Notes under the pieces: model-generated | The model's database searches: none | What the model was told of the DNA's origin: nothing | Seen by the model: the letters and a program-made list of their open reading frames with translations, nothing else | Made by a program: the position numbers and the translations under genes | Assembly (NCBI GenBank): GCA_000471045.1 | Contig: KI301992.1 | Location: forward strand, 1,548,942-1,612,941 | Reading direction: 5' to 3' | DNA from: an actinobacterium LLX17 | GTDB taxonomy: Bacteria; Actinomycetota; Actinomycetes; Propionibacteriales; Nocardioidaceae | DNA length: 64,000 nt | Shown here: piece by piece, positions 1-64,000 of the stretch | How positions within the stretch are numbered: the stretch's first letter is position 1 | Layout: each line of letters starts with the position of its first letter

Positions 1-1
1 G

Positions 2-322
2 CTGGCCGAGCTGGCGCGGCACGTGCCCGAGGTGCAGGCGCCGTGCCCGCCGGGAGGCCTGAACTTGTGGGTCACCCTGCCCGGGCGGCTGTCGAGCCGT
101 CTGTGCGCGGCCGCATCACGACGCGGACTGCTGCTGACACCGGGACCCCGGTTCTTCGCACAGCCCGGGCCCGGCGCCGAGCGGCACCTGCGTCTGGCCT
201 ACTCGCAGCCGGTCGACACGCTCACCGAGGCGGTGCAGCGCCTGCGGCTCGCACTCGACGACGTGCACGACGGTCGCGAGTCCTCCCCCAGCACGCCCGA
301 GACCCTCGACCTCATCGCTTGA
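2..322 (+). CDS. C-terminal end of a MocR/PdxR-type GntR regulator with aminotransferase domain (5' truncated)
   Basis: The reading frame is open from the window edge to a TGA at 320-322, giving about 106 residues. The stretch PPGGLNLWVTLP and, later, ERHLRLAYSQP match the end of the class I aminotransferase-like domain of MocR/PdxR regulators, which bind PLP and usually control vitamin B6 or amino-acid metabolism. The DNA-binding GntR part would lie upstream, outside the window. The class I aminotransferase superfamily assignment is fairly safe; the regulator subtype is an inference from the GGLNLWV and RLAYS signatures. It is convergent with ilvC, with a long palindrome between the two. Confidence 0.7.
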   Translation: MAELARHVPEVQAPCPPGGLNLWVTLPGRLSSRLCAAASRRGLLLTPGPRFFAQPGPGAERHLRLAYSQPVDTLTEAVQRLRLALDDVHDGRESSPSTPETLDLIA

Positions 323-325
323 CGT

Positions 326-393
326 CCCCGTTGAGTGTCACGTTCTGGCTGCAGATCGGGCGATCTGACGACCGAAACGTGACACTCAGCGGG
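326..393. repeat. Long imperfect palindrome, copy 1 of an intergenic repeat
   Basis: Two arms of about 31-32 bases (about 327-357 and 362-393) are near-perfect reverse complements around a 4-base centre. The conserved outer part reads TGAGTGTCACGTT. A second copy with the same outer arms lies at 56764-56832. Here it sits between the convergent regulator and ilvC, where it could act as a two-way terminator. The other copy is inside an operon, so termination cannot be its only role. Confidence 0.85.
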
Positions 394-428
394 AGTGGGT
401 CAGCGGGCGGCCCCGATGGCGGCAGCCA

Positions 429-1478
<1,050 letters not shown>

Positions 1479-2012
1479 TCAGCCGGCCTGCGAGCCGGGA
1501 ACGGTTCGCAGGGTGCGGTCGGTGATGGAACGGGCGCCGCGGCCGATGGCGACGCGGCCGGACTGGGCGATCTCGCGGATGCCGAAGGGCTCCAGGACCC
1601 GGAGCATCGCGTTGAGCTTGCCGGAGTCGCCGGTGGCCTCGATCGTCACGGCGTCGGGGGCGACGTCGACGACCTTGGCGCGGAACAGCTGCACGGTCTC
1701 CAGCACCTGGCCGCGCGTGGCGGGATCGGTCTTGACCTTGATCAGCATCAGCTCGCGCTCGACGGCCGAGTCGGAGTCGAGCTCGACGATCTTCAGCACG
1801 TTGACGAGCTTGTTGAGCTGCTTGGTGACCTGCTCGAGCGGCAGCTCGTCGACGTTCACGACGATCGTCATGCGCGAGATCTCGGGGATCTCGGTGGGGC
1901 CGACGGCGAGGGACTCGATGTTGAACCCCCGCCGCATGAACAGGCTCGAGACGCGCGCGAGGACACCGGGCGTGTTCTCGACCAGCACGCTCAACGTGTG
2001 TTGAGTAGTCAC
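1479..2012 (-). CDS. ilvN: Acetolactate synthase small (regulatory) subunit
   Basis: Regulatory subunit of acetohydroxyacid synthase; it binds valine through an N-terminal ACT domain and activates IlvB. It has 177 residues. The ACT domain fills residues 3-75, with [19 protein letters not shown] followed by [12 protein letters not shown]; the C-terminal half is the usual IlvN extension. The start is GTG at 2012, which shares GTGA with the ilvB stop, indicating translational coupling and subunit balance. Confidence 0.96.
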
Positions 2013-3805
2013 AGGTCGTCGTCCTCCCACTCGGGCGCGAGGTCGCGCGCGATCTTGATGTCGTCGTTGCTCGTGCCGGCGGCAACCATCGGCCAGACCA
2101 TCGCGTCGCGCTCGACCACGAAGTCGATCACGACCGGGCGGTCGGTGATGGCCATGGCCTCCTTGATCGTCGCATCGAGGTCGGCCTCGTTGTCGCACCG
2201 CAGGCCCACGCACCCGTAGGCGTCGGCGAGCTTGACGAAGTCGGGGATGCGGCGGGCGCCGATCGACTCCGGACCGGTGTTGAGGTCGGTGTTGGAGTAG
2301 CGGCCCTCGTAGAACAGGGTCTGCCACTGGCGCACCATGCCGAGCGAGGAGTTGTTGATGACCGCGACCTTGATCGGGATGCCCTCGAGCGCGCACGTGG
2401 CGAGCTCCTGATTGGTCATCTGGAAGCAGCCGTCACCGTCGATGGCCCACACGACGCGGTCGGGGTCACCGACCTGCGCGCCCATGGCCGCGGGCACCGC
2501 GTAGCCCATGGTGCCGGCGCCACCGGAGTTGAGCCACTGACGCGGGCGCTCGTACTCGACGAAGTGCGAGGCCCACATCTGGTGCTGTCCCACGCCCGCG
2601 ACGTAGATGGCCTCCGAGCCGGCGATGGCGCTGATGCGCTCGATCACCGTCTGCGGGGCCAGGCCGTCGGCGGCGGTGTCGTAGGCGACCGGGAAGCGCG
2701 ACTTGATCGAGAGCATCTGCGTGCGCCAGGCGTCGTAGTCGCCGCTCTCGCCGTCCTCGGCGAGGGCCTTCAGGGCCGCCAGCAGGTCGGTGATGACCTC
2801 GCGGGCATCGCCCACGATCGGCACGTCGGCCGTGCGGTTCTTGGAGATCTCGGCCGGGTCGATGTCGGCGTGGATCACCCGGGCCAGCGGCGCGAACGAG
2901 TCGAGGTTGCCGGTGACCCGGTCGTCGAACCGCGCGCCGAGGCTGACGAGCAGGTCGGACTTCTGCAGGGCGGCCACCGCGGCGACGGTGCCGTGCATGC
3001 CCGGCATGCCCATGTGCAGCTCGTGGGAGTCGGGGAACGCGCCGCGCGCCATCAGGGTCGTGACGACGGGGATGCCGTAGGTCTCGGCGAGCTCCTTGAG
3101 CTCGACGTGCGCCTCGGCCTTGATGCAGCCGCCACCCACGTAGAGCACGGGACGCTTGGACTCGACCATCAGGCGGGCGGCCTCGCGGACCTGCTTGCCG
3201 TGCGGACGCGTGGTGGGGCGGTAGCCCGGCAGCGCCAGCTCGTTCGGCCACTCGAAGGTCGTCATCGCCTGCATCGCGTCCTTGGCGACGTCGACGAGCA
3301 CGGGACCCGGACGGCCGGTGCCGGCGATGTGGAACGCCTCGGCGACGACGCGCGGGATCTGGGCCGGGTCGGTGACCAGGTAGCTGTGCTTGGTGATGGG
3401 CATCGTGATGCCCCGGATGTCGGCCTCCTGGAACCCGTCGGTGCCGATGAGGTGCGAGGAGACCTGGCCGGTGATGGCGACGATCGGGACGGAGTCCATG
3501 TAGGCGTCGGCGATCGCCGTGACGAGGTTCGTGGCACCCGGGCCCGACGTGGCCATGCAGACGCCGACGCGCCCCGTGGCCATGGCGTAGCCCTGGGCCG
3601 CGTGGCCCGCGCCCTGCTCGTGGCGCACGAGCACGTGGCGGATGGAGGAGTCGAACAGCGGGTCGTACGCCGGCAGGATCGCTCCGCCGGGGATGCCGAA
3701 GATGACGTCGACACCCGCGTGCTCGAGGGCGCGCACGAGGCTCTGCGCCCCGGAGATGCGTTCGATGCCGGCGTCGTGCTGCAGACCCGTGATCTGGCCC
3801 GTCAT
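2009..3805 (-). CDS. ilvB: Acetolactate synthase large (catalytic) subunit
   Basis: ThDP- and FAD-dependent enzyme that condenses two pyruvates (or pyruvate and 2-oxobutyrate), the first common step of branched-chain synthesis. It has 598 residues. [13 protein letters not shown] and [15 protein letters not shown] (activating Glu) form the N-terminal ThDP-binding domain. The C-terminal metal/ThDP motif starts at [12 protein letters not shown] and ends in INN. ATG 3805 is chosen over an in-frame upstream start at 3853 because GAAGGA lies just before it and the extra residues are not family-like. The gene is preceded by a leader peptide and attenuator. Confidence 0.97.
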
Positions 3806-3855
3806 GGTGTGTCCTTCGGTGTGCTGGAGGGTGGATTCGTGCGTGCTCTTCACAT

Positions 3856-3886
3856 AAAAAAACCCGTCGGCCTGGCGGCAGACGAG
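3856..3886 (-). terminator. Attenuator terminator of the ilvBNC operon
   Basis: On the minus strand a 10-base stem (CTCGTCTGCC paired with GGCCGACGGG, one mismatch and one G-U) closes a four-base loop and is followed at once by seven T residues, a classical intrinsic terminator. It lies between the leader peptide stop and ilvB. A U-tract this clean is rare in such GC-rich DNA. Confidence 0.85.
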
Positions 3887-3889
3887 GGA

Positions 3890-3918
3890 GACGTGAGCCC
3901 GGAGGGGGCGGTCACGTC
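3890..3918 (-). promoter_or_regulatory. Upstream hairpin of the ilvBNC attenuator
   Basis: GACGTGA pairs with TCACGTC, with an inner GCCC/GGGC extension. The 5' arm overlaps the TGA of the leader peptide, so a ribosome at the leader's last codons would block this stem. That is the arrangement expected of the ribosome-sensing hairpin in an attenuator. I did not fold competing structures. Confidence 0.65.
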
Positions 3919-4006
3919 ATACGAGTACGAGAAGGCGCGCGTGCACGCGACCAGTGTGTCGGGCGGCACCAAGGTGGTCAAGTCGTGGGACGGGCGGTAC
4001 CAGCAT
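3917..4006 (-). CDS. ilvL: ilvBNC leader peptide rich in Leu and Val at its end
   Basis: A 29-codon reading frame starts at ATG 4006 (GGGG five bases upstream) and ends LLVLV-stop immediately before the attenuator hairpins. A shorter version starting at GTG 3946 would give nine residues with the same end. Consecutive Leu/Val codons just before a terminator are the signature of branched-chain attenuation: ribosome stalling when charged tRNA-Leu or tRNA-Val is scarce would favour read-through into ilvB. The peptide probably has no other role. Confidence 0.75.
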   Translation of the reverse strand: MLVPPVPRLDHLGAARHTGRVHARLLVLV

Positions 4007-4066
4007 GTGGACCCCATGGCGGCCCTCGTACCCCTACGATGAGCCGACCCCCAACCAGGAGCCTGC

Positions 4067-4384
4067 ATGAGCCGCCACCAAACCTCGCGCCCCCACGGGC
4101 ACCTCGCCGTGCTGATCGGCGCACTGCTCCTCAGCGTGGCCGGGTGCTCGGACGGCCGGCCGGAGGTGAGCGAGCTCGCCGACGGTCTCACGACCGGCAC
4201 GTCGCTGTTCCCCGTGGCCGAGCAGCAGGCCGAGTGCGCTGCCGAGGTGCTGCGTGACTCCGACCTCGACGACGACCTGCTGACCGCCATCGCCGAGAGC
4301 GACACCGAGCACGAGATCAGCCCCGACGACGCCTCGACGCTCGCCACGCTGCAGGTCGAGGTCCTCGAGACCTGCGGCACCTGA
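4067..4384 (+). CDS. Small secreted lipoprotein, first of three tandem relatives
   Basis: 105 residues with a signal peptide and lipobox (LSVAGC, modified Cys near residue 27). The mature part is acidic and ends in Cys. It contains CAAEVLRDSDLDDDLLTAIAE, which parallels the C-AE-SDLSDE-LQ-IVDGD pattern of the next two genes, so the three look like diverged duplicates. The predicted location is the outer face of the membrane. No known function recognised. It is divergent from the ilv leader. Confidence 0.75.
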   Translation: MSRHQTSRPHGHLAVLIGALLLSVAGCSDGRPEVSELADGLTTGTSLFPVAEQQAECAAEVLRDSDLDDDLLTAIAESDTEHEISPDDASTLATLQVEVLETCGT

Positions 4385-4421
4385 GCGCGCCGTCTCACCG
4401 TTGGCCGGGTTGAATGGCCCC

Positions 4422-4730
4422 ATGACCAAGCGCCTTGCGGTCCTCGCCGCCACGTCCATCCTCGCCTTCACGGCCGCCTGCGGCGGGGGCGGCGACCGTC
4501 CGTCCGTCGACGAGGTCTCCGAGGCGCTCCAGAAGAGCGACGCCGATGGGTCGGAGGTGCCGCAGGAGTCCGCCGATTGCGTCGCCGAGGCCTTCGTCGA
4601 CTCCGATCTCTCCGACGAGGCCCTGCAGGCCATCGTCGACGGCGATGAGGACTACGACGCCAGCTCCGAGGACGAGAAGGTTGTCGCCGACGTGTCGGAA
4701 GAGGTCGGGACGTGCCTCAGCTCCGAGTGA
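4422..4730 (+). CDS. Small acidic lipoprotein, second tandem relative
   Basis: 102 residues from ATG 4422. The signal peptide MTKRLAVLAATSILAFTAAC is almost the same as that of the third gene, and the lipobox Cys is at residue 20. The mature protein is acidic with two further Cys (DCVAEAF and GTCLSSE) that could form a disulfide. The motif SDLSDEALQAIVDGDE is shared with the third gene (SDISDDTLQKIVDGD). Function unknown. Confidence 0.8.
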   Translation: MTKRLAVLAATSILAFTAACGGGGDRPSVDEVSEALQKSDADGSEVPQESADCVAEAFVDSDLSDEALQAIVDGDEDYDASSEDEKVVADVSEEVGTCLSSE

Positions 4731-4852
4731 ACGCCACCTGACCGGCTGGCTGTTGCTCAGCAGGTTCTCAGGGGCCGGTGACCCCTCGCGCCCGGGTTGC
4801 GGTTGAATGTTGCGCGTGCGACACGAGTCGCACCCGAATCAGGGGGTCTCCC

Positions 4853-5170
4853 ATGAACAAGCGCCTGGCGCTCGTCGCCGTCACGTCCATCCTCGCCTTC
4901 ACCGCTGCCTGCGGTGGCGGTCGCCCGTCGACCGGGCAGCTCAGCGAGGCGATCCAGGAGGAGGCCGGCTCGTCGGCCGCCATCACCGAGGAGATCGCCG
5001 ACTGCCTCGCCGAGAAGCTGCAGGAGTCCGACATCTCCGACGACACGCTGCAGAAGATCGTCGACGGCGACATCGATCCCACCGGCGTGTCCGCCGTCCC
5101 GAAGGACGACGAGGACGCGATCAAGGCGTTCTCCGAGGACGCCGCGGAGTGCATCACCGCCGAGCAGTGA
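4853..5170 (+). CDS. Small acidic lipoprotein, third tandem relative
   Basis: 105 residues from ATG 4853, with AGGGGG upstream. The signal peptide ends in the lipobox FTAAC. The mature part has DCLAEKLQESDISDD and a Cys near the end (AECITAEQ). It is the closest relative of the preceding gene, sharing signal peptide and core motif. A strong hairpin terminator follows. Function unknown; a lipid-anchored surface protein is the safest description. Confidence 0.8.
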   Translation: MNKRLALVAVTSILAFTAACGGGRPSTGQLSEAIQEEAGSSAAITEEIADCLAEKLQESDISDDTLQKIVDGDIDPTGVSAVPKDDEDAIKAFSEDAAECITAEQ

Positions 5171-5178
5171 CCTGACCA

Positions 5179-5214
5179 CGAACGGCCCGCGACCATCCGG
5201 TCGCGGGCCGTTCG
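5179..5214. terminator. Perfect 16-bp stem hairpin between convergent genes
   Basis: CGAACGGCCCGCGACC and its exact reverse complement are separated by ATCC. It lies 8 bases after the third lipoprotein stop and 4 bases before the stop of the convergent SDR gene, so it probably ends transcription from both sides. No T-run follows, as is common in GC-rich actinobacteria. Confidence 0.8.
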
Positions 5215-5218
5215 CGGG

Positions 5219-6652
5219 TCACCAGGGCGAGGCGACGTAGTCCTTGAGGAAGACGCCGTGCACATCCTCCCCCGCCTCGCCCCGCACGATCGGGTCGTAC
5301 ACGCGGGCCGCGCCGTCGACGAGGTCGAGCGGCGCCTTGAAGCCCTCGGACGCCAGCCGCACCTTGGTCGTGTGCGGCCGCTCGTCGGTGATCCACCCGG
5401 TGTCGACCGCGGTCATCAAGATGCCGTCGGACTCGAGCATCTCGCCCGCGCTGGTACGCGTGAGCATGTTGAGCGCGGCCTTCGCCATGTTGGTGTGCGG
5501 ATGGCCGGGGCCCTTGTAGCGCCGACCGAACTGCCCCTCCATCGCCGAGACGTTGACGACGTGGGTGCGCCGCGCGGGCGAGGCCGCCAGGCTCGGTCGC
5601 AGCCGGCTGATGAGGATGAACGGCGCGACGCTGTTGCACAGCTGCACCTCGAGCAGCTCGAGGGCGTCGACCTCCCCCACCGTCTGCACCCAGCTGTTGG
5701 TGTCGACGACGTCGGGCAGCAGGCCGCCGGCGTCGATGCGCTCGAGGTCGGCCGAGCCGGCGGTCAGCGCGGTCAGCGTCAGCTCATCGGCGGTCAGTGC
5801 GTCGGAGGCCAGCACGGGGTGCGCCGCCACGGAACCGACCAGGGAGGCGGGGTGGGCATCGCTGGTGTGCCCGAAGGTCACCAGCTCGACGGGCGAGCCG
5901 GCGGGCAGCGGGGCGGACTCGGCGTCGGCCAGCGGCTGGTAGGCGCCGGGCGTGCGCTTGACGGTCTGCGCGGCGTTGTTGATCAGCACGTCCAGCGGGC
6001 CGGCGGCGGCCACCTCGTCGGCGAGGCCGATGACCTGGGCGGGGTCGCGCAGGTCGATGCCCACGACCTTGAGCCGATGCATCCAGTCCTCGGCGTCCGG
6101 CATCTGGCTGAACCGGCGCACGGCGTCGCGCGGGAAGCGGGTGGTGATGGTGGTGTGCGCGCCGTCGCGCAGCAGCCGCAGGGCGATGTACATACCGATC
6201 TTCGCCCGGCCGCCGGTCAGCAGGGCGCGCCGACCGGTGAGGTCCGTCCGGTCGTCGCGGCGGGCGTGGTTCAGGTCGGCGCACTCCGGGCAGAGCTGAT
6301 GGTAGAACGCGTCGACCTGCGTGAACTTGGTCTTGCAGATGTAGCAGCCACGCGGCACGATCAGCGTCCCTGCCGACGCGCCGCGAGCCGTCGAGGTCAG
6401 CGGCAACCCGGCGGTCTCGTCGTCGATGCGCTGCGCCGAACCGGTGGCCGTGCTCTCGACCACCGCCCGGTCGGCCGCGGCCTCCGCCTGGCGCTTGCTG
6501 CGCCGACGTTCTTGCTTGGCGGCCTTGAAGAAGCCGCCGGTCGCGCGGCGCAGCGCCGTGTAGGCGGGGTCCTCCTGGTCGAGCTGGCCGGCCTGCTCGA
6601 GCACCCGGAGGGCCGTTGCGAGGTCGTCCGGGTCGATCTGGTCGGTCGCCAC
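5219..6652 (-). CDS. Atypical SDR-family protein with an N-terminal Cys4 site
   Basis: 477 residues from GTG 6652, five bases after the ilvD stop. The N-terminal 100 residues are charged and helical. A CYICK...CPECA pair (about residues 105-130) forms a likely Cys4 zinc site, followed by an SDR Rossmann fold whose nucleotide loop reads TGGRAKIG. NNAAQ and NVSAMEG (catalytic Ser region) are present. In the usual Tyr-x3-Lys position the sequence reads HTNMAKAALN, so the Lys is there but the Tyr four residues before it is Thr. The SDR fold is confident; activity and substrate are unknown. Co-transcription with ilvD is likely from spacing. Confidence 0.7.
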   Translation of the reverse strand: MATDQIDPDDLATALRVLEQAGQLDQEDPAYTALRRATGGFFKAAKQERRRSKRQAEAAADRAVVESTATGSAQRIDDETAGLPLTSTARGASAGTLIVPRGCYICKTKFTQVDAFYHQLCPECADLNHARRDDRTDLTGRRALLTGGRAKIGMYIALRLLRDGAHTTITTRFPRDAVRRFSQMPDAEDWMHRLKVVGIDLRDPAQVIGLADEVAAAGPLDVLINNAAQTVKRTPGAYQPLADAESAPLPAGSPVELVTFGHTSDAHPASLVGSVAAHPVLASDALTADELTLTALTAGSADLERIDAGGLLPDVVDTNSWVQTVGEVDALELLEVQLCNSVAPFILISRLRPSLAASPARRTHVVNVSAMEGQFGRRYKGPGHPHTNMAKAALNMLTRTSAGEMLESDGILMTAVDTGWITDERPHTTKVRLASEGFKAPLDLVDGAARVYDPIVRGEAGEDVHGVFLKDYVASPW

Positions 6653-6657
6653 CGGCC

Positions 6658-8370
6658 TCAGCCGCAGACCGCGCCGTCGGCGGCCGACGACACGAGCTTG
6701 CGGTACTTGGCCAGCACACCGGTCGTGTACTTCGGGGGCAACGGTTCCCAGCCGACCTTGCGCTGCTCGAGCTCGTCGGCGTCGATCTCGACGTCGAGCC
6801 GCTTGTTCGCGACGTCCAGCGTGATGGGGTCGCCGTCGCGCACGAACGCGATGGGACCGCCGTCGACGGCCTCGGGAGCGACGTGACCGACGCACAGGCC
6901 CGTGGTGCCACCGGAGAAGCGTCCGTCGGTCAGCAGCAGCACGTCCTTGCCGAGCCCTGCGCCCTTGATGGCACCGGTGATGGCGAGCATCTCGCGCATG
7001 CCGGGGCCGCCCTTGGGGCCTTCGTAGCGGATGACGACGACGTCGCCGGCGGTGATGGTGCCGTCCTCGAGTGCGTCCATGGCCTTGCGCTCGCCGTCGA
7101 AGACCCGGGCGGTGCCGGTGAAGACGTCGGAGTCGAAGCCGGCGCTCTTCACGACGGCGCCCTCGGGGGCCAGCGAGCCGTGCAGGATCGTCAGGCCGCC
7201 GGTCTTGTGGATGGGGCGGTCGAGGGGGCGGATGACGTCACCGTCGAGCTTCTGGGTGATGCCCTCGAGGTTCTCGGCCATCGTGCGACCGGTGACCGTG
7301 AGGCAGTCGCCGTGCAGCAGGCCGGCGTCCAGCAGCGCCTTCATGATGACCGCGGTGCCACCGGCCTGGTCGACGTCGTTCATGACGTACCGGCCGAAGG
7401 GCTTGAGGTCGCCCAGGTGCGGGACCTTGTCGCCGATGCGGCTGAAGTCCTCGAGGGTCAGCGGCACCTCGGCCTCGCGGGCGATGGCCAGCAGGTGCAG
7501 GACCGCGTTGGTCGAGCCGCCCAGCGCCATCGTGACGGCGATGGCGTTCTCGAACGCCTCCTTGGTGAGGATCTGCCGAGCGGTGATGCCGCGACGCAGC
7601 AGCTCGACGACGGCCTCGCCGGACTTGACCGCGAACTCGTCGCGGCGGCTGTCGATGGCGGGCGGCGCGGCCGAGCCGGGCAGGCTCATGCCGAGGGCCT
7701 CGGCGGCGGTCGCCATGGTGTTGGCGGTGAACATGCCGCCGCACGCGCCCTCGCCCGGGCAGATGGCGCGCTCGATCTTGTCGACCTGCTCGCGGGAGAT
7801 GAGCCCCCGCATGCACGCACCCACGGCCTCGAAGGCGTCGATGATCGTGACGTCCTTGCCGTCGACGTTGCCGGGCATGATCGAGCCGGCGTAGAGGAAG
7901 ACGCTGGCCAGGTCGAGACGAGCCGCGGCCATGAGCATGCCGGGCAGGCTCTTGTCACAGCCGGCCAGCAGCACCGAGCCGTCGAGGCGCTCGGCCATCA
8001 TGACGGTCTCGACCGAGTCGGCGATGACCTCGCGGCTGACGAGGGAGAAGTGCATGCCCTCGTGGCCCATCGAGATGCCGTCGGACACGCTGATGGTGCC
8101 GAACTCGAGCGGGTAGCCGCCACCGGCGTGCACGCCGGTCTTGACGGCCTTCGCCAGCCGGTCGAGCGAGAGGTTGCAGGGGGTGATCTCGTTCCAGCTC
8201 GAGGCCACACCGATCTGCGGCTTGACCCAGTCGTCGTCACCCATGCCGACAGCGCGCAGCATGCCGCGCGAGGCCGTGGCCTCGAGACCGTCGGTGACGG
8301 TGCGGCTACGGGGCTTGATGTCGATCTCGGGCGAGCTGCCAGCGGGGGTCTGGTCGGGCGAATCCTGCAT
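6658..8370 (-). CDS. ilvD: Dihydroxy-acid dehydratase
   Basis: Iron-sulfur enzyme that dehydrates the dihydroxy acids made by IlvC to the 2-oxo acids of valine and isoleucine. It has 570 residues, normal length. Cluster and Mg-site Cys occur in [22 protein letters not shown] and [20 protein letters not shown]; the C-terminal [13 protein letters not shown] is also a signature. The start is ATG 8370. It is separate from ilvBNC, with the SDR gene directly behind it. Confidence 0.97.
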
Positions 8371-8389
8371 ACCGCTCAGGGTACTGGCG

Positions 8390-9052
8390 TCAGAACAGGG
8401 GCACGAACAGCAGGGCCAGCGTCCAGCTGACGAAGCTGCCCACCAGCACGTACTCCGCGCGCATCCCGTCCTTGGAGTCCTGGGAGATCTCCGGGAAGCG
8501 CAGGATCCCCTTCGCGGCCACGAGCGCGCCGAGCGCCCCGAGGTGGCCGCTCACCGCGAACGCGAAGACGAGCCAGCGCTCCATCGGGCCGAGCAACCTC
8601 CCACCGCGCAGCGATCGCTCCTCCTCCAGCACGTGGGGCCCGGTGGCGGTCAGCGCCTGACGCACCACGACGTTCGCCGCGCTGGTCAGGAACAGCAGCA
8701 CGCCGAGTCCCAGGGCGGCGTGGTCGAGCGGCACGCCGGCCAGGCCGCTGACGGGGAGGTCGTCGTACCAGTCCTGCAGCGGCGCGTCGGTGGCGTCGAA
8801 GGCCGGTGACGCGATGACGAACGCGATCGCGACGAGCGCCAGCAGGATCGTGCCGGCGCGCGAGTCGTGGGCGGCCGCGTCGAGCCACACCACGACGACG
8901 AGCAGACACACCGGCGCGATCCACACCGTGTGCCACTCCGCCCCCGCCAGCACGCAGACGGCCACGACGACGGCGACCGCGACGAGGTGCCGCCAGCGCT
9001 GCGCGAGGTGCGCGACTCCGACGCCCGCGAGCAGCGCCGCCACGGGGGTCAC
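8390..9052 (-). CDS. DUF3307-like integral membrane protein, partner of SatD
   Basis: 220 residues from GTG 9052, which shares GTGA with the satD stop. About six hydrophobic segments span the protein. The C-terminal part [15 protein letters not shown] followed by [12 protein letters not shown] resembles the conserved end of DUF3307 proteins, which often neighbour satD. Function unknown. Translational coupling argues that the two products work together, with SatD as the soluble partner. Confidence 0.6.
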
Positions 9053-9690
9053 GCCGCAACCTCGGTCATCGAGAGCAGCAGCGTGGCGATGCCGTGGCTG
9101 CGGACGGTCTGGGAGACCGCGGAGGCCGAGATGCCCTCGCGCTCGGCGATGGTCTTCTGGGCCTCCCCCGCCAGCATCGCCAGGGCGATGCGGCGCTGAC
9201 GTCCGCCGAACGACGAGACGACCTGGTCGCGGCACAGGGCGTAGGCGGCGTAGCGACCCTGATCGGGGTCACCGGCGAGGTCGAGCCAGGTCCGCACCCC
9301 CGGGTGACGCTTCTGCATCCGCTTGGCCTCCTCGACCGCCGATCGTGCCGTCCACCACGCCGGACCGTCCTGCGTGAGCCCGTGGCGCGAGGCACCGACG
9401 ACCTCGAGCTCGCCGCGCCCGATCCCGCTGCGACAGTCCATGTCCTCGGGCAGAGCCAACCGCACGACCAGGCTGGCGCGCAACGCCTCGGTCGCCGAGG
9501 CGTACACGCCCTGGAACTCGTCGCCGATCGTGGCCTCCATCGGCTGTTCGGCCGGCACGTGACGGTTCGTGATCTCCAAGGCCGTCAGCAGGTCGGTCTG
9601 CGCTCGAGCGCGCGACTCGACACGTCGGGAGCCGACGAGGTCACCGATCACGGCGAACCATGCCGACGGGGGTGAAGACGGCGACTTCAT
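9049..9690 (-). CDS. satD: SatD-family protein with C-terminal helix-turn-helix
   Basis: 213 residues. The N-terminus WFAVIGDLVGSRRV and the GDEFQGVYASATEAL segment match the SatD family. The C-terminal 60 residues (MLAGEAQKTIAEREGIS then SAVSQTVRSHGI) form a sigma-70-region-4-like helix-turn-helix, so it may bind DNA. The family's biochemical role is not established. The start is ATG 9690, behind an AT-rich stretch with a good promoter. The coupled membrane gene follows. Confidence 0.7.
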   Translation of the reverse strand: MKSPSSPPSAWFAVIGDLVGSRRVESRARAQTDLLTALEITNRHVPAEQPMEATIGDEFQGVYASATEALRASLVVRLALPEDMDCRSGIGRGELEVVGASRHGLTQDGPAWWTARSAVEEAKRMQKRHPGVRTWLDLAGDPDQGRYAAYALCRDQVVSSFGGRQRRIALAMLAGEAQKTIAEREGISASAVSQTVRSHGIATLLLSMTEVAA

Positions 9691-9697
9691 TCAGTCA

Positions 9698-9725
9698 GTA
9701 TTAACCACATATCTTCATTTCGCAA
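9698..9725 (-). promoter_or_regulatory. Probable promoter of the satD operon
   Basis: On the minus strand TTGCGA is followed after 16 bases by TAATAC, near-consensus housekeeping -35 and -10 elements, 8 bases before the satD ATG. The 75-base gap 9691-9769 is clearly AT-rich compared with its surroundings and also serves the divergent ATP-grasp gene. Confidence 0.5.
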
Positions 9726-9769
9726 GAATCAAGGCTTTTGCTACATCAACCTGGGCTACCGTGGTGCGC

Positions 9770-10609
9770 ATGCGCATCGCTTGGGCCTGTGGGGCCGACT
9801 TCCCGGACGCCGACACCGATCTGCCACCGCTCCTTGACGCGGCACGGGCCGCCGGCCACCACAGCGAGATCGCCGTCTGGGACGACGCCTCGATCGACTG
9901 GGCCGCCTTCGACCTCGTCGTGGTGCGCTCCTGCTGGGACTACGTCCCCCGCCGCGACGAGTGGCTCGCCTGGGCTCGCACGGTGCCGCGCCTGCAGAAC
10001 TCCGCGGACGTCCTGGCCTGGAACACCGACAAGACCTACCTGCGTGAGCTGGTGGCCGCCGGCATCGACGTCATCGAGACCCGCTGGGACGTGCGCGCAG
10101 GTGACGACCTCGGCGCGCACGACGAGTGGGTCGTCAAGCCGGCCATCTCCGCCGGTTCGGCCGACACCGCCCGGTGGTCGAGCCCCGAGCAGGTCTACGC
10201 CCACAGCGAGGCGCTGCAGGCCGCCGGCCGGACCTCGATGGTGCAGCCCTACATCACCTCCGTCGACGACGTCGGCGAGACCGGCCTGCTGTTCTTCGGT
10301 GGTGAGTACTCGCACGCGTTCCGCAAGGGCGCCCTGCTGGTCCGCGACGACGAGGCCCGCAGCCTGCCCGAGCTCAAGGAGGACATCTCGGCCCGGACCG
10401 CCACCCCCGAGCAGGTTGCCATGGCCACCGAGGTGCTGGCCACGGCCTCCCGCATCCTCGGCGAGCAGCCGCTCTACGCGCGGATCGACCTGGTGGACGG
10501 CCCCCGTGGCCCCCAGCTCATGGAGCTGGAGCTGGCCGAGCCGTCGTTCTTCCTGCCGCACGCCGAGGGCTCGGCCGACCGGGTGCTGGCGGCCATCACT
10601 CGAGGGTGA
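9770..10609 (+). CDS. ATP-grasp domain protein (RimK/glutathione-synthase-like)
   Basis: 279 residues from ATG 9770; two GTG codons just upstream are alternatives. The order is that of an ATP-grasp carboxylate-amine ligase: an N-terminal pre-ATP domain (VVVRSCWDYVPRRDEWLAW), the ATP lid region (DEWVVKPAISAGSADTARW), VQPYITSVDDVGETGLLFFGG, and a metal-binding end (YARIDLVDG and LMELELAEPSFFL). The substrate is unknown. Relatives are widespread in actinobacteria without an assigned reaction. Its last 14 bases overlap the convergent patatin gene. Confidence 0.7.
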   Translation: MRIAWACGADFPDADTDLPPLLDAARAAGHHSEIAVWDDASIDWAAFDLVVVRSCWDYVPRRDEWLAWARTVPRLQNSADVLAWNTDKTYLRELVAAGIDVIETRWDVRAGDDLGAHDEWVVKPAISAGSADTARWSSPEQVYAHSEALQAAGRTSMVQPYITSVDDVGETGLLFFGGEYSHAFRKGALLVRDDEARSLPELKEDISARTATPEQVAMATEVLATASRILGEQPLYARIDLVDGPRGPQLMELELAEPSFFLPHAEGSADRVLAAITRG

Positions 10610-11597
10610 CGCCGCTGGGCCGCGGCCCGTCGGGGTGCTCGGCGATCCAGCGTGACGCCGCGCGGTGCCCGGCCTCGAAGAGGTCGTGCTGCTGCTGCAG
10701 CGTGAGGTCGAAGTCGGTGACGCCGACCCCCCGGGTGCGCGCGAAGATGCTGCGGTCGAGGTCGGCGGGGTCGCTGACGTGCCGCACCTGCGTGGAGTCG
10801 ACCGTCGTGTGGATGAGGCTGCGGACCATGGAGATGGGGCCCGTGACCGGCTGCGCCGGAGCACGCTCGTCGGCCGGACCGCTGAGCCGGACCCCGATCG
10901 TGGGCCACCGTCCCGGCCGCCCGTCGATGCGGTCGAAGACGTCGATCGGATAGGTCTCGAGGAGCGAACCGTCGGCCAGCGTTGACTCACCGAAGCGCGA
11001 CCGCAGGCGCACCGGCTCGAACATGAACGGGATGGCTGCCGACGCCCGTACGGCACGCGCGACCGAGAGCTGGTCGGGATCGACGCCGTGGTCGACGAGG
11101 TCCCACGGCAGGCGCAGGAGGCGCTGGCGCGACAGGTCGCTCGTGGTGACCACCAGGCGGGACCCGCGGCCGTCGGCGCGGTCGCCGTCGGGATCGTCGA
11201 ACGCGAGGTCGGCGAAGGTGCGGACCCCGAGATCGGCGAGCACGCCGCGAGTCCAGTCGGTGAGGTACTGGCCCGGGTGCATGCCGAGGTGGAACAGGAT
11301 GCCCCAGGCGTCGGCGGCGCGGGGCCACCACGAGACCAGCCGCGCCGTCGGGCGGCGGTCGAGCATGCGGCGGTAGTCGAGGGTGCGGAGAATCTCGTCG
11401 GCGCGGCTCATCGGCTCGCCGGCCTGCTGCATGGCAGCGATGACCGCGCCGACCAACGCTCCGGCCGAGGAGCCGGCGACCCGCGCGAACCGCCATCCGG
11501 CCTCGTCGAGGGCCGTGGCGGCACCCACGAGCGCGATGCCCTTGACTCCGCCGCCCTCGAGGACGAGGTCGGTCGTGCGGCCCCCGATGGCGCTCAT
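10596..11597 (-). CDS. Patatin-like phospholipase
   Basis: 333 residues. The oxyanion motif GGGVKG is at residues 15-20, the nucleophile elbow GSSAG at 42-46 (Ser44), and the catalytic Asp lies in LADGSLLETYP near residue 209. This is the Ser-Asp dyad of patatin lipid acyl hydrolases. There is no signal peptide, so the protein is predicted cytosolic or membrane-associated, and the lipid substrate is not predictable. The 3' end overlaps the convergent ATP-grasp gene. Confidence 0.85.
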   Translation of the reverse strand: MSAIGGRTTDLVLEGGGVKGIALVGAATALDEAGWRFARVAGSSAGALVGAVIAAMQQAGEPMSRADEILRTLDYRRMLDRRPTARLVSWWPRAADAWGILFHLGMHPGQYLTDWTRGVLADLGVRTFADLAFDDPDGDRADGRGSRLVVTTSDLSRQRLLRLPWDLVDHGVDPDQLSVARAVRASAAIPFMFEPVRLRSRFGESTLADGSLLETYPIDVFDRIDGRPGRWPTIGVRLSGPADERAPAQPVTGPISMVRSLIHTTVDSTQVRHVSDPADLDRSIFARTRGVGVTDFDLTLQQQHDLFEAGHRAASRWIAEHPDGPRPSGVTLE

Positions 11598-11668
11598 GAG
11601 CCCGACTGTACGGAACCCCGATGACAGGTCGCCTTGCCGCCGGGCCCACCCGAGGGCAGGATGCTCGC

Positions 11669-12559
11669 GTGTCCTCGCCCTCCTTGTTGCGCCAGATCGA
11701 CGTCACCAGCGCCGACGGCACACGGTTGCGGGCGTGGACCAACGACGGCCACGGCCCGACGGTCCTCGTCTCCAACGGTCTGGGCACCAATCCCCACGTG
11801 TGGCCCACCTTGCTGCAGCCCGACAGCGGGGTCCGGGTCATCGGGTGGTACCACCGGGGCATCGGAGGCTCGGAGCGACCCGCCAGCGGTCGCATCCACA
11901 TGGACGCCCACCTGGAGGACGCGATCGCGGTGCTGTCGGCCTTCGGGACCGACTCAGCCGTGGTGGTCGGGTGGTCGATCGGCGTCAACGTGGCCTTCGA
12001 GCTCGCCGCTCAGCACCCCGGACGCGTCCGAGGCATCCTGGCGGTCGCCGGGGTGCCGGGCGGCACCTTCTCCACGACGCTGGCCCCGCTGCGCGTGCCG
12101 CCGATCCTGGCGAACACGCTCATGCTGACGCTCGCACGGTCGGCCACGGTGTCGGGCCACGCGATGGCGCCGGTCACGCGGCGCATCCCCTGGACACGGT
12201 TCTCGGTCGACCTGCTGCGCATGACCCGCATCATCGCTCCCACCGCCGACCCCGCACTGGTGCAGACAGCCGTGCAGGAGTTCTTCGCCACCCACCCGGC
12301 CTGGTACGCGCGCATGGCGCTGGCCGCGTCGCGGCACGGGCGTGTCTCGCTCTCCACGATCGGCGTGCCCACGACGTTCCTGGCCGGACGGGGCGACCTC
12401 CTGGCCGGCGCCCCGGCGATGCGCACCGCGGCTGCACGCATCCCGGGCGCACGGTTCCGCGAGATGAGTGGGACGCACTTCATCCCGCTGGAGCGCCCCG
12501 ACGTCGTGCTGGAGGAGCTGCGCGCCCTGCTGAAACGCGTCGAGGCTCAGGAGGCCTGA
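11669..12559 (+). CDS. Alpha/beta-hydrolase fold protein
   Basis: 296 residues from GTG 11669, chosen because AGGGCAGG sits eight bases upstream; an ATG at 11621 would add 16 residues unlike the family. The oxyanion strand LVSNGLGTNPHVW, the nucleophile elbow GWSIGV near residue 100, the acid in AGRGDLLAG and the His in SGTHFIPLERP give a complete triad. No signal peptide. The substrate could be an ester, lactone or epoxide. It overlaps the convergent DUF1540 gene by 13 bases. Confidence 0.8.
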   Translation: MSSPSLLRQIDVTSADGTRLRAWTNDGHGPTVLVSNGLGTNPHVWPTLLQPDSGVRVIGWYHRGIGGSERPASGRIHMDAHLEDAIAVLSAFGTDSAVVVGWSIGVNVAFELAAQHPGRVRGILAVAGVPGGTFSTTLAPLRVPPILANTLMLTLARSATVSGHAMAPVTRRIPWTRFSVDLLRMTRIIAPTADPALVQTAVQEFFATHPAWYARMALAASRHGRVSLSTIGVPTTFLAGRGDLLAGAPAMRTAAARIPGARFREMSGTHFIPLERPDVVLEELRALLKRVEAQEA

Positions 12560-12837
12560 TACGTCAGGCAGTCGGCCGCGTCGGCACCAGGCCCCACCCG
12601 GATCGACTCGGCCGAGCACTCCAGGTCGCTGTTGTGCTGGCAGTCGGAGCGGTGGCAGGCGCCGACCTTCGCGAGAGCCTTGCTGAGGCCACCGTCGACC
12701 CCGAGCTCGATGAAGGTGCCGCACGCCGCGTCGCTGCCGCTGACGGTGATCGCGCCCGCGTGACAGCCGGTGTCGTGGTTGTAGTCGCACCCGGCGACGG
12801 AGCACTCGTGGACGGTGGGCAGATCCGTGACGGTCAT
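12547..12837 (-). CDS. Small protein with two DUF1540 Cys-rich repeats
   Basis: 96 residues from ATG 12837, with AGGAGG six bases upstream. Two repeats, CSVAGCDYNHDTGCHAGAI and CHRSDCQHNSDLECSAESI, each with a further Cys, match DUF1540, presumed to bind a metal through four Cys. There is no signal peptide and no catalytic domain. The role is unknown; metal storage, sensing or redox are only guesses. Confidence 0.75.
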   Translation of the reverse strand: MTVTDLPTVHECSVAGCDYNHDTGCHAGAITVSGSDAACGTFIELGVDGGLSKALAKVGACHRSDCQHNSDLECSAESIRVGPGADAADCLTYQAS

Positions 12838-12942
12838 GATGCCTCCTGGAGATCCTGCGCTTCCGCTGAGCGTAGGCCTCCCACCCCCTGCTGAGGACAT
12901 GCTGACTTTCCTGAGGGCAGGCTGGCCAGGCTCAGGCGTGGA

Positions 12943-14454
12943 TCAGCCGAGGCGCTCGAGGATCAGCTCGCGGACCCGGCCGGCGTCGGCCTGGCCCCGC
13001 ATCTCCTTCATGACCGCGCCGATGAGCGCACCGGCAGCCTGCAGCTTGCCGTCACGGATCTTCTGCGCGACGTCGGGGTTGGCCTCGATCGCACGATCGA
13101 CGGCATCGCCGAGCGCGCCGTCGTCGGAGACCACCTCGAGCCCGCGGGCGGCGACGACCTCCTCGGCCGTGCCCTCGCCGGCCAGCACGCCGTCGAACAC
13201 CTGCCGGGCCAGCTTGTCGTTGATGCGTCCGGCGTCGATGAGCGCCTGCACGTTGGCGACCTGCGCCGGGGTGATGGGCAGCGCGGCGAGGTCGGTTCCG
13301 GTGTCGTTGGCGCGACGGGCCAGCTCACCGAGCCACCATTTGCGAGCCGACTGCGGCGCGACGCCGGCGTCGATCGTGGCGGCCACGAGGTCGAGCGCGC
13401 CCGCCCCGAGGGTGTCGCGCATCTCGAGGTCGCTGAAGCCCCACTCGCCCTGCAGCCGCCGGCGACGCAGCTCGGGCGCCTCGGGCAGGGTGCCGCGCAG
13501 CTCCTCGACCCAGGCCGGGTCGGGAGCGACCGGCGCGAGGTCGGGCTCGGGGAAGTAGCGGTAGTCGTCGGCGTCGGACTTCTCGCGGCCGGCGGACGTC
13601 GTGCCGTCCGACTCGTGGAAGTGCCTCGTCTCCTGCACGACCCGCTCCCCCGCGTCGAGCAGTGCGGCGTGCCGGGTGACCTCGTAGCGCACGGCGCGCT
13701 CGACCGAGCGGAAGGAGTTGACGTTCTTGGTCTCGCTGCGGGTGCCCAGCGTGGTGCTGCCGGTGGGCTTGAGCGAGAGGTTGACGTCGGCACGCAGCGA
13801 GCCCTGGTCCATCCGGGCGTCGGAGACGTCGAGCGCCACCATCAGCTCGCGCAGCTGGGCCACGTAGGCGCGTGCGACGAGGGGGGCCAGTGCGGGCTCG
13901 ACCTCGATCGTCTTGGTGACGATCTCGATCAGCGGGATGCCGGCACGGTTGTAGTCGAGCAGCGAGTGGTCGGCGCCTTGGATGCGTCCGGTGGAACCGC
14001 CGACGTGCAGCGACTTGCCGGTGTCCTCCTCCATGTGGGCGCGCTCGATCTCGATGCGGACCGTGACCGGCTGGCCGTCAGTGCCCTCGACCTCGACGTC
14101 GACGAAGCCGTCGAACGCGATCGGCTCGTCGTACTGCGAGGTCTGGAAGTTCTTCGGCATGTCCGGGTAGAAGTAGTTCTTCCGGGCGAACCGGCAACGC
14201 TCGGCGATCGAGCAGTTGAGCGCCAGGCCGATGCGCACGGCGGCCTCGACGGCCTTGGCGTTGACCACCGGCAGTGCGCCCGGCAGACCGAGGCAGACCG
14301 GACAGACCTGCGTGTTCGGATCGGCGCCGAACTCGGTGGGGCAGCCACAGAACATCTTCGTGGCGGTGTTGAGCTCGACGTGCACCTCGAGCCCCAGCAC
14401 GGGGTCGTAGCGCTCGATGGCGGTGTCGAACGGCACGAGGCTGCGCTCGCTCAT
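12943..14454 (-). CDS. gatB: Asp-tRNA(Asn)/Glu-tRNA(Gln) amidotransferase subunit B
   Basis: 503 residues. Subunit B binds the misacylated tRNA and the kinase site that activates Glu or Asp. [23 protein letters not shown], read as the family N-terminus, and [13 protein letters not shown] are diagnostic; the C-terminal GatB/YqeY domain ends in [19 protein letters not shown] zinc site is likely (CGCP and CPVC). ATG 14454 shares ATGA with the gatA stop. Confidence 0.96.
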
Positions 14455-15932
14455 GCGATCTCCTCGAGGGTCGTGGTGCCGACGAGCCGCTCCAGGGCGG
14501 CACCGGCGTTGTAGAGGCGGTCGTCGGCGAGGGCCGGGGCGAGGAACTGGATGCCGACCGGCAGACCGTCGACCAAGCCCGCAGGCACCGAGATGCCCGG
14601 CACGCCCGCGAGGTTGGCCGGGATCGTCGCGACGTCGGCGAGGTACATCGCCAGCGGATCGTCGAGCTTCTCGCCGAGCGGCCACGCCGTGGTGGGCGCC
14701 GTGGGCGAGACCAGCACGTCGACGTCCTCGAAGGCGGCGGCGAAGTCGCGCGCGATGAGTGTGCGCACCTTCTGGGCCGAGCCGTAGTAGGCGTCGTAGT
14801 AGCCGCTGGACAAGGCGTAGGTGCCCAGGATGATGCGGCGCTTGACCTCGTCGCCGAAGCCGGCGTCGCGGCTGGCCGCCATGACCTGCTCGGCGCTGGG
14901 CGCCGGGACGCCCTCGGGGCCGACCCGTAGGCCGTACCGCATGGCGTCGAACTTGGCGAGGTTGCTGGAAACCTCGCTCGGCATCACCAGGTAGTAGGCG
15001 GCGATGCCGTGCACGAAGCTCGGGCAGGACACCTCCACGACGTCGGCGCCCGCTCCGGTCAGCAGCTCGACGACCTCGTCGAAGCGCTGGCGCACACCCG
15101 GCTGGAAACCTCCCCCGAATTCAGCACTGCCATGCAGCTCGCGGACGACGCCGATGCGCAGACCGGCGACGTCACCGCGACGGGCCGCCTCGACGACCGC
15201 CGGGACGGGCGCGTCGATGCTGGTGGAGTCACGCGGGTCGTGCCCTGCGATGACCTCGTGCAGCAGCGCCGCGTCGAGGACCGTGCGGGTGACGGGGCCG
15301 GCCTGGTCGAGGCTGCTGGCCATGGCGACGAGACCGTAGCGGCTGACGCCTCCGTACGTGGGCTTGACGCCGACGGTGCCGGTCATGGCGCCGGGCTGGC
15401 GGATGGAGCCGCCCGTGTCGGTGCCGATGGCGAGCGGGACCTGCTGGGCGGCGACGGCGGCCGCCGAGCCACCGCCGGAGCCACCGGGGATGCGGCTGGT
15501 GTCCCACGGGTTGCGGGTGGGGCCGTAGGCCGAGTGCTCGGTGGAGGAGCCCATCGCGAACTCGTCCATGTTGGTCTTGCCGACGATGGGCAGACCGGCG
15601 GCACGCAGCTTCGCGACGACGGTGGAGTCGTACGGCGGCACCCAGCCCTCGAGCATCCGCGAGCCGCAGGTCGTGGGCTGGCCGATCGTGGTCAGCACGT
15701 CCTTGACGGCGATGGGCACGCCGGCGAGCGCGGCGAGCGACTCACCTGCGGCCCGGCGCGCGTCGACGTCGGCGGCGGCGGCGAGCGCGCCCTCGGCGTC
15801 GACGTGCAGGAAGGCGTTGATGCGGTCGTCGACCGCGGCGATGCGGTCGAGGCTGGCCTGGGTCGCCTCGACGGAGGTCACCTCACCGGACGAGAGACGC
15901 TGGGCGAGGTCGGCGGCACTGAGCTGGTGCAT
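14451..15932 (-). CDS. gatA: Asp-tRNA(Asn)/Glu-tRNA(Gln) amidotransferase subunit A
   Basis: 493 residues; the glutaminase of GatCAB, which releases ammonia for transamidation. It is an amidase-signature enzyme: Lys in IAVKDVLTT, cis-Ser in [13 protein letters not shown] and nucleophile Ser in [14 protein letters not shown] 15932 is preferred over a GTG two codons upstream because GGAGGAG is then correctly spaced. Middle gene of gatC-gatA-gatB. Confidence 0.96.
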
Positions 15933-15934
15933 GC

Positions 15935-16249
15935 TCACTCCTCCCCCAGGATCCGCGGGACGAGGAAGCGCTGGTCCTCGGCGGCAGGCGCCCCGGCCAG
16001 TGCCTCGTCGGCGGTCAGTCCGGGCACGACGACGTCGTCGCGCAGGACGTTGACGATCGGCTGCGGGTGGCTCATCGCCTCGACGTCGTCGCCGCCCGCC
16101 TCCGGAGACACGGCGTCCTGGACCGCCGCGACGTGCTCGAGGATGGCCGGCAGCTCGGCGCCGAGGCGGTCGAGCTCGGCCTCGCTGAGGTCGATGCGCG
16201 CCAGAGCGGCCAGGTGGGCCACGTCCTCGCGCGAGATTCCCTGCGACAT
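15935..16249 (-). CDS. gatC: Asp-tRNA(Asn)/Glu-tRNA(Gln) amidotransferase subunit C
   Basis: 104 residues; the small strap subunit that stabilises GatA-Gat[22 protein letters not shown] is the family N-terminus (start ATG 16249, AAGGA upstream) and [21 protein letters not shown] the conserved end. First gene of the operon, with the gatA start two bases after its stop. The presence of GatCAB implies that Gln-tRNA or Asn-tRNA is made indirectly. Confidence 0.95.
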
Positions 16250-16323
16250 GCACGTCCTTGTCGGGGTCGGTGGGCTGGACCGTCCCATCCTAGTGAGGCG
16301 AGCCCGACACCTAGACTGCCCGG

Positions 16324-16671
16324 GTGGCAGACCTCGAACGCCCTGACATGAGCCCGGTCGACGCCCTCGCGTTCCTGTGCCTCGTCGCGATGGTGCCGCT
16401 GCTCGTGCTTTCCGGCCACGGCTTCCTGGGCGGGGGCCGCGGGTGGTTCCTCGGCGGGTTCCTCGCCTTCCTCGCGGTGGGGTTGTGGGGCCAGTGGATG
16501 GCCGAGGCCTCCCTGCGCCGGCTCGAGCTGCCGCTGCGCCTGGTCGTCCAGCTGATGATGTTCGCGACCGTCGCCCTGTACGCCGCAGCCGGTGGCCTGC
16601 TGGTCGTCGGTGTCATCTGGGCCCTCGTCACGTCCGCCGCCTACGTGGCCAAGGCCCGCCAGGAGACGTGA
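16324..16671 (+). CDS. Small integral membrane protein, unknown function
   Basis: 115 residues from GTG 16324. Three or four hydrophobic segments are visible, for example ALAFLCLVAMVPLLVL, WFLGGFLAFLAVGLWG and ALYAAAGGLLVVGVIWALV. No catalytic motif was recognised. It is divergent from gatC and lies 50 bases before ppk2, so it may share a transcript with ppk2. Confidence 0.65.
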   Translation: MADLERPDMSPVDALAFLCLVAMVPLLVLSGHGFLGGGRGWFLGGFLAFLAVGLWGQWMAEASLRRLELPLRLVVQLMMFATVALYAAAGGLLVVGVIWALVTSAAYVAKARQET

Positions 16672-16721
16672 GGCGGCCGGGCGTCACCCGCCGTTCACCC
16701 GGCGCCCCTACCGTCCCGGAC

Positions 16722-17621
16722 GTGCTGGACCTGCGACGACCCCACGACCTGCCCGACGGATTCCACGTCCTCGACGACGACGATGACGATCCGGTCCTGC
16801 TCGACCCCGAGGCCCTCCCGGTCGACACCTGGCGCGAGGGTTACCCGTACGACGAGCGGCTCGATCGCGCCACCTACGAGGCCGACAAGCGCCTCCTGCA
16901 GATCGAGCTGATCAAGCTGCAGGCCTGGGTCCGTGAGACCGGTCAGCGTGTCGTGCTGGTCTTCGAGGGCCGCGACGCTGCCGGCAAGGGTGGCACCATC
17001 AAGCGCTTCACCGAGCACCTGAATCCGCGCGGCGCGCGCATCGTCGCCCTTGAGAAGCCCACCGAGCGCGAGCAGAGCCAGTGGTACCTGCAGCGCTACG
17101 TGCAGCACCTGCCCGCGGCGGGCGAGATCGTGTTCTTCGACCGGTCTTGGTACAACCGCGCCGGCGTCGAGCGGGTCATGGGATTCTGCACGCCCGACCA
17201 GTACACCGAGTTCCTGCGCCAGGCGCCGGCCTTCGAGAAGATGCTGGTCAACGACGGCATCCACGTCATCAAGTTCTGGTTCTCGGTGTCGCGCGCCGAG
17301 CAGCTGACGCGTTTCACGATCCGTCAGATCGACCCCGTGCGGCAGTGGAAGCTCTCCCCCATGGACCTCGCCTCCCTCGACAAGTGGGACGCGTACACGG
17401 CGGCCAAGGAGGCGATGTTCCGGCGGACCGACACGAAGCACTCGCCGTGGACCGTGGTCAAGAGCAACGACAAGAAGCGCGCACGCCTCGAGGCGATGCG
17501 CCACGTGCTGCACCGCTTCGACTACCCCGGCAAGGACGCCGAGGTCGTGCGCACCCCGGACCCGCTCGTGGTGGGCGCAGCAGCCGACCTGTTCGACGCC
17601 GACAACGACGATGTCGACTGA
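16722..17621 (+). CDS. ppk2: Polyphosphate kinase 2
   Basis: 299 residues from GTG 16722. PPK2 moves phosphate between polyphosphate and nucleotides. Walker A GRDAAGKGG (about residue 85), Walker B VFFDRSWYNRAG, and the lid VERVMGFCTPDQY identify the family; the single-domain length fits the one-domain class. An acidic N-terminal run of Asp (HVLDDDDDDP) precedes the kinase. The stop codon sits in a 13-base tandem duplication. Confidence 0.92.
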   Translation: MLDLRRPHDLPDGFHVLDDDDDDPVLLDPEALPVDTWREGYPYDERLDRATYEADKRLLQIELIKLQAWVRETGQRVVLVFEGRDAAGKGGTIKRFTEHLNPRGARIVALEKPTEREQSQWYLQRYVQHLPAAGEIVFFDRSWYNRAGVERVMGFCTPDQYTEFLRQAPAFEKMLVNDGIHVIKFWFSVSRAEQLTRFTIRQIDPVRQWKLSPMDLASLDKWDAYTAAKEAMFRRTDTKHSPWTVVKSNDKKRARLEAMRHVLHRFDYPGKDAEVVRTPDPLVVGAAADLFDADNDDVD

Positions 17622-17638
17622 GGGGGTCGACTGAGGGG
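17613..17638. repeat. 13-bp tandem duplication over the ppk2 stop
   Basis: GTCGACTGAGGGG occurs twice in direct succession (17613-17625, 17626-17638). The first copy contains the ppk2 TGA. It borders the decayed segment 17640-18175, suggesting slippage in a region under little selection. Confidence 0.85.
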
Positions 17639-17639
17639 C

Positions 17640-17731
17640 TCAGCGCAGGTCGCGCCGCATGATCACCCTGGGAAAGCCGTCGAGCTTCGACGTCGTGTCG
17701 TCGAAGCTGGTGGCCGGCCGGACCTCGACGC

Positions 17732-17735
<4 letters not shown>
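17640..17735 (-). CDS. 31-residue reading frame, possibly a truncated gene
   Basis: GTG 17735 shares GTGA with the stop of the preceding membrane gene. The peptide begins VSVEVRPATSFDDTTSKLDG and ends after 31 residues. The opening resembles the N-terminus of GNAT acetyltransferases (VEVRPATxFDD), but no acetyl-CoA motif follows, so it may be a remnant. The coupled start is the only support for expression. Confidence 0.3.
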
Positions 17736-21292
<3,557 letters not shown>

Positions 21293-21294
21293 GC

Positions 21295-22401
21295 TCACCG
21301 CTCCGGGTCGGAGGCCGCGGTGGTCAGGCGACGCGTGCGGGCGATCGTGGCCGAGCCCAACACCTGGCTGCCGACGTAGATGACACAGGCCTGGCCGGGC
21401 GCGATGCCCTCGGCAGGGTCGAGCAGGTCGACGTGCACCTCGACACCGCGCACCTCGGCGACGGCGCGGTGCTCGGCGCCGTGGGCACGCAGCTGCACGG
21501 TGCACTCGACCCGGCCCTCCGGCGCCGCACCGCACCAGACGGGACGGATGCCGGTGAGCCCGTCGACGCGCAGCGACTCCCGGGGGCCGACCGTGACCGT
21601 GCCGCTGACCGGCTCGATGTCGAGCACGAAGCGAGGGCGTCCGTCGTCGGCCGGCACGCCGAGACGCAGGCCTCGGCGCTGGCCGATCGTGAAGGTGTGG
21701 GCGCCGGCGTGCTCGCCGACCTGCTCTCCGGACTCGTCGACCACCGGACCGGGACGGGCGCCGATCTTCTCGGTGAGCCAACCGGGGGTGTCGCCGTCGG
21801 CGATGAAGCAGATGTCGTGGCTGTCGGGCTTCTGCGCCACCTGCAGACCGCGGGCTTCGGCCTCGGCGCGCACGTCGGTCTTGACCGAGCCGCCCAGCGG
21901 GAACAGGGCGTGCGCCAGCTGGTGCTGCGTCAGGACGCCCAGCACGTAGCTCTGGTCCTTGGCCGCGTCGGCGGCGCGGTGCATCTCGACCGTGCCGTCG
22001 GGGGCGGTGCGCAGCTCGGCGTAGTGACCCGTGGCGACGCCGTCGAAGCCCAGGGCGAGGGCGCGCTCCAGCACCGCGGCGAACTTGATCTTCTCGTTGC
22101 AGCGCAGGCACGGATTGGGGGTGCGGCCGGCCGTGTACTCGGCCACGAAGTCGTCGACGACGGTGTCGGCGAACTCGGCGCTCATGTCCCACACGTAGAA
22201 CGGGATGCCCAGCACGTCGGCGGCCCGTCGCGCGTCGTTGGAGTCCTCGATCGAGCAGCAGCCGCGAGCCCCGGAGCGGTACGAACGCGGGTTGCGGCTC
22301 AGGGCGAGGTGCACACCGGTCACGTCGTGCCCTGCGTCGACGGCACGGGCCGCGGCCACGGCGGAGTCGACGCCACCCGACATCGCGGCGACGATCCTCA
22401 C
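21295..22401 (-). CDS. mnmA: tRNA-specific 2-thiouridylase
   Basis: 368 residues from GTG 22401. It adds sulfur to U34 of Lys, Glu and Gln tRNAs, using ATP and persulfide from a cysteine desulfurase. The PP-loop [14 protein letters not shown] is at the N-terminus, the catalytic Cys are in [12 protein letters not shown] and [10 protein letters not shown], and FTIGQRRGL is a family signature. The desulfurase gene directly upstream (10-base gap) is the natural sulfur donor. Confidence 0.95.
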
Positions 22402-22411
22402 GGTGTGGGCC

Positions 22412-23608
22412 TCACGAGCCGCCCCGGCAGCGCTTGGCCGCACGCGAGCGGTCACGCACCTCGGGCAGCGCGGCCAGCAAGCGGTCGACGTCGTCGACGG
22501 AGCTGGAGTGGCCGAGACTGATGCGCAACGAGCCACGAGCCGCGTCCTCGTCGTACCCCATCGCCAGCAGCACGTGACTGGGCTGCGGCACGCCGGCGGT
22601 GCAGGCCGAGCCGGTGGACACCTCGATGCCCCGGGCGTCCAGCAGCATCAGCATCGCGTCGCCGTCGCAGCCCGGAAACGTCAGGTGTGCGATGTGCGGG
22701 AGCCGCTCGGCCGGGTCCTGCGGTCCGTTGACGACGACGTCGGGGACGATTGAACGCACCCCGTCGATCAGGTAGGTGCGCAGGCTCTCGAGTCGCGCGG
22801 CGGTGGCCGCCCGATCACGGCACGCGACGTCGACGGCAGCGGCGAACGACGCCACCAGCGGTGCGCCCAGCGTGCCGGAGCGCACGTCGCGCTCCTGTCC
22901 GCCGCCGTGCAGCAGCGGGGTGATGTCGAGCTCGCGGCGGGCCACGAGGGCGCCGATGCCGATGGGTCCGCCCAGCTTGTGCGCGGTGACCGTCATGGCG
23001 TCGAGGCCGCTCGCGGCGAAGTCGAGCTGCAGGTGGCCCGCGGCCTGCACTGCGTCGCTGTGCACGCAGATGCCGTGCTCGCGCGCGAGTGCGACCACGT
23101 CCGCGATCGGCTGCACCGAGCCCATCTCGTTGTTGGCCCACATCGTCGTGATCACTGCGACGGATGAGGGGTCGGCGTCGATGGCGGCCGCGAGCTCACT
23201 GAGCCGCAGCATGCCCTGCCGGTCGACGCCGGTCATGACGACGTCGGCGTCCTCGTGCTTGGCCAGCCAGAGCACGGGATCGAGCAACGCGTGGTGCTCG
23301 ACCGCGCTGAACATCACCCGCCGGCGCCCCGGGTCCTGGGCACGCCGGGCCCAGTACAACCCCTTGATGGCGAGGTTGTTGGCCTCGGTGCCGCCGGACG
23401 CGAAGACGATCTCGCTGGGCCGCGCACCGAGCCGTTCGGCGATCAGCTCACGCGACTCCTCGACGACCCGCCGCGCGGCGCGACCGGAGGCGTGCAGGGA
23501 GGACGGATTGCCCGTGCGGGCGAGCTGCTCGGTCAGGACCGCGATCGCCTCGGGGACCATCGGCGTCGTGGCCGCATGGTCGAGGTAGACAGGTCCGGGC
23601 TCGCTCAT
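22412..23608 (-). CDS. Cysteine desulfurase (IscS/NifS type), mnmA-linked
   Basis: 398 residues from ATG 23608. PLP enzyme that takes sulfur from cysteine. [10 protein letters not shown] starts the fold, [13 protein letters not shown] binds PLP phosphate, [12 protein letters not shown] holds the PLP Lys, and STGSACTAG carries the persulfide Cys. Placed before mnmA, so tRNA thiolation is the likely main role. A second desulfurase at 46280-47386 is tied to NAD synthesis. Confidence 0.93.
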
Positions 23609-23648
23609 CCGGACCCAGCGTAGTCCCCCGCCGTGACACCCGGACTGG

Positions 23649-24854
23649 TCAGTCCGGGTCGCGCGTGAACCGCCAGACCTGGGTGATCCGCAGGACCCCG
23701 GACGAGCTGACGGCGCGGAGCGTCTCTTCCTCGTCGATGAACAGCGTCTCGATCGTCTGGTCCGGCTGGTGCCGGAGGAGGGAGTCGCCTGTCGGCACCC
23801 ACGACTCCTCGCCGAGCTCCCAGAGAGTCGCCGAAGTGGTGTCGTAGCGCAGCGCAATGCTGTCCCGGCTCGGTCGACCGCCACCGAGATACCACTGGTC
23901 GTCGTGCCTCACGACCGAGGTCAGGTACCACACGTCACCATCGACGGGGGTGCGGGCCACGGCGTCGTCGACCGACCCGTCACGCACGGTCTGGACCGCC
24001 ACGGCGTGGGCCTCGTCGTCCGAGGCATCGTCGCCACGATCCAGCCACACGAGGGCAGGGTCATCCACGCCGTCCTGCGCCGCCGCGAGTCGCATGCCCT
24101 TCGGAGCCGAGCCGACCTGCTCCCAGGCGAAGTCCAGATCGTCGGAGTACCAGATCGTCGCCTGCTCCGACTTCACGTCGGTCATCGCGACGAGACCGTT
24201 TCCGGTGGACACGATCGCGTCGGCAGGGAGACCGTCTGGCAACGCCCGCTCGCTCCACCGGCAGTCGTCGACCTCGCACACGTGCAGCGTCCCCACGTCC
24301 CGCTGCACGGTCGTGACGACGGCAAGGTCGACCTCGTTGATGCGCAGCACCGCGGCGTCGACGGTCACGATGTCCTCGCTCGACCTGCCTCGCAGCAGCT
24401 CGACCGGCAGCGGGCGGGCCTCACCGGCGGTCCCCTCTCGTCCGGTCCAGGTCAGCGGAGGGGCGGCGAGGGGACCGTCGCCGGCCGGCGCCGCCGAATC
24501 GGTGCCGACAGCGACCCACGGGAGGCCCGAACCACCCGGGAGCGCCGCCACCGCCTCCGGCTCGATGTCTGTCGGTCCGGCCAGGACCGTCCCGTCATCG
24601 GCCGCGCCCGTGCCCGCGGGGGCGGGCGCCGGGACGTCGACGACGAGAGCGCCATCGCTCGCCGTGAGGCGGACGGAGGCGCTGCCGTCAGTCCAGAACT
24701 CGGCGAAGGCGTAGTCCCGGGTCCCCTCCCGCTGGACGTCCATCAGGGTTGCCGACAGCTCCGGATCGGGGCCGTCGACCCTGACCTGCCACGCGACCAG
24801 ACCCAGCACCACCGCCAACACGGCCACACCGACGGTCGCCCCCCGACGTCGCAC
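23649..24854 (-). CDS. Membrane-anchored extracellular protein of unknown function
   Basis: 401 residues from GTG 24854, 11 bases after the LysM-BTAD gene. One N-terminal membrane segment (VGVAVLAVVLGLVAWQV) is followed by an acidic, beta-rich exterior part. IWYSDDLDFAWEQVGSAP and similar Trp/Asp stretches resemble BNR/sialidase-like propeller blades, but I cannot assign a family. Two Cys (VCEVDDCRW) may form a disulfide. Position at the end of the tad operon suggests surface function. Confidence 0.6.
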   Translation of the reverse strand: MRRRGATVGVAVLAVVLGLVAWQVRVDGPDPELSATLMDVQREGTRDYAFAEFWTDGSASVRLTASDGALVVDVPAPAPAGTGAADDGTVLAGPTDIEPEAVAALPGGSGLPWVAVGTDSAAPAGDGPLAAPPLTWTGREGTAGEARPLPVELLRGRSSEDIVTVDAAVLRINEVDLAVVTTVQRDVGTLHVCEVDDCRWSERALPDGLPADAIVSTGNGLVAMTDVKSEQATIWYSDDLDFAWEQVGSAPKGMRLAAAQDGVDDPALVWLDRGDDASDDEAHAVAVQTVRDGSVDDAVARTPVDGDVWYLTSVVRHDDQWYLGGGRPSRDSIALRYDTTSATLWELGEESWVPTGDSLLRHQPDQTIETLFIDEEETLRAVSSSGVLRITQVWRFTRDPD

Positions 24855-24865
24855 CCCTGCGCCCC

Positions 24866-27586
24866 TCAGCTGCCCGCGGCGTAGGAGTCGGGCCGCGGCA
24901 CCAGCTCGTGGACGAGGGCCTCGGTCTCGGCATCGAGGTCGACGTCGCGCAGTGCTTCGTCCATCTCGCGCAGCGTGCGCTGCACGCCGGCCACGCCGGA
25001 CTCGGCGAACCGGGCCCGCAGGACGAGGCGCCAGAGACGCTGGTCGGCCGGCACGACGCGCAGTGCGGCCTGGGCGCCGGCGGACGTTCCGCCCGGGTCG
25101 TCGTCGCCGAGCAGCTCGGCGAGGCGCAGGGCCGCGTCGACCACCACGCGCCGCACGGACCGCGGCACGTCCTCGCGCAGCGCCCAGCCGTAGCGTCCGT
25201 CCGGCACTCCGGCGAGGGCCGGTCCACGGACGAGCTGCAGGGCACGGCGGATCAGGTCGATCTCGTCGCGGGGCGAGCCCGCGGCTCCGGCCCGGCGCAC
25301 CAGCGTTCGGGCGCAGTCCCAGTCCAGCACCAGGGCCTCGGAGACCGACAGGCGTCCCTCGGCGTCGGCGCGCAGCACGTGCGAGCCGTCGACCTCGGTG
25401 CCGAGCCACTCGCGCACGCGCTCGATGGTCGCGTCGCGCACGTCAGGAGTGACGCCACGCGGCCAGACCGCACCGGCGAGGACCGTCGGGTGGACCGGCT
25501 CGGCCTGCAGGGCCAGGAAGGCCACGATCTCGGTCGCCAGGTCGAGACGCTCGGGCGGCAGGTCGCCGGTCGACTGCACCGCCACACGTCCGAGGATGCT
25601 GACGCGGCGGCCCGCGGTCGCCCAGGCTGCGTCGTCGTGGGCGTGCCGCGGCGCGGGAGCGTCCAGGCGTGTCACGCCATCGGCCGAGTCCTCCTCGCGG
25701 GCCGCACGGAGCAGCTCGGCGACGGCGTCGACCTGGTGAGCCGTCACCCGGTTGGCCTCGGCGTGCAGGTCCAGATCTGGCACCGAGACCATGCCGTGGG
25801 AGTCGACGACCAGGCGCCAGCGTGCGGCGGGGTGCTCCCCCACCGTGACGACGGTGAGCGCCTGACGGCCGCCACCGGTGAGGCCGCCGAGCCGCTCGGA
25901 GACCGAGGCGTCGGGCCGGACCGCGCTGACCACCAGCTGCGACGGGACGACCGCGCGACGGCCGAGCCGACCGGTCAGCACGTCGACGCGCGCGCCCTCC
26001 AGCGAGGACTCCAGGCTCGACATCTCGTCGACGAGCGAGGCGACCCGCAGGCGCTCCGGGGCGATGGAGTCGATGCCGTCCGGCAGGCCGTCGGCGAGCA
26101 CCCGCATGGTGTCGGACCACGGCGCCGTGACGGCCTGCACGGCCAGCGCCGACGCCACCTGCTCGGCCACGGCGGTGTCGCCCGTGATGGAGACCAGACC
26201 GCCCGCCGCCTCGAGGTCCAGCAGCACGTCCCGGCCGGCGTCGTCGACACCGAGACTCAGCAGCGCCGGGTAGGGCGAGACCTCGCTCGGCACCGGGGCA
26301 TCGACGTCACCGAGGGTCCGACGCCAGCGGGCGCCGTCATCGAGCACCTCCCAGCCGTCGACGGCGGTGCGGGACGGCGGCGCCACGAGCAGGTCGAGGT
26401 GCTCGTCGTCCACGCGCGCCGCGTAGGCCTGCGGCGCCGCGACGCCCTGGGCCCGACAGCGGGCCGTGAGACCGCGCAGCTCGCGATCGACGTGCCGCAG
26501 CCGCGTCGTGTTGGCGCTGATGCGGAAGTCGGCCTCGGCGCCGGTCGCGTCGGGATCGGGCCGCCCACCGGCGCGAACGCGGCGATGGATGACGAGAGCA
26601 CCGAGCACGCCGGCGGCCAGCAGCGAGATGCCGACCGGCACGAGACCGCTGCCATCGGCGTCGCTGGTGACCTCACGGATGGTGTCCGCCGACTCCTCGT
26701 CGACGTCGGACATGCCGGGGCGGAGGTCGGCCGGGGCCGAGACGGGCTCGGTCACCATGCGGTCGACGCCCACGGCGTCCTCCGGCATGACCAGCTGCCA
26801 GCCGGGCTGGATGAGACGGGCCAGCTCGAGGCTGCGACCGTCCACCTGGACCCGGTTCTTGTTGAGCTCGAAGATCTCGGTGTAACGGCGGCCGTCCCCG
26901 AGGTGCCGCTCGGCGATGTCCCAGAGGTTGTCGTGGTAACCCTCGTGGGGTGCCGCGACGACGTAGACCTTTTGTCCCTCGAGTGCGCTGACCGCCTGCT
27001 GACCGGCAGTCTCGGTCGCGGTCCCGGCGGTGGCGTCCCGCGCACCGCTCTGTGCCCTGTCCTGTGCCCTGTCGTGCGAACCGTCCGGTGCCGGCCGGTT
27101 GACGACGTTGTCCGTCGCCAGGCCGTCGACCATCGACGCGACCGTGGTGGTCGCCGTCGGCGCGGGGGTGACCGCCGAGGCGGGGCCCGCGACGACACCG
27201 GTCAGCAGCAACGCACCGACGAGCGCACGGGCGAGGCGTTGTGCCGGTCCGCCCATCGGCAGCCGGCGGCCGAGGCCACCGCGGCGGGCGGCCACGATCT
27301 CGACGAGCACGCACACCACGAACCACAGCCAAGCCAGCCAGACGATGCCCACCAGCACCGACAACAGGTCCTCGAGAGACAGCTCCTCGGCGAAGTCGCG
27401 CAGCGCCGGCACCTCGGTGGGAATGGGCGGCGGTCCGTCCAGCACCAGCAGGAGCGCCGGGACACCGACGACCAGCAGGAGCAGCGCGACGAGCGAGCCG
27501 AGCACGTCGCGCAGGCCCTCGCGCTTCGGCGGCTGGGCGGCGGGCGCGAAGCGGGACGGATCGGGTGCGGCTCCGGGACGGGTCAT
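24866..27586 (-). CDS. Membrane protein with LysM domain and C-terminal BTAD regulator domain
   Basis: 906 residues from ATG 27586 (GGAGGA upstream). Three hydrophobic segments lie in the first 140 residues (LVALLLLVVGVPALLLVL, VGIVWLAWLWFVVCVLVEI, ALVGALLLTGVVAG). A LysM-like peptidoglycan-binding domain is near residues 205-265 (HDNLWDIAERHLGDGRRYTE), then another membrane segment and a long soluble part. The end (WPRGVTPDVRDATIERVREW followed by a helical repeat region) matches the winged helix plus BTAD of SARP-type regulators. The combination suggests a wall-sensing regulator of the pilus, which is an inference. Confidence 0.75.
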   Translation of the reverse strand: MTRPGAAPDPSRFAPAAQPPKREGLRDVLGSLVALLLLVVGVPALLLVLDGPPPIPTEVPALRDFAEELSLEDLLSVLVGIVWLAWLWFVVCVLVEIVAARRGGLGRRLPMGGPAQRLARALVGALLLTGVVAGPASAVTPAPTATTTVASMVDGLATDNVVNRPAPDGSHDRAQDRAQSGARDATAGTATETAGQQAVSALEGQKVYVVAAPHEGYHDNLWDIAERHLGDGRRYTEIFELNKNRVQVDGRSLELARLIQPGWQLVMPEDAVGVDRMVTEPVSAPADLRPGMSDVDEESADTIREVTSDADGSGLVPVGISLLAAGVLGALVIHRRVRAGGRPDPDATGAEADFRISANTTRLRHVDRELRGLTARCRAQGVAAPQAYAARVDDEHLDLLVAPPSRTAVDGWEVLDDGARWRRTLGDVDAPVPSEVSPYPALLSLGVDDAGRDVLLDLEAAGGLVSITGDTAVAEQVASALAVQAVTAPWSDTMRVLADGLPDGIDSIAPERLRVASLVDEMSSLESSLEGARVDVLTGRLGRRAVVPSQLVVSAVRPDASVSERLGGLTGGGRQALTVVTVGEHPAARWRLVVDSHGMVSVPDLDLHAEANRVTAHQVDAVAELLRAAREEDSADGVTRLDAPAPRHAHDDAAWATAGRRVSILGRVAVQSTGDLPPERLDLATEIVAFLALQAEPVHPTVLAGAVWPRGVTPDVRDATIERVREWLGTEVDGSHVLRADAEGRLSVSEALVLDWDCARTLVRRAGAAGSPRDEIDLIRRALQLVRGPALAGVPDGRYGWALREDVPRSVRRVVVDAALRLAELLGDDDPGGTSAGAQAALRVVPADQRLWRLVLRARFAESGVAGVQRTLREMDEALRDVDLDAETEALVHELVPRPDSYAAGS

Positions 27587-27620
27587 GACGAGGTCCTCCT
27601 CCGGCGCGAGTGAGCGCGCC

Positions 27621-28049
27621 TCATGGGGCTGCTGCCCCGGTCTCGGGCTGGGCGGTGGCACCGGCACGCACGTCGAACGAGCCGATGCCGACGATGCTCA
27701 GGATGATGGTGTCGGTGGTGTCGGTGACGTCGACGACGACCGTGCCGTCATTGACGTCGACCGTGTACTGGCCGGGGCCGTAGCCGCGTGCCACGAGGTA
27801 GTCGGCCGCGCGCTGCCGGGCCAGACCGGGATCGATCACGATGCCCCCACCGGCGCGCAACGCGGCCACATCGATCGAGTCGGCCCCCACACGGGCGGCC
27901 TGCTCGGCGTCGTCGGCGACCTTCATCCGGGCATTGATGCCGAGACCGCCGTCGACGACGAGTCCGGCGCAGACGAGCAGCACGATCGACATGCCGATGA
28001 CGAACACCGTCGCGGCGCCCCGCTCATCACGCTCGTGCCGGCCGGCCAT
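27621..28049 (-). CDS. TadG-like pilus-associated protein
   Basis: 142 residues from ATG 28049 (one-base overlap with the upstream stop). It starts with a short basic-acidic stretch (HERDERGAATVFVIGMS) and one membrane helix, followed by an outside domain in which ADDAEQAARVGADSID is typical of TadE/TadG minor pilins. Putative minor component of the Flp pilus or its export platform. Last tad structural gene. Confidence 0.75.
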   Translation of the reverse strand: MAGRHERDERGAATVFVIGMSIVLLVCAGLVVDGGLGINARMKVADDAEQAARVGADSIDVAALRAGGGIVIDPGLARQRAADYLVARGYGPGQYTVDVNDGTVVVDVTDTTDTIILSIVGIGSFDVRAGATAQPETGAAAP

Positions 28050-28459
28050 CAGCCGAACCTCCGGTAGGTGTCGATCGGCGCACTGCCGGTGGCCGAGATG
28101 CGGGTCGTGCCGCCGATGCCCAGCAGTCCCAGGCCGTCGTTCGGCACGTCACAGTCGATCTCGACGTCGACCGCGCCGCCGGCGTCGAGGTTGCCCGTGA
28201 CACCAGAGACCCAACAGGTGGCGAAGTCGTCGAGCGCGACGACGGCGACGCTGTTCGCCGCGCTCTGGCTGTCGGCGGGCGTGCGCTCCAGCGATGCGGC
28301 GCGCGCGGCGTCGCGGGCCGCGGCCTCGATGTCGGCCTTGACCGAGACATAGCGGCCGCCGACCACGACGAGAAGCAGGAAGAGAAACAGGATCGGCACC
28401 ATGAGCACGACCTCGACCGCCATCGAACCCCGCTCGTCCCTCATTGAGCGGGGTTTCAC
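28049..28459 (-). CDS. TadE-like minor pilin, second
   Basis: 136 residues from GTG 28459 (GTGA overlap with the preceding stop; an ATG at 28444 is an alternative). DERGSMAVEVVLMVPILFLF is a TadE motif with a pseudopilin-type G-x4-E site before the membrane helix, followed by ADIEAAARDAARAAS. Two Cys in the exterior part may pair. Presumed minor pilin of the Flp/Tad system. Confidence 0.8.
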   Translation of the reverse strand: MKPRSMRDERGSMAVEVVLMVPILFLFLLLVVVGGRYVSVKADIEAAARDAARAASLERTPADSQSAANSVAVVALDDFATCWVSGVTGNLDAGGAVDVEIDCDVPNDGLGLLGIGGTTRISATGSAPIDTYRRFG

Positions 28460-28872
28460 GGGGCGTCCTCGATGAAGCGCTCGATCGGGCCCTCGACGAC
28501 CTCGGTCAGCCGCGGGGCGGGGATGAACGGCAGCAGCTGCTCGCCGTCGGCCGAGACCGTGGCGCGCATGCTGGTGCCGTCGACCCGCACGACCTGCACG
28601 TCGACGTCCGAGAGCAGGCCCCGCCCCAGGTCCTGGGCGTACTGGGCGCCCTTGGCCCGTCCCTGCGCCTCGTCGTCCGTCACCCGCGCCGCGCGCGCCG
28701 CCTCACGGGCCGCCGCCGAGACCGCCTGGTTGCCCAGGTAGATCAGCGAGAACTGCACCGTGAGGATGATCGCCACCATGAGCAGGGGCATGTAGAGCAC
28801 CAGCTCGACGGCGCTGGTGCCCGACTCGTCGCGATGACGGCGGTGGCGCGGAGGGACGGGACGAGAGGTCAC
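28456..28872 (-). CDS. TadE-like minor pilin, first
   Basis: 138 residues from GTG 28872, four bases after the Flp pilin stop. DESGTSAVELVLYMPLLM again has the G-x4-E pseudopilin site; NQAVSAAAREAARAARV follows the membrane helix. The outside domain is beta-rich with no Cys. Presumed minor pilin. The three TadE/TadG genes are tightly linked by 1-4 base overlaps. Confidence 0.8.
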   Translation of the reverse strand: MTSRPVPPRHRRHRDESGTSAVELVLYMPLLMVAIILTVQFSLIYLGNQAVSAAAREAARAARVTDDEAQGRAKGAQYAQDLGRGLLSDVDVQVVRVDGTSMRATVSADGEQLLPFIPAPRLTEVVEGPIERFIEDAP

Positions 28873-28876
28873 GGGG

Positions 28877-29077
28877 TCACTGGTTCTGGATCTCGTCGCG
28901 AATCTCTCCGGCCTCGTTCTCCAGCGCCGAGCTCAGGATGGCCGCCACGGCGATGCAGATGCCGACGACGATGGCCGCGATGATGACCCACTCGACGGCC
29001 GAGGCGCCCTCCTCACGGCGAGCACGGTCGCGGTGGAGGTCGAGGCTGAGCAGCAGGTAGGTGATGACTGGATACAT
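28877..29077 (-). CDS. Flp-type major pilin precursor
   Basis: 66 residues from ATG 29077 with GAAAGGA upstream. A 24-residue basic leader ends at Gly24, followed by ASAVE with Glu29 at +5, the type IVb prepilin cleavage site. A single hydrophobic helix (WVIIAAIVVGICIAVAAI) and a short polar tail complete a typical Flp pilin. No prepilin peptidase gene is visible here, so processing would need a TadV elsewhere. Confidence 0.88.
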   Translation of the reverse strand: MYPVITYLLLSLDLHRDRARREEGASAVEWVIIAAIVVGICIAVAAILSSALENEAGEIRDEIQNQ

Positions 29078-29103
29078 GGGTGGGGGTCCTTTCGTGGGGG
29101 AGG

Positions 29104-30015
29104 TCAGACGCCCAGGATCTGCGAGATCGCCGGGTAGATCAGGAAGACGAGGAAGCCCAGGCACAGCAGCAGCTGGGCGATGAGCATGGACTGGGACTGC
29201 TGCTCGGCGCGGCTCTCGATGTCGGCCAGCTCGCGCTGGCGCATCGACGCTGCTCGAGCCGTCAGGGAGTCGCGGACCTTGGCGCCGTCCTCGGCCACGA
29301 GGGCCAGCGCGGCGGCGAGGTCGCGCAGTTCCTCGAGCCCCATCTCGTCACCGAGGTCCCCGAGCGCCGCCCACGGGGTGATGCCCTGCAGGCGCGCGTT
29401 CTGGATGGTGTCGCGCAGACGCACCATGCCCCAGCCGTCGCTCAACGAGGCAGCGGTGCCCAGCGCCTCCGGCACACCGCGCCCGCCGGCGAGGTTCATC
29501 GCCACGAGATCGAGGTAGGCACCCACGACGTGCCGGAAGTCGCGCCGGCGCTCCGCGGCCTGGGTCATCAGCTGCGCCGTCGTCAGGGCGATGCCGCCGA
29601 GCGCGCCTAGCAGCGCCAGCCACAGCGGAACAGCCGGGCTCAACCCGAAGCCGAAGATGGCCGGCGCCAGCATGATGGACGGCGCGAACAGTCCGGCCAC
29701 GCCGGCCAGCACGCTCATGCCGAGGTGGGCCTCGACGGTGCGGTCCATGACGGCCAGGTCGCGCCGGACCGTCCCCGGTACCCGTAGCCCGCGGTTGTCG
29801 AGCCACGCGTGCAGCGTGGCGCCGAGGCGGCGCGTGCGCACCGACTCGTCGCCGCGCTGGCTGGCGTTCAATCCGGCCGTCACGTGCGTACGACGCAGGG
29901 CCGCGTCGCGGCGAGCCAGCTCGGCAGCCGCCGTGCCGGGCGTGCGGTCGAGCTGCGCGATCAGCAGCAGCACCCCGACACCGGCCAGGGCACCCGCGAG
30001 CAGCACGGTGGTCAC
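29104..30015 (-). CDS. tadC: Tad inner-membrane platform protein TadC
   Basis: 303 residues from GTG 30015 (GTGA overlap with the tadB stop). A type II secretion F-domain (AAERRRDFRHVVGAYLDLVA and LGDEMGLEELRDLAAALAL) is flanked by hydrophobic helices, including the C-terminal LLLCLGFLVFLIYPAISQIL. It pairs with TadB as the platform on which TadA works. Confidence 0.88.
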   Translation of the reverse strand: MTTVLLAGALAGVGVLLLIAQLDRTPGTAAAELARRDAALRRTHVTAGLNASQRGDESVRTRRLGATLHAWLDNRGLRVPGTVRRDLAVMDRTVEAHLGMSVLAGVAGLFAPSIMLAPAIFGFGLSPAVPLWLALLGALGGIALTTAQLMTQAAERRRDFRHVVGAYLDLVAMNLAGGRGVPEALGTAASLSDGWGMVRLRDTIQNARLQGITPWAALGDLGDEMGLEELRDLAAALALVAEDGAKVRDSLTARAASMRQRELADIESRAEQQSQSMLIAQLLLCLGFLVFLIYPAISQILGV

Positions 30016-30881
30016 ACGCGGCTCCTCGTCGGCTCGGCGAGCTGGAAGAGGAAACGCTGCGGCAGCTCAAAGACGGCGAGCCGGCGCATCCAGGCGAAGC
30101 CCGCGGCGAACAGGGCCAGGATGACGACCAGCACCGCCTGGCCGACCGGCGAGTCGTACGGCTCGACGTAGTCACGGTTGAAGATCGTCAACAGCATCAC
30201 GAAGCTGACGGTGATGCCCATGACGATCTGCACGCTGCGACGGGTGCTGGCGCGTCCGGCCATGACCCGGCGGCGCATCTCGAGCTCCTGACGTGCCGAG
30301 ATGGCCAGCGACGTCAGCACGTCGCGCAGGCCCGGACCGCGCAGTCGCGCGTTCAGGAGCAGGGCGGCCACGATGAGGTCGGCGCTCGGGTCGTTGAGCT
30401 CGTCGGCGAAGCGCTGCAGCGCCTGCGGCAGCGGCGTGCGGACCCTCAGACGGTCGGCCAAGGCGAACAGATGCGGCGCGATGGAGGGTGAGGCGGCGTA
30501 CGCGGTGGCGGGGATGGCCTGCTCGAGGCCGACGGCACCGGCGATCGTGTCGCGCAGGGACTCCGTCCAGGCCGTGAGTCCCTCGAGCCGGGCGATCGAC
30601 TTGCGCTCGGCACCGGCGCCACCGATCAGCGCGGGCCCGAAGAACACGAGCAGACCCATCGCGATGGCCAGCACCGGCCAGCGACTGACCACCAGCACGA
30701 CGAGCCCGGCGGCCACCGCGAGCGGCACCCGCGCGCCGAGCTTGACCAGGCGGTCGCGCAGCTCGTGCGGACTGGCCACCCGCTGGGGCGGCGGGGGCTG
30801 GAGGCCGAGGATCAGCGAGACCACACCGATGCCGACGGCCGCGCCCAGCGCGATGATGCCGAGCACCTCGAGGTCGGTCAT
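30012..30881 (-). CDS. tadB: Tad inner-membrane platform protein TadB
   Basis: 289 residues from ATG 30881, one base after the tadA stop. Membrane helices flank a cytosolic F-domain (LEGLTAWTESLRDTIAGAVG, LEQAIPATAYAASPSIAPHL and ISARQELEMRRRV). It belongs to the same fold family as TadC and is expected to form a heteromeric platform with it. Confidence 0.88.
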   Translation of the reverse strand: MTDLEVLGIIALGAAVGIGVVSLILGLQPPPPQRVASPHELRDRLVKLGARVPLAVAAGLVVLVVSRWPVLAIAMGLLVFFGPALIGGAGAERKSIARLEGLTAWTESLRDTIAGAVGLEQAIPATAYAASPSIAPHLFALADRLRVRTPLPQALQRFADELNDPSADLIVAALLLNARLRGPGLRDVLTSLAISARQELEMRRRVMAGRASTRRSVQIVMGITVSFVMLLTIFNRDYVEPYDSPVGQAVLVVILALFAAGFAWMRRLAVFELPQRFLFQLAEPTRSRV

Positions 30882-30882
30882 G

Positions 30883-32187
30883 TCAGACCACCGCGCCGAA
30901 TGCGGCGGGGTCGTACCCCACACGCTGCAGGTCGTCGATGCAGGCGACCGGCGCGGCGGGCACCGCCACACCGTCAGGACCCTCGGCGAAGATCTCCGAC
31001 GACAGCACCCGCCCGTCGACGCCGTTGACCTCGCGCACCGAGGTGATCAGGCGCCGCAGCTCGCCGCCGCGCTCGAACTCGTTGCGCCGCTCCACGAACA
31101 CCACGAAGTCGATGGCGCCGGCGATCAGCATCATCGTCGCGTCGGCGGGCAGTCGCTCTGCCGACTGGATGGCGTAGGTGCAGATGCGGTTGAAGACCTC
31201 CAACGAGGAGTTGGCGTGGATCGTCGAGAGCGAGCCGTCGTTGCCCTGGCTCATCGCGTTGAGCATCGTGACGATCTCGTCGCCCAGCACCTCGCCGACG
31301 ATGACGCGGCTGGGGTTCATGCGCAGTGAGCGGCGAACGAGGTCGGCCATCTGGATCGCGCCGCGGCCCTCGGAGTTGGGCAGCCGCTCCTCGAACGACA
31401 CCACGTTGGGGTGCAGGTCGGGAAACTCCCCCAGTCCCAGCTCGAGCGCCCGCTCCACCGTGATCAGGCGCTCGTGCGGCGCGATCTCGTTGGCCAGGGC
31501 GCGCAGCAACGTGGTCTTTCCGGCGTTGGTGGCGCCGGCGATCATGATGTTCTTGCGCGCAGCCACAGCGGCCGAGAGGAACGAGGCGAGATCGGGGGTC
31601 ATCGTCCCGCTGTCCACCAGCATGTCGAGGCTGACCCGGCTCAGGCGTGCGCGACGGATCGACAGGCTCGGCCGCTGCGTGACGCCCATGACGGCCGACA
31701 ACCGGCTGCCGTCGGGCAGACGCAGGTCGAGCTGCGGGTTGGCGGTGTCGAACGGCCGGCTCGTCAGGCCCGAGTAGGCGCCCAGCACCTGCACCAGCTC
31801 GACCAGCTCGTCGTCGCTCTCGGCGATCGGCGCCAGCCGACGCTCCTCGCCGTTGGCGTACCCGACGAAGACGTGGTCGCAACCGTTGATGTCGATGTTC
31901 TCGACCTCGGGGTCGTCGAGCAGCGGCTGGAGGCGACCGACGCCGTACAGGGCGGCGTGGATGCCGTCGGCCAGCTCGGTCTCCTCCGACTGGTCCGGGG
32001 GCGTGCGGCCGGCCGCGATCTCGGTGCGGGCGTGCGCCTCGAGCACTCGGGCGATGACGGCGCGGGCGAACTGGCGCTCGTCCTCGCTGCTCATCGGCGG
32101 CAGACCGCTGGCGATGTCCTCGCGGCGCTGGGCCGAGAGCCGGTCGGCCACCTCCTCGCGGAGTCGGCGCAGCAGCTGCTGGTCCAT
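30883..32187 (-). CDS. tadA: Tad pilus assembly ATPase TadA (CpaF family)
   Basis: 434 residues. Secretion ATPase that powers pilus assembly. Walker A GATNAGKTT is near residue 217, with FPDLHPNVVSFEERLPN, LRMNPSRVIVGEVLGDE (Walker B) and the His box STIHANSS. The N-terminal domain has PEVENIDINGCDHVFV, typical of CpaF proteins. One-base overlap with the tadZ stop. Confidence 0.95.
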   Translation of the reverse strand: MDQQLLRRLREEVADRLSAQRREDIASGLPPMSSEDERQFARAVIARVLEAHARTEIAAGRTPPDQSEETELADGIHAALYGVGRLQPLLDDPEVENIDINGCDHVFVGYANGEERRLAPIAESDDELVELVQVLGAYSGLTSRPFDTANPQLDLRLPDGSRLSAVMGVTQRPSLSIRRARLSRVSLDMLVDSGTMTPDLASFLSAAVAARKNIMIAGATNAGKTTLLRALANEIAPHERLITVERALELGLGEFPDLHPNVVSFEERLPNSEGRGAIQMADLVRRSLRMNPSRVIVGEVLGDEIVTMLNAMSQGNDGSLSTIHANSSLEVFNRICTYAIQSAERLPADATMMLIAGAIDFVVFVERRNEFERGGELRRLITSVREVNGVDGRVLSSEIFAEGPDGVAVPAAPVACIDDLQRVGYDPAAFGAVV

Positions 32188-41438: not shown

Positions 41439-41810
41439 ATGGGCGACGAAGAGACCGAACGGCCGAGGGAGAACAACTTCTACCTCGACCACCTGGAGGA
41501 GTGGCACGGCACCGTGCTGCCCAACTGCCGCGAGACGCTCTCGGAGAACGGCGCAGCTCCCGAGCAGACCGTCGCCACGAAGGTCGCCGCCGGCTGGGTC
41601 TGCACCGAGGCTGACACCTGGATCGCGGAGCTGCACGAGGTGTGCAGCGGCGTCACCGGCGCGTTCGACGACGCCATCGCCACCGTCGGCTCGGCCAAGA
41701 ACGGTCAGGACGCCACGGTCCCGGCCGACCACGAGCACGGTCTGGCCTACCAGCGGGCGCAGCAGCGCATCCAGGGCTCGGGCAGGCGCCCCGGTCCGAC
41801 CCCCTACTGA
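41439..41810 (+). CDS. Small type VII-locus protein, possible helical partner of the next gene
   Basis: 123 residues from ATG 41439, leaderless or with GGGGGA upstream. Mostly helical, with WHG near residue 22, three Cys and a disordered end (GSGRRPGPTPY). It is too unlike WXG100 proteins to name, but size, helicity and position directly before the large DUF6571-like gene suggest a chaperone or secretion partner. Function unknown. Confidence 0.6.
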   Translation: MGDEETERPRENNFYLDHLEEWHGTVLPNCRETLSENGAAPEQTVATKVAAGWVCTEADTWIAELHEVCSGVTGAFDDAIATVGSAKNGQDATVPADHEHGLAYQRAQQRIQGSGRRPGPTPY

Positions 41811-41861
41811 CCGCTCATCACCCACACCTGATCCACGACCCATCACACGGGGGGAACCGCC

Positions 41862-43877
41862 ATGTCGTCCGTCACCGTCCACCACGCCGAGCTCGACCAG
41901 GCCATCAGCGAGGCCACCAGCCTGGGCACGCGCATCGACCGGCAGGCCAGCATCGCCCGGACCAACGCTCCGGTCGAGCTGCCGTCGCTGAGCAGTCATG
42001 CCATCACCCGCGTCGGCACGTGGCTGGAGGCCGAGATCCCGATGCTCGAGGGACTCTCCACCATTGCCCGCCTGCTCGACACCGACGGCAACGGTCAGGC
42101 CACCTTCGAGGTCACGGTCACGCCGTACTCCGTGCGCGAGATGGTCGGTGAGACGCTCGCGGAGCAGGGGCACCTCGCGAACCCCAACTTCAAGGAGGAG
42201 TTCCGCACCTGGGCCGACGAGTACAGCCAGTGGGTCAACGACCCACAGGTGATGGCCTCCTTCTACGAGAACATCACGGCCGAGGGTGCACTGCGGCTGA
42301 TGAGCAACATCGCCGGCCCGGACGGCGTCGGGCCCGACGACTTCGTCCCCTTCGAGGAGCGTCAGGCGCTGCTCAACCAGCTGCGCACCGGTCTGGAGCA
42401 GGCCACGACGCACTCGGGCTTCCCCGACGAGCAGTACGCCCGCGATCTGGTCGAGCAGGCCACGACCGATCCCGAGGACCTGTTCGGTCGCGGCGTCTAC
42501 AACCCGTCCGGAGCGCTGGCGTTCCTCCTGCGCGACGGCGACTTCGACCGCCCGTTCCTCGAGACCATGGCGACCGAGCTCGACCACTACGAGCGCGTCG
42601 AGAACAACGGTGCGTCCGGCCTCTGGGGAGATCGCCCCATGCAGGACGCCGACTTCGGTCAGTTCATGCCGCACGGCACCGCCATGACGTACGACAACCT
42701 CGACCCGATGGCCGGCCTCATGTCGGCCATGGAGAACGATCCCGAGTACGCGCTGGAGTTCTTCAGTGACGACTCGCACGAGGAGGGCCAGCCGCACCGG
42801 TCGTACTACTACATCCACGACCGCAACTGGGACCAGGACGGCTACCAGGGCATCACGGGCGCGCTCGACGCCGCGACGACGGACCCCTCGGTGATCGGCG
42901 ACCCGGACTCTCCCGAGGCACGGGACGCCGCGATGCTGGCCTCGCGGACGGTCGAGTACTTCTCCGAGCGCGACAACATCGACGAGCTCCCTGAGCGCAT
43001 GGCGCAGTGGGGTTCGTTCGGGGACAACGACTCGTCCCAGAACCTCGCGCACATCATGACGACGTACATGCCGTCGGTGGACGCAGCACTCGATCCGACG
43101 AAGACCGGCACCGACTACGACCCTGGCGTCTTCACGTTGACCGACGACGCCCGCGGTGGTCTGCAGCTCGTCAACTCACCGCTCTTCGACCGCGAGGCTC
43201 TCGACAAGTTCGGACTGCTCGCCATGGCGTCAGACGAGGGCTTCGCCGAGGTACGGGCCGGCGTCACCGACTACCGCCAGGAGACGCTCGGCAACGCCGT
43301 CAACCGGTACGCCGACGACCCGGCGGGCAACGAGGAGATGCTGCAGAACGCCCTCAACGACGACGCCCGCCGCGAGGGATACTTCGTCCGGCTCATCGGT
43401 GAGCAGGACATCTCCGAGGGCGCCGCCGAGGACGCACGCACGCAGGCCTGGATCGACTTCGGGTCGGAGGTCGTCGATCTCGTGCCGATCCCGGGCGTCG
43501 ATCAGGTCACCGGGGTCGGTGGCGACATCATCAACGCGGCGATCGACCGCGGCAAGGGCGCCGGCACCGATGCCATCACGAGCGCCCTGGTCAACGCCGA
43601 GGAAGGGGCACGCGCCGACGCCCAGGAGGCGGCCGGCTCGACCCTGGACCAGCAGTCCTATGCGGTGGCCTCGCTGCTCGCCGAGCGCGGCCTGCTGGCG
43701 GACCAGTCGATCGAGATCCCGACCTGGGACGAGTACCAGGACATGAACGATGGCGAGCGCGCCACGCTGTGGGAGTCGTTGAACTCGACCGAGCGCGGCG
43801 TCGGACGCCACTTCAGCAGCACCGACTACGCCGACGTCTACAACTCCGAGCACACCCAGTACTTCTACGACAAGTGA
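41862..43877 (+). CDS. Large type VII-locus protein with shared N-terminal module; C-terminus DUF6571-like
   Basis: 671 residues from ATG 41862. Residues about 1-85 (RTNAPVELPSLSS, IPMLEGLSTIARLLDTDGNG) are clearly related to the start of the DUF1023 protein at 44348-46066. The remaining part is long, acidic and helical with repeated Trp/Asp motifs (MAGLMSAMENDPEYALEFFS) that I associate with DUF6571; this family call is tentative. A glycine-rich segment (VTGVGGDIINAAIDRGKGAG) lies near 550. No known toxin motif. Candidate secreted substrate. Confidence 0.65.
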   Translation: MSSVTVHHAELDQAISEATSLGTRIDRQASIARTNAPVELPSLSSHAITRVGTWLEAEIPMLEGLSTIARLLDTDGNGQATFEVTVTPYSVREMVGETLAEQGHLANPNFKEEFRTWADEYSQWVNDPQVMASFYENITAEGALRLMSNIAGPDGVGPDDFVPFEERQALLNQLRTGLEQATTHSGFPDEQYARDLVEQATTDPEDLFGRGVYNPSGALAFLLRDGDFDRPFLETMATELDHYERVENNGASGLWGDRPMQDADFGQFMPHGTAMTYDNLDPMAGLMSAMENDPEYALEFFSDDSHEEGQPHRSYYYIHDRNWDQDGYQGITGALDAATTDPSVIGDPDSPEARDAAMLASRTVEYFSERDNIDELPERMAQWGSFGDNDSSQNLAHIMTTYMPSVDAALDPTKTGTDYDPGVFTLTDDARGGLQLVNSPLFDREALDKFGLLAMASDEGFAEVRAGVTDYRQETLGNAVNRYADDPAGNEEMLQNALNDDARREGYFVRLIGEQDISEGAAEDARTQAWIDFGSEVVDLVPIPGVDQVTGVGGDIINAAIDRGKGAGTDAITSALVNAEEGARADAQEAAGSTLDQQSYAVASLLAERGLLADQSIEIPTWDEYQDMNDGERATLWESLNSTERGVGRHFSSTDYADVYNSEHTQYFYDK

Positions 43878-43879
43878 AC

Positions 43880-43903
43880 GGGCCGCCGGTGACCCGGCGG
43901 CCC
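43880..43903. terminator. 10-bp stem hairpin between convergent genes
   Basis: GGGCCGCCGG and its reverse complement flank TGAC. It starts three bases after the plus-strand stop and ends seven bases before the convergent lipoprotein stop, so it could stop transcription from both sides. Confidence 0.7.
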
Positions 43904-43910
43904 GGGTCGA

Positions 43911-44351
43911 TCACTGCACGCAGCCGCCCGAGCCACTGATGGTCGCCAGACCGCTGCTCGTGCTGACGCGAGTGCTCATCGAGAACCCGTCCTTGCCGAA
44001 CCGTGCGCTCACGGTGCCGTCGCCGGCAGGATCCCGCGTGATCTCCCAGCCCTCTCCCGCCATCTGCCCGGACACGTCGTCGAGGAGCTGCTCGGGATCA
44101 CCCTCGGTCTGCACCCGGAGCTTGTAGACGAGGTCGATGCCGGAGTCCTCCTGACCCGGCACGCAGTCGGTCAGCTCGTCCATCAGGACCTCGCGGGTCT
44201 CGCCGACCCGGTTCGCCAGGTCGTCGACGTGCACGCGGGCCTCGGCAGCTCGTGCCTCTGCTCGTTGCTGCAGGTCCATCCCGTCCTCCTCGGTACATCC
44301 GGTCGTGAGCAGCAGTGCCGCGATCGCGACAGTGATCAGTGTCCGCCTCAT
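43911..44351 (-). CDS. Lipoprotein coupled to the DUF1023 hydrolase gene
   Basis: 146 residues from ATG 44351, sharing ATGA with the hydrolase stop. The lipobox LLTTGC puts it outside the membrane. A helical stretch (AEARAAEARVHVDDLANRVG) is followed by a beta-sheet domain ([18 protein letters not shown]) with a possible disulfide (DCVPG and GCVQ). Not a family I recognise. Tight coupling suggests it binds, holds or protects against the hydrolase. Confidence 0.7.
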   Translation of the reverse strand: MRRTLITVAIAALLLTTGCTEEDGMDLQQRAEARAAEARVHVDDLANRVGETREVLMDELTDCVPGQEDSGIDLVYKLRVQTEGDPEQLLDDVSGQMAGEGWEITRDPAGDGTVSARFGKDGFSMSTRVSTSSGLATISGSGGCVQ

Positions 44352-46066
44352 TCGATGTCGATCCTCGACCCGTCATCGTTCCAGCCCACCTGCACCCCTG
44401 GCGAGACGCCACCGTAGCCGCTCGGCGGTGGGTAGTAGTAGTCGGGGCTGCGGTAGGTCTCGACGTCGCCACCAGTGAACACCTCGTACATGTTCTGCCA
44501 GGCGTCGCTGCCCTCCTCGAACACGCTCGTGTGAGCGCCGACGCCCGTGTTGAGCGACCCGTCGGCCTTGTCACCGGAGTGCAGGCGGACGGTGCCGTCG
44601 AAGGTGTCCGGGTCGGCACCGTGGCCGATGTTGTCGGTCACCTGCGGCGCACCCTGGGCCAGCTCGATCACGTCGCCGGGGGCGGTGAGCGAGTAGCGAT
44701 CGACCTGGCGTTGGGTGGACGGCAGGTCGCCGGGGTCGTCGACGTCGTGCCCCATCCCGGCTGACGCGATGTGCAGCACCCGGTCGGCCTGGAGCCCGTG
44801 CAGCTCCGATCGCCCCACCACGGCTCCGCCGTAGGAATGGCCGGCCACGGTGACCTGCGCATCCGGTGACGCGGAGCGCTCGATCTCGAGCTGGAGGTCG
44901 CGCGAGAAGTCGGCGAGCCGTGGACCGCCGTCGACGCTGTAGTTCGCGAACGGCGCGTCCTTCGGGATCGAGTCCGGCAGGTCGGTGCCCATCCAGCTGA
45001 TCATCGCCAGTCCGCCGTCCGGGTCCTCCAGCTGGAAGGACCGCGACCGGTCTGCAGTGCCTTGGAAGTTGCTCATGTCGCTGCCCGTTCCCGGCACGAG
45101 CACTCCGACGTTGTCGGTGCGGGGGCCGATGTCGCCGTGCAGCTCGGCGATCGCGCCGTCACCGGACGGATCGAAGTACACGATCTGACGATCGTCGCGA
45201 AGGATCGACTCGTAGAGGGCGATGCGGTCCTCGAGGTCACCGATCGGCCCCTCGAGATCGTCGTTGTTGCGGCCGAAGAAGTCCCAGTCGTGCTGGTTCT
45301 CCTCGTGCTGGTCGCGCAGGTCACCCAGCTCAGCCCGTTCGTCGGCCAGCGCGGCCACGACGTTGACGGTGTTGGCGTCGGCGCGGTTGTCGAACGGCAC
45401 ACCCGGCAGGTTGCCCACGAGCGACGGGTAGGTCATCGCGAGGATCGCGGCGTCCTGGGGTGAGAGTCCGGCGAAGAGATCGCGCGCGTCGAGGCGCCGT
45501 TGCTCCCAGACCGCTGCACTGTCACCGGGCGCGGTGACGAACGGGAGCGTCAGGGCATTCAGCTCACCTGGCAGGCCGGGACCGATGGGACGGAGATCTC
45601 GCAACGCCGTGGCGACGGCCGGGTGGTCGATGATGAACTGGCGCAGCTCGACCGGCGTCATCACCCCGGCGCCGGGCGGCAGGTCGCGGCCCACGGACCC
45701 GAGCGTGGTCAGGAGGGCCGTGAGCTCCTCACCCTCGAGTCCCGTCGCGTCGACGAAGCCGGGCCCGAAGCGGGCGTCACCGGCCTGCTCGAGCAGCGCA
45801 TCGGGCTCCCACGCGCCGGCGGCGACGTCGAGCGTGGCGCTGCCGTCACCGTCGGTGTCGAGCATCAGCGCGAGCGCCGCCAGCTGGTCGAGCATCGGCA
45901 CCTGGTCGCGGAGCCACTGGGCCTTGGCCGGCAGGGACGTCAGGCTCGGCAGGTCGACGGGTGACTCGGTGCGAGACGTGCGCACGGAGGCGTCGATGTC
46001 GTCGGCCAGGTCGTCCGCCGCCGACGACGCCGCCATTAGGGCCAGGTGCTCAAGCTTCACCAGCAT
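44348..46066 (-). CDS. DUF1023 alpha/beta hydrolase with type VII-like N-terminal module
   Basis: 572 residues from ATG 46066 (GAGGTGG upstream). Residues about 1-85 (RTESPVDLPSLTS, VPMLDQLAALALMLDTDGDG) repeat the module of the 671-residue protein. After a helical middle, residues about 350-560 are a DUF1023 hydrolase: VLVPGTGSDMSNFQG, the nucleophile elbow VAGHSYGGAVVG (Ser near 411), and a C-terminal TGVGAHTSVFEEGSD with a candidate His. No signal peptide, consistent with type VII export. Lipid or cutinase-like ester substrates are plausible. Confidence 0.8.
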   Translation of the reverse strand: MLVKLEHLALMAASSAADDLADDIDASVRTSRTESPVDLPSLTSLPAKAQWLRDQVPMLDQLAALALMLDTDGDGSATLDVAAGAWEPDALLEQAGDARFGPGFVDATGLEGEELTALLTTLGSVGRDLPPGAGVMTPVELRQFIIDHPAVATALRDLRPIGPGLPGELNALTLPFVTAPGDSAAVWEQRRLDARDLFAGLSPQDAAILAMTYPSLVGNLPGVPFDNRADANTVNVVAALADERAELGDLRDQHEENQHDWDFFGRNNDDLEGPIGDLEDRIALYESILRDDRQIVYFDPSGDGAIAELHGDIGPRTDNVGVLVPGTGSDMSNFQGTADRSRSFQLEDPDGGLAMISWMGTDLPDSIPKDAPFANYSVDGGPRLADFSRDLQLEIERSASPDAQVTVAGHSYGGAVVGRSELHGLQADRVLHIASAGMGHDVDDPGDLPSTQRQVDRYSLTAPGDVIELAQGAPQVTDNIGHGADPDTFDGTVRLHSGDKADGSLNTGVGAHTSVFEEGSDAWQNMYEVFTGGDVETYRSPDYYYPPPSGYGGVSPGVQVGWNDDGSRIDIE

Positions 46067-46146
46067 CGCCGACCACCTCGGTCCGGCACGGCCAGGACGA
46101 GCAACGCGGCGGCGGTCATCGCGGCAAGCCTGGAGTGGTGCGGCAT
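46057..46146 (-). CDS. Possible 29-residue hydrophobic peptide upstream of the DUF1023 gene
   Basis: ATG 46146 (GGGGGA upstream) opens a 29-codon frame with LAAMTAAALLVLAV in the middle; its TGA lies 9 bases inside the DUF1023 gene, so the two would be coupled. It could be a leader peptide, a truncated lipoprotein or chance. The rest of the 213-base gap 46067-46279 holds the TTGTTCCCG half-site and nothing else I recognise. Confidence 0.25.
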   Translation of the reverse strand: MPHHSRLAAMTAAALLVLAVPDRGGRRCW

Positions 46147-46279
46147 GGATCCCCCGATGTCTCGGCGCGACGCGGCCGTCTGGCACGCCGCCGTCTGCGT
46201 GTGTGATGCGCGGATCATGACGATTGTTCCCGATGCACCGTGTCTTCGCCCGCGGCTGCGCGTGCATGCGACGCCCCGG

Positions 46280-47386
46280 TCACGTCACGACGTCGATGAG
46301 GGCCTCCGCCGCCGTCTGCAGCTGCTCCAGGGTCACGGCCGCACCGAAGGTGAAACGCACGGCTGTCTGGGCGACCTCGCGGTCGATGGCCATCGCGGTG
46401 AGCACGTGGCTCGGCTCGTCGCTGCCGGCGTGGCACGCCGAGCCGCTGGAGATGATCACGCCGTGGCGCTCGAGGTCGAGCAGGATCGACTCCCCCGACC
46501 GGCCCGGGAAGACGAAGGACGCGTTGCCGGGCAGCCGGTGCACGGGGTCGCCGGTCAGGCGCGCGTCGGGCGCACCCGTCAGCACCTGCTCGATGAACAG
46601 GTCGCGCAGAGTCGTCACCCGCGCGGCGTCGGGGCGCGGCGCGCGCACCGCGGCCGCGAGTCCCACGGCGGACGCCACGTTCTCGGTGCCGGACCGGCGA
46701 TCATTCTCCTGCCCTCCCCCGTGCAGCAGGGGTTCGCACGGAGTGCGGCGGGCCACCCACAGGACGCCGACACCCTTGGGGGCGCCCAGCTTGTGACCCG
46801 ACAGGCTGAGGGCCTGCACACCGAGCGTCGCGACGTCGATGTCGAGCCAGCCGGCGGACTGCACCGCATCGGTGTGGAACGGCACGCCCCGCTCGGCGGC
46901 CACAGCCGCCAGTGCCGAGATGTCCTGGACCGTGCCGACCTCGTTGCTCGCGTGCTGGATGCTGACCAGCGCGGTGTCGTCGCGCAGCTCCGCGGCCAGC
47001 GCGTCGGGCGAGACGCGTCCGAGCTCGTCCACGCCGAGCTCGGTCACCTCGAACCGCTGCCGCCCGAGCCAGGCCGCCGACTCGAGCACCGCCGGGTGCT
47101 CGATGGCGCTGACCACGACGTGACGACCCCGCGCCGAGGCCAGGGCGATGCCCTTGACGGCGGCGTTGTCAGCCTCCGTGCCACCGGAGGTGAACGTGAT
47201 CTCCCCCGGGCGGGCACCCAGGAAGGACGCAACGTCGCGCCGCGCGTCCTCGAGCGCCCGACGGGCGAGGTCGCCGACCTCGTGCCGACTGGAGGGGTTA
47301 CCGAACGTGCCCGTCAGGTAGGGCCACATCGCTTCTAGCACGTCGCGCCGCACCGGCGTCGTCGCCGCCTCGTCGAGGTAGATCAC
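46280..47386 (-). CDS. Cysteine desulfurase (NifS type), NAD-operon linked
   Basis: 368 residues from GTG 47386 (GTGA overlap with the nadC stop). PLP site SGGTEADNAAVKG, the PLP Lys in LSGHKLGAPKGVG and the persulfide Cys in SSGSACHAGSD are all present. Placed last in nadA-nadB-nadC-nifS, it probably supplies sulfur for the 4Fe-4S cluster of NadA, as in other nad operons with a NifS homologue. It is clearly diverged from the mnmA-linked desulfurase. Confidence 0.9.
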   Translation of the reverse strand: MIYLDEAATTPVRRDVLEAMWPYLTGTFGNPSSRHEVGDLARRALEDARRDVASFLGARPGEITFTSGGTEADNAAVKGIALASARGRHVVVSAIEHPAVLESAAWLGRQRFEVTELGVDELGRVSPDALAAELRDDTALVSIQHASNEVGTVQDISALAAVAAERGVPFHTDAVQSAGWLDIDVATLGVQALSLSGHKLGAPKGVGVLWVARRTPCEPLLHGGGQENDRRSGTENVASAVGLAAAVRAPRPDAARVTTLRDLFIEQVLTGAPDARLTGDPVHRLPGNASFVFPGRSGESILLDLERHGVIISSGSACHAGSDEPSHVLTAMAIDREVAQTAVRFTFGAAVTLEQLQTAAEALIDVVT

Positions 47387-48273
47387 CGTGTTGTCTGCCG
47401 CCCAGGGCCCGGCACCCCTGCCGAGGAGATCACCATGTCGAGCCCGAGGTCGAGGGCACGGGCGGAGTGGGTCAGGGCGCCGACGCTGATGACGTCGACG
47501 CCCGTCGCCGCGATCTTGCCCACCGTGTCGAGGGTGACGCCACCGCTGGCCTCGACGATCGCGCGACCAGCCACGAGCTCGACCCCGGCGCGCAGGTCGT
47601 CGAGCGAGAAGTTGTCGAGCATGATCGTGTCGACTCCCCCGGCCAGCACCGCCTCCACCTGGTCGAGCCGGTCGACTTCGACCTCCAGGTGCGTCGTGTG
47701 CGGCAGCTGCTCACGCGCCGAACGAATGGCCGCGGTGACGTCATCGAGCAGCGCGAGGTGGTTGTCCTTGGCCATGACCGCGTCGGACAACGAGTAGCGG
47801 TGATTGCGGCCGCCACCGCAGCGGACGGCGTGCCGCTCCAGCGCACGCAGGCCCGGCGTGGTCTTGCGAGTGTCGACGATGCGGGCACGGGTGCCCTCGA
47901 CCGCGGCGACGTAGGCAGCGGTCAGGGTGGCGACGCCGCTCATGCGCTGCACGAGGTTCAGCGCGACCCGCTCGCCGCGCAGCACCGCACGGGCCGGGCC
48001 CTCGATACGCGCGATGCGGTCGCCCGGACCGAAGCGGTCACGGTCGGCGAGGTCGAGCTGCACCTGCACGCGCGGGTCGACGGCCGCGAACGTCGCGACC
48101 ACGACGTCGGCACCGGCCAGCACCCCGCTCTCGCGCGCCATCAGGTCGGCGGTCGCGACGGCGTCCTCGGGCACGAACACGGCCGAGGTGAGGTCGCCGA
48201 ACGGGGCGTCCTCCTCCAGGGCCATCTCGACGACCCGACGGATCTGGGTCTCGGTCAGCAGTCCCCCGCTCAT
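47383..48273 (-). CDS. nadC: Nicotinate-nucleotide pyrophosphorylase (carboxylating)
   Basis: 296 residues from ATG 48273 (ATGA overlap with the nadB stop). Converts quinolinate and PRPP to nicotinate mononucleotide. Signatures: EDAPFGDLTSAVF, ERVALNLVQRMSGVAT, IVDTRKTTPGLRALER, AVRCGGGRNHRYSLSD and the C-terminal EASGGVTLDTVGKIAATGVD. Complete. Confidence 0.96.
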   Translation of the reverse strand: MSGGLLTETQIRRVVEMALEEDAPFGDLTSAVFVPEDAVATADLMARESGVLAGADVVVATFAAVDPRVQVQLDLADRDRFGPGDRIARIEGPARAVLRGERVALNLVQRMSGVATLTAAYVAAVEGTRARIVDTRKTTPGLRALERHAVRCGGGRNHRYSLSDAVMAKDNHLALLDDVTAAIRSAREQLPHTTHLEVEVDRLDQVEAVLAGGVDTIMLDNFSLDDLRAGVELVAGRAIVEASGGVTLDTVGKIAATGVDVISVGALTHSARALDLGLDMVISSAGVPGPGRQTTR

Positions 48274-49775
48274 GGGCTCACCCGCACACCGCTGTGCACG
48301 GCCCGCTGCGGATCGGCCGCCGGGAAGTCGGAGCGGAAGTGTCCGCCGCGCGACTCCTCCCGGGCGAGTGCGCTGGCCACGACCGCCCGAGCGACCACGA
48401 GGAGGTTCGCGTCCTCGGCGGACTTCGCGTCGGTGGGCGTGGGTGCTTCCCAGCCGTCGAGCACGGCCAACGCCGCGGTCAGCGACTCGGCGTCGCGGGT
48501 GAGGCCGGCGGCGTCCCACATCAGCTGCTGCAGGTCGGCGCGGGTGAACGACTCACCGTGGGAGGTGACGGTGACTTCAACGGGTTCGGCCCACTCAGCG
48601 TCGAACGTCTCGGACCCGACGGCACTGAGCACCGCATCGACGACACGGTGACCGAACACCGCGCCCTCCAGCAGCGAGTTGGAGGCGAGCCGGTTGGCGC
48701 CGTGCAGGCCGTTGCAGGCAACCTCGCCGACGGCGAACAGGCCCGGCAGCGAGGTACGTCCCCACAGATCCGTGCGCACGCCGCCCATGTAGTAGTGCGC
48801 AGCCGGGGTGACCGGAATGGGCTCGCGCGACCAGTCGAAGCCCTGTGCACGCAGGGCGGCGTCGATGGTCGGGAAGCGCCGGGCCAGGAAGTCCGCACCC
48901 AGTGCGGTCGCGTCGAGACGCACGGGCACGCCGCCCTGAGCGGCCATCTGCGCGGCGATGCCGCGGGCGACGACGTCGCGAGGCGCCAGCTCGGCGTCGG
49001 GGTGGACGTCCGTCATGAACCGGCGGCCGTCCGCGTCGATCAGCACCGCTCCTTCACCGCGCACCGCCTCGGAGACGAGGTGGTTGCCCGCGGCGGCGAG
49101 CGACGTGGGGTGGAACTGGTAGAACTCCAGGTCGGCCGCGACGGCACCGGCGCGCAGCGCCATGGCGAGGCCGTCGCCCATGGCCACGGCCGGGTTGGTC
49201 GTGTACGGGTAGAGCTGACCCGCGCCACCCGTGGCCAGCACCACGGCGTCGGCGGTCAGCACCGTGCCGTCGAGCAGACGCACGCCGGTGACCCGGCCGT
49301 CGGCGACCACGAGGTCGAGCACGGTGGCGTCCTCCCGCACCGTGACGTCGGATTGCAGCAGGCGATCGATCAGGGCGCCGGCGATCGCGGCACCCGTCGC
49401 ATCGCCACCCGCGTGCAGGATGCGCTCGTGCGAGTGCGCCGCTTCCAGGCCGCGCGCCAGCTGTCCGTCCTGCACGTCGAACCGGACGCCGCGCTGCATC
49501 AGCTGGCTCACCGCGCCGGGTCCCTCGGCGCACAGCACCTCGACCGCGTCGTCGTCCGACAGCCCGGCGCCTGCGGCGAGGGTGTCGGCCACGTGCGAGG
49601 CCACCGAGTCGTCGTCGGACGTGACGACGGCGACGCCGCCCTGGGCGTACCAGGTGTTGGACTGTCCGAGCGCGGCCTTGGTGACGAGGGTGACCTCGAC
49701 CCCGGGCCGGCCGTCGGCGTCGAGGGCTGCCGTCAGTCCGGCCACCCCGCTGCCGATCACCAGGATGTGCGTCAT
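48270..49775 (-). CDS. nadB: L-aspartate oxidase
   Basis: 501 residues from ATG 49775. FAD enzyme that oxidises Asp to iminoaspartate. FAD motif VIGSGVAGLTAALDAD at the start, NTWYAQGGVAVV, GGDATGAAIAGAL, FYQFHPTSLA, substrate loop HYYMGGVRTDLWGRTSLPG, and GLHGANRLASNSLLEG. The nadA stop is one base upstream. Confidence 0.96.
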   Translation of the reverse strand: MTHILVIGSGVAGLTAALDADGRPGVEVTLVTKAALGQSNTWYAQGGVAVVTSDDDSVASHVADTLAAGAGLSDDDAVEVLCAEGPGAVSQLMQRGVRFDVQDGQLARGLEAAHSHERILHAGGDATGAAIAGALIDRLLQSDVTVREDATVLDLVVADGRVTGVRLLDGTVLTADAVVLATGGAGQLYPYTTNPAVAMGDGLAMALRAGAVAADLEFYQFHPTSLAAAGNHLVSEAVRGEGAVLIDADGRRFMTDVHPDAELAPRDVVARGIAAQMAAQGGVPVRLDATALGADFLARRFPTIDAALRAQGFDWSREPIPVTPAAHYYMGGVRTDLWGRTSLPGLFAVGEVACNGLHGANRLASNSLLEGAVFGHRVVDAVLSAVGSETFDAEWAEPVEVTVTSHGESFTRADLQQLMWDAAGLTRDAESLTAALAVLDGWEAPTPTDAKSAEDANLLVVARAVVASALAREESRGGHFRSDFPAADPQRAVHSGVRVSP

Positions 49776-49776
49776 G

Positions 49777-51042
49777 TCAGTCCTTCGGCAAGGCCGCGAG
49801 CATCCGCTCGAGGGCGACCTTGGCATCGGTGGCGACGTCGTCGGCGACGACGATCTCGTTGCGCACCTCACCCTCGACCAGACCGTCGAGCGTCCAGGCG
49901 AGGTAGCCGGGGTGGATGCGGTACATCGTCGAGCACGGGCAGATGACCGGGTCGAGGCAGAAGATCGTGCGGTCGGGGTGCTCGGCTGCGAGCCGGTTGA
50001 CCAGGTTGATCTCGGTGCCGATCGCGATGACGTCGCCGGGTGCGGACGCAGCCACGAACTTGCGGATCGCGTCGGTCGAGCCGGCGGCATCCGCGGCGTC
50101 GACCACGGGCATCGGCGACTCGGGGTGCACGATGACCTTCACGCCCGGGTACTGGGCGCGCGCCTGATCGATCTGCGCCACGGTGAACCGCTTGTGCACC
50201 GAGCAGAAGCCGGGCCACAGCAGCACCCGGGCATCCATGAGCTCCTGCGGCTCGACGCCGAGGCCGGGCTTGCGCGGGTTGATCATCGGCATCTGCTCGA
50301 GCGGCACGCCCATGGCCTTGCCGGTGTTGCGGCCCAGGTGCTGGTCGGGGAAGAACAGCACGCGGCGGCCGCGCTCGAACGCCCACTCCAGCACCGTGGC
50401 GGCGTTCGACGACGTGCAGACGATGCCGCCGTGGCGACCGCAGAACGCCTTCAGCGCAGCCGAGGAGTTCATGTACGTGACCGGAATGACTGACGCGAGA
50501 TCACCCTCCTCGTCGGCGTACAGCTCCATGAGCTCCTCCCACGCGGCCTCGACCGACTCCTCGTCGGCCATGTCGGCCATCGAGCAGCCGGCGGCGAGGT
50601 TGGGCAGGATGACGTGCTGCTCAGGCCGCGCCAGGATGTCGGCGGTCTCGGCCATGAAGTGCACACCGCAGAACACGATGGTCTCGGCCTCGGGCCGGGT
50701 CAGCGCGGCGTTGGCGAGCTGGAAGCTGTCGCCCACGAAGTCGGCGTACTGCACGACCTCGTCGCGCTGGTAGAAGTGCCCCAGGATGACGAGCCGGTCG
50801 CCGAGGGTCTCCTTGGCGGCGCGGATGCGGGCGTGCAGCTCCTCGTCCGGCATGCGCTGGTAGTCCACCGGCAGCTGGCCCGGCCGCACGACGGGGTCGG
50901 GAATGACGTCATTTTCGGACGCGCCGGGACCGTAGCCCGGCGTCAGGTCGAAGACCCAGGGGCTCGCGGCCAGGTCGGTGTCGCACGAGGCGGACGGGTC
51001 GGCCGTGATGACGGCATCGACCGAGCGGGTCACGGTGGTCAT
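49777..51042 (-). CDS. nadA: Quinolinate synthase A
   Basis: 421 residues from ATG 51042 (ATGA overlap with the nrtR stop). Condenses iminoaspartate and dihydroxyacetone phosphate to quinolinate using a 4Fe-4S cluster. Likely cluster Cys are in LAAGCSMADMAD, LWPGFCSVH and DPVICPCSTM. LGHFYQRDEVVQYADFVGDS is the family N-terminal signature. It is the long form of the enzyme, with about 80 residues before that motif. Confidence 0.96.
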   Translation of the reverse strand: MTTVTRSVDAVITADPSASCDTDLAASPWVFDLTPGYGPGASENDVIPDPVVRPGQLPVDYQRMPDEELHARIRAAKETLGDRLVILGHFYQRDEVVQYADFVGDSFQLANAALTRPEAETIVFCGVHFMAETADILARPEQHVILPNLAAGCSMADMADEESVEAAWEELMELYADEEGDLASVIPVTYMNSSAALKAFCGRHGGIVCTSSNAATVLEWAFERGRRVLFFPDQHLGRNTGKAMGVPLEQMPMINPRKPGLGVEPQELMDARVLLWPGFCSVHKRFTVAQIDQARAQYPGVKVIVHPESPMPVVDAADAAGSTDAIRKFVAASAPGDVIAIGTEINLVNRLAAEHPDRTIFCLDPVICPCSTMYRIHPGYLAWTLDGLVEGEVRNEIVVADDVATDAKVALERMLAALPKD

Positions 51043-51758
51043 GGCTGCTCCTCGGGGGTGGGGGCACGGTGCTGGGACCGGTAGAGGGCGGGAGGACGGT
51101 GGCTGGTGCCGGTGACGCATCGCCCGGTGGGGACGACGCTGCCGCCGGCCAGGATCTGACGACGGAAGTTAGCGGGGTCGAGCCGGCGCCGCAGCACACC
51201 CTCGTGCACGGCGCGCAGGTCGCCCAGGGTGAACTCGTCGGCGCAGAACGCGTGGGCGATGGGCGAGTACGTGATCTTGCTGCGCAGGCGCGCGAGGGCG
51301 TACGTGACGATGTCGTTGTGGTCGAAGGCCAGCTGCGGCACCTCGTCGGCCACGAACCACTGGACGTTCTCGCCGTCCACCGCGCTGGCGACCTCGTCGG
51401 CACGCACCAAGGCCCAATAGACGATCGACACGACACGTCCGCCGGGCGACCGGTCGACGGCACCGAATGAGTACAGCTGCTCGAGGTGGCGCGGCGTGAG
51501 GCCGGCAGTGCGCTCAAGCGTGTGCCGCGCCGAGGCCGCAAGGTCCTCGTGGGGCTCCAGCGGACCACCCGGCAGCGCCCAGCTGCCGCGGTACGGGTCA
51601 CGAATACGGCGCACCAACGGCAGCCAGAGGGTCGACTCCCCCGTCGTGGGGTGCGGCCGCAGGGCAAAGATGACGGTGGAGACGGCCAGGCTGACGGCGT
51701 GCGCCGACTCGTCGCTGCACGGGGAAGCTTCCGGGGGCGCTGCCACGGTCTCGGTCAT
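51039..51758 (-). CDS. nrtR: NrtR-type Nudix-related regulator of NAD synthesis
   Basis: 239 residues from ATG 51758. N-terminal Nudix fold (residues about 30-150), with the Nudix box read as GGPLEPHEDLAASARHTLE; the catalytic REUxEE Glu residues are not conserved, so it is a ligand sensor rather than a hydrolase. The C-terminal winged helix (PIAHAFCADEFTLGDLRAVH, then LDPANFRRQILAGGSV) is typical of NrtR. It heads the nadABC operon and lies behind a good promoter and operator. Confidence 0.88.
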   Translation of the reverse strand: MTETVAAPPEASPCSDESAHAVSLAVSTVIFALRPHPTTGESTLWLPLVRRIRDPYRGSWALPGGPLEPHEDLAASARHTLERTAGLTPRHLEQLYSFGAVDRSPGGRVVSIVYWALVRADEVASAVDGENVQWFVADEVPQLAFDHNDIVTYALARLRSKITYSPIAHAFCADEFTLGDLRAVHEGVLRRRLDPANFRRQILAGGSVVPTGRCVTGTSHRPPALYRSQHRAPTPEEQP

Positions 51759-51790
51759 CGTGCACCTCCCGGTCGGACTTCAAGTCAGAG

Positions 51791-51841
51791 TGACCCTTAG
51801 TGGGTCAGGTCGACCATAACCCCTGCTTTTGGTCACGTCAA
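51791..51841 (-). promoter_or_regulatory. nrtR-nad promoter with likely NrtR operator
   Basis: On the minus strand TTGACG (51841-51836) and TATGGT (51818-51813) are separated by 17 bases. Just after the -10 lies the palindrome TGACCC-N5-GGGTCA (51791-51807), near +1, ideal for repression. It is 33 bases before the nrtR ATG. Autoregulation of nrtR-nadABC by NAD-related ligands is the standard NrtR scheme; here it is inferred. Confidence 0.7.
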
Positions 51842-51945
51842 CCATTAGCGCGCACGTCTCGTGCGTGAGCGAGTTCGCCGTCTCGTCACCTGACGTTCCG
51901 GCCAGCGCGCACCGACTGGTCACCGGCCGGCGGCACGGTCCGAGC

Positions 51946-53268
51946 GTGTCCCGCGCCCTTCGCCCCGCCCTGGCGGTCCTCGCCGCCGCCACCCTCCTGG
52001 TCGCGGTCGTCACCCTGGTGACCGCAGGGGGGACGACCGCCACGGCCGACACGAGGGACGGCACCGCCACCGCCGTCCCCGACCGCATCGTGCTGTCACC
52101 GACGACCGAGCCGGCGACGAGCCAGGCCATCACGTGGCGCACGGCGGTCTCGACGCTCGCGGGCGGGGCCGAGGTCGTTCCCCTCTCGGCTCCCCAAGCC
52201 GTGGCCTTCGTGGCCTCGACGATGTCGACCGTCGAGCAGCTGCCGGGCTCCCGCCTGGTCGCCCGACACCACACCGTCACGCTGACCGACCTCTCCCCCG
52301 ACACCACCTACCGCTACCGCGTGGGCGGCGGGAGCCACTGGTCGGCGTGGTCGGAGTTCACGACACCGCCTCTGGACGCCACGACCCCGTGGACCTTCCT
52401 GTACTTCGGCGACGCGCAGCTGGGCCTCGACGCCGGGTGGGCCCAGGTGGCCGACGCGGCCTTCACCCGCCACCCGGAGGCGCGCGCCAGCCTGCACGCG
52501 GGCGACCTGGTCAACGACGGCAACGACGACGCCCAGTGGCAGGCGTGGTTCACCGCGATGGCCCCGTACGCCGCCAGTCGCACCCTGCTCACAGTGCCCG
52601 GCAACCACGAGCTCTACGGCGACGCCGAGCTCGAGCGGTACCGCAGCCAGTTCACCTACCCCGCCAACGGACCCGCCGGCTTCGACGAGCGCGCCTGGTA
52701 CACCGATCTCGGCGGGGTCCGCTTCGTGACGCTCGACGGCAACGTCACCGGCGACGAGGCGGCGGCCGACGCCCAGGCCGCGTGGCTCGACGACGTGCTG
52801 GCCGACAATCCGATGCAGTGGACCGTGGTCTCGGTCCACCAGCCGATGTTCTCGGCCGCCAAGCTGCGCGACAACGTCGATCAGCGAGAAGCGTGGCTCG
52901 ACATCCTCGAGGAGCACGACGTCGACCTGGTGCTGCAGGGCCACGACCACGCCTATGCGCGGGGCCACGTGCGGGAGGACGGTCCCGTGTACGTGGTGAC
53001 CAACGCGGGCGACAAGTACTACGACCTCGATCCCCCGGACCGCAACAACTGGACGATCAACGGCGCTGTGCGCGATGCGGCCGCGGACAAGATCTCCACG
53101 TACCAGAGCATCCGCGTCGAGGCCGACCGCCTCGTCTACCGCTCCTACGTCGGGGTGGTCGGCCCGAACGCCACACCCGCTGGCGCCCAGCCCGGTGACG
53201 AGCTGGATGCCTTCAGCGTCGTGCGCGACACCGACGGCACCACGCGGGTGGTCGACGAGCGCTCCTGA
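51946..53268 (+). CDS. Secreted metallophosphoesterase (purple acid phosphatase type)
   Basis: 440 residues from GTG 51946; earlier starts would run into the nrtR promoter. The signal peptide includes RPALAVLAAATLLVAVVTLV. An FN3-like N-terminal domain (VTLTDLSPDTTYRYRVGGG) precedes the phosphoesterase: YFGDAQLG, HAGDLVNDG, VPGNHELYG, VSVHQPMFS and LQGHDHAYARGHV supply all metal ligands. Extracellular phosphate release is the likely role; substrate range unknown. Six bases separate it from the convergent dnaE2. Confidence 0.85.
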   Translation: MSRALRPALAVLAAATLLVAVVTLVTAGGTTATADTRDGTATAVPDRIVLSPTTEPATSQAITWRTAVSTLAGGAEVVPLSAPQAVAFVASTMSTVEQLPGSRLVARHHTVTLTDLSPDTTYRYRVGGGSHWSAWSEFTTPPLDATTPWTFLYFGDAQLGLDAGWAQVADAAFTRHPEARASLHAGDLVNDGNDDAQWQAWFTAMAPYAASRTLLTVPGNHELYGDAELERYRSQFTYPANGPAGFDERAWYTDLGGVRFVTLDGNVTGDEAAADAQAAWLDDVLADNPMQWTVVSVHQPMFSAAKLRDNVDQREAWLDILEEHDVDLVLQGHDHAYARGHVREDGPVYVVTNAGDKYYDLDPPDRNNWTINGAVRDAAADKISTYQSIRVEADRLVYRSYVGVVGPNATPAGAQPGDELDAFSVVRDTDGTTRVVDERS

Positions 53269-53274
53269 CGGGGC

Positions 53275-56200
53275 TCACTGGAAGTCGCGGCTGGAATGCC
53301 GTGACGACAACGAGCCTGCCGTGGCCGGGAACAGCACCTCGATGCGATCGGCCCGCTCGGCCACCAGGTTGACCACCCGGTGCTCGGTGACCTCCGCGAT
53401 CCCCCGGATGACCACCCCGGCGGCACCTCGGAAGACGCGCCGGTGCTGCTCCCACACGTGGGTGAAGACCACGACGTTGAGCATGCCGGTCTCGTCCTCG
53501 AGGTTGAGGAACGTGACACCTCCAGCGGTGACCGGACGCTGGCGATGCGTGATGAGCCCGGCCACCCGGACGCGCCGGCCGTGACCGCTGCTCATCGCCT
53601 CGGCCACCGAGCACACCTGCTCGGAGCGCAACAGGTCACGCAGGTGCTCCATCGGATGACGCTCCGGCGAGACGCGGGTGGCCCAGAGGTCGGCGAGCGT
53701 CTCCTCGACGTCGCTGAGCCCCGGCAGCATCGGCGGGGGCGCCTCGACCGCGGTGCCCGGCAGCATCTGGGGCGCATCGGTGAACCCGGCGTTCCACAGT
53801 GCCTGACGGCGCGAGATGCCGAAGCCGTCGAAGGCGCCCGCCGTGGCCAGCGACTCCATCTGGGCCGTGCTGAGACCGGTGCGCCGCACGACGTCGGCCA
53901 TGTCGGTGAACGGCTGCTCGGCGCGCGCCGCGACGATGCGTCGAGCCACCTCGGTGCCGATGCCCTGCACGCTGTCGAGCCCCATGCGCACCGCCAGGTT
54001 GCCGTCGCGCCGGTGCGTGGGCGTGGGGTCGGCGACGTCGGGGTCGAACCGCTGCGGCGCCGGCTGCTCGCGCTCGAGGCACGAGTCGAGGCCTGTTGGC
54101 CCAGGGCCCGGGACCCCCCTGGCGGGGGTCCCGGGCCGTGGGCGGGAAGAAGGCACAGCCAGGGGCTCCAGGTCGGCCTGCGCCTGGGAGAACCGGATGT
54201 CGGGGCGCCGGGTCTCGACACCGTGCAGGCGGGCGTCGGAGACCAGGGACGCCGGCGAGTAGAACCCCATCGGCTGGTTGCGCAGCAGGGCGGCCAGGAA
54301 GATCGCCGGGTAGTGCAGCTTGAACCAGCTGCTGGCGTAGACCAGCAGCGCGAAGCTCAGCGCGTGGCTCTCGGCGAAGCCGAAGTTCGCGAACGACTTG
54401 ATGGTCAGGTAGATGGCGTCGGCCTCGGGGCCGACGATGCCGTGCTTGGCCATGCCGTCGAACAGCTTCGCCTCGAGCGACTCGATGCGCTCGATGCCGC
54501 GCTTGGAACCCATGGCCCGGCGCAGCAGGTCGGCCTCGTCGCCGGTGCAGTCGCCCAGCTCGACCGCCATCTGCATCAGCTGTTCCTGGAACAGCGGCAC
54601 CCCCTTGGTGCGCTTGAGCACCGGCTCCAGCACCGGGTGCGGGTAGGTGACGGGGTCGAGCCCTGTGGCCCGCCGAATGTACGGGTGCACGGACCCGCCC
54701 TGGATGGGGCCGGGGCGGATCAGCGCGATCTCGATGGCGAGGTCGTAGAACTGGCGCGGCTGCAGGCGCGGCAGCGTGCCGATCTGCGCCCGGCTCTCGA
54801 CCTGGAACACGCCGATCGAGTCGGCCCGGCAGAGCATGTCGTAGACGCCCGGCTCGTCCTTGGGGATGGTGGCGAGCTCCCACGCCTCACCCAGGTGCTG
54901 CTCGGTGAGCGTGAAGCAGTGATCGAGCGCGCCCAGCATGCCCAGGCCCAGCAGGTCGAACTTGACCAGCCCCATCCACTCGCAGGCGTCCTTGTCCCAC
55001 TGCAGCACCGTGCGGTCGTCCATGCGGGCCCGCTCGATCGGCACCACCTCGCCGATGGGCCGCTCGGTCAGGATCATGCCGCCGGAGTGGATGCCCAGGT
55101 GGCGCGGCCGGCCGATCAGCTGTCCGGCGAGCTCCTGCACCGAGGCCGGCACGTCGCTGTCGGGATCGAGCGCACCCCAGCGCTCGATGCCCTTGCTCCA
55201 GGCATCCTGCTGCCCCACCGAGAAGCCCAGCGCCTTCGCGGCGTCACGAACCGCCGAGCGCGGCCGGTACGTGATGACGTTGGCGACCTGCGCGGCGTTA
55301 CGGCGGCCGTAGGTGTCGTAGACCCACTGGATGACCTCCTCGCGGCGGTCGGAGTCGAAGTCGACGTCGATGTCGGGCTCCTCCTCGCGCGTGGCGGCCA
55401 GGAAGCGCTCGAAGGGCAGGCCGTAGAAGATCGAGTCGACCGCCGTGATGCCCAAGGCGTAGCAGAGCGCCGAGTTGGCCGACGAGCCTCGCGCTTGGCA
55501 CAGGATCTTCTGCTCACGGGCCCACGTGACGATGTGGTGGACGATCAGGAAGTAGCCCTCGAAGTTCTTCTCGGCGATCACCGCCAGCTCGCGGTCGATG
55601 CGCTCGCGGGCGCGGTCGAGGTCGTGCGCGTACCGGACGCGGATGCCTTCCTCGGCCAGGTGCCGCAGCCACGACCGGTTGGTGTGTCCTTCCGGCACGC
55701 CGCGCACCGGCAGCCGCGGCGTGACCGAGCGCAGGTCGAAGGCCAGCTCCTGGGCCAACGTGACCGAGTGCGCGACGGCGCCGGGGTACCGGGCGAAGCG
55801 GGCCTGCATCTCGGCGCCGGAGCGCAGGTGGGCGGCGCCGGACGGTGGCAGCCAACCGTCGAGCTCGGTCAGGCTGCGGCGCGCCCGGATGGCTGCCATC
55901 GCCGCGGCCAGCCGGCCCTCCTGCGGGGTGGCGTGGTGCACCGCGTTGGTGGCCACGACCGCCAGGCCGTGGTCGGCGGCCAGGCGGGCCAGCGCGTCGT
56001 TGCGCTCGGAGTCGTCGGGCCGCCCGTGGTCGGTCAGCTCGACCACCACGCCGTCGAGACCGAACCGAGCCGTCAGCCGGTCGAGCTCGATCGCCGCCGC
56101 CGCCGGTCCCCCACTCGCGAGCGCCTGCCGCACGGCACCCTTGCGGCACCCCGTGAGCACGACCCAGTGCCCCCGGCCCCGCTCGGCCAGCTCGTCGAGG

Positions 56201-56748
56201 TCGTGCACGGGCCGGCCCTTGGCATCACCGCGCAGATTCGCCTCGGTGAGCGCCGCCGCCAGCCGGTGGTAGCCCTCGGCGCCGCGGGCCAGCACCAGCA
56301 GGTGGGTGCCCTCGGGATCGGCGATGCCACCCTGCGGGCGCGTGAGCCCCAACGAGATCTCGGTGCCGTAGATCGTCGTGAGGTCGTGCGACTGTGCGGC
56401 CTCGGCCAGCACCGGCGCCCCGGCGAAGCCGTCGTGATCGGTCAGCGCCAACCCCGACAGGCCCAGACGCACCGCCTCCTCGACCAGCGCGTCGGGATCA
56501 CTGGCACCGTCGAGGAAGCTGTAGCTGCTGTGACAGTGCAGCTCGGCGTACGGCACCACCGTCTCGGGCCGTTCCACCTCCGGCGCCTCGTACCGCCCCC
56601 GCTTGTGCGAGATCGGCGCGTCGCTCGCGACCCATCTCTGATGCTCCGCCCCCCACGGATCCCGCGGAGGCGGATCGCTGATCCGCCCACGCCCCGAGAG
56701 CCGCTTCTCGAGCTCACCCCACGGCATGTCCGGGTTGTTCCACCCCAT
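53275..56748 (-). CDS. dnaE2: Error-prone DNA polymerase III alpha subunit DnaE2
   Basis: 1157 residues from ATG 56748 (GGTGGAGG eight bases upstream; GTG 56763 is an alternative). MGWNNPDMPWGELEKRLSG is the known DnaE2 opening. PHP domain AELHCHSSYSFLDGAS, palm motif EEPDIDVDFDSDRREE, then the helix-hairpin-helix and OB parts. Around residues 855-905 an extra Pro/Gly/Arg-rich stretch of about 45 residues, centred on a perfect DNA hairpin, interrupts the usual join before AVRMGLDSVQGIG. With ImuB and ImuA' it makes the SOS translesion mutasome. Confidence 0.95.
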   Translation of the reverse strand: MGWNNPDMPWGELEKRLSGRGRISDPPPRDPWGAEHQRWVASDAPISHKRGRYEAPEVERPETVVPYAELHCHSSYSFLDGASDPDALVEEAVRLGLSGLALTDHDGFAGAPVLAEAAQSHDLTTIYGTEISLGLTRPQGGIADPEGTHLLVLARGAEGYHRLAAALTEANLRGDAKGRPVHDLDELAERGRGHWVVLTGCRKGAVRQALASGGPAAAAIELDRLTARFGLDGVVVELTDHGRPDDSERNDALARLAADHGLAVVATNAVHHATPQEGRLAAAMAAIRARRSLTELDGWLPPSGAAHLRSGAEMQARFARYPGAVAHSVTLAQELAFDLRSVTPRLPVRGVPEGHTNRSWLRHLAEEGIRVRYAHDLDRARERIDRELAVIAEKNFEGYFLIVHHIVTWAREQKILCQARGSSANSALCYALGITAVDSIFYGLPFERFLAATREEEPDIDVDFDSDRREEVIQWVYDTYGRRNAAQVANVITYRPRSAVRDAAKALGFSVGQQDAWSKGIERWGALDPDSDVPASVQELAGQLIGRPRHLGIHSGGMILTERPIGEVVPIERARMDDRTVLQWDKDACEWMGLVKFDLLGLGMLGALDHCFTLTEQHLGEAWELATIPKDEPGVYDMLCRADSIGVFQVESRAQIGTLPRLQPRQFYDLAIEIALIRPGPIQGGSVHPYIRRATGLDPVTYPHPVLEPVLKRTKGVPLFQEQLMQMAVELGDCTGDEADLLRRAMGSKRGIERIESLEAKLFDGMAKHGIVGPEADAIYLTIKSFANFGFAESHALSFALLVYASSWFKLHYPAIFLAALLRNQPMGFYSPASLVSDARLHGVETRRPDIRFSQAQADLEPLAVPSSRPRPGTPARGVPGPGPTGLDSCLEREQPAPQRFDPDVADPTPTHRRDGNLAVRMGLDSVQGIGTEVARRIVAARAEQPFTDMADVVRRTGLSTAQMESLATAGAFDGFGISRRQALWNAGFTDAPQMLPGTAVEAPPPMLPGLSDVEETLADLWATRVSPERHPMEHLRDLLRSEQVCSVAEAMSSGHGRRVRVAGLITHRQRPVTAGGVTFLNLEDETGMLNVVVFTHVWEQHRRVFRGAAGVVIRGIAEVTEHRVVNLVAERADRIEVLFPATAGSLSSRHSSRDFQ
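54105..54137. repeat. Perfect 14-bp stem palindrome inside dnaE2
   Basis: GGCCCGGGACCCCC and its exact reverse complement enclose CTGGC. It keeps the dnaE2 frame open and encodes a Pro/Gly/Arg stretch (RPGTPARGVPGPGP) absent from the family core. It looks like an inserted palindromic element or a local duplication. Confidence 0.85.
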
Positions 56749-56763
56749 CAGCGCGGCCTCCAC

Positions 56764-56832
56764 CCTCGCTGAGTGTCACGTTCTGGTCGTGAGATCTGGG
56801 ATCTGGCGACCAGAACGTGACACTCAGCGGGG
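56764..56832. repeat. Long palindrome, copy 2 of the intergenic repeat
   Basis: Arms of about 33 bases (56764-56796 and 56800-56832) pair almost perfectly around TGG; each end contains CGCTGAGTGTCACGTT. Copy 1 is at 326-393. This copy fills the gap between the corrected imuB end and the dnaE2 ribosome-binding site, so the mutasome mRNA would carry a large hairpin just upstream of dnaE2. Confidence 0.88.
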
Positions 56833-56838
56833 AAAGGG

Positions 56839-58448
56839 TCAGTCATAGCGGGCCTCGGTCCACCAGTCGTGGCCCTCGAGGACCAACAACCAGGCGCTGC
56901 CGTCGACCCCACCACCTGGAACCGGGCGATGCGCCGGGCCGCGGCCTCGTCCCACCAGTGCTCGTCGACCGGCCACGGACCCGCCCAGGCCGCCACCGGC
57001 TGCCAGTCGGCCTCGGGTCCCGACCGGAACTGCATCGGCTCGGCCGACATCGCCCCCCGCGCATCGACCCGCACCGGCTGGCCCTCGGCGCCCACCACCA
57101 CGGCGGCCGCCGGCGAGGCGAAGACCGTGGCCGGTGCGGGCGCCGGCACCTGACCCGGCCACGGCCGCTCGGCCGGGCGCGCGACGTCGACCCGTTCACC
57201 CCACGGCGCCGTATGGACCCGCTGCCCCGGGCCCCGGCCACCCTGCTCGACCACGGCCTGCGCCGCCTCGTGCCCCAGCAGACCCTGCACCCGGGCGACC
57301 CCGCGGTCGACCTGCGCATCAGGTCCTTGCCCGAACAACGAGACCGCGTGCTCGCCCACCGCCGAGGTCTCCTCCGGCACCAGCCGCACACCATCGATGC
57401 CCCCGTGGGGGCGATCCGTCCCGTCGTGGGACCCGTCGTCGCTCGCCTTCTGCAGGTCGGCCGTGCGCCCCGCCAGCTGCCACCGGAGGCGGTCGAGCAG
57501 GCCCGCGGCGTCGAACCACGACGGGTGCCGCCACGTGCGGGCCGAGGCCACGGCACCGTCGACGTCGACCTCGATGCGCACCGCGGTGCCCACCAGCCCG
57601 TGACCGGCCAGCTGCGCGACGAGCTCCTCGACCGCGGTGCGCATGCTGAACACCACCGCCTCGGCGGTCTCGAGCGGAGGCTCGAAGGACCGGCCCACCC
57701 CCAGCTCGGGTGGGGCCTGGCGTCGACTGACCGGCTGGGGGTCCTCGCCCCGGGCCAGCCGGTGCAGCACCGACCCGTGGTCGCCGAACCGGGTGACGAC
57801 GTCGGCCGGGGCCAAGGACGCGAACGCCCCCAGCGTGCGCAGGCCGAGCCGGCGCAGCAGACCGGTGAGCGCGGCATCGTCGACGACCTCGACCGGCAGG
57901 TCGGCCAGGAACGACGCGGACCCGCCCGGCGGCACGATCAGCACGTCCTGCGTCAGCGCCCGGCGCGCGGCCTGCTCGGCGGCGAACACGCCGTCGGCCA
58001 CCCCGGCCCGGACGTCCCACACCCCCAGCTCGACGACCCGTTCGGCGAGCACCGCCGCGGTCTCTCGCTCACCCCCGAAGTAGCGGGGCGGGACCCGCAG
58101 TGCGCACAGCCCCGGCCGGATGGGCGCCACCCCGGGCGTGAGGTCCTCGACCGCCGCCAGGACGTCGTCGAACAGGCGCGCCTCGACGTCGGGGCGATGG
58201 TCGAGCAGCTCGAGCTCGGGGCACCGCGCCTGGGCGTCGCGTCGCCGCATGCCCCGCCGAACACCCTCGACCCGGGCGGCCGGCGAGCAGGCCAGGACCT
58301 CACCTCCGGCCAGCACGGCGGCGGGGGTGGTGACCGGCACCTGCGCCGCCACGACCGGCCAGTCCGGACACCACAGCACCATCGTCCGCAGCCGGACGCC
58401 GTCCGGCTCCGGCTCCTGCGCGGGGTCGAACAGCGTGGGGGCGCTCAC
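56839..58448 (-). CDS. imuB: ImuB, catalytically inactive Y-family polymerase-like mutasome protein (apparent frameshift near the end)
   Basis: About 536 residues from GTG 58448 (GTGA overlap with imuA') once corrected. N-terminal LWCPDWPVVAA replaces the usual Y-family metal site, then CSPAARVEGVRRGMRRRDAQ and the DNA-binding parts. Near 56907-56910 a run of four C (plus strand) lacks one base; the literal frame turns to GSTAAPGCWSSR and runs to 56748, while the +1 frame gives the family ending DGSAWLLVLEGHDWWTEARYD (written in two parts: DGSAWLLVLEG, HDWWTEARYD), stop at 56839. A homopolymer sequencing error is as likely as a mutation. ImuB links DnaE2 and ImuA' to the clamp; the usual clamp motif is weak here (HAVSLFG). 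Confidence 0.85.
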
Positions 58449-59104
58449 GAGACGCTCCGCACGGGCGCGCGCGCAGGACGCTCCTGGACCGGGCGCTCTT
58501 GGACCGGGCGGCTGACGAGGTCGTCACCCGGCAGCCACACCTCACGGCGCCGGGTGACGGTGACGTCGGTGCAGGCCTCGATGACGGCACGGCGCGACCG
58601 CAGGCGGCCGTGCCCGTGCCCCACCCCGGCCCAGTCGGACGAGACGAGCGAGAGCCGGGCGTCGCAGCGCGGCCACTCCCCCCAGACCACCAGCACGGTC
58701 TGCCGTGACCGGAGCCGCGCCGTGAGCCGGGCGGCGTCCTTGGGAGCCACCCGTGCCGGCGGGCGCACCACCACGACGGCGAGCGCGTCGACCAGCGCTG
58801 CCACGACCTCCCACCAGGCCTCGTCGACCTGCGGCACGAGCACCAGCCGGGACAGGTCGATGCCGGCCTCGGCCGCCGCGGCGACCCCGAGATCGGGACA
58901 CCCCACGACGCCGCACCACGCCCCCGCCGCGGACGGACCGGACAGCAGCGTGAGGACCAGGCTGGCGGCGTCGACGCCGTAGACACCACCGACGCGTGGC
59001 GTGACGAGACCCGCGAGCGCCGGGTGCACCGGCACCGTGGCGGTGTCGACCGGGCGTCCCTCGAGGCGCGCCATGCGCTGTCTGAGCTCGTCGAGGTCCA
59101 CCAC
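58445..59104 (-). CDS. imuA': ImuA', RecA-like accessory protein of the SOS mutasome
   Basis: 219 residues from GTG 59104. It is RecA/SulA-like but lacks a Walker A, which fits ImuA'. GGVYGVDAASLVLTLLSG and DLSRLVLVPQVDEAWWEVVA match the family. The C-terminus has a short repeat (RPVQERPVQERP) from a 15-base tandem duplication in the DNA, which could be a flexible binding tail. First gene of imuA'-imuB-dnaE2. Confidence 0.85.
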   Translation of the reverse strand: MVDLDELRQRMARLEGRPVDTATVPVHPALAGLVTPRVGGVYGVDAASLVLTLLSGPSAAGAWCGVVGCPDLGVAAAAEAGIDLSRLVLVPQVDEAWWEVVAALVDALAVVVVRPPARVAPKDAARLTARLRSRQTVLVVWGEWPRCDARLSLVSSDWAGVGHGHGRLRSRRAVIEACTDVTVTRRREVWLPGDDLVSRPVQERPVQERPARAPVRSVS

Positions 59105-59110
59105 TCATCC

Positions 59111-59139
59111 ATGATCGAACATCTGTTCGATCGGGTCAA
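59111..59139 (-). promoter_or_regulatory. SOS promoter with LexA box before imuA'
   Basis: TCGAACATCTGTTCGA at 59115-59130 matches the actinobacterial LexA box TCGAAC-N4-GTTCGA exactly and extends to a 20-base palindrome (59113-59132). On the minus strand it lies between TTGACC (59139-59134) and GATCAT (59116-59111), spaced 17 bases. Damage-induced expression of the mutasome operon is expected. The -10 is only a few bases from the GTG start, so the mRNA is near-leaderless. Confidence 0.9.
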
Positions 59140-59185
59140 GTGGGGTGTCCCGACGGGTGGGCACCCCTGCCCGGGCCGAGCTCGT

Positions 59186-59214
59186 TTGACCCGTCCTGCC
59201 ACGGCTGGCATGGT
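59186..59214 (+). promoter_or_regulatory. Possible promoter of the BCCT transporter gene
   Basis: TTGACC and CATGGT are separated by 17 bases on the plus strand, 38 bases before the BCCT start. The -35 is near consensus and the -10 weak. The divergent LexA-box promoter is about 50 bases away. Confidence 0.4.
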
Positions 59215-59251
59215 CGTAGGGCTCAACCTAGCTATGTCTAAGGAGTCCTTC

Positions 59252-60946
59252 ATGGCCACCCCCACGGCCGAAAAAACGCCCTCCGGACCCGGACGAAGGT
59301 CACCACTCTCGTCCGTCGCCCCGGGGGTCTTCTACCCCTCGCTCGTGATCCTGCTGACCGTCGTGCTGGCCAGCACCATCTTCCCGGACAAGACCGGCGA
59401 GGTGCTGGCGTCAGCCCAGTCCAACGTCGTGTCCGGCATCGGGTGGTACTACACGCTCGCCGTCACCGGATTCGTCGTCTTCGCGGTCTGGATGGGCGTC
59501 AGCCGGTTCGGCGACATCACGCTCGGCAAGGACGACGAGGAGCCCGAGTTCAGCATCAAGGCCTGGTTCGCGATGCTCTTCGCCGCCGGCATGGGCATCG
59601 GCCTCGTCTTCTGGGGAGCCGCCGAGCCCCTGACCTTCTACGACGATCCCAAGCCGGGCGTCGAGGGCAGCGACGCCGATGTCGCGAACGCCGCCATGAC
59701 ACAGGTCTTCCTGCACTGGGGCTTCCACGCCTGGGCCATCTACGTCGTGGTCGGCCTGGCCATGGCCTACGCGATCCACCGCAAGGGGCGCTCGGTCTCG
59801 CTGCGCTGGACGCTGGAGCCGATCTTCGGTGACCGGGTCAAGGGCCGTCTCGGTGACGTCGTCGACGTCATCGCCGTGGTCGGAACGGTCGCCGGCGTCG
59901 CCACCTCGCTGGGGCTCGGCGTGCAGCAGATCACCGCCGGCCTGGCGTACCTGAACGTCATCGACGAGCCGACCGACACCATCCGCATCATCGTGATCGT
60001 CGCGATCACGGCCGTGGCGATCGTCTCGGTCGTCAGCGGCGTCGGCAAGGGCATCAAGTGGCTGTCCAACGCCAACCTGGCGCTCGCCGCAGTCTTCATC
60101 GTGCTGGTCGCCGCGCTCGGCCCCACGCTGTTCCTGTTGCGCGACTTCGTCCAGAACATCGGCAACTACCTCATCGGCATCGTCCCGCTGAGCTTCGAGA
60201 CCGGTGCGCTGACCGAGGGTGGCCCTGAGTTCCAGGCCGCCTGGACCACGTTCTACTGGGGCTGGTGGATCAGCTGGGCGCCGTTCGTCGGCGTCTTCAT
60301 CGCGCGCATCTCGCGCGGTCGCACGATCCGCGAGTTCGTCGCGGGCGTGCTGCTCGTGCCGACACTCGTGACCGCCCTGTGGTTCACGGTCCTCGGTGGC
60401 ACGGCCATCATGCGCGAGATGAACGAGGGCGACCTGGCAGGCGGCAGTCCGGAGAACGTGCTGTTCGAGCTGCTCAGCAATCTGCCGATGGGCGGCTTGT
60501 TGTCGGGCATCGCGATCGTGCTGGTGACGATCTTCTTCATCACCTCCTCGGACTCCGGCTCGCTCGTGGTCGACATGCTCGCCTCGGGCGGCGACCCGGA
60601 GCCCCCGACCTGGAGCCGGGTCATGTGGGCGGTGCTCGAGGGCGCCGTGGCGATCGGCCTGCTCCTGGCCGGTGGGCTCGCCGCACTGCAGACAGGCGCG
60701 ATTCTGACCGCGGTGCCATTCAGCGTGGTCATGATCGCGATGGCGTTCGCCACCTACAAGGCGCTGAAGTCCGAGCACAAGGAGATCACGCGACTCGCCC
60801 GTCGCGCCCGCGAGCGGGAGTGGCAGACCGAGCTGACCGGCCACGTGGCGGGCGAGCTGGTCGACAACTTCGACGACCACCTCGCCGACCCGGTCGATGA
60901 CCGGATCAAGCACGCACTGCGGGGCTCGGAGAAGAAGCGGCCGTAG
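59252..60946 (+). CDS. BCCT-family transporter (glycine betaine/choline/carnitine type)
   Basis: 564 residues from ATG 59252 (AAGGAG six bases upstream; ATG 59234 would put the ribosome site inside the gene). About 12 membrane helices. FAAGMGIGLVFWGAAEPLTF is the Gly-rich BCCT stretch (written in two parts in other annotations as AAGMGIG and FWGAAEP), and GWWISWAPFVGVFIARIS carries the conserved Trp residues. ITSSDSGSLVVDMLASGG is also a signature. Na+- or proton-coupled uptake of an osmoprotectant betaine is likely; the exact substrate is unknown. Confidence 0.93.
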   Translation: MATPTAEKTPSGPGRRSPLSSVAPGVFYPSLVILLTVVLASTIFPDKTGEVLASAQSNVVSGIGWYYTLAVTGFVVFAVWMGVSRFGDITLGKDDEEPEFSIKAWFAMLFAAGMGIGLVFWGAAEPLTFYDDPKPGVEGSDADVANAAMTQVFLHWGFHAWAIYVVVGLAMAYAIHRKGRSVSLRWTLEPIFGDRVKGRLGDVVDVIAVVGTVAGVATSLGLGVQQITAGLAYLNVIDEPTDTIRIIVIVAITAVAIVSVVSGVGKGIKWLSNANLALAAVFIVLVAALGPTLFLLRDFVQNIGNYLIGIVPLSFETGALTEGGPEFQAAWTTFYWGWWISWAPFVGVFIARISRGRTIREFVAGVLLVPTLVTALWFTVLGGTAIMREMNEGDLAGGSPENVLFELLSNLPMGGLLSGIAIVLVTIFFITSSDSGSLVVDMLASGGDPEPPTWSRVMWAVLEGAVAIGLLLAGGLAALQTGAILTAVPFSVVMIAMAFATYKALKSEHKEITRLARRAREREWQTELTGHVAGELVDNFDDHLADPVDDRIKHALRGSEKKRP

Positions 60947-60962
60947 CACCGCACGCAGTACA

Positions 60963-61000
60963 CAGAAGGGGCCGTGAACCACCGTTCACGGCCCCTTCTG
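60963..61000. terminator. Perfect 17-bp stem terminator between convergent transporters
   Basis: CAGAAGGGGCCGTGAAC and its exact reverse complement flank a four-base loop. It begins 16 bases after the BCCT stop and ends 23 bases before the convergent ABC ATPase stop, so it can serve both. The TTCTGT at its foot gives only a short T-rich end. Confidence 0.88.
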
Positions 61001-61023
61001 TCGTCCCCGCAGGGATCAGGCGC

Positions 61024-62766
61024 TCAGTCGTCCAGACCTCGACGCGGCAGGTCGTCGCCGGCCTCGACGACGCCGAGCGGGATGCTGCCGCCCGGGATCG
61101 CGTCGAGCAGGGCACGCGTGTAGTCCTCCCGCGGCGACTCGAAGACCGTCTCGACCGGAGCCGCCTCGACGACCTTGCCGTTCTGCATCACCAGCACGTC
61201 GTCGGCGATCTGCCGGACCACCGCGAGGTCGTGGGTGATGAACAGGTAGCTGAGGCCCAGCTCGGCCTGCAGGTCGTTGAGCAGCGTGAGGATCTGCGCC
61301 TGCACCAGCACGTCGAGCGCCGAGACGGCCTCGTCGCAGATGACGACCTCCGGCTCGAGCGCCAGCGCCCGGGCGATCGCCACCCGCTGACGCTGACCAC
61401 CGGAGAGCTCGTTCGGGAACCGGCGCATCACCGAGGCCGGCAGCGACACCTTCTCGAGCAGGTCGCGGACCCGCGCCTCCCGCTCCTTCGACGAGCCGAT
61501 GTCGTGCGTGCGCAGCGGCTCCTCGATCGAGCGGTAGACCGAGTACATCGGATCGAGCGAGGCGTACGGGTTCTGGAACACCGGCTGCATGCGCCGGCGC
61601 AACGCGAGCTTGTCGGCCCGGCTGCCGATGTCGGAGACGTCGACGCCGTCGAAGGTCACGGTGCCCGAGGTCGGTTCCAGCAGACCCAAGACCATCCGGG
61701 CGACGGTGGACTTGCCCGAGCCGGACTCCCCCACGATCGCGGTGGTCGTGCCGCGTCGCAGCGAGAAGCTGACGTCGTCGACGGCCAGGAAGTCGGTCTT
61801 GCGGAACGGGCTGCTGCCGGGGAGCCGGAAGACCTTGCTGAGGTTCTGCACCGTGATGACGTCGTCCGGCGGGGCACCGGCCTCATCACCGACCGCGGCG
61901 ACCTGCACGGCCGAACGTTGCGCCTGCTCGCGCACCTCCGCACGGTGCTCCAGCGACGAGAGGCGCTGCGAGGCGAGGGACGGCGCCGACGCCACGAGGC
62001 GTTGCGTGTACGGATGGTGCGGATCCTGAAGGATCTCGAGGGCCGGACCGGACTCCACGATGCGGCCCTTGTACATGACCACGAGGTGGTCGGCCCGCTC
62101 GGCGGCGAGGCCCAGGTCGTGCGTGATCAGCAGCACCGCCACGCCCAGCTCGTCGGTCAAGGTGTCGAGGTGGTCGAGGATCTGCTTCTGCACCGTGACG
62201 TCGAGCGCCGACGTGGGCTCGTCGGCGATGAGCAGCTTCGGCCGTGCGGCCAGGCCCATCGCGATGAGCGCCCGCTGACGCATGCCACCGGAGAACTCGT
62301 GCGGGAACTGCCGGGCCCGGCGTTGCGCCTCGGGCAGCCCGGCCTCCTCGAGCAGCTCCACCACGCGGCGGTCGGCGACCTTCCCTGACGCGATGCCGTT
62401 GGCCTTGAGGGACTCCTTGATCTGCGAGCCCACCCGCCACATCGGGTTGAGGTTCGACATCGGGTCCTGCGGCACGAGGCCGATCGAGGCGCCGCGCAGG
62501 GCAACGATGTCCTTCTTGCGCGCGGTGGCGATGTCCTTGCCCTCGAACAGGATCTCGCCGCCGGTGACGTGCCCGGTGCCCGGCAGGAGTCCGATGATGG
62601 CGTGGGCCATCGTGGACTTGCCCGACCCGGACTCCCCCACGATCGCGACCGTCTGGCCCGGATGGACCGTGAGGTTCGCGCCCCGGACGGCGGGAACGTC
62701 CTGCTTGTTGACCCGGAACGCGACGTCGAGGTCGCGCACCTCCAGCAGCGGCTGGCGCTCGCTCAT
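61024..62766 (-). CDS. Fused oligopeptide/dipeptide ABC transporter ATPase (DppD-DppF type)
   Basis: 580 residues from ATG 62766 (ATGA overlap with the permease stop). Two ABC domains in one chain, each with Walker A GESGSGKST; signatures HEFSGGMRQRALIAMGL and NELSGGQRQRVAIARAL; Walker B LLIADEPTSALD and VVICDEAVSALD, where the second has Ala in place of Pro-Thr (DEAVSALD, common in this group). PHHPYTQRL is the oligopeptide-family end of domain 1. Powers uptake of peptides or related solutes. Confidence 0.93.
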   Translation of the reverse strand: MSERQPLLEVRDLDVAFRVNKQDVPAVRGANLTVHPGQTVAIVGESGSGKSTMAHAIIGLLPGTGHVTGGEILFEGKDIATARKKDIVALRGASIGLVPQDPMSNLNPMWRVGSQIKESLKANGIASGKVADRRVVELLEEAGLPEAQRRARQFPHEFSGGMRQRALIAMGLAARPKLLIADEPTSALDVTVQKQILDHLDTLTDELGVAVLLITHDLGLAAERADHLVVMYKGRIVESGPALEILQDPHHPYTQRLVASAPSLASQRLSSLEHRAEVREQAQRSAVQVAAVGDEAGAPPDDVITVQNLSKVFRLPGSSPFRKTDFLAVDDVSFSLRRGTTTAIVGESGSGKSTVARMVLGLLEPTSGTVTFDGVDVSDIGSRADKLALRRRMQPVFQNPYASLDPMYSVYRSIEEPLRTHDIGSSKEREARVRDLLEKVSLPASVMRRFPNELSGGQRQRVAIARALALEPEVVICDEAVSALDVLVQAQILTLLNDLQAELGLSYLFITHDLAVVRQIADDVLVMQNGKVVEAAPVETVFESPREDYTRALLDAIPGGSIPLGVVEAGDDLPRRGLDD

Positions 62767-63734
62767 GACTTGCCCGCCTTCGGGTCGAGGGCGTCGCGGA
62801 CCGCGTCGCCCAGCAGGATGAACGCGAGCACCGTGATGGCCAGGGCGGACGCCGGCACGAACATGACCGAGAGGTCCTGGCCCGAGCGCACGAGGTTCTG
62901 GGCGGCTGAGATGTCGTTGCCCCACGACACGACCGAGCTGGGCAGGCCGAGACCGAGGAACGACAGCGTGGCCTCGGTCGTGATGAAGACACCCAGCGAG
63001 ATCATCGAGGTGACGATGACGGGGGCCAGCGAGTTCGGCACGACGTGGCGCAGCAGGTTGACGCGCGGTGACGCACCGATGGCCTTGGCCGCGTCGACGA
63101 ACTCCAGGTTCTTGACCTGCAGCACCGAGGCGCGCATCTGCCGGGTGATCTGCGGCCAGGCGAACAACGCCAGCGTGAAGACGATGGCGAGGCAGCCTCC
63201 CCAGAATCCCCGGTCGGGGTTGAGGTTGTTGAAGATCGACAACGTGACGATCGCGGCGAGCAGCAGCGGGATGGCGAAGAAGATGTCGCCGAGGCGCGAG
63301 ACGATCGAGTCTGGGAACGTCCCGTAGAAGCCCGCGATCGCGCCCGTGACGATGCCGATCGTCGCGACCAGCAGCGTCGTCAGCACACCCACCAGCACCG
63401 AGGCGCGTGCCCCGTAGAGGGTGCGCGACCAGACGTCGCAGCCCTGCTTGTCGAACCCGAAGGGGTGTCCCGCCCGCCCGTTCGCGAGGCTGTCGCTCAG
63501 CTGACAGAACGTCGGGTCGGCGTCCGTGAACAGGCCGGGCACGGCGAGCACGACGGCCAGGAGCGCCAGGAGCACCGACGACATCCAGAACAGCGGATTG
63601 CGTCGCAGTCGCTTCCAGGCCTCCTTCCACTGGCTCTCCGGCGGCGCCTCCGTGTCGAGCACGTCGACCGCCTTCAGCGGAGTCTCGGCCAGGGCAGCGA
63701 CCCAGCGCTGCTGGCCCGGCATCAGGTCACGCAT
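62763..63734 (-). CDS. ABC transporter permease (DppC/OppC type)
   Basis: 323 residues from ATG 63734. Cytosolic N-terminus, one helix (SSVLLALLAVVLAVPGLF), a soluble loop with two Cys (FCQLSD and GCDVW), then the BPD permease core with VDAAKAIGASPRVNLLRHVV as the ATPase-contact EAA loop. C-terminal helix AITVLAFILLGDAVRDALDP is typical of DppC. The start overlaps the upstream permease stop by eight bases. Confidence 0.92.
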   Translation of the reverse strand: MRDLMPGQQRWVAALAETPLKAVDVLDTEAPPESQWKEAWKRLRRNPLFWMSSVLLALLAVVLAVPGLFTDADPTFCQLSDSLANGRAGHPFGFDKQGCDVWSRTLYGARASVLVGVLTTLLVATIGIVTGAIAGFYGTFPDSIVSRLGDIFFAIPLLLAAIVTLSIFNNLNPDRGFWGGCLAIVFTLALFAWPQITRQMRASVLQVKNLEFVDAAKAIGASPRVNLLRHVVPNSLAPVIVTSMISLGVFITTEATLSFLGLGLPSSVVSWGNDISAAQNLVRSGQDLSVMFVPASALAITVLAFILLGDAVRDALDPKAGKS

Positions 63735-64000
63735 AACGGATCCTCGGATCGAGAACGGCGTACAGGAGATCGACGAGCAAGCTGGTCACCACGTAGACGA
63801 GCACCATGACGGTCACGACCGAGACCACGGTCGGGCTCTCTCCGGTGCGAATGGCGTCGTAGGCCAGACCGCCGACGCCGTTGACGTTGAAGATGCCCTC
63901 GGTCACCACCGCTCCGGCCATCAGGGCCCCCAGGTCGGTGCCCAAGTACGTGATCACGGGGATCAGCGAGTTGCGCAGCACGTGCCGGCGCACCACGGTC
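63727..64000 (-). CDS. ABC transporter permease (DppB/OppB type), 5' end beyond the window
   Basis: The C-terminal 90 residues are present: MVRRHVLRNSLIPVITYLG is the EAA-loop region (its ATP-binding partner contact), followed by MAGAVVTEGIFNVNGVGGLA and the end LLVDLLYAVLDPRIRYA, all typical of DppB. The gene is cut by the right edge. A substrate-binding protein gene would be expected further upstream. Confidence 0.92.
   Translation of the reverse strand, partial: TVVRRHVLRNSLIPVITYLGTDLGALMAGAVVTEGIFNVNGVGGLAYDAIRTGESPTVVSVVTVMVLVYVVTSLLVDLLYAVLDPRIRYA

Follow-up and report, generated by a model that had tools for sequence, protein, structure and literature searches.

Within the window (the whole 64-kb stretch analysed here, part of a 3.0 Mb genome that we call G000, with C1 coordinates referring to its contig and other G numbers to other genomes), the minus strand carries dnaE2 (53275..56763), encoding an error-prone DNA polymerase. 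The 1162-codon ORF scores 1413.6 bits against NCBIfam NF004225 (cut-off 939) and its product contains the Pfam domains PHP, DNA_pol3_alpha, finger, HHH_6 and tRNA_anti-codon. An initial annotation had reported a palindrome lying in frame within the coding region of this gene, and both the palindrome and its location proved correct. At 54105..54137, GGCCCGGGACCCCC (54105-54118) and GGGGGTCCCGGGCC (54124-54137) form a perfect 14-bp stem around the 5-nt loop CTGGC, and the peptide encoded is SSRPRPGTPARGVPGPGPT. The arms can be extended to 20 nt at 95% complementarity (54099-54118 / 54124-54143). A looser form of the palindrome, GGGACCCCN{2,10}GGGGTCCC, is present a single time in the window and in none of 100 dinucleotide shuffles. 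Folded as single-stranded DNA, the 61 nt from 54090 to 54150 reach -28.8 kcal/mol on the plus strand and -26.5 kcal/mol on the minus strand, beating 200/200 shuffles on either strand.

The palindrome overlaps a single repeat unit on the plus strand (54119..54156), antisense to dnaE2, as delimited from 54 relatives in the genome and from covariation. This unit reads CTGGC GGGGG TCCC GG GCC GTG GGC GGGA AGAAGGCAC and comprises a GGGG foot, a bulged 7-bp hairpin and a tail ending in GCAC; it is a compensated stem variant of the TCCC/GGGA type. The second arm (54092..54118, minus strand) is inverted relative to the first, and over the 20-nt arms the two are 95% complementary. It departs from the unit consensus at 6 of 25 positions, and may be either a second unit, degenerate and of the AGGGG...CCCTGGGC subtype found at C1:711223, or local linker sequence altered to match the first unit. 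The sole mismatch between the arms falls on a position that is variable in the family, which favours the second arm as a unit of its own. However, this arm is poor and the net gain at the locus barely exceeds one unit, which weakens the case for an inserted inverted pair. The lone unit as single-stranded DNA does not fold comparably better than its own shuffles (z -0.6 to -1.7).

DNA alignment with the five nearest dnaE2 genes (G011, G042, G030, G040 and G031; 78-79% DNA identity) gives a net gain of 42 nt. In the protein, the join between SLVSDAR and SVQGIGTEV measures 101 residues, compared with 87 in the same five relatives and 84-96 across 45 other Aeromicrobium proteins. The extra stretch is therefore ~14 residues long, and not the ~45 first proposed; TGLDSCLEREQPAPQRFDPDVADPTPTHRRDGNLAVRMG is ordinary DnaE2 sequence and the remainder of the join is normal DnaE2 linker. 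The closest named relatives of the protein are from Aeromicrobium, and a DnaE2 match was found in 48 of 49 genomes of the genus. In an alignment of 46 DnaE2 proteins, which leaves out G037 and G032 (fragments) and G028 (no match), the PSSRPRPGTPARGVPGPG stretch is found in the present protein alone (0/45 others). At the same join the DnaE2 of G041 (L151) carries an unrelated insert of ~11 residues (APYSQSSWGDPHL region). An AlphaFold2 model built from 22 sequences (mean pLDDT 74.7) gives values below 50 at residues 870-886, which cover most of the insert, although few aligned rows at an insert can also lower pLDDT. The modelled insert is flanked by a strand (864-867) and a short helix (893-896), and as modelled this fits a flexible loop between two ordered elements. 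Most likely, the element is tolerated by DnaE2 and confers no function.

A BLAST search with the insert and its surroundings against its own genome returned 35 matches including itself, one of them 33 nt at 100% identity within a biotin-carboxylase-like gene (C1:2838839-2838871). Moreover, the pattern GGGGGTGCCGGGCCGTGGGCGGCAA, allowing up to 3 mismatches, has 54 matches in G000 compared with 0 for the reversed pattern. The units occupy 50 sites, in both orientations and all over the chromosome. Of the palindrome itself, for which the initial annotation had advised a genome-wide search, the strict core occurs once only; it is the half-unit of ~36 nt that is repeated. Rather than an insert common to all close relatives with a palindrome unrepeated elsewhere, the outcome which that annotation had set against its own reading, we found the insert in 0 of the 45 other DnaE2 proteins and the unit at 50 sites.

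One further unit lies in the window on the minus strand at a gene junction (47395..47419, C1:1596336-1596360), with an exact 20-nt core at 47397-47416, and is classed as intergenic. The reading frame downstream of it opens like what we take to be a cysteine desulfurase; by eye, the unit also provides the end of the upstream reading frame. Three inverted arrangements exist in G000: that at dnaE2, a long pair at C1:250628-250685 (L004) and a partial one at C1:2842009. The long pair lies just upstream of an apparent CIRCE element and groES. We also note a possible hot spot, with 5 of the 50 sites in ~12 kb of cobalamin-type genes (C1:2998449 to the record end plus 1-9176, if the record is circular). 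These sites fall in cobQ (twice), a cobB-like gene, a chlD-like gene and one spacer; in relatives, too, cobQ and cobB-like genes hold units.

With up to 3 mismatches allowed, the repeat is present in 15 of the 49 Aeromicrobium genomes. Besides the 54 matches of G000 there are 65 in G046, 56 in G033, 50 in G039 and 48 in G018; three carriers have a single match, and 34 of the 49 congeners, some of them incomplete, have none. When 245 genomes sampled from 26 genera of the family were searched under strict filters with a covariance model built on the unit, 14 gave matches, and all of these are Aeromicrobium. Carriage by phage was considered and rejected, the exact pattern GGGGTGCCGGGCCNTGGGCGGCR having 0 matches in viral contigs. 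Mapping the 13 carriers that have a full protein onto the DnaE2 tree takes 4 changes, and 0/500 shuffles needed as few. The repeat family is thus probably old and belongs to one part of the genus; it is lost or lacking in G011 and in a clade of 20 genomes that holds one single match.

The unit of ~36 nt consists of CCGGC, an RGGGG foot, TGCC, a GG bulge, GCC, an NTG loop, GGC, GGCA and a variable tail that is often ACAGCAC-like. In an alignment of 59 chosen units, which omits the 16 least family-like of 75 and could therefore flatter pairing, 97.1% of cells are paired compared with 92.3% after shuffling (0/500 shuffles as high), and 13 cells show two-sided changes compared with 3.2 (0/500 as high). 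Two of the five covariation measures were weak for these 59 units, namely pairs with a two-sided change (53/500 shuffles as high) and further pair types (21/500). For all 254 distinct units, 94.6% of cells are paired compared with 91.9%, and there are 29 two-sided changes compared with 9.8 (0/500 as high). Columns 12-28 pair as GC 49, UA 5, CG 4 and GU 1 times, and columns 14-26 as CG 55, GC 3 and other once. An alternative stem, CCGGC/GCCGG, was rejected, its covariation being no better than in shuffles (267/500 as high on cells paired).

Next to the 33 intergenic sites of G000, 17 of the 50 lie inside ORFs. The site classes rest on a crude codon model, trained on mechanically chosen ORFs of the window of which some overlap on opposite strands; by this model, 19 sites have the same frame on both flanks and 17 of these read through without a stop, that is, 16 sites in 15 long ORFs plus the N-terminus of a GcvH-like protein. 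Stops are met at the two others (C1:269681 and C1:1964980). Ten insert-bearing ORFs were scanned, and LeuS, HisS, PanB, ArgD and CobQ scored above their NCBIfam cut-offs. The insert lies inside the matched stretch in LeuS, HisS, ArgD and CobQ, and before it in PanB; in ArgD it consists of three 36-nt units in tandem, and CobQ has inserts at two separate sites. A decarboxylase, the biotin-carboxylase-like protein and a short-chain dehydrogenase scored below the cut-off, and the ORFs at C1:102700 and C1:1039956 had no NCBIfam match at 1e-20. The names cobB-like, chlD-like, glutamate-dehydrogenase-like, ubiA-like and GcvH-like were given by eye. When the genomes are taken together, 57 of 154 distinct sites pass as coding, a count in which sites orthologous between close species are incompletely merged. 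Of the frames used, 36 are GGAGPWAAD-like, 10 AGVPGRGRQ-like and 9 antisense RRPRPGTPAG-like; 2 sites use a fourth frame and none the other two. The peptides derived from the unit are rich in Gly, Pro, Ala and Arg. Usually ~90% of a bacterial genome is coding. In-gene sites (17/50) are therefore rarer than expected, and most in-gene copies have probably been purged.

Orthologues were aligned for ten sites, with three to six relatives each, and both filled and empty alleles are present; these comparisons are between species, with one genome per species. LeuS, HisS and the C1:1039956 protein are filled in 0/6 relatives, and ArgD is clearly filled in none of six (G030 is ambiguous). A filled allele occurs in one of three relatives for the decarboxylase (G040, with two units), in one of five for the biotin-carboxylase-like gene and in one of four for PanB. 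In CobQ the first site is filled in 2/6 relatives and the second in 1/6. The cobB-like gene is filled in two of five, and here the unit of G021 lies at the position used in G000 and G030 but in the opposite orientation, an argument for more than one insertion into a tolerant loop.

Three closely related genomes, G007, G026 and G039 (dnaE2 95-96% identical), have one unit versus two to four at many shared sites and equal numbers at others. For 25 G039/G026 sites that lack a partner in G007, the joined flanks were searched against that genome, and 20 counterparts were retrieved. Nineteen of these contain no recognisable unit, the best match being mismatched at 8 or more of 24 positions as in most random stretches; the remaining one (site 77) has fewer units than in G039/G026. 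The net difference is exactly 36 nt at four sites (62, 44, 84 and 53). Other sequence of near-equal length stands opposite the unit at sites 55, 56 and 29 (net 0, 10 and -3), and at sites 54, 57 and 29 the alignment is too poor for placing the junction. The bases beside an insertion often differ from the empty allele. Together with the near-equal lengths at sites 55, 56 and 29, this makes replacement possible there, instead of simple insertion. After removal of one of the 20 pairs (L354, its right flank being part of another repeat) and of a row whose net difference was 0, multiples of 3 account for 16 of the 18 rows classed as coding, 9 of 20 other rows and 1 of 3 with a stop. The first of these ratios is partly built in, since membership of the coding class requires the same frame on either side; some sites contribute two rows. 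The two coding misses measure 41 and 34 nt by anchors, and 39 and 36 nt in the alignments. This supports selection for frame, without proving it.

Taken together, we consider it highly probable that the palindrome in dnaE2 is one of the insertions made by a mobile, lineage-specific repeat in Aeromicrobium that resembles REPs and RPEs and lands in frame in tolerant loops. The original suggestion of a palindromic element entering genes without disturbing the frame thus gains support from the 50 sites, 17 of them in ORFs, and from the filled and empty orthologous sites. For a variable join that holds a different insert of ~11 residues in G041, one might think of a palindrome arisen by chance in GC-rich coding DNA, or of the usual variation of a low-complexity linker. 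However, the probability of this is negligible given the 54 matches against none for the reversed control, the 33-nt identity with the biotin-carboxylase-like gene and the result of 0/100 shuffles, and chance is refuted by the genome-wide copies. The repeat could also be a functional RNA or regulatory element, such as a terminator, mRNA stabiliser or binding site, of which the dnaE2 copy is misplaced. Stem covariation and the 33/50 intergenic sites would agree with such a role, but it is improbable: at gathering thresholds, searching 10 loci against Rfam yielded one tRNA and nothing for the repeat, copies lie in both orientations inside ORFs, and the lack of a match (up to 3 mismatches) in 34/49 congeners, some incomplete, argues against an essential role. 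Classical REPs or REPINs in an actinobacterium, that is, GTAG- or CGTC-tagged repeats of which the GTAG ones are moved by a RAYT (Y1 tyrosine transposase), come closer in form. They have the same size (20-40 nt), a bulged hairpin and a dispersed, partly intragenic distribution, and the inverted pairs at dnaE2, C1:250628-250685 and (partial) C1:2842009 recall them. Published REPs also occur in dnaE2 and tRNA-synthetase genes (PMC3733652). Against this, GGGG directly precedes the stem in 202/224 units (the selection pattern includes these bases), whilst GTAG is found at 0/224 feet; CGTC occurs within 8 nt of the reversed foot, in the variable tail, in 28/224 units and near other feet in 3. Moreover, among 162 sites there are 120 single units, 41 head-to-tail arrays and 1 mixed array, with commonest periods of 36 (23), 35 (17), 34 (7) and 33 nt (5), whereas REP dimers are mostly head-to-head (PMC3733652, Table 1). 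The Y1 transposase domain PF01797 was found in 0/49 genomes of the genus, and in 5/14 controls. Tag, array type and transposase are thus all against a classical REP/RAYT system, which we reject as very unlikely.

A less favoured but serious possibility is that the host itself generated the repeats, hairpin-driven template switching and slippage copying the unit as a by-product of replication or repair with no dedicated enzyme. Unit number does vary at shared sites with periods clustering at 33-36 nt, bases beside insertions are disturbed and local sequence may have been converted to give the second dnaE2 arm. In addition, no transposase-like or other mobile-element-like domain was found among 10 Pfam-scanned proteins of the 20 that flank ten sites (eight arrays): nine had ordinary domains and one had none. 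The other ten we take, by eye, to be enolase, peroxiredoxin and similar proteins. On the other hand, copies are spread chromosome-wide with the covarying stem kept, and carriers cluster on the DnaE2 tree (4 changes, 0/500), in keeping with a heritable trait, for instance an enzyme, although shared old copies would cluster too.

For the mobile repeat that we prefer, the kept stem argues for recognition of a folded strand, and we lean, without great confidence, towards a trans-acting factor that would recognise the folded single strand and place the new copy. Alternatively, and more tentatively, host template switching at the hairpin during replication or repair might place it. After placement, slippage between head-to-tail copies would grow or shrink the unit number, as the changes in unit number after arrival argue, and selection would retain insertions between genes or, in frame, in flexible loops. 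Neither a clean target-site duplication nor a fixed boundary was seen in the filled/empty alignments, in which the flanks are too changed near the junctions. It is conceivable, though we would not favour it, that these repeats form a separate superfamily of mobile hairpins (GGGG foot, compensated bulged stem, head-to-tail growth), moved by an unrecognised non-Y1 enzyme of part of Aeromicrobium and shaped for in-frame readability through essential enzymes, with the landing in dnaE2 independent of that of published REPs.

The best-known palindromes that insert into proteins come from the obligate intracellular genus Rickettsia. Rickettsia palindromic elements (RPEs) are dispersed and lie in frame within unrelated protein genes (PMC10969869, PMC3733652); they are described as measuring ~150 bp and forming ten families (PMC10969869). 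The counterparts of RPE-4 and RPE-6 are short CGTC REPs, which as a class apparently have no dedicated transposase (PMC3733652). The Aeromicrobium unit similarly inserts in frame into unrelated protein genes. It is set apart by its length of ~36 nt, its high GC content, its actinobacterial host and its GGGG foot in place of CGTC. With GTAG/CGTC REPs (PMC3733652) it shares a hairpin of 20-40 nt, an unpaired foot, clusters and some intragenic copies, and differs in the GGGG foot, the head-to-tail arrays and the lack of any Y1 gene found in 49 genomes. Like bacterial MITEs (PMC10969869), the unit is small, non-autonomous and sometimes fused in frame to genes. It may differ from them in that single units show no terminal inverted repeat of 15-30 bp and our alignments, changed near the junctions, no clear target duplication. 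Intragenic REPs, including some in dnaE2 and tRNA synthetases, are described by Di Nocera et al. (PMC3733652), whose searched main text does not contain the word 'actinobacteria'. No such repeats were found by title among the retrieved papers mentioning Aeromicrobium, nor in the broader repeat literature searched. The Aeromicrobium repeat is a new genus-specific family, intragenic palindromes as such being already published. GC-rich actinobacteria with filled and empty alleles in close species make insertion length, frame choice, site tolerance and spread measurable. With 15/49 carriers and no Y1 found, the movement of transposase-less REPs becomes testable by comparing the gene content of carriers and non-carriers. 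For annotation, some inserts of 12-36 residues in LeuS, HisS, ArgD or DnaE2 of Aeromicrobium are element-derived.

Lastly, other palindromes were noted. A second family, with the core CCCGCTGAGTGTCACGTT...AACGTGACACTCAGCGGG, is present in the window at 56764-56832, directly upstream of the dnaE2 ORF and with 33-nt arms, and at 327-393. Its exact 17-nt cores occur in 9/358 loci, including other Aeromicrobium genomes, with matches at further places in G007. A third dispersed family (...GTGGGGCCCCACGCAAACGTGCGG...), of which the 12-nt core is absent from the 64-kb window, is found at C1:131438-131609 of G007 with 20 further matches, and at L246. In G039, a unit of the dnaE2 family adjoins a palindrome of this third family.
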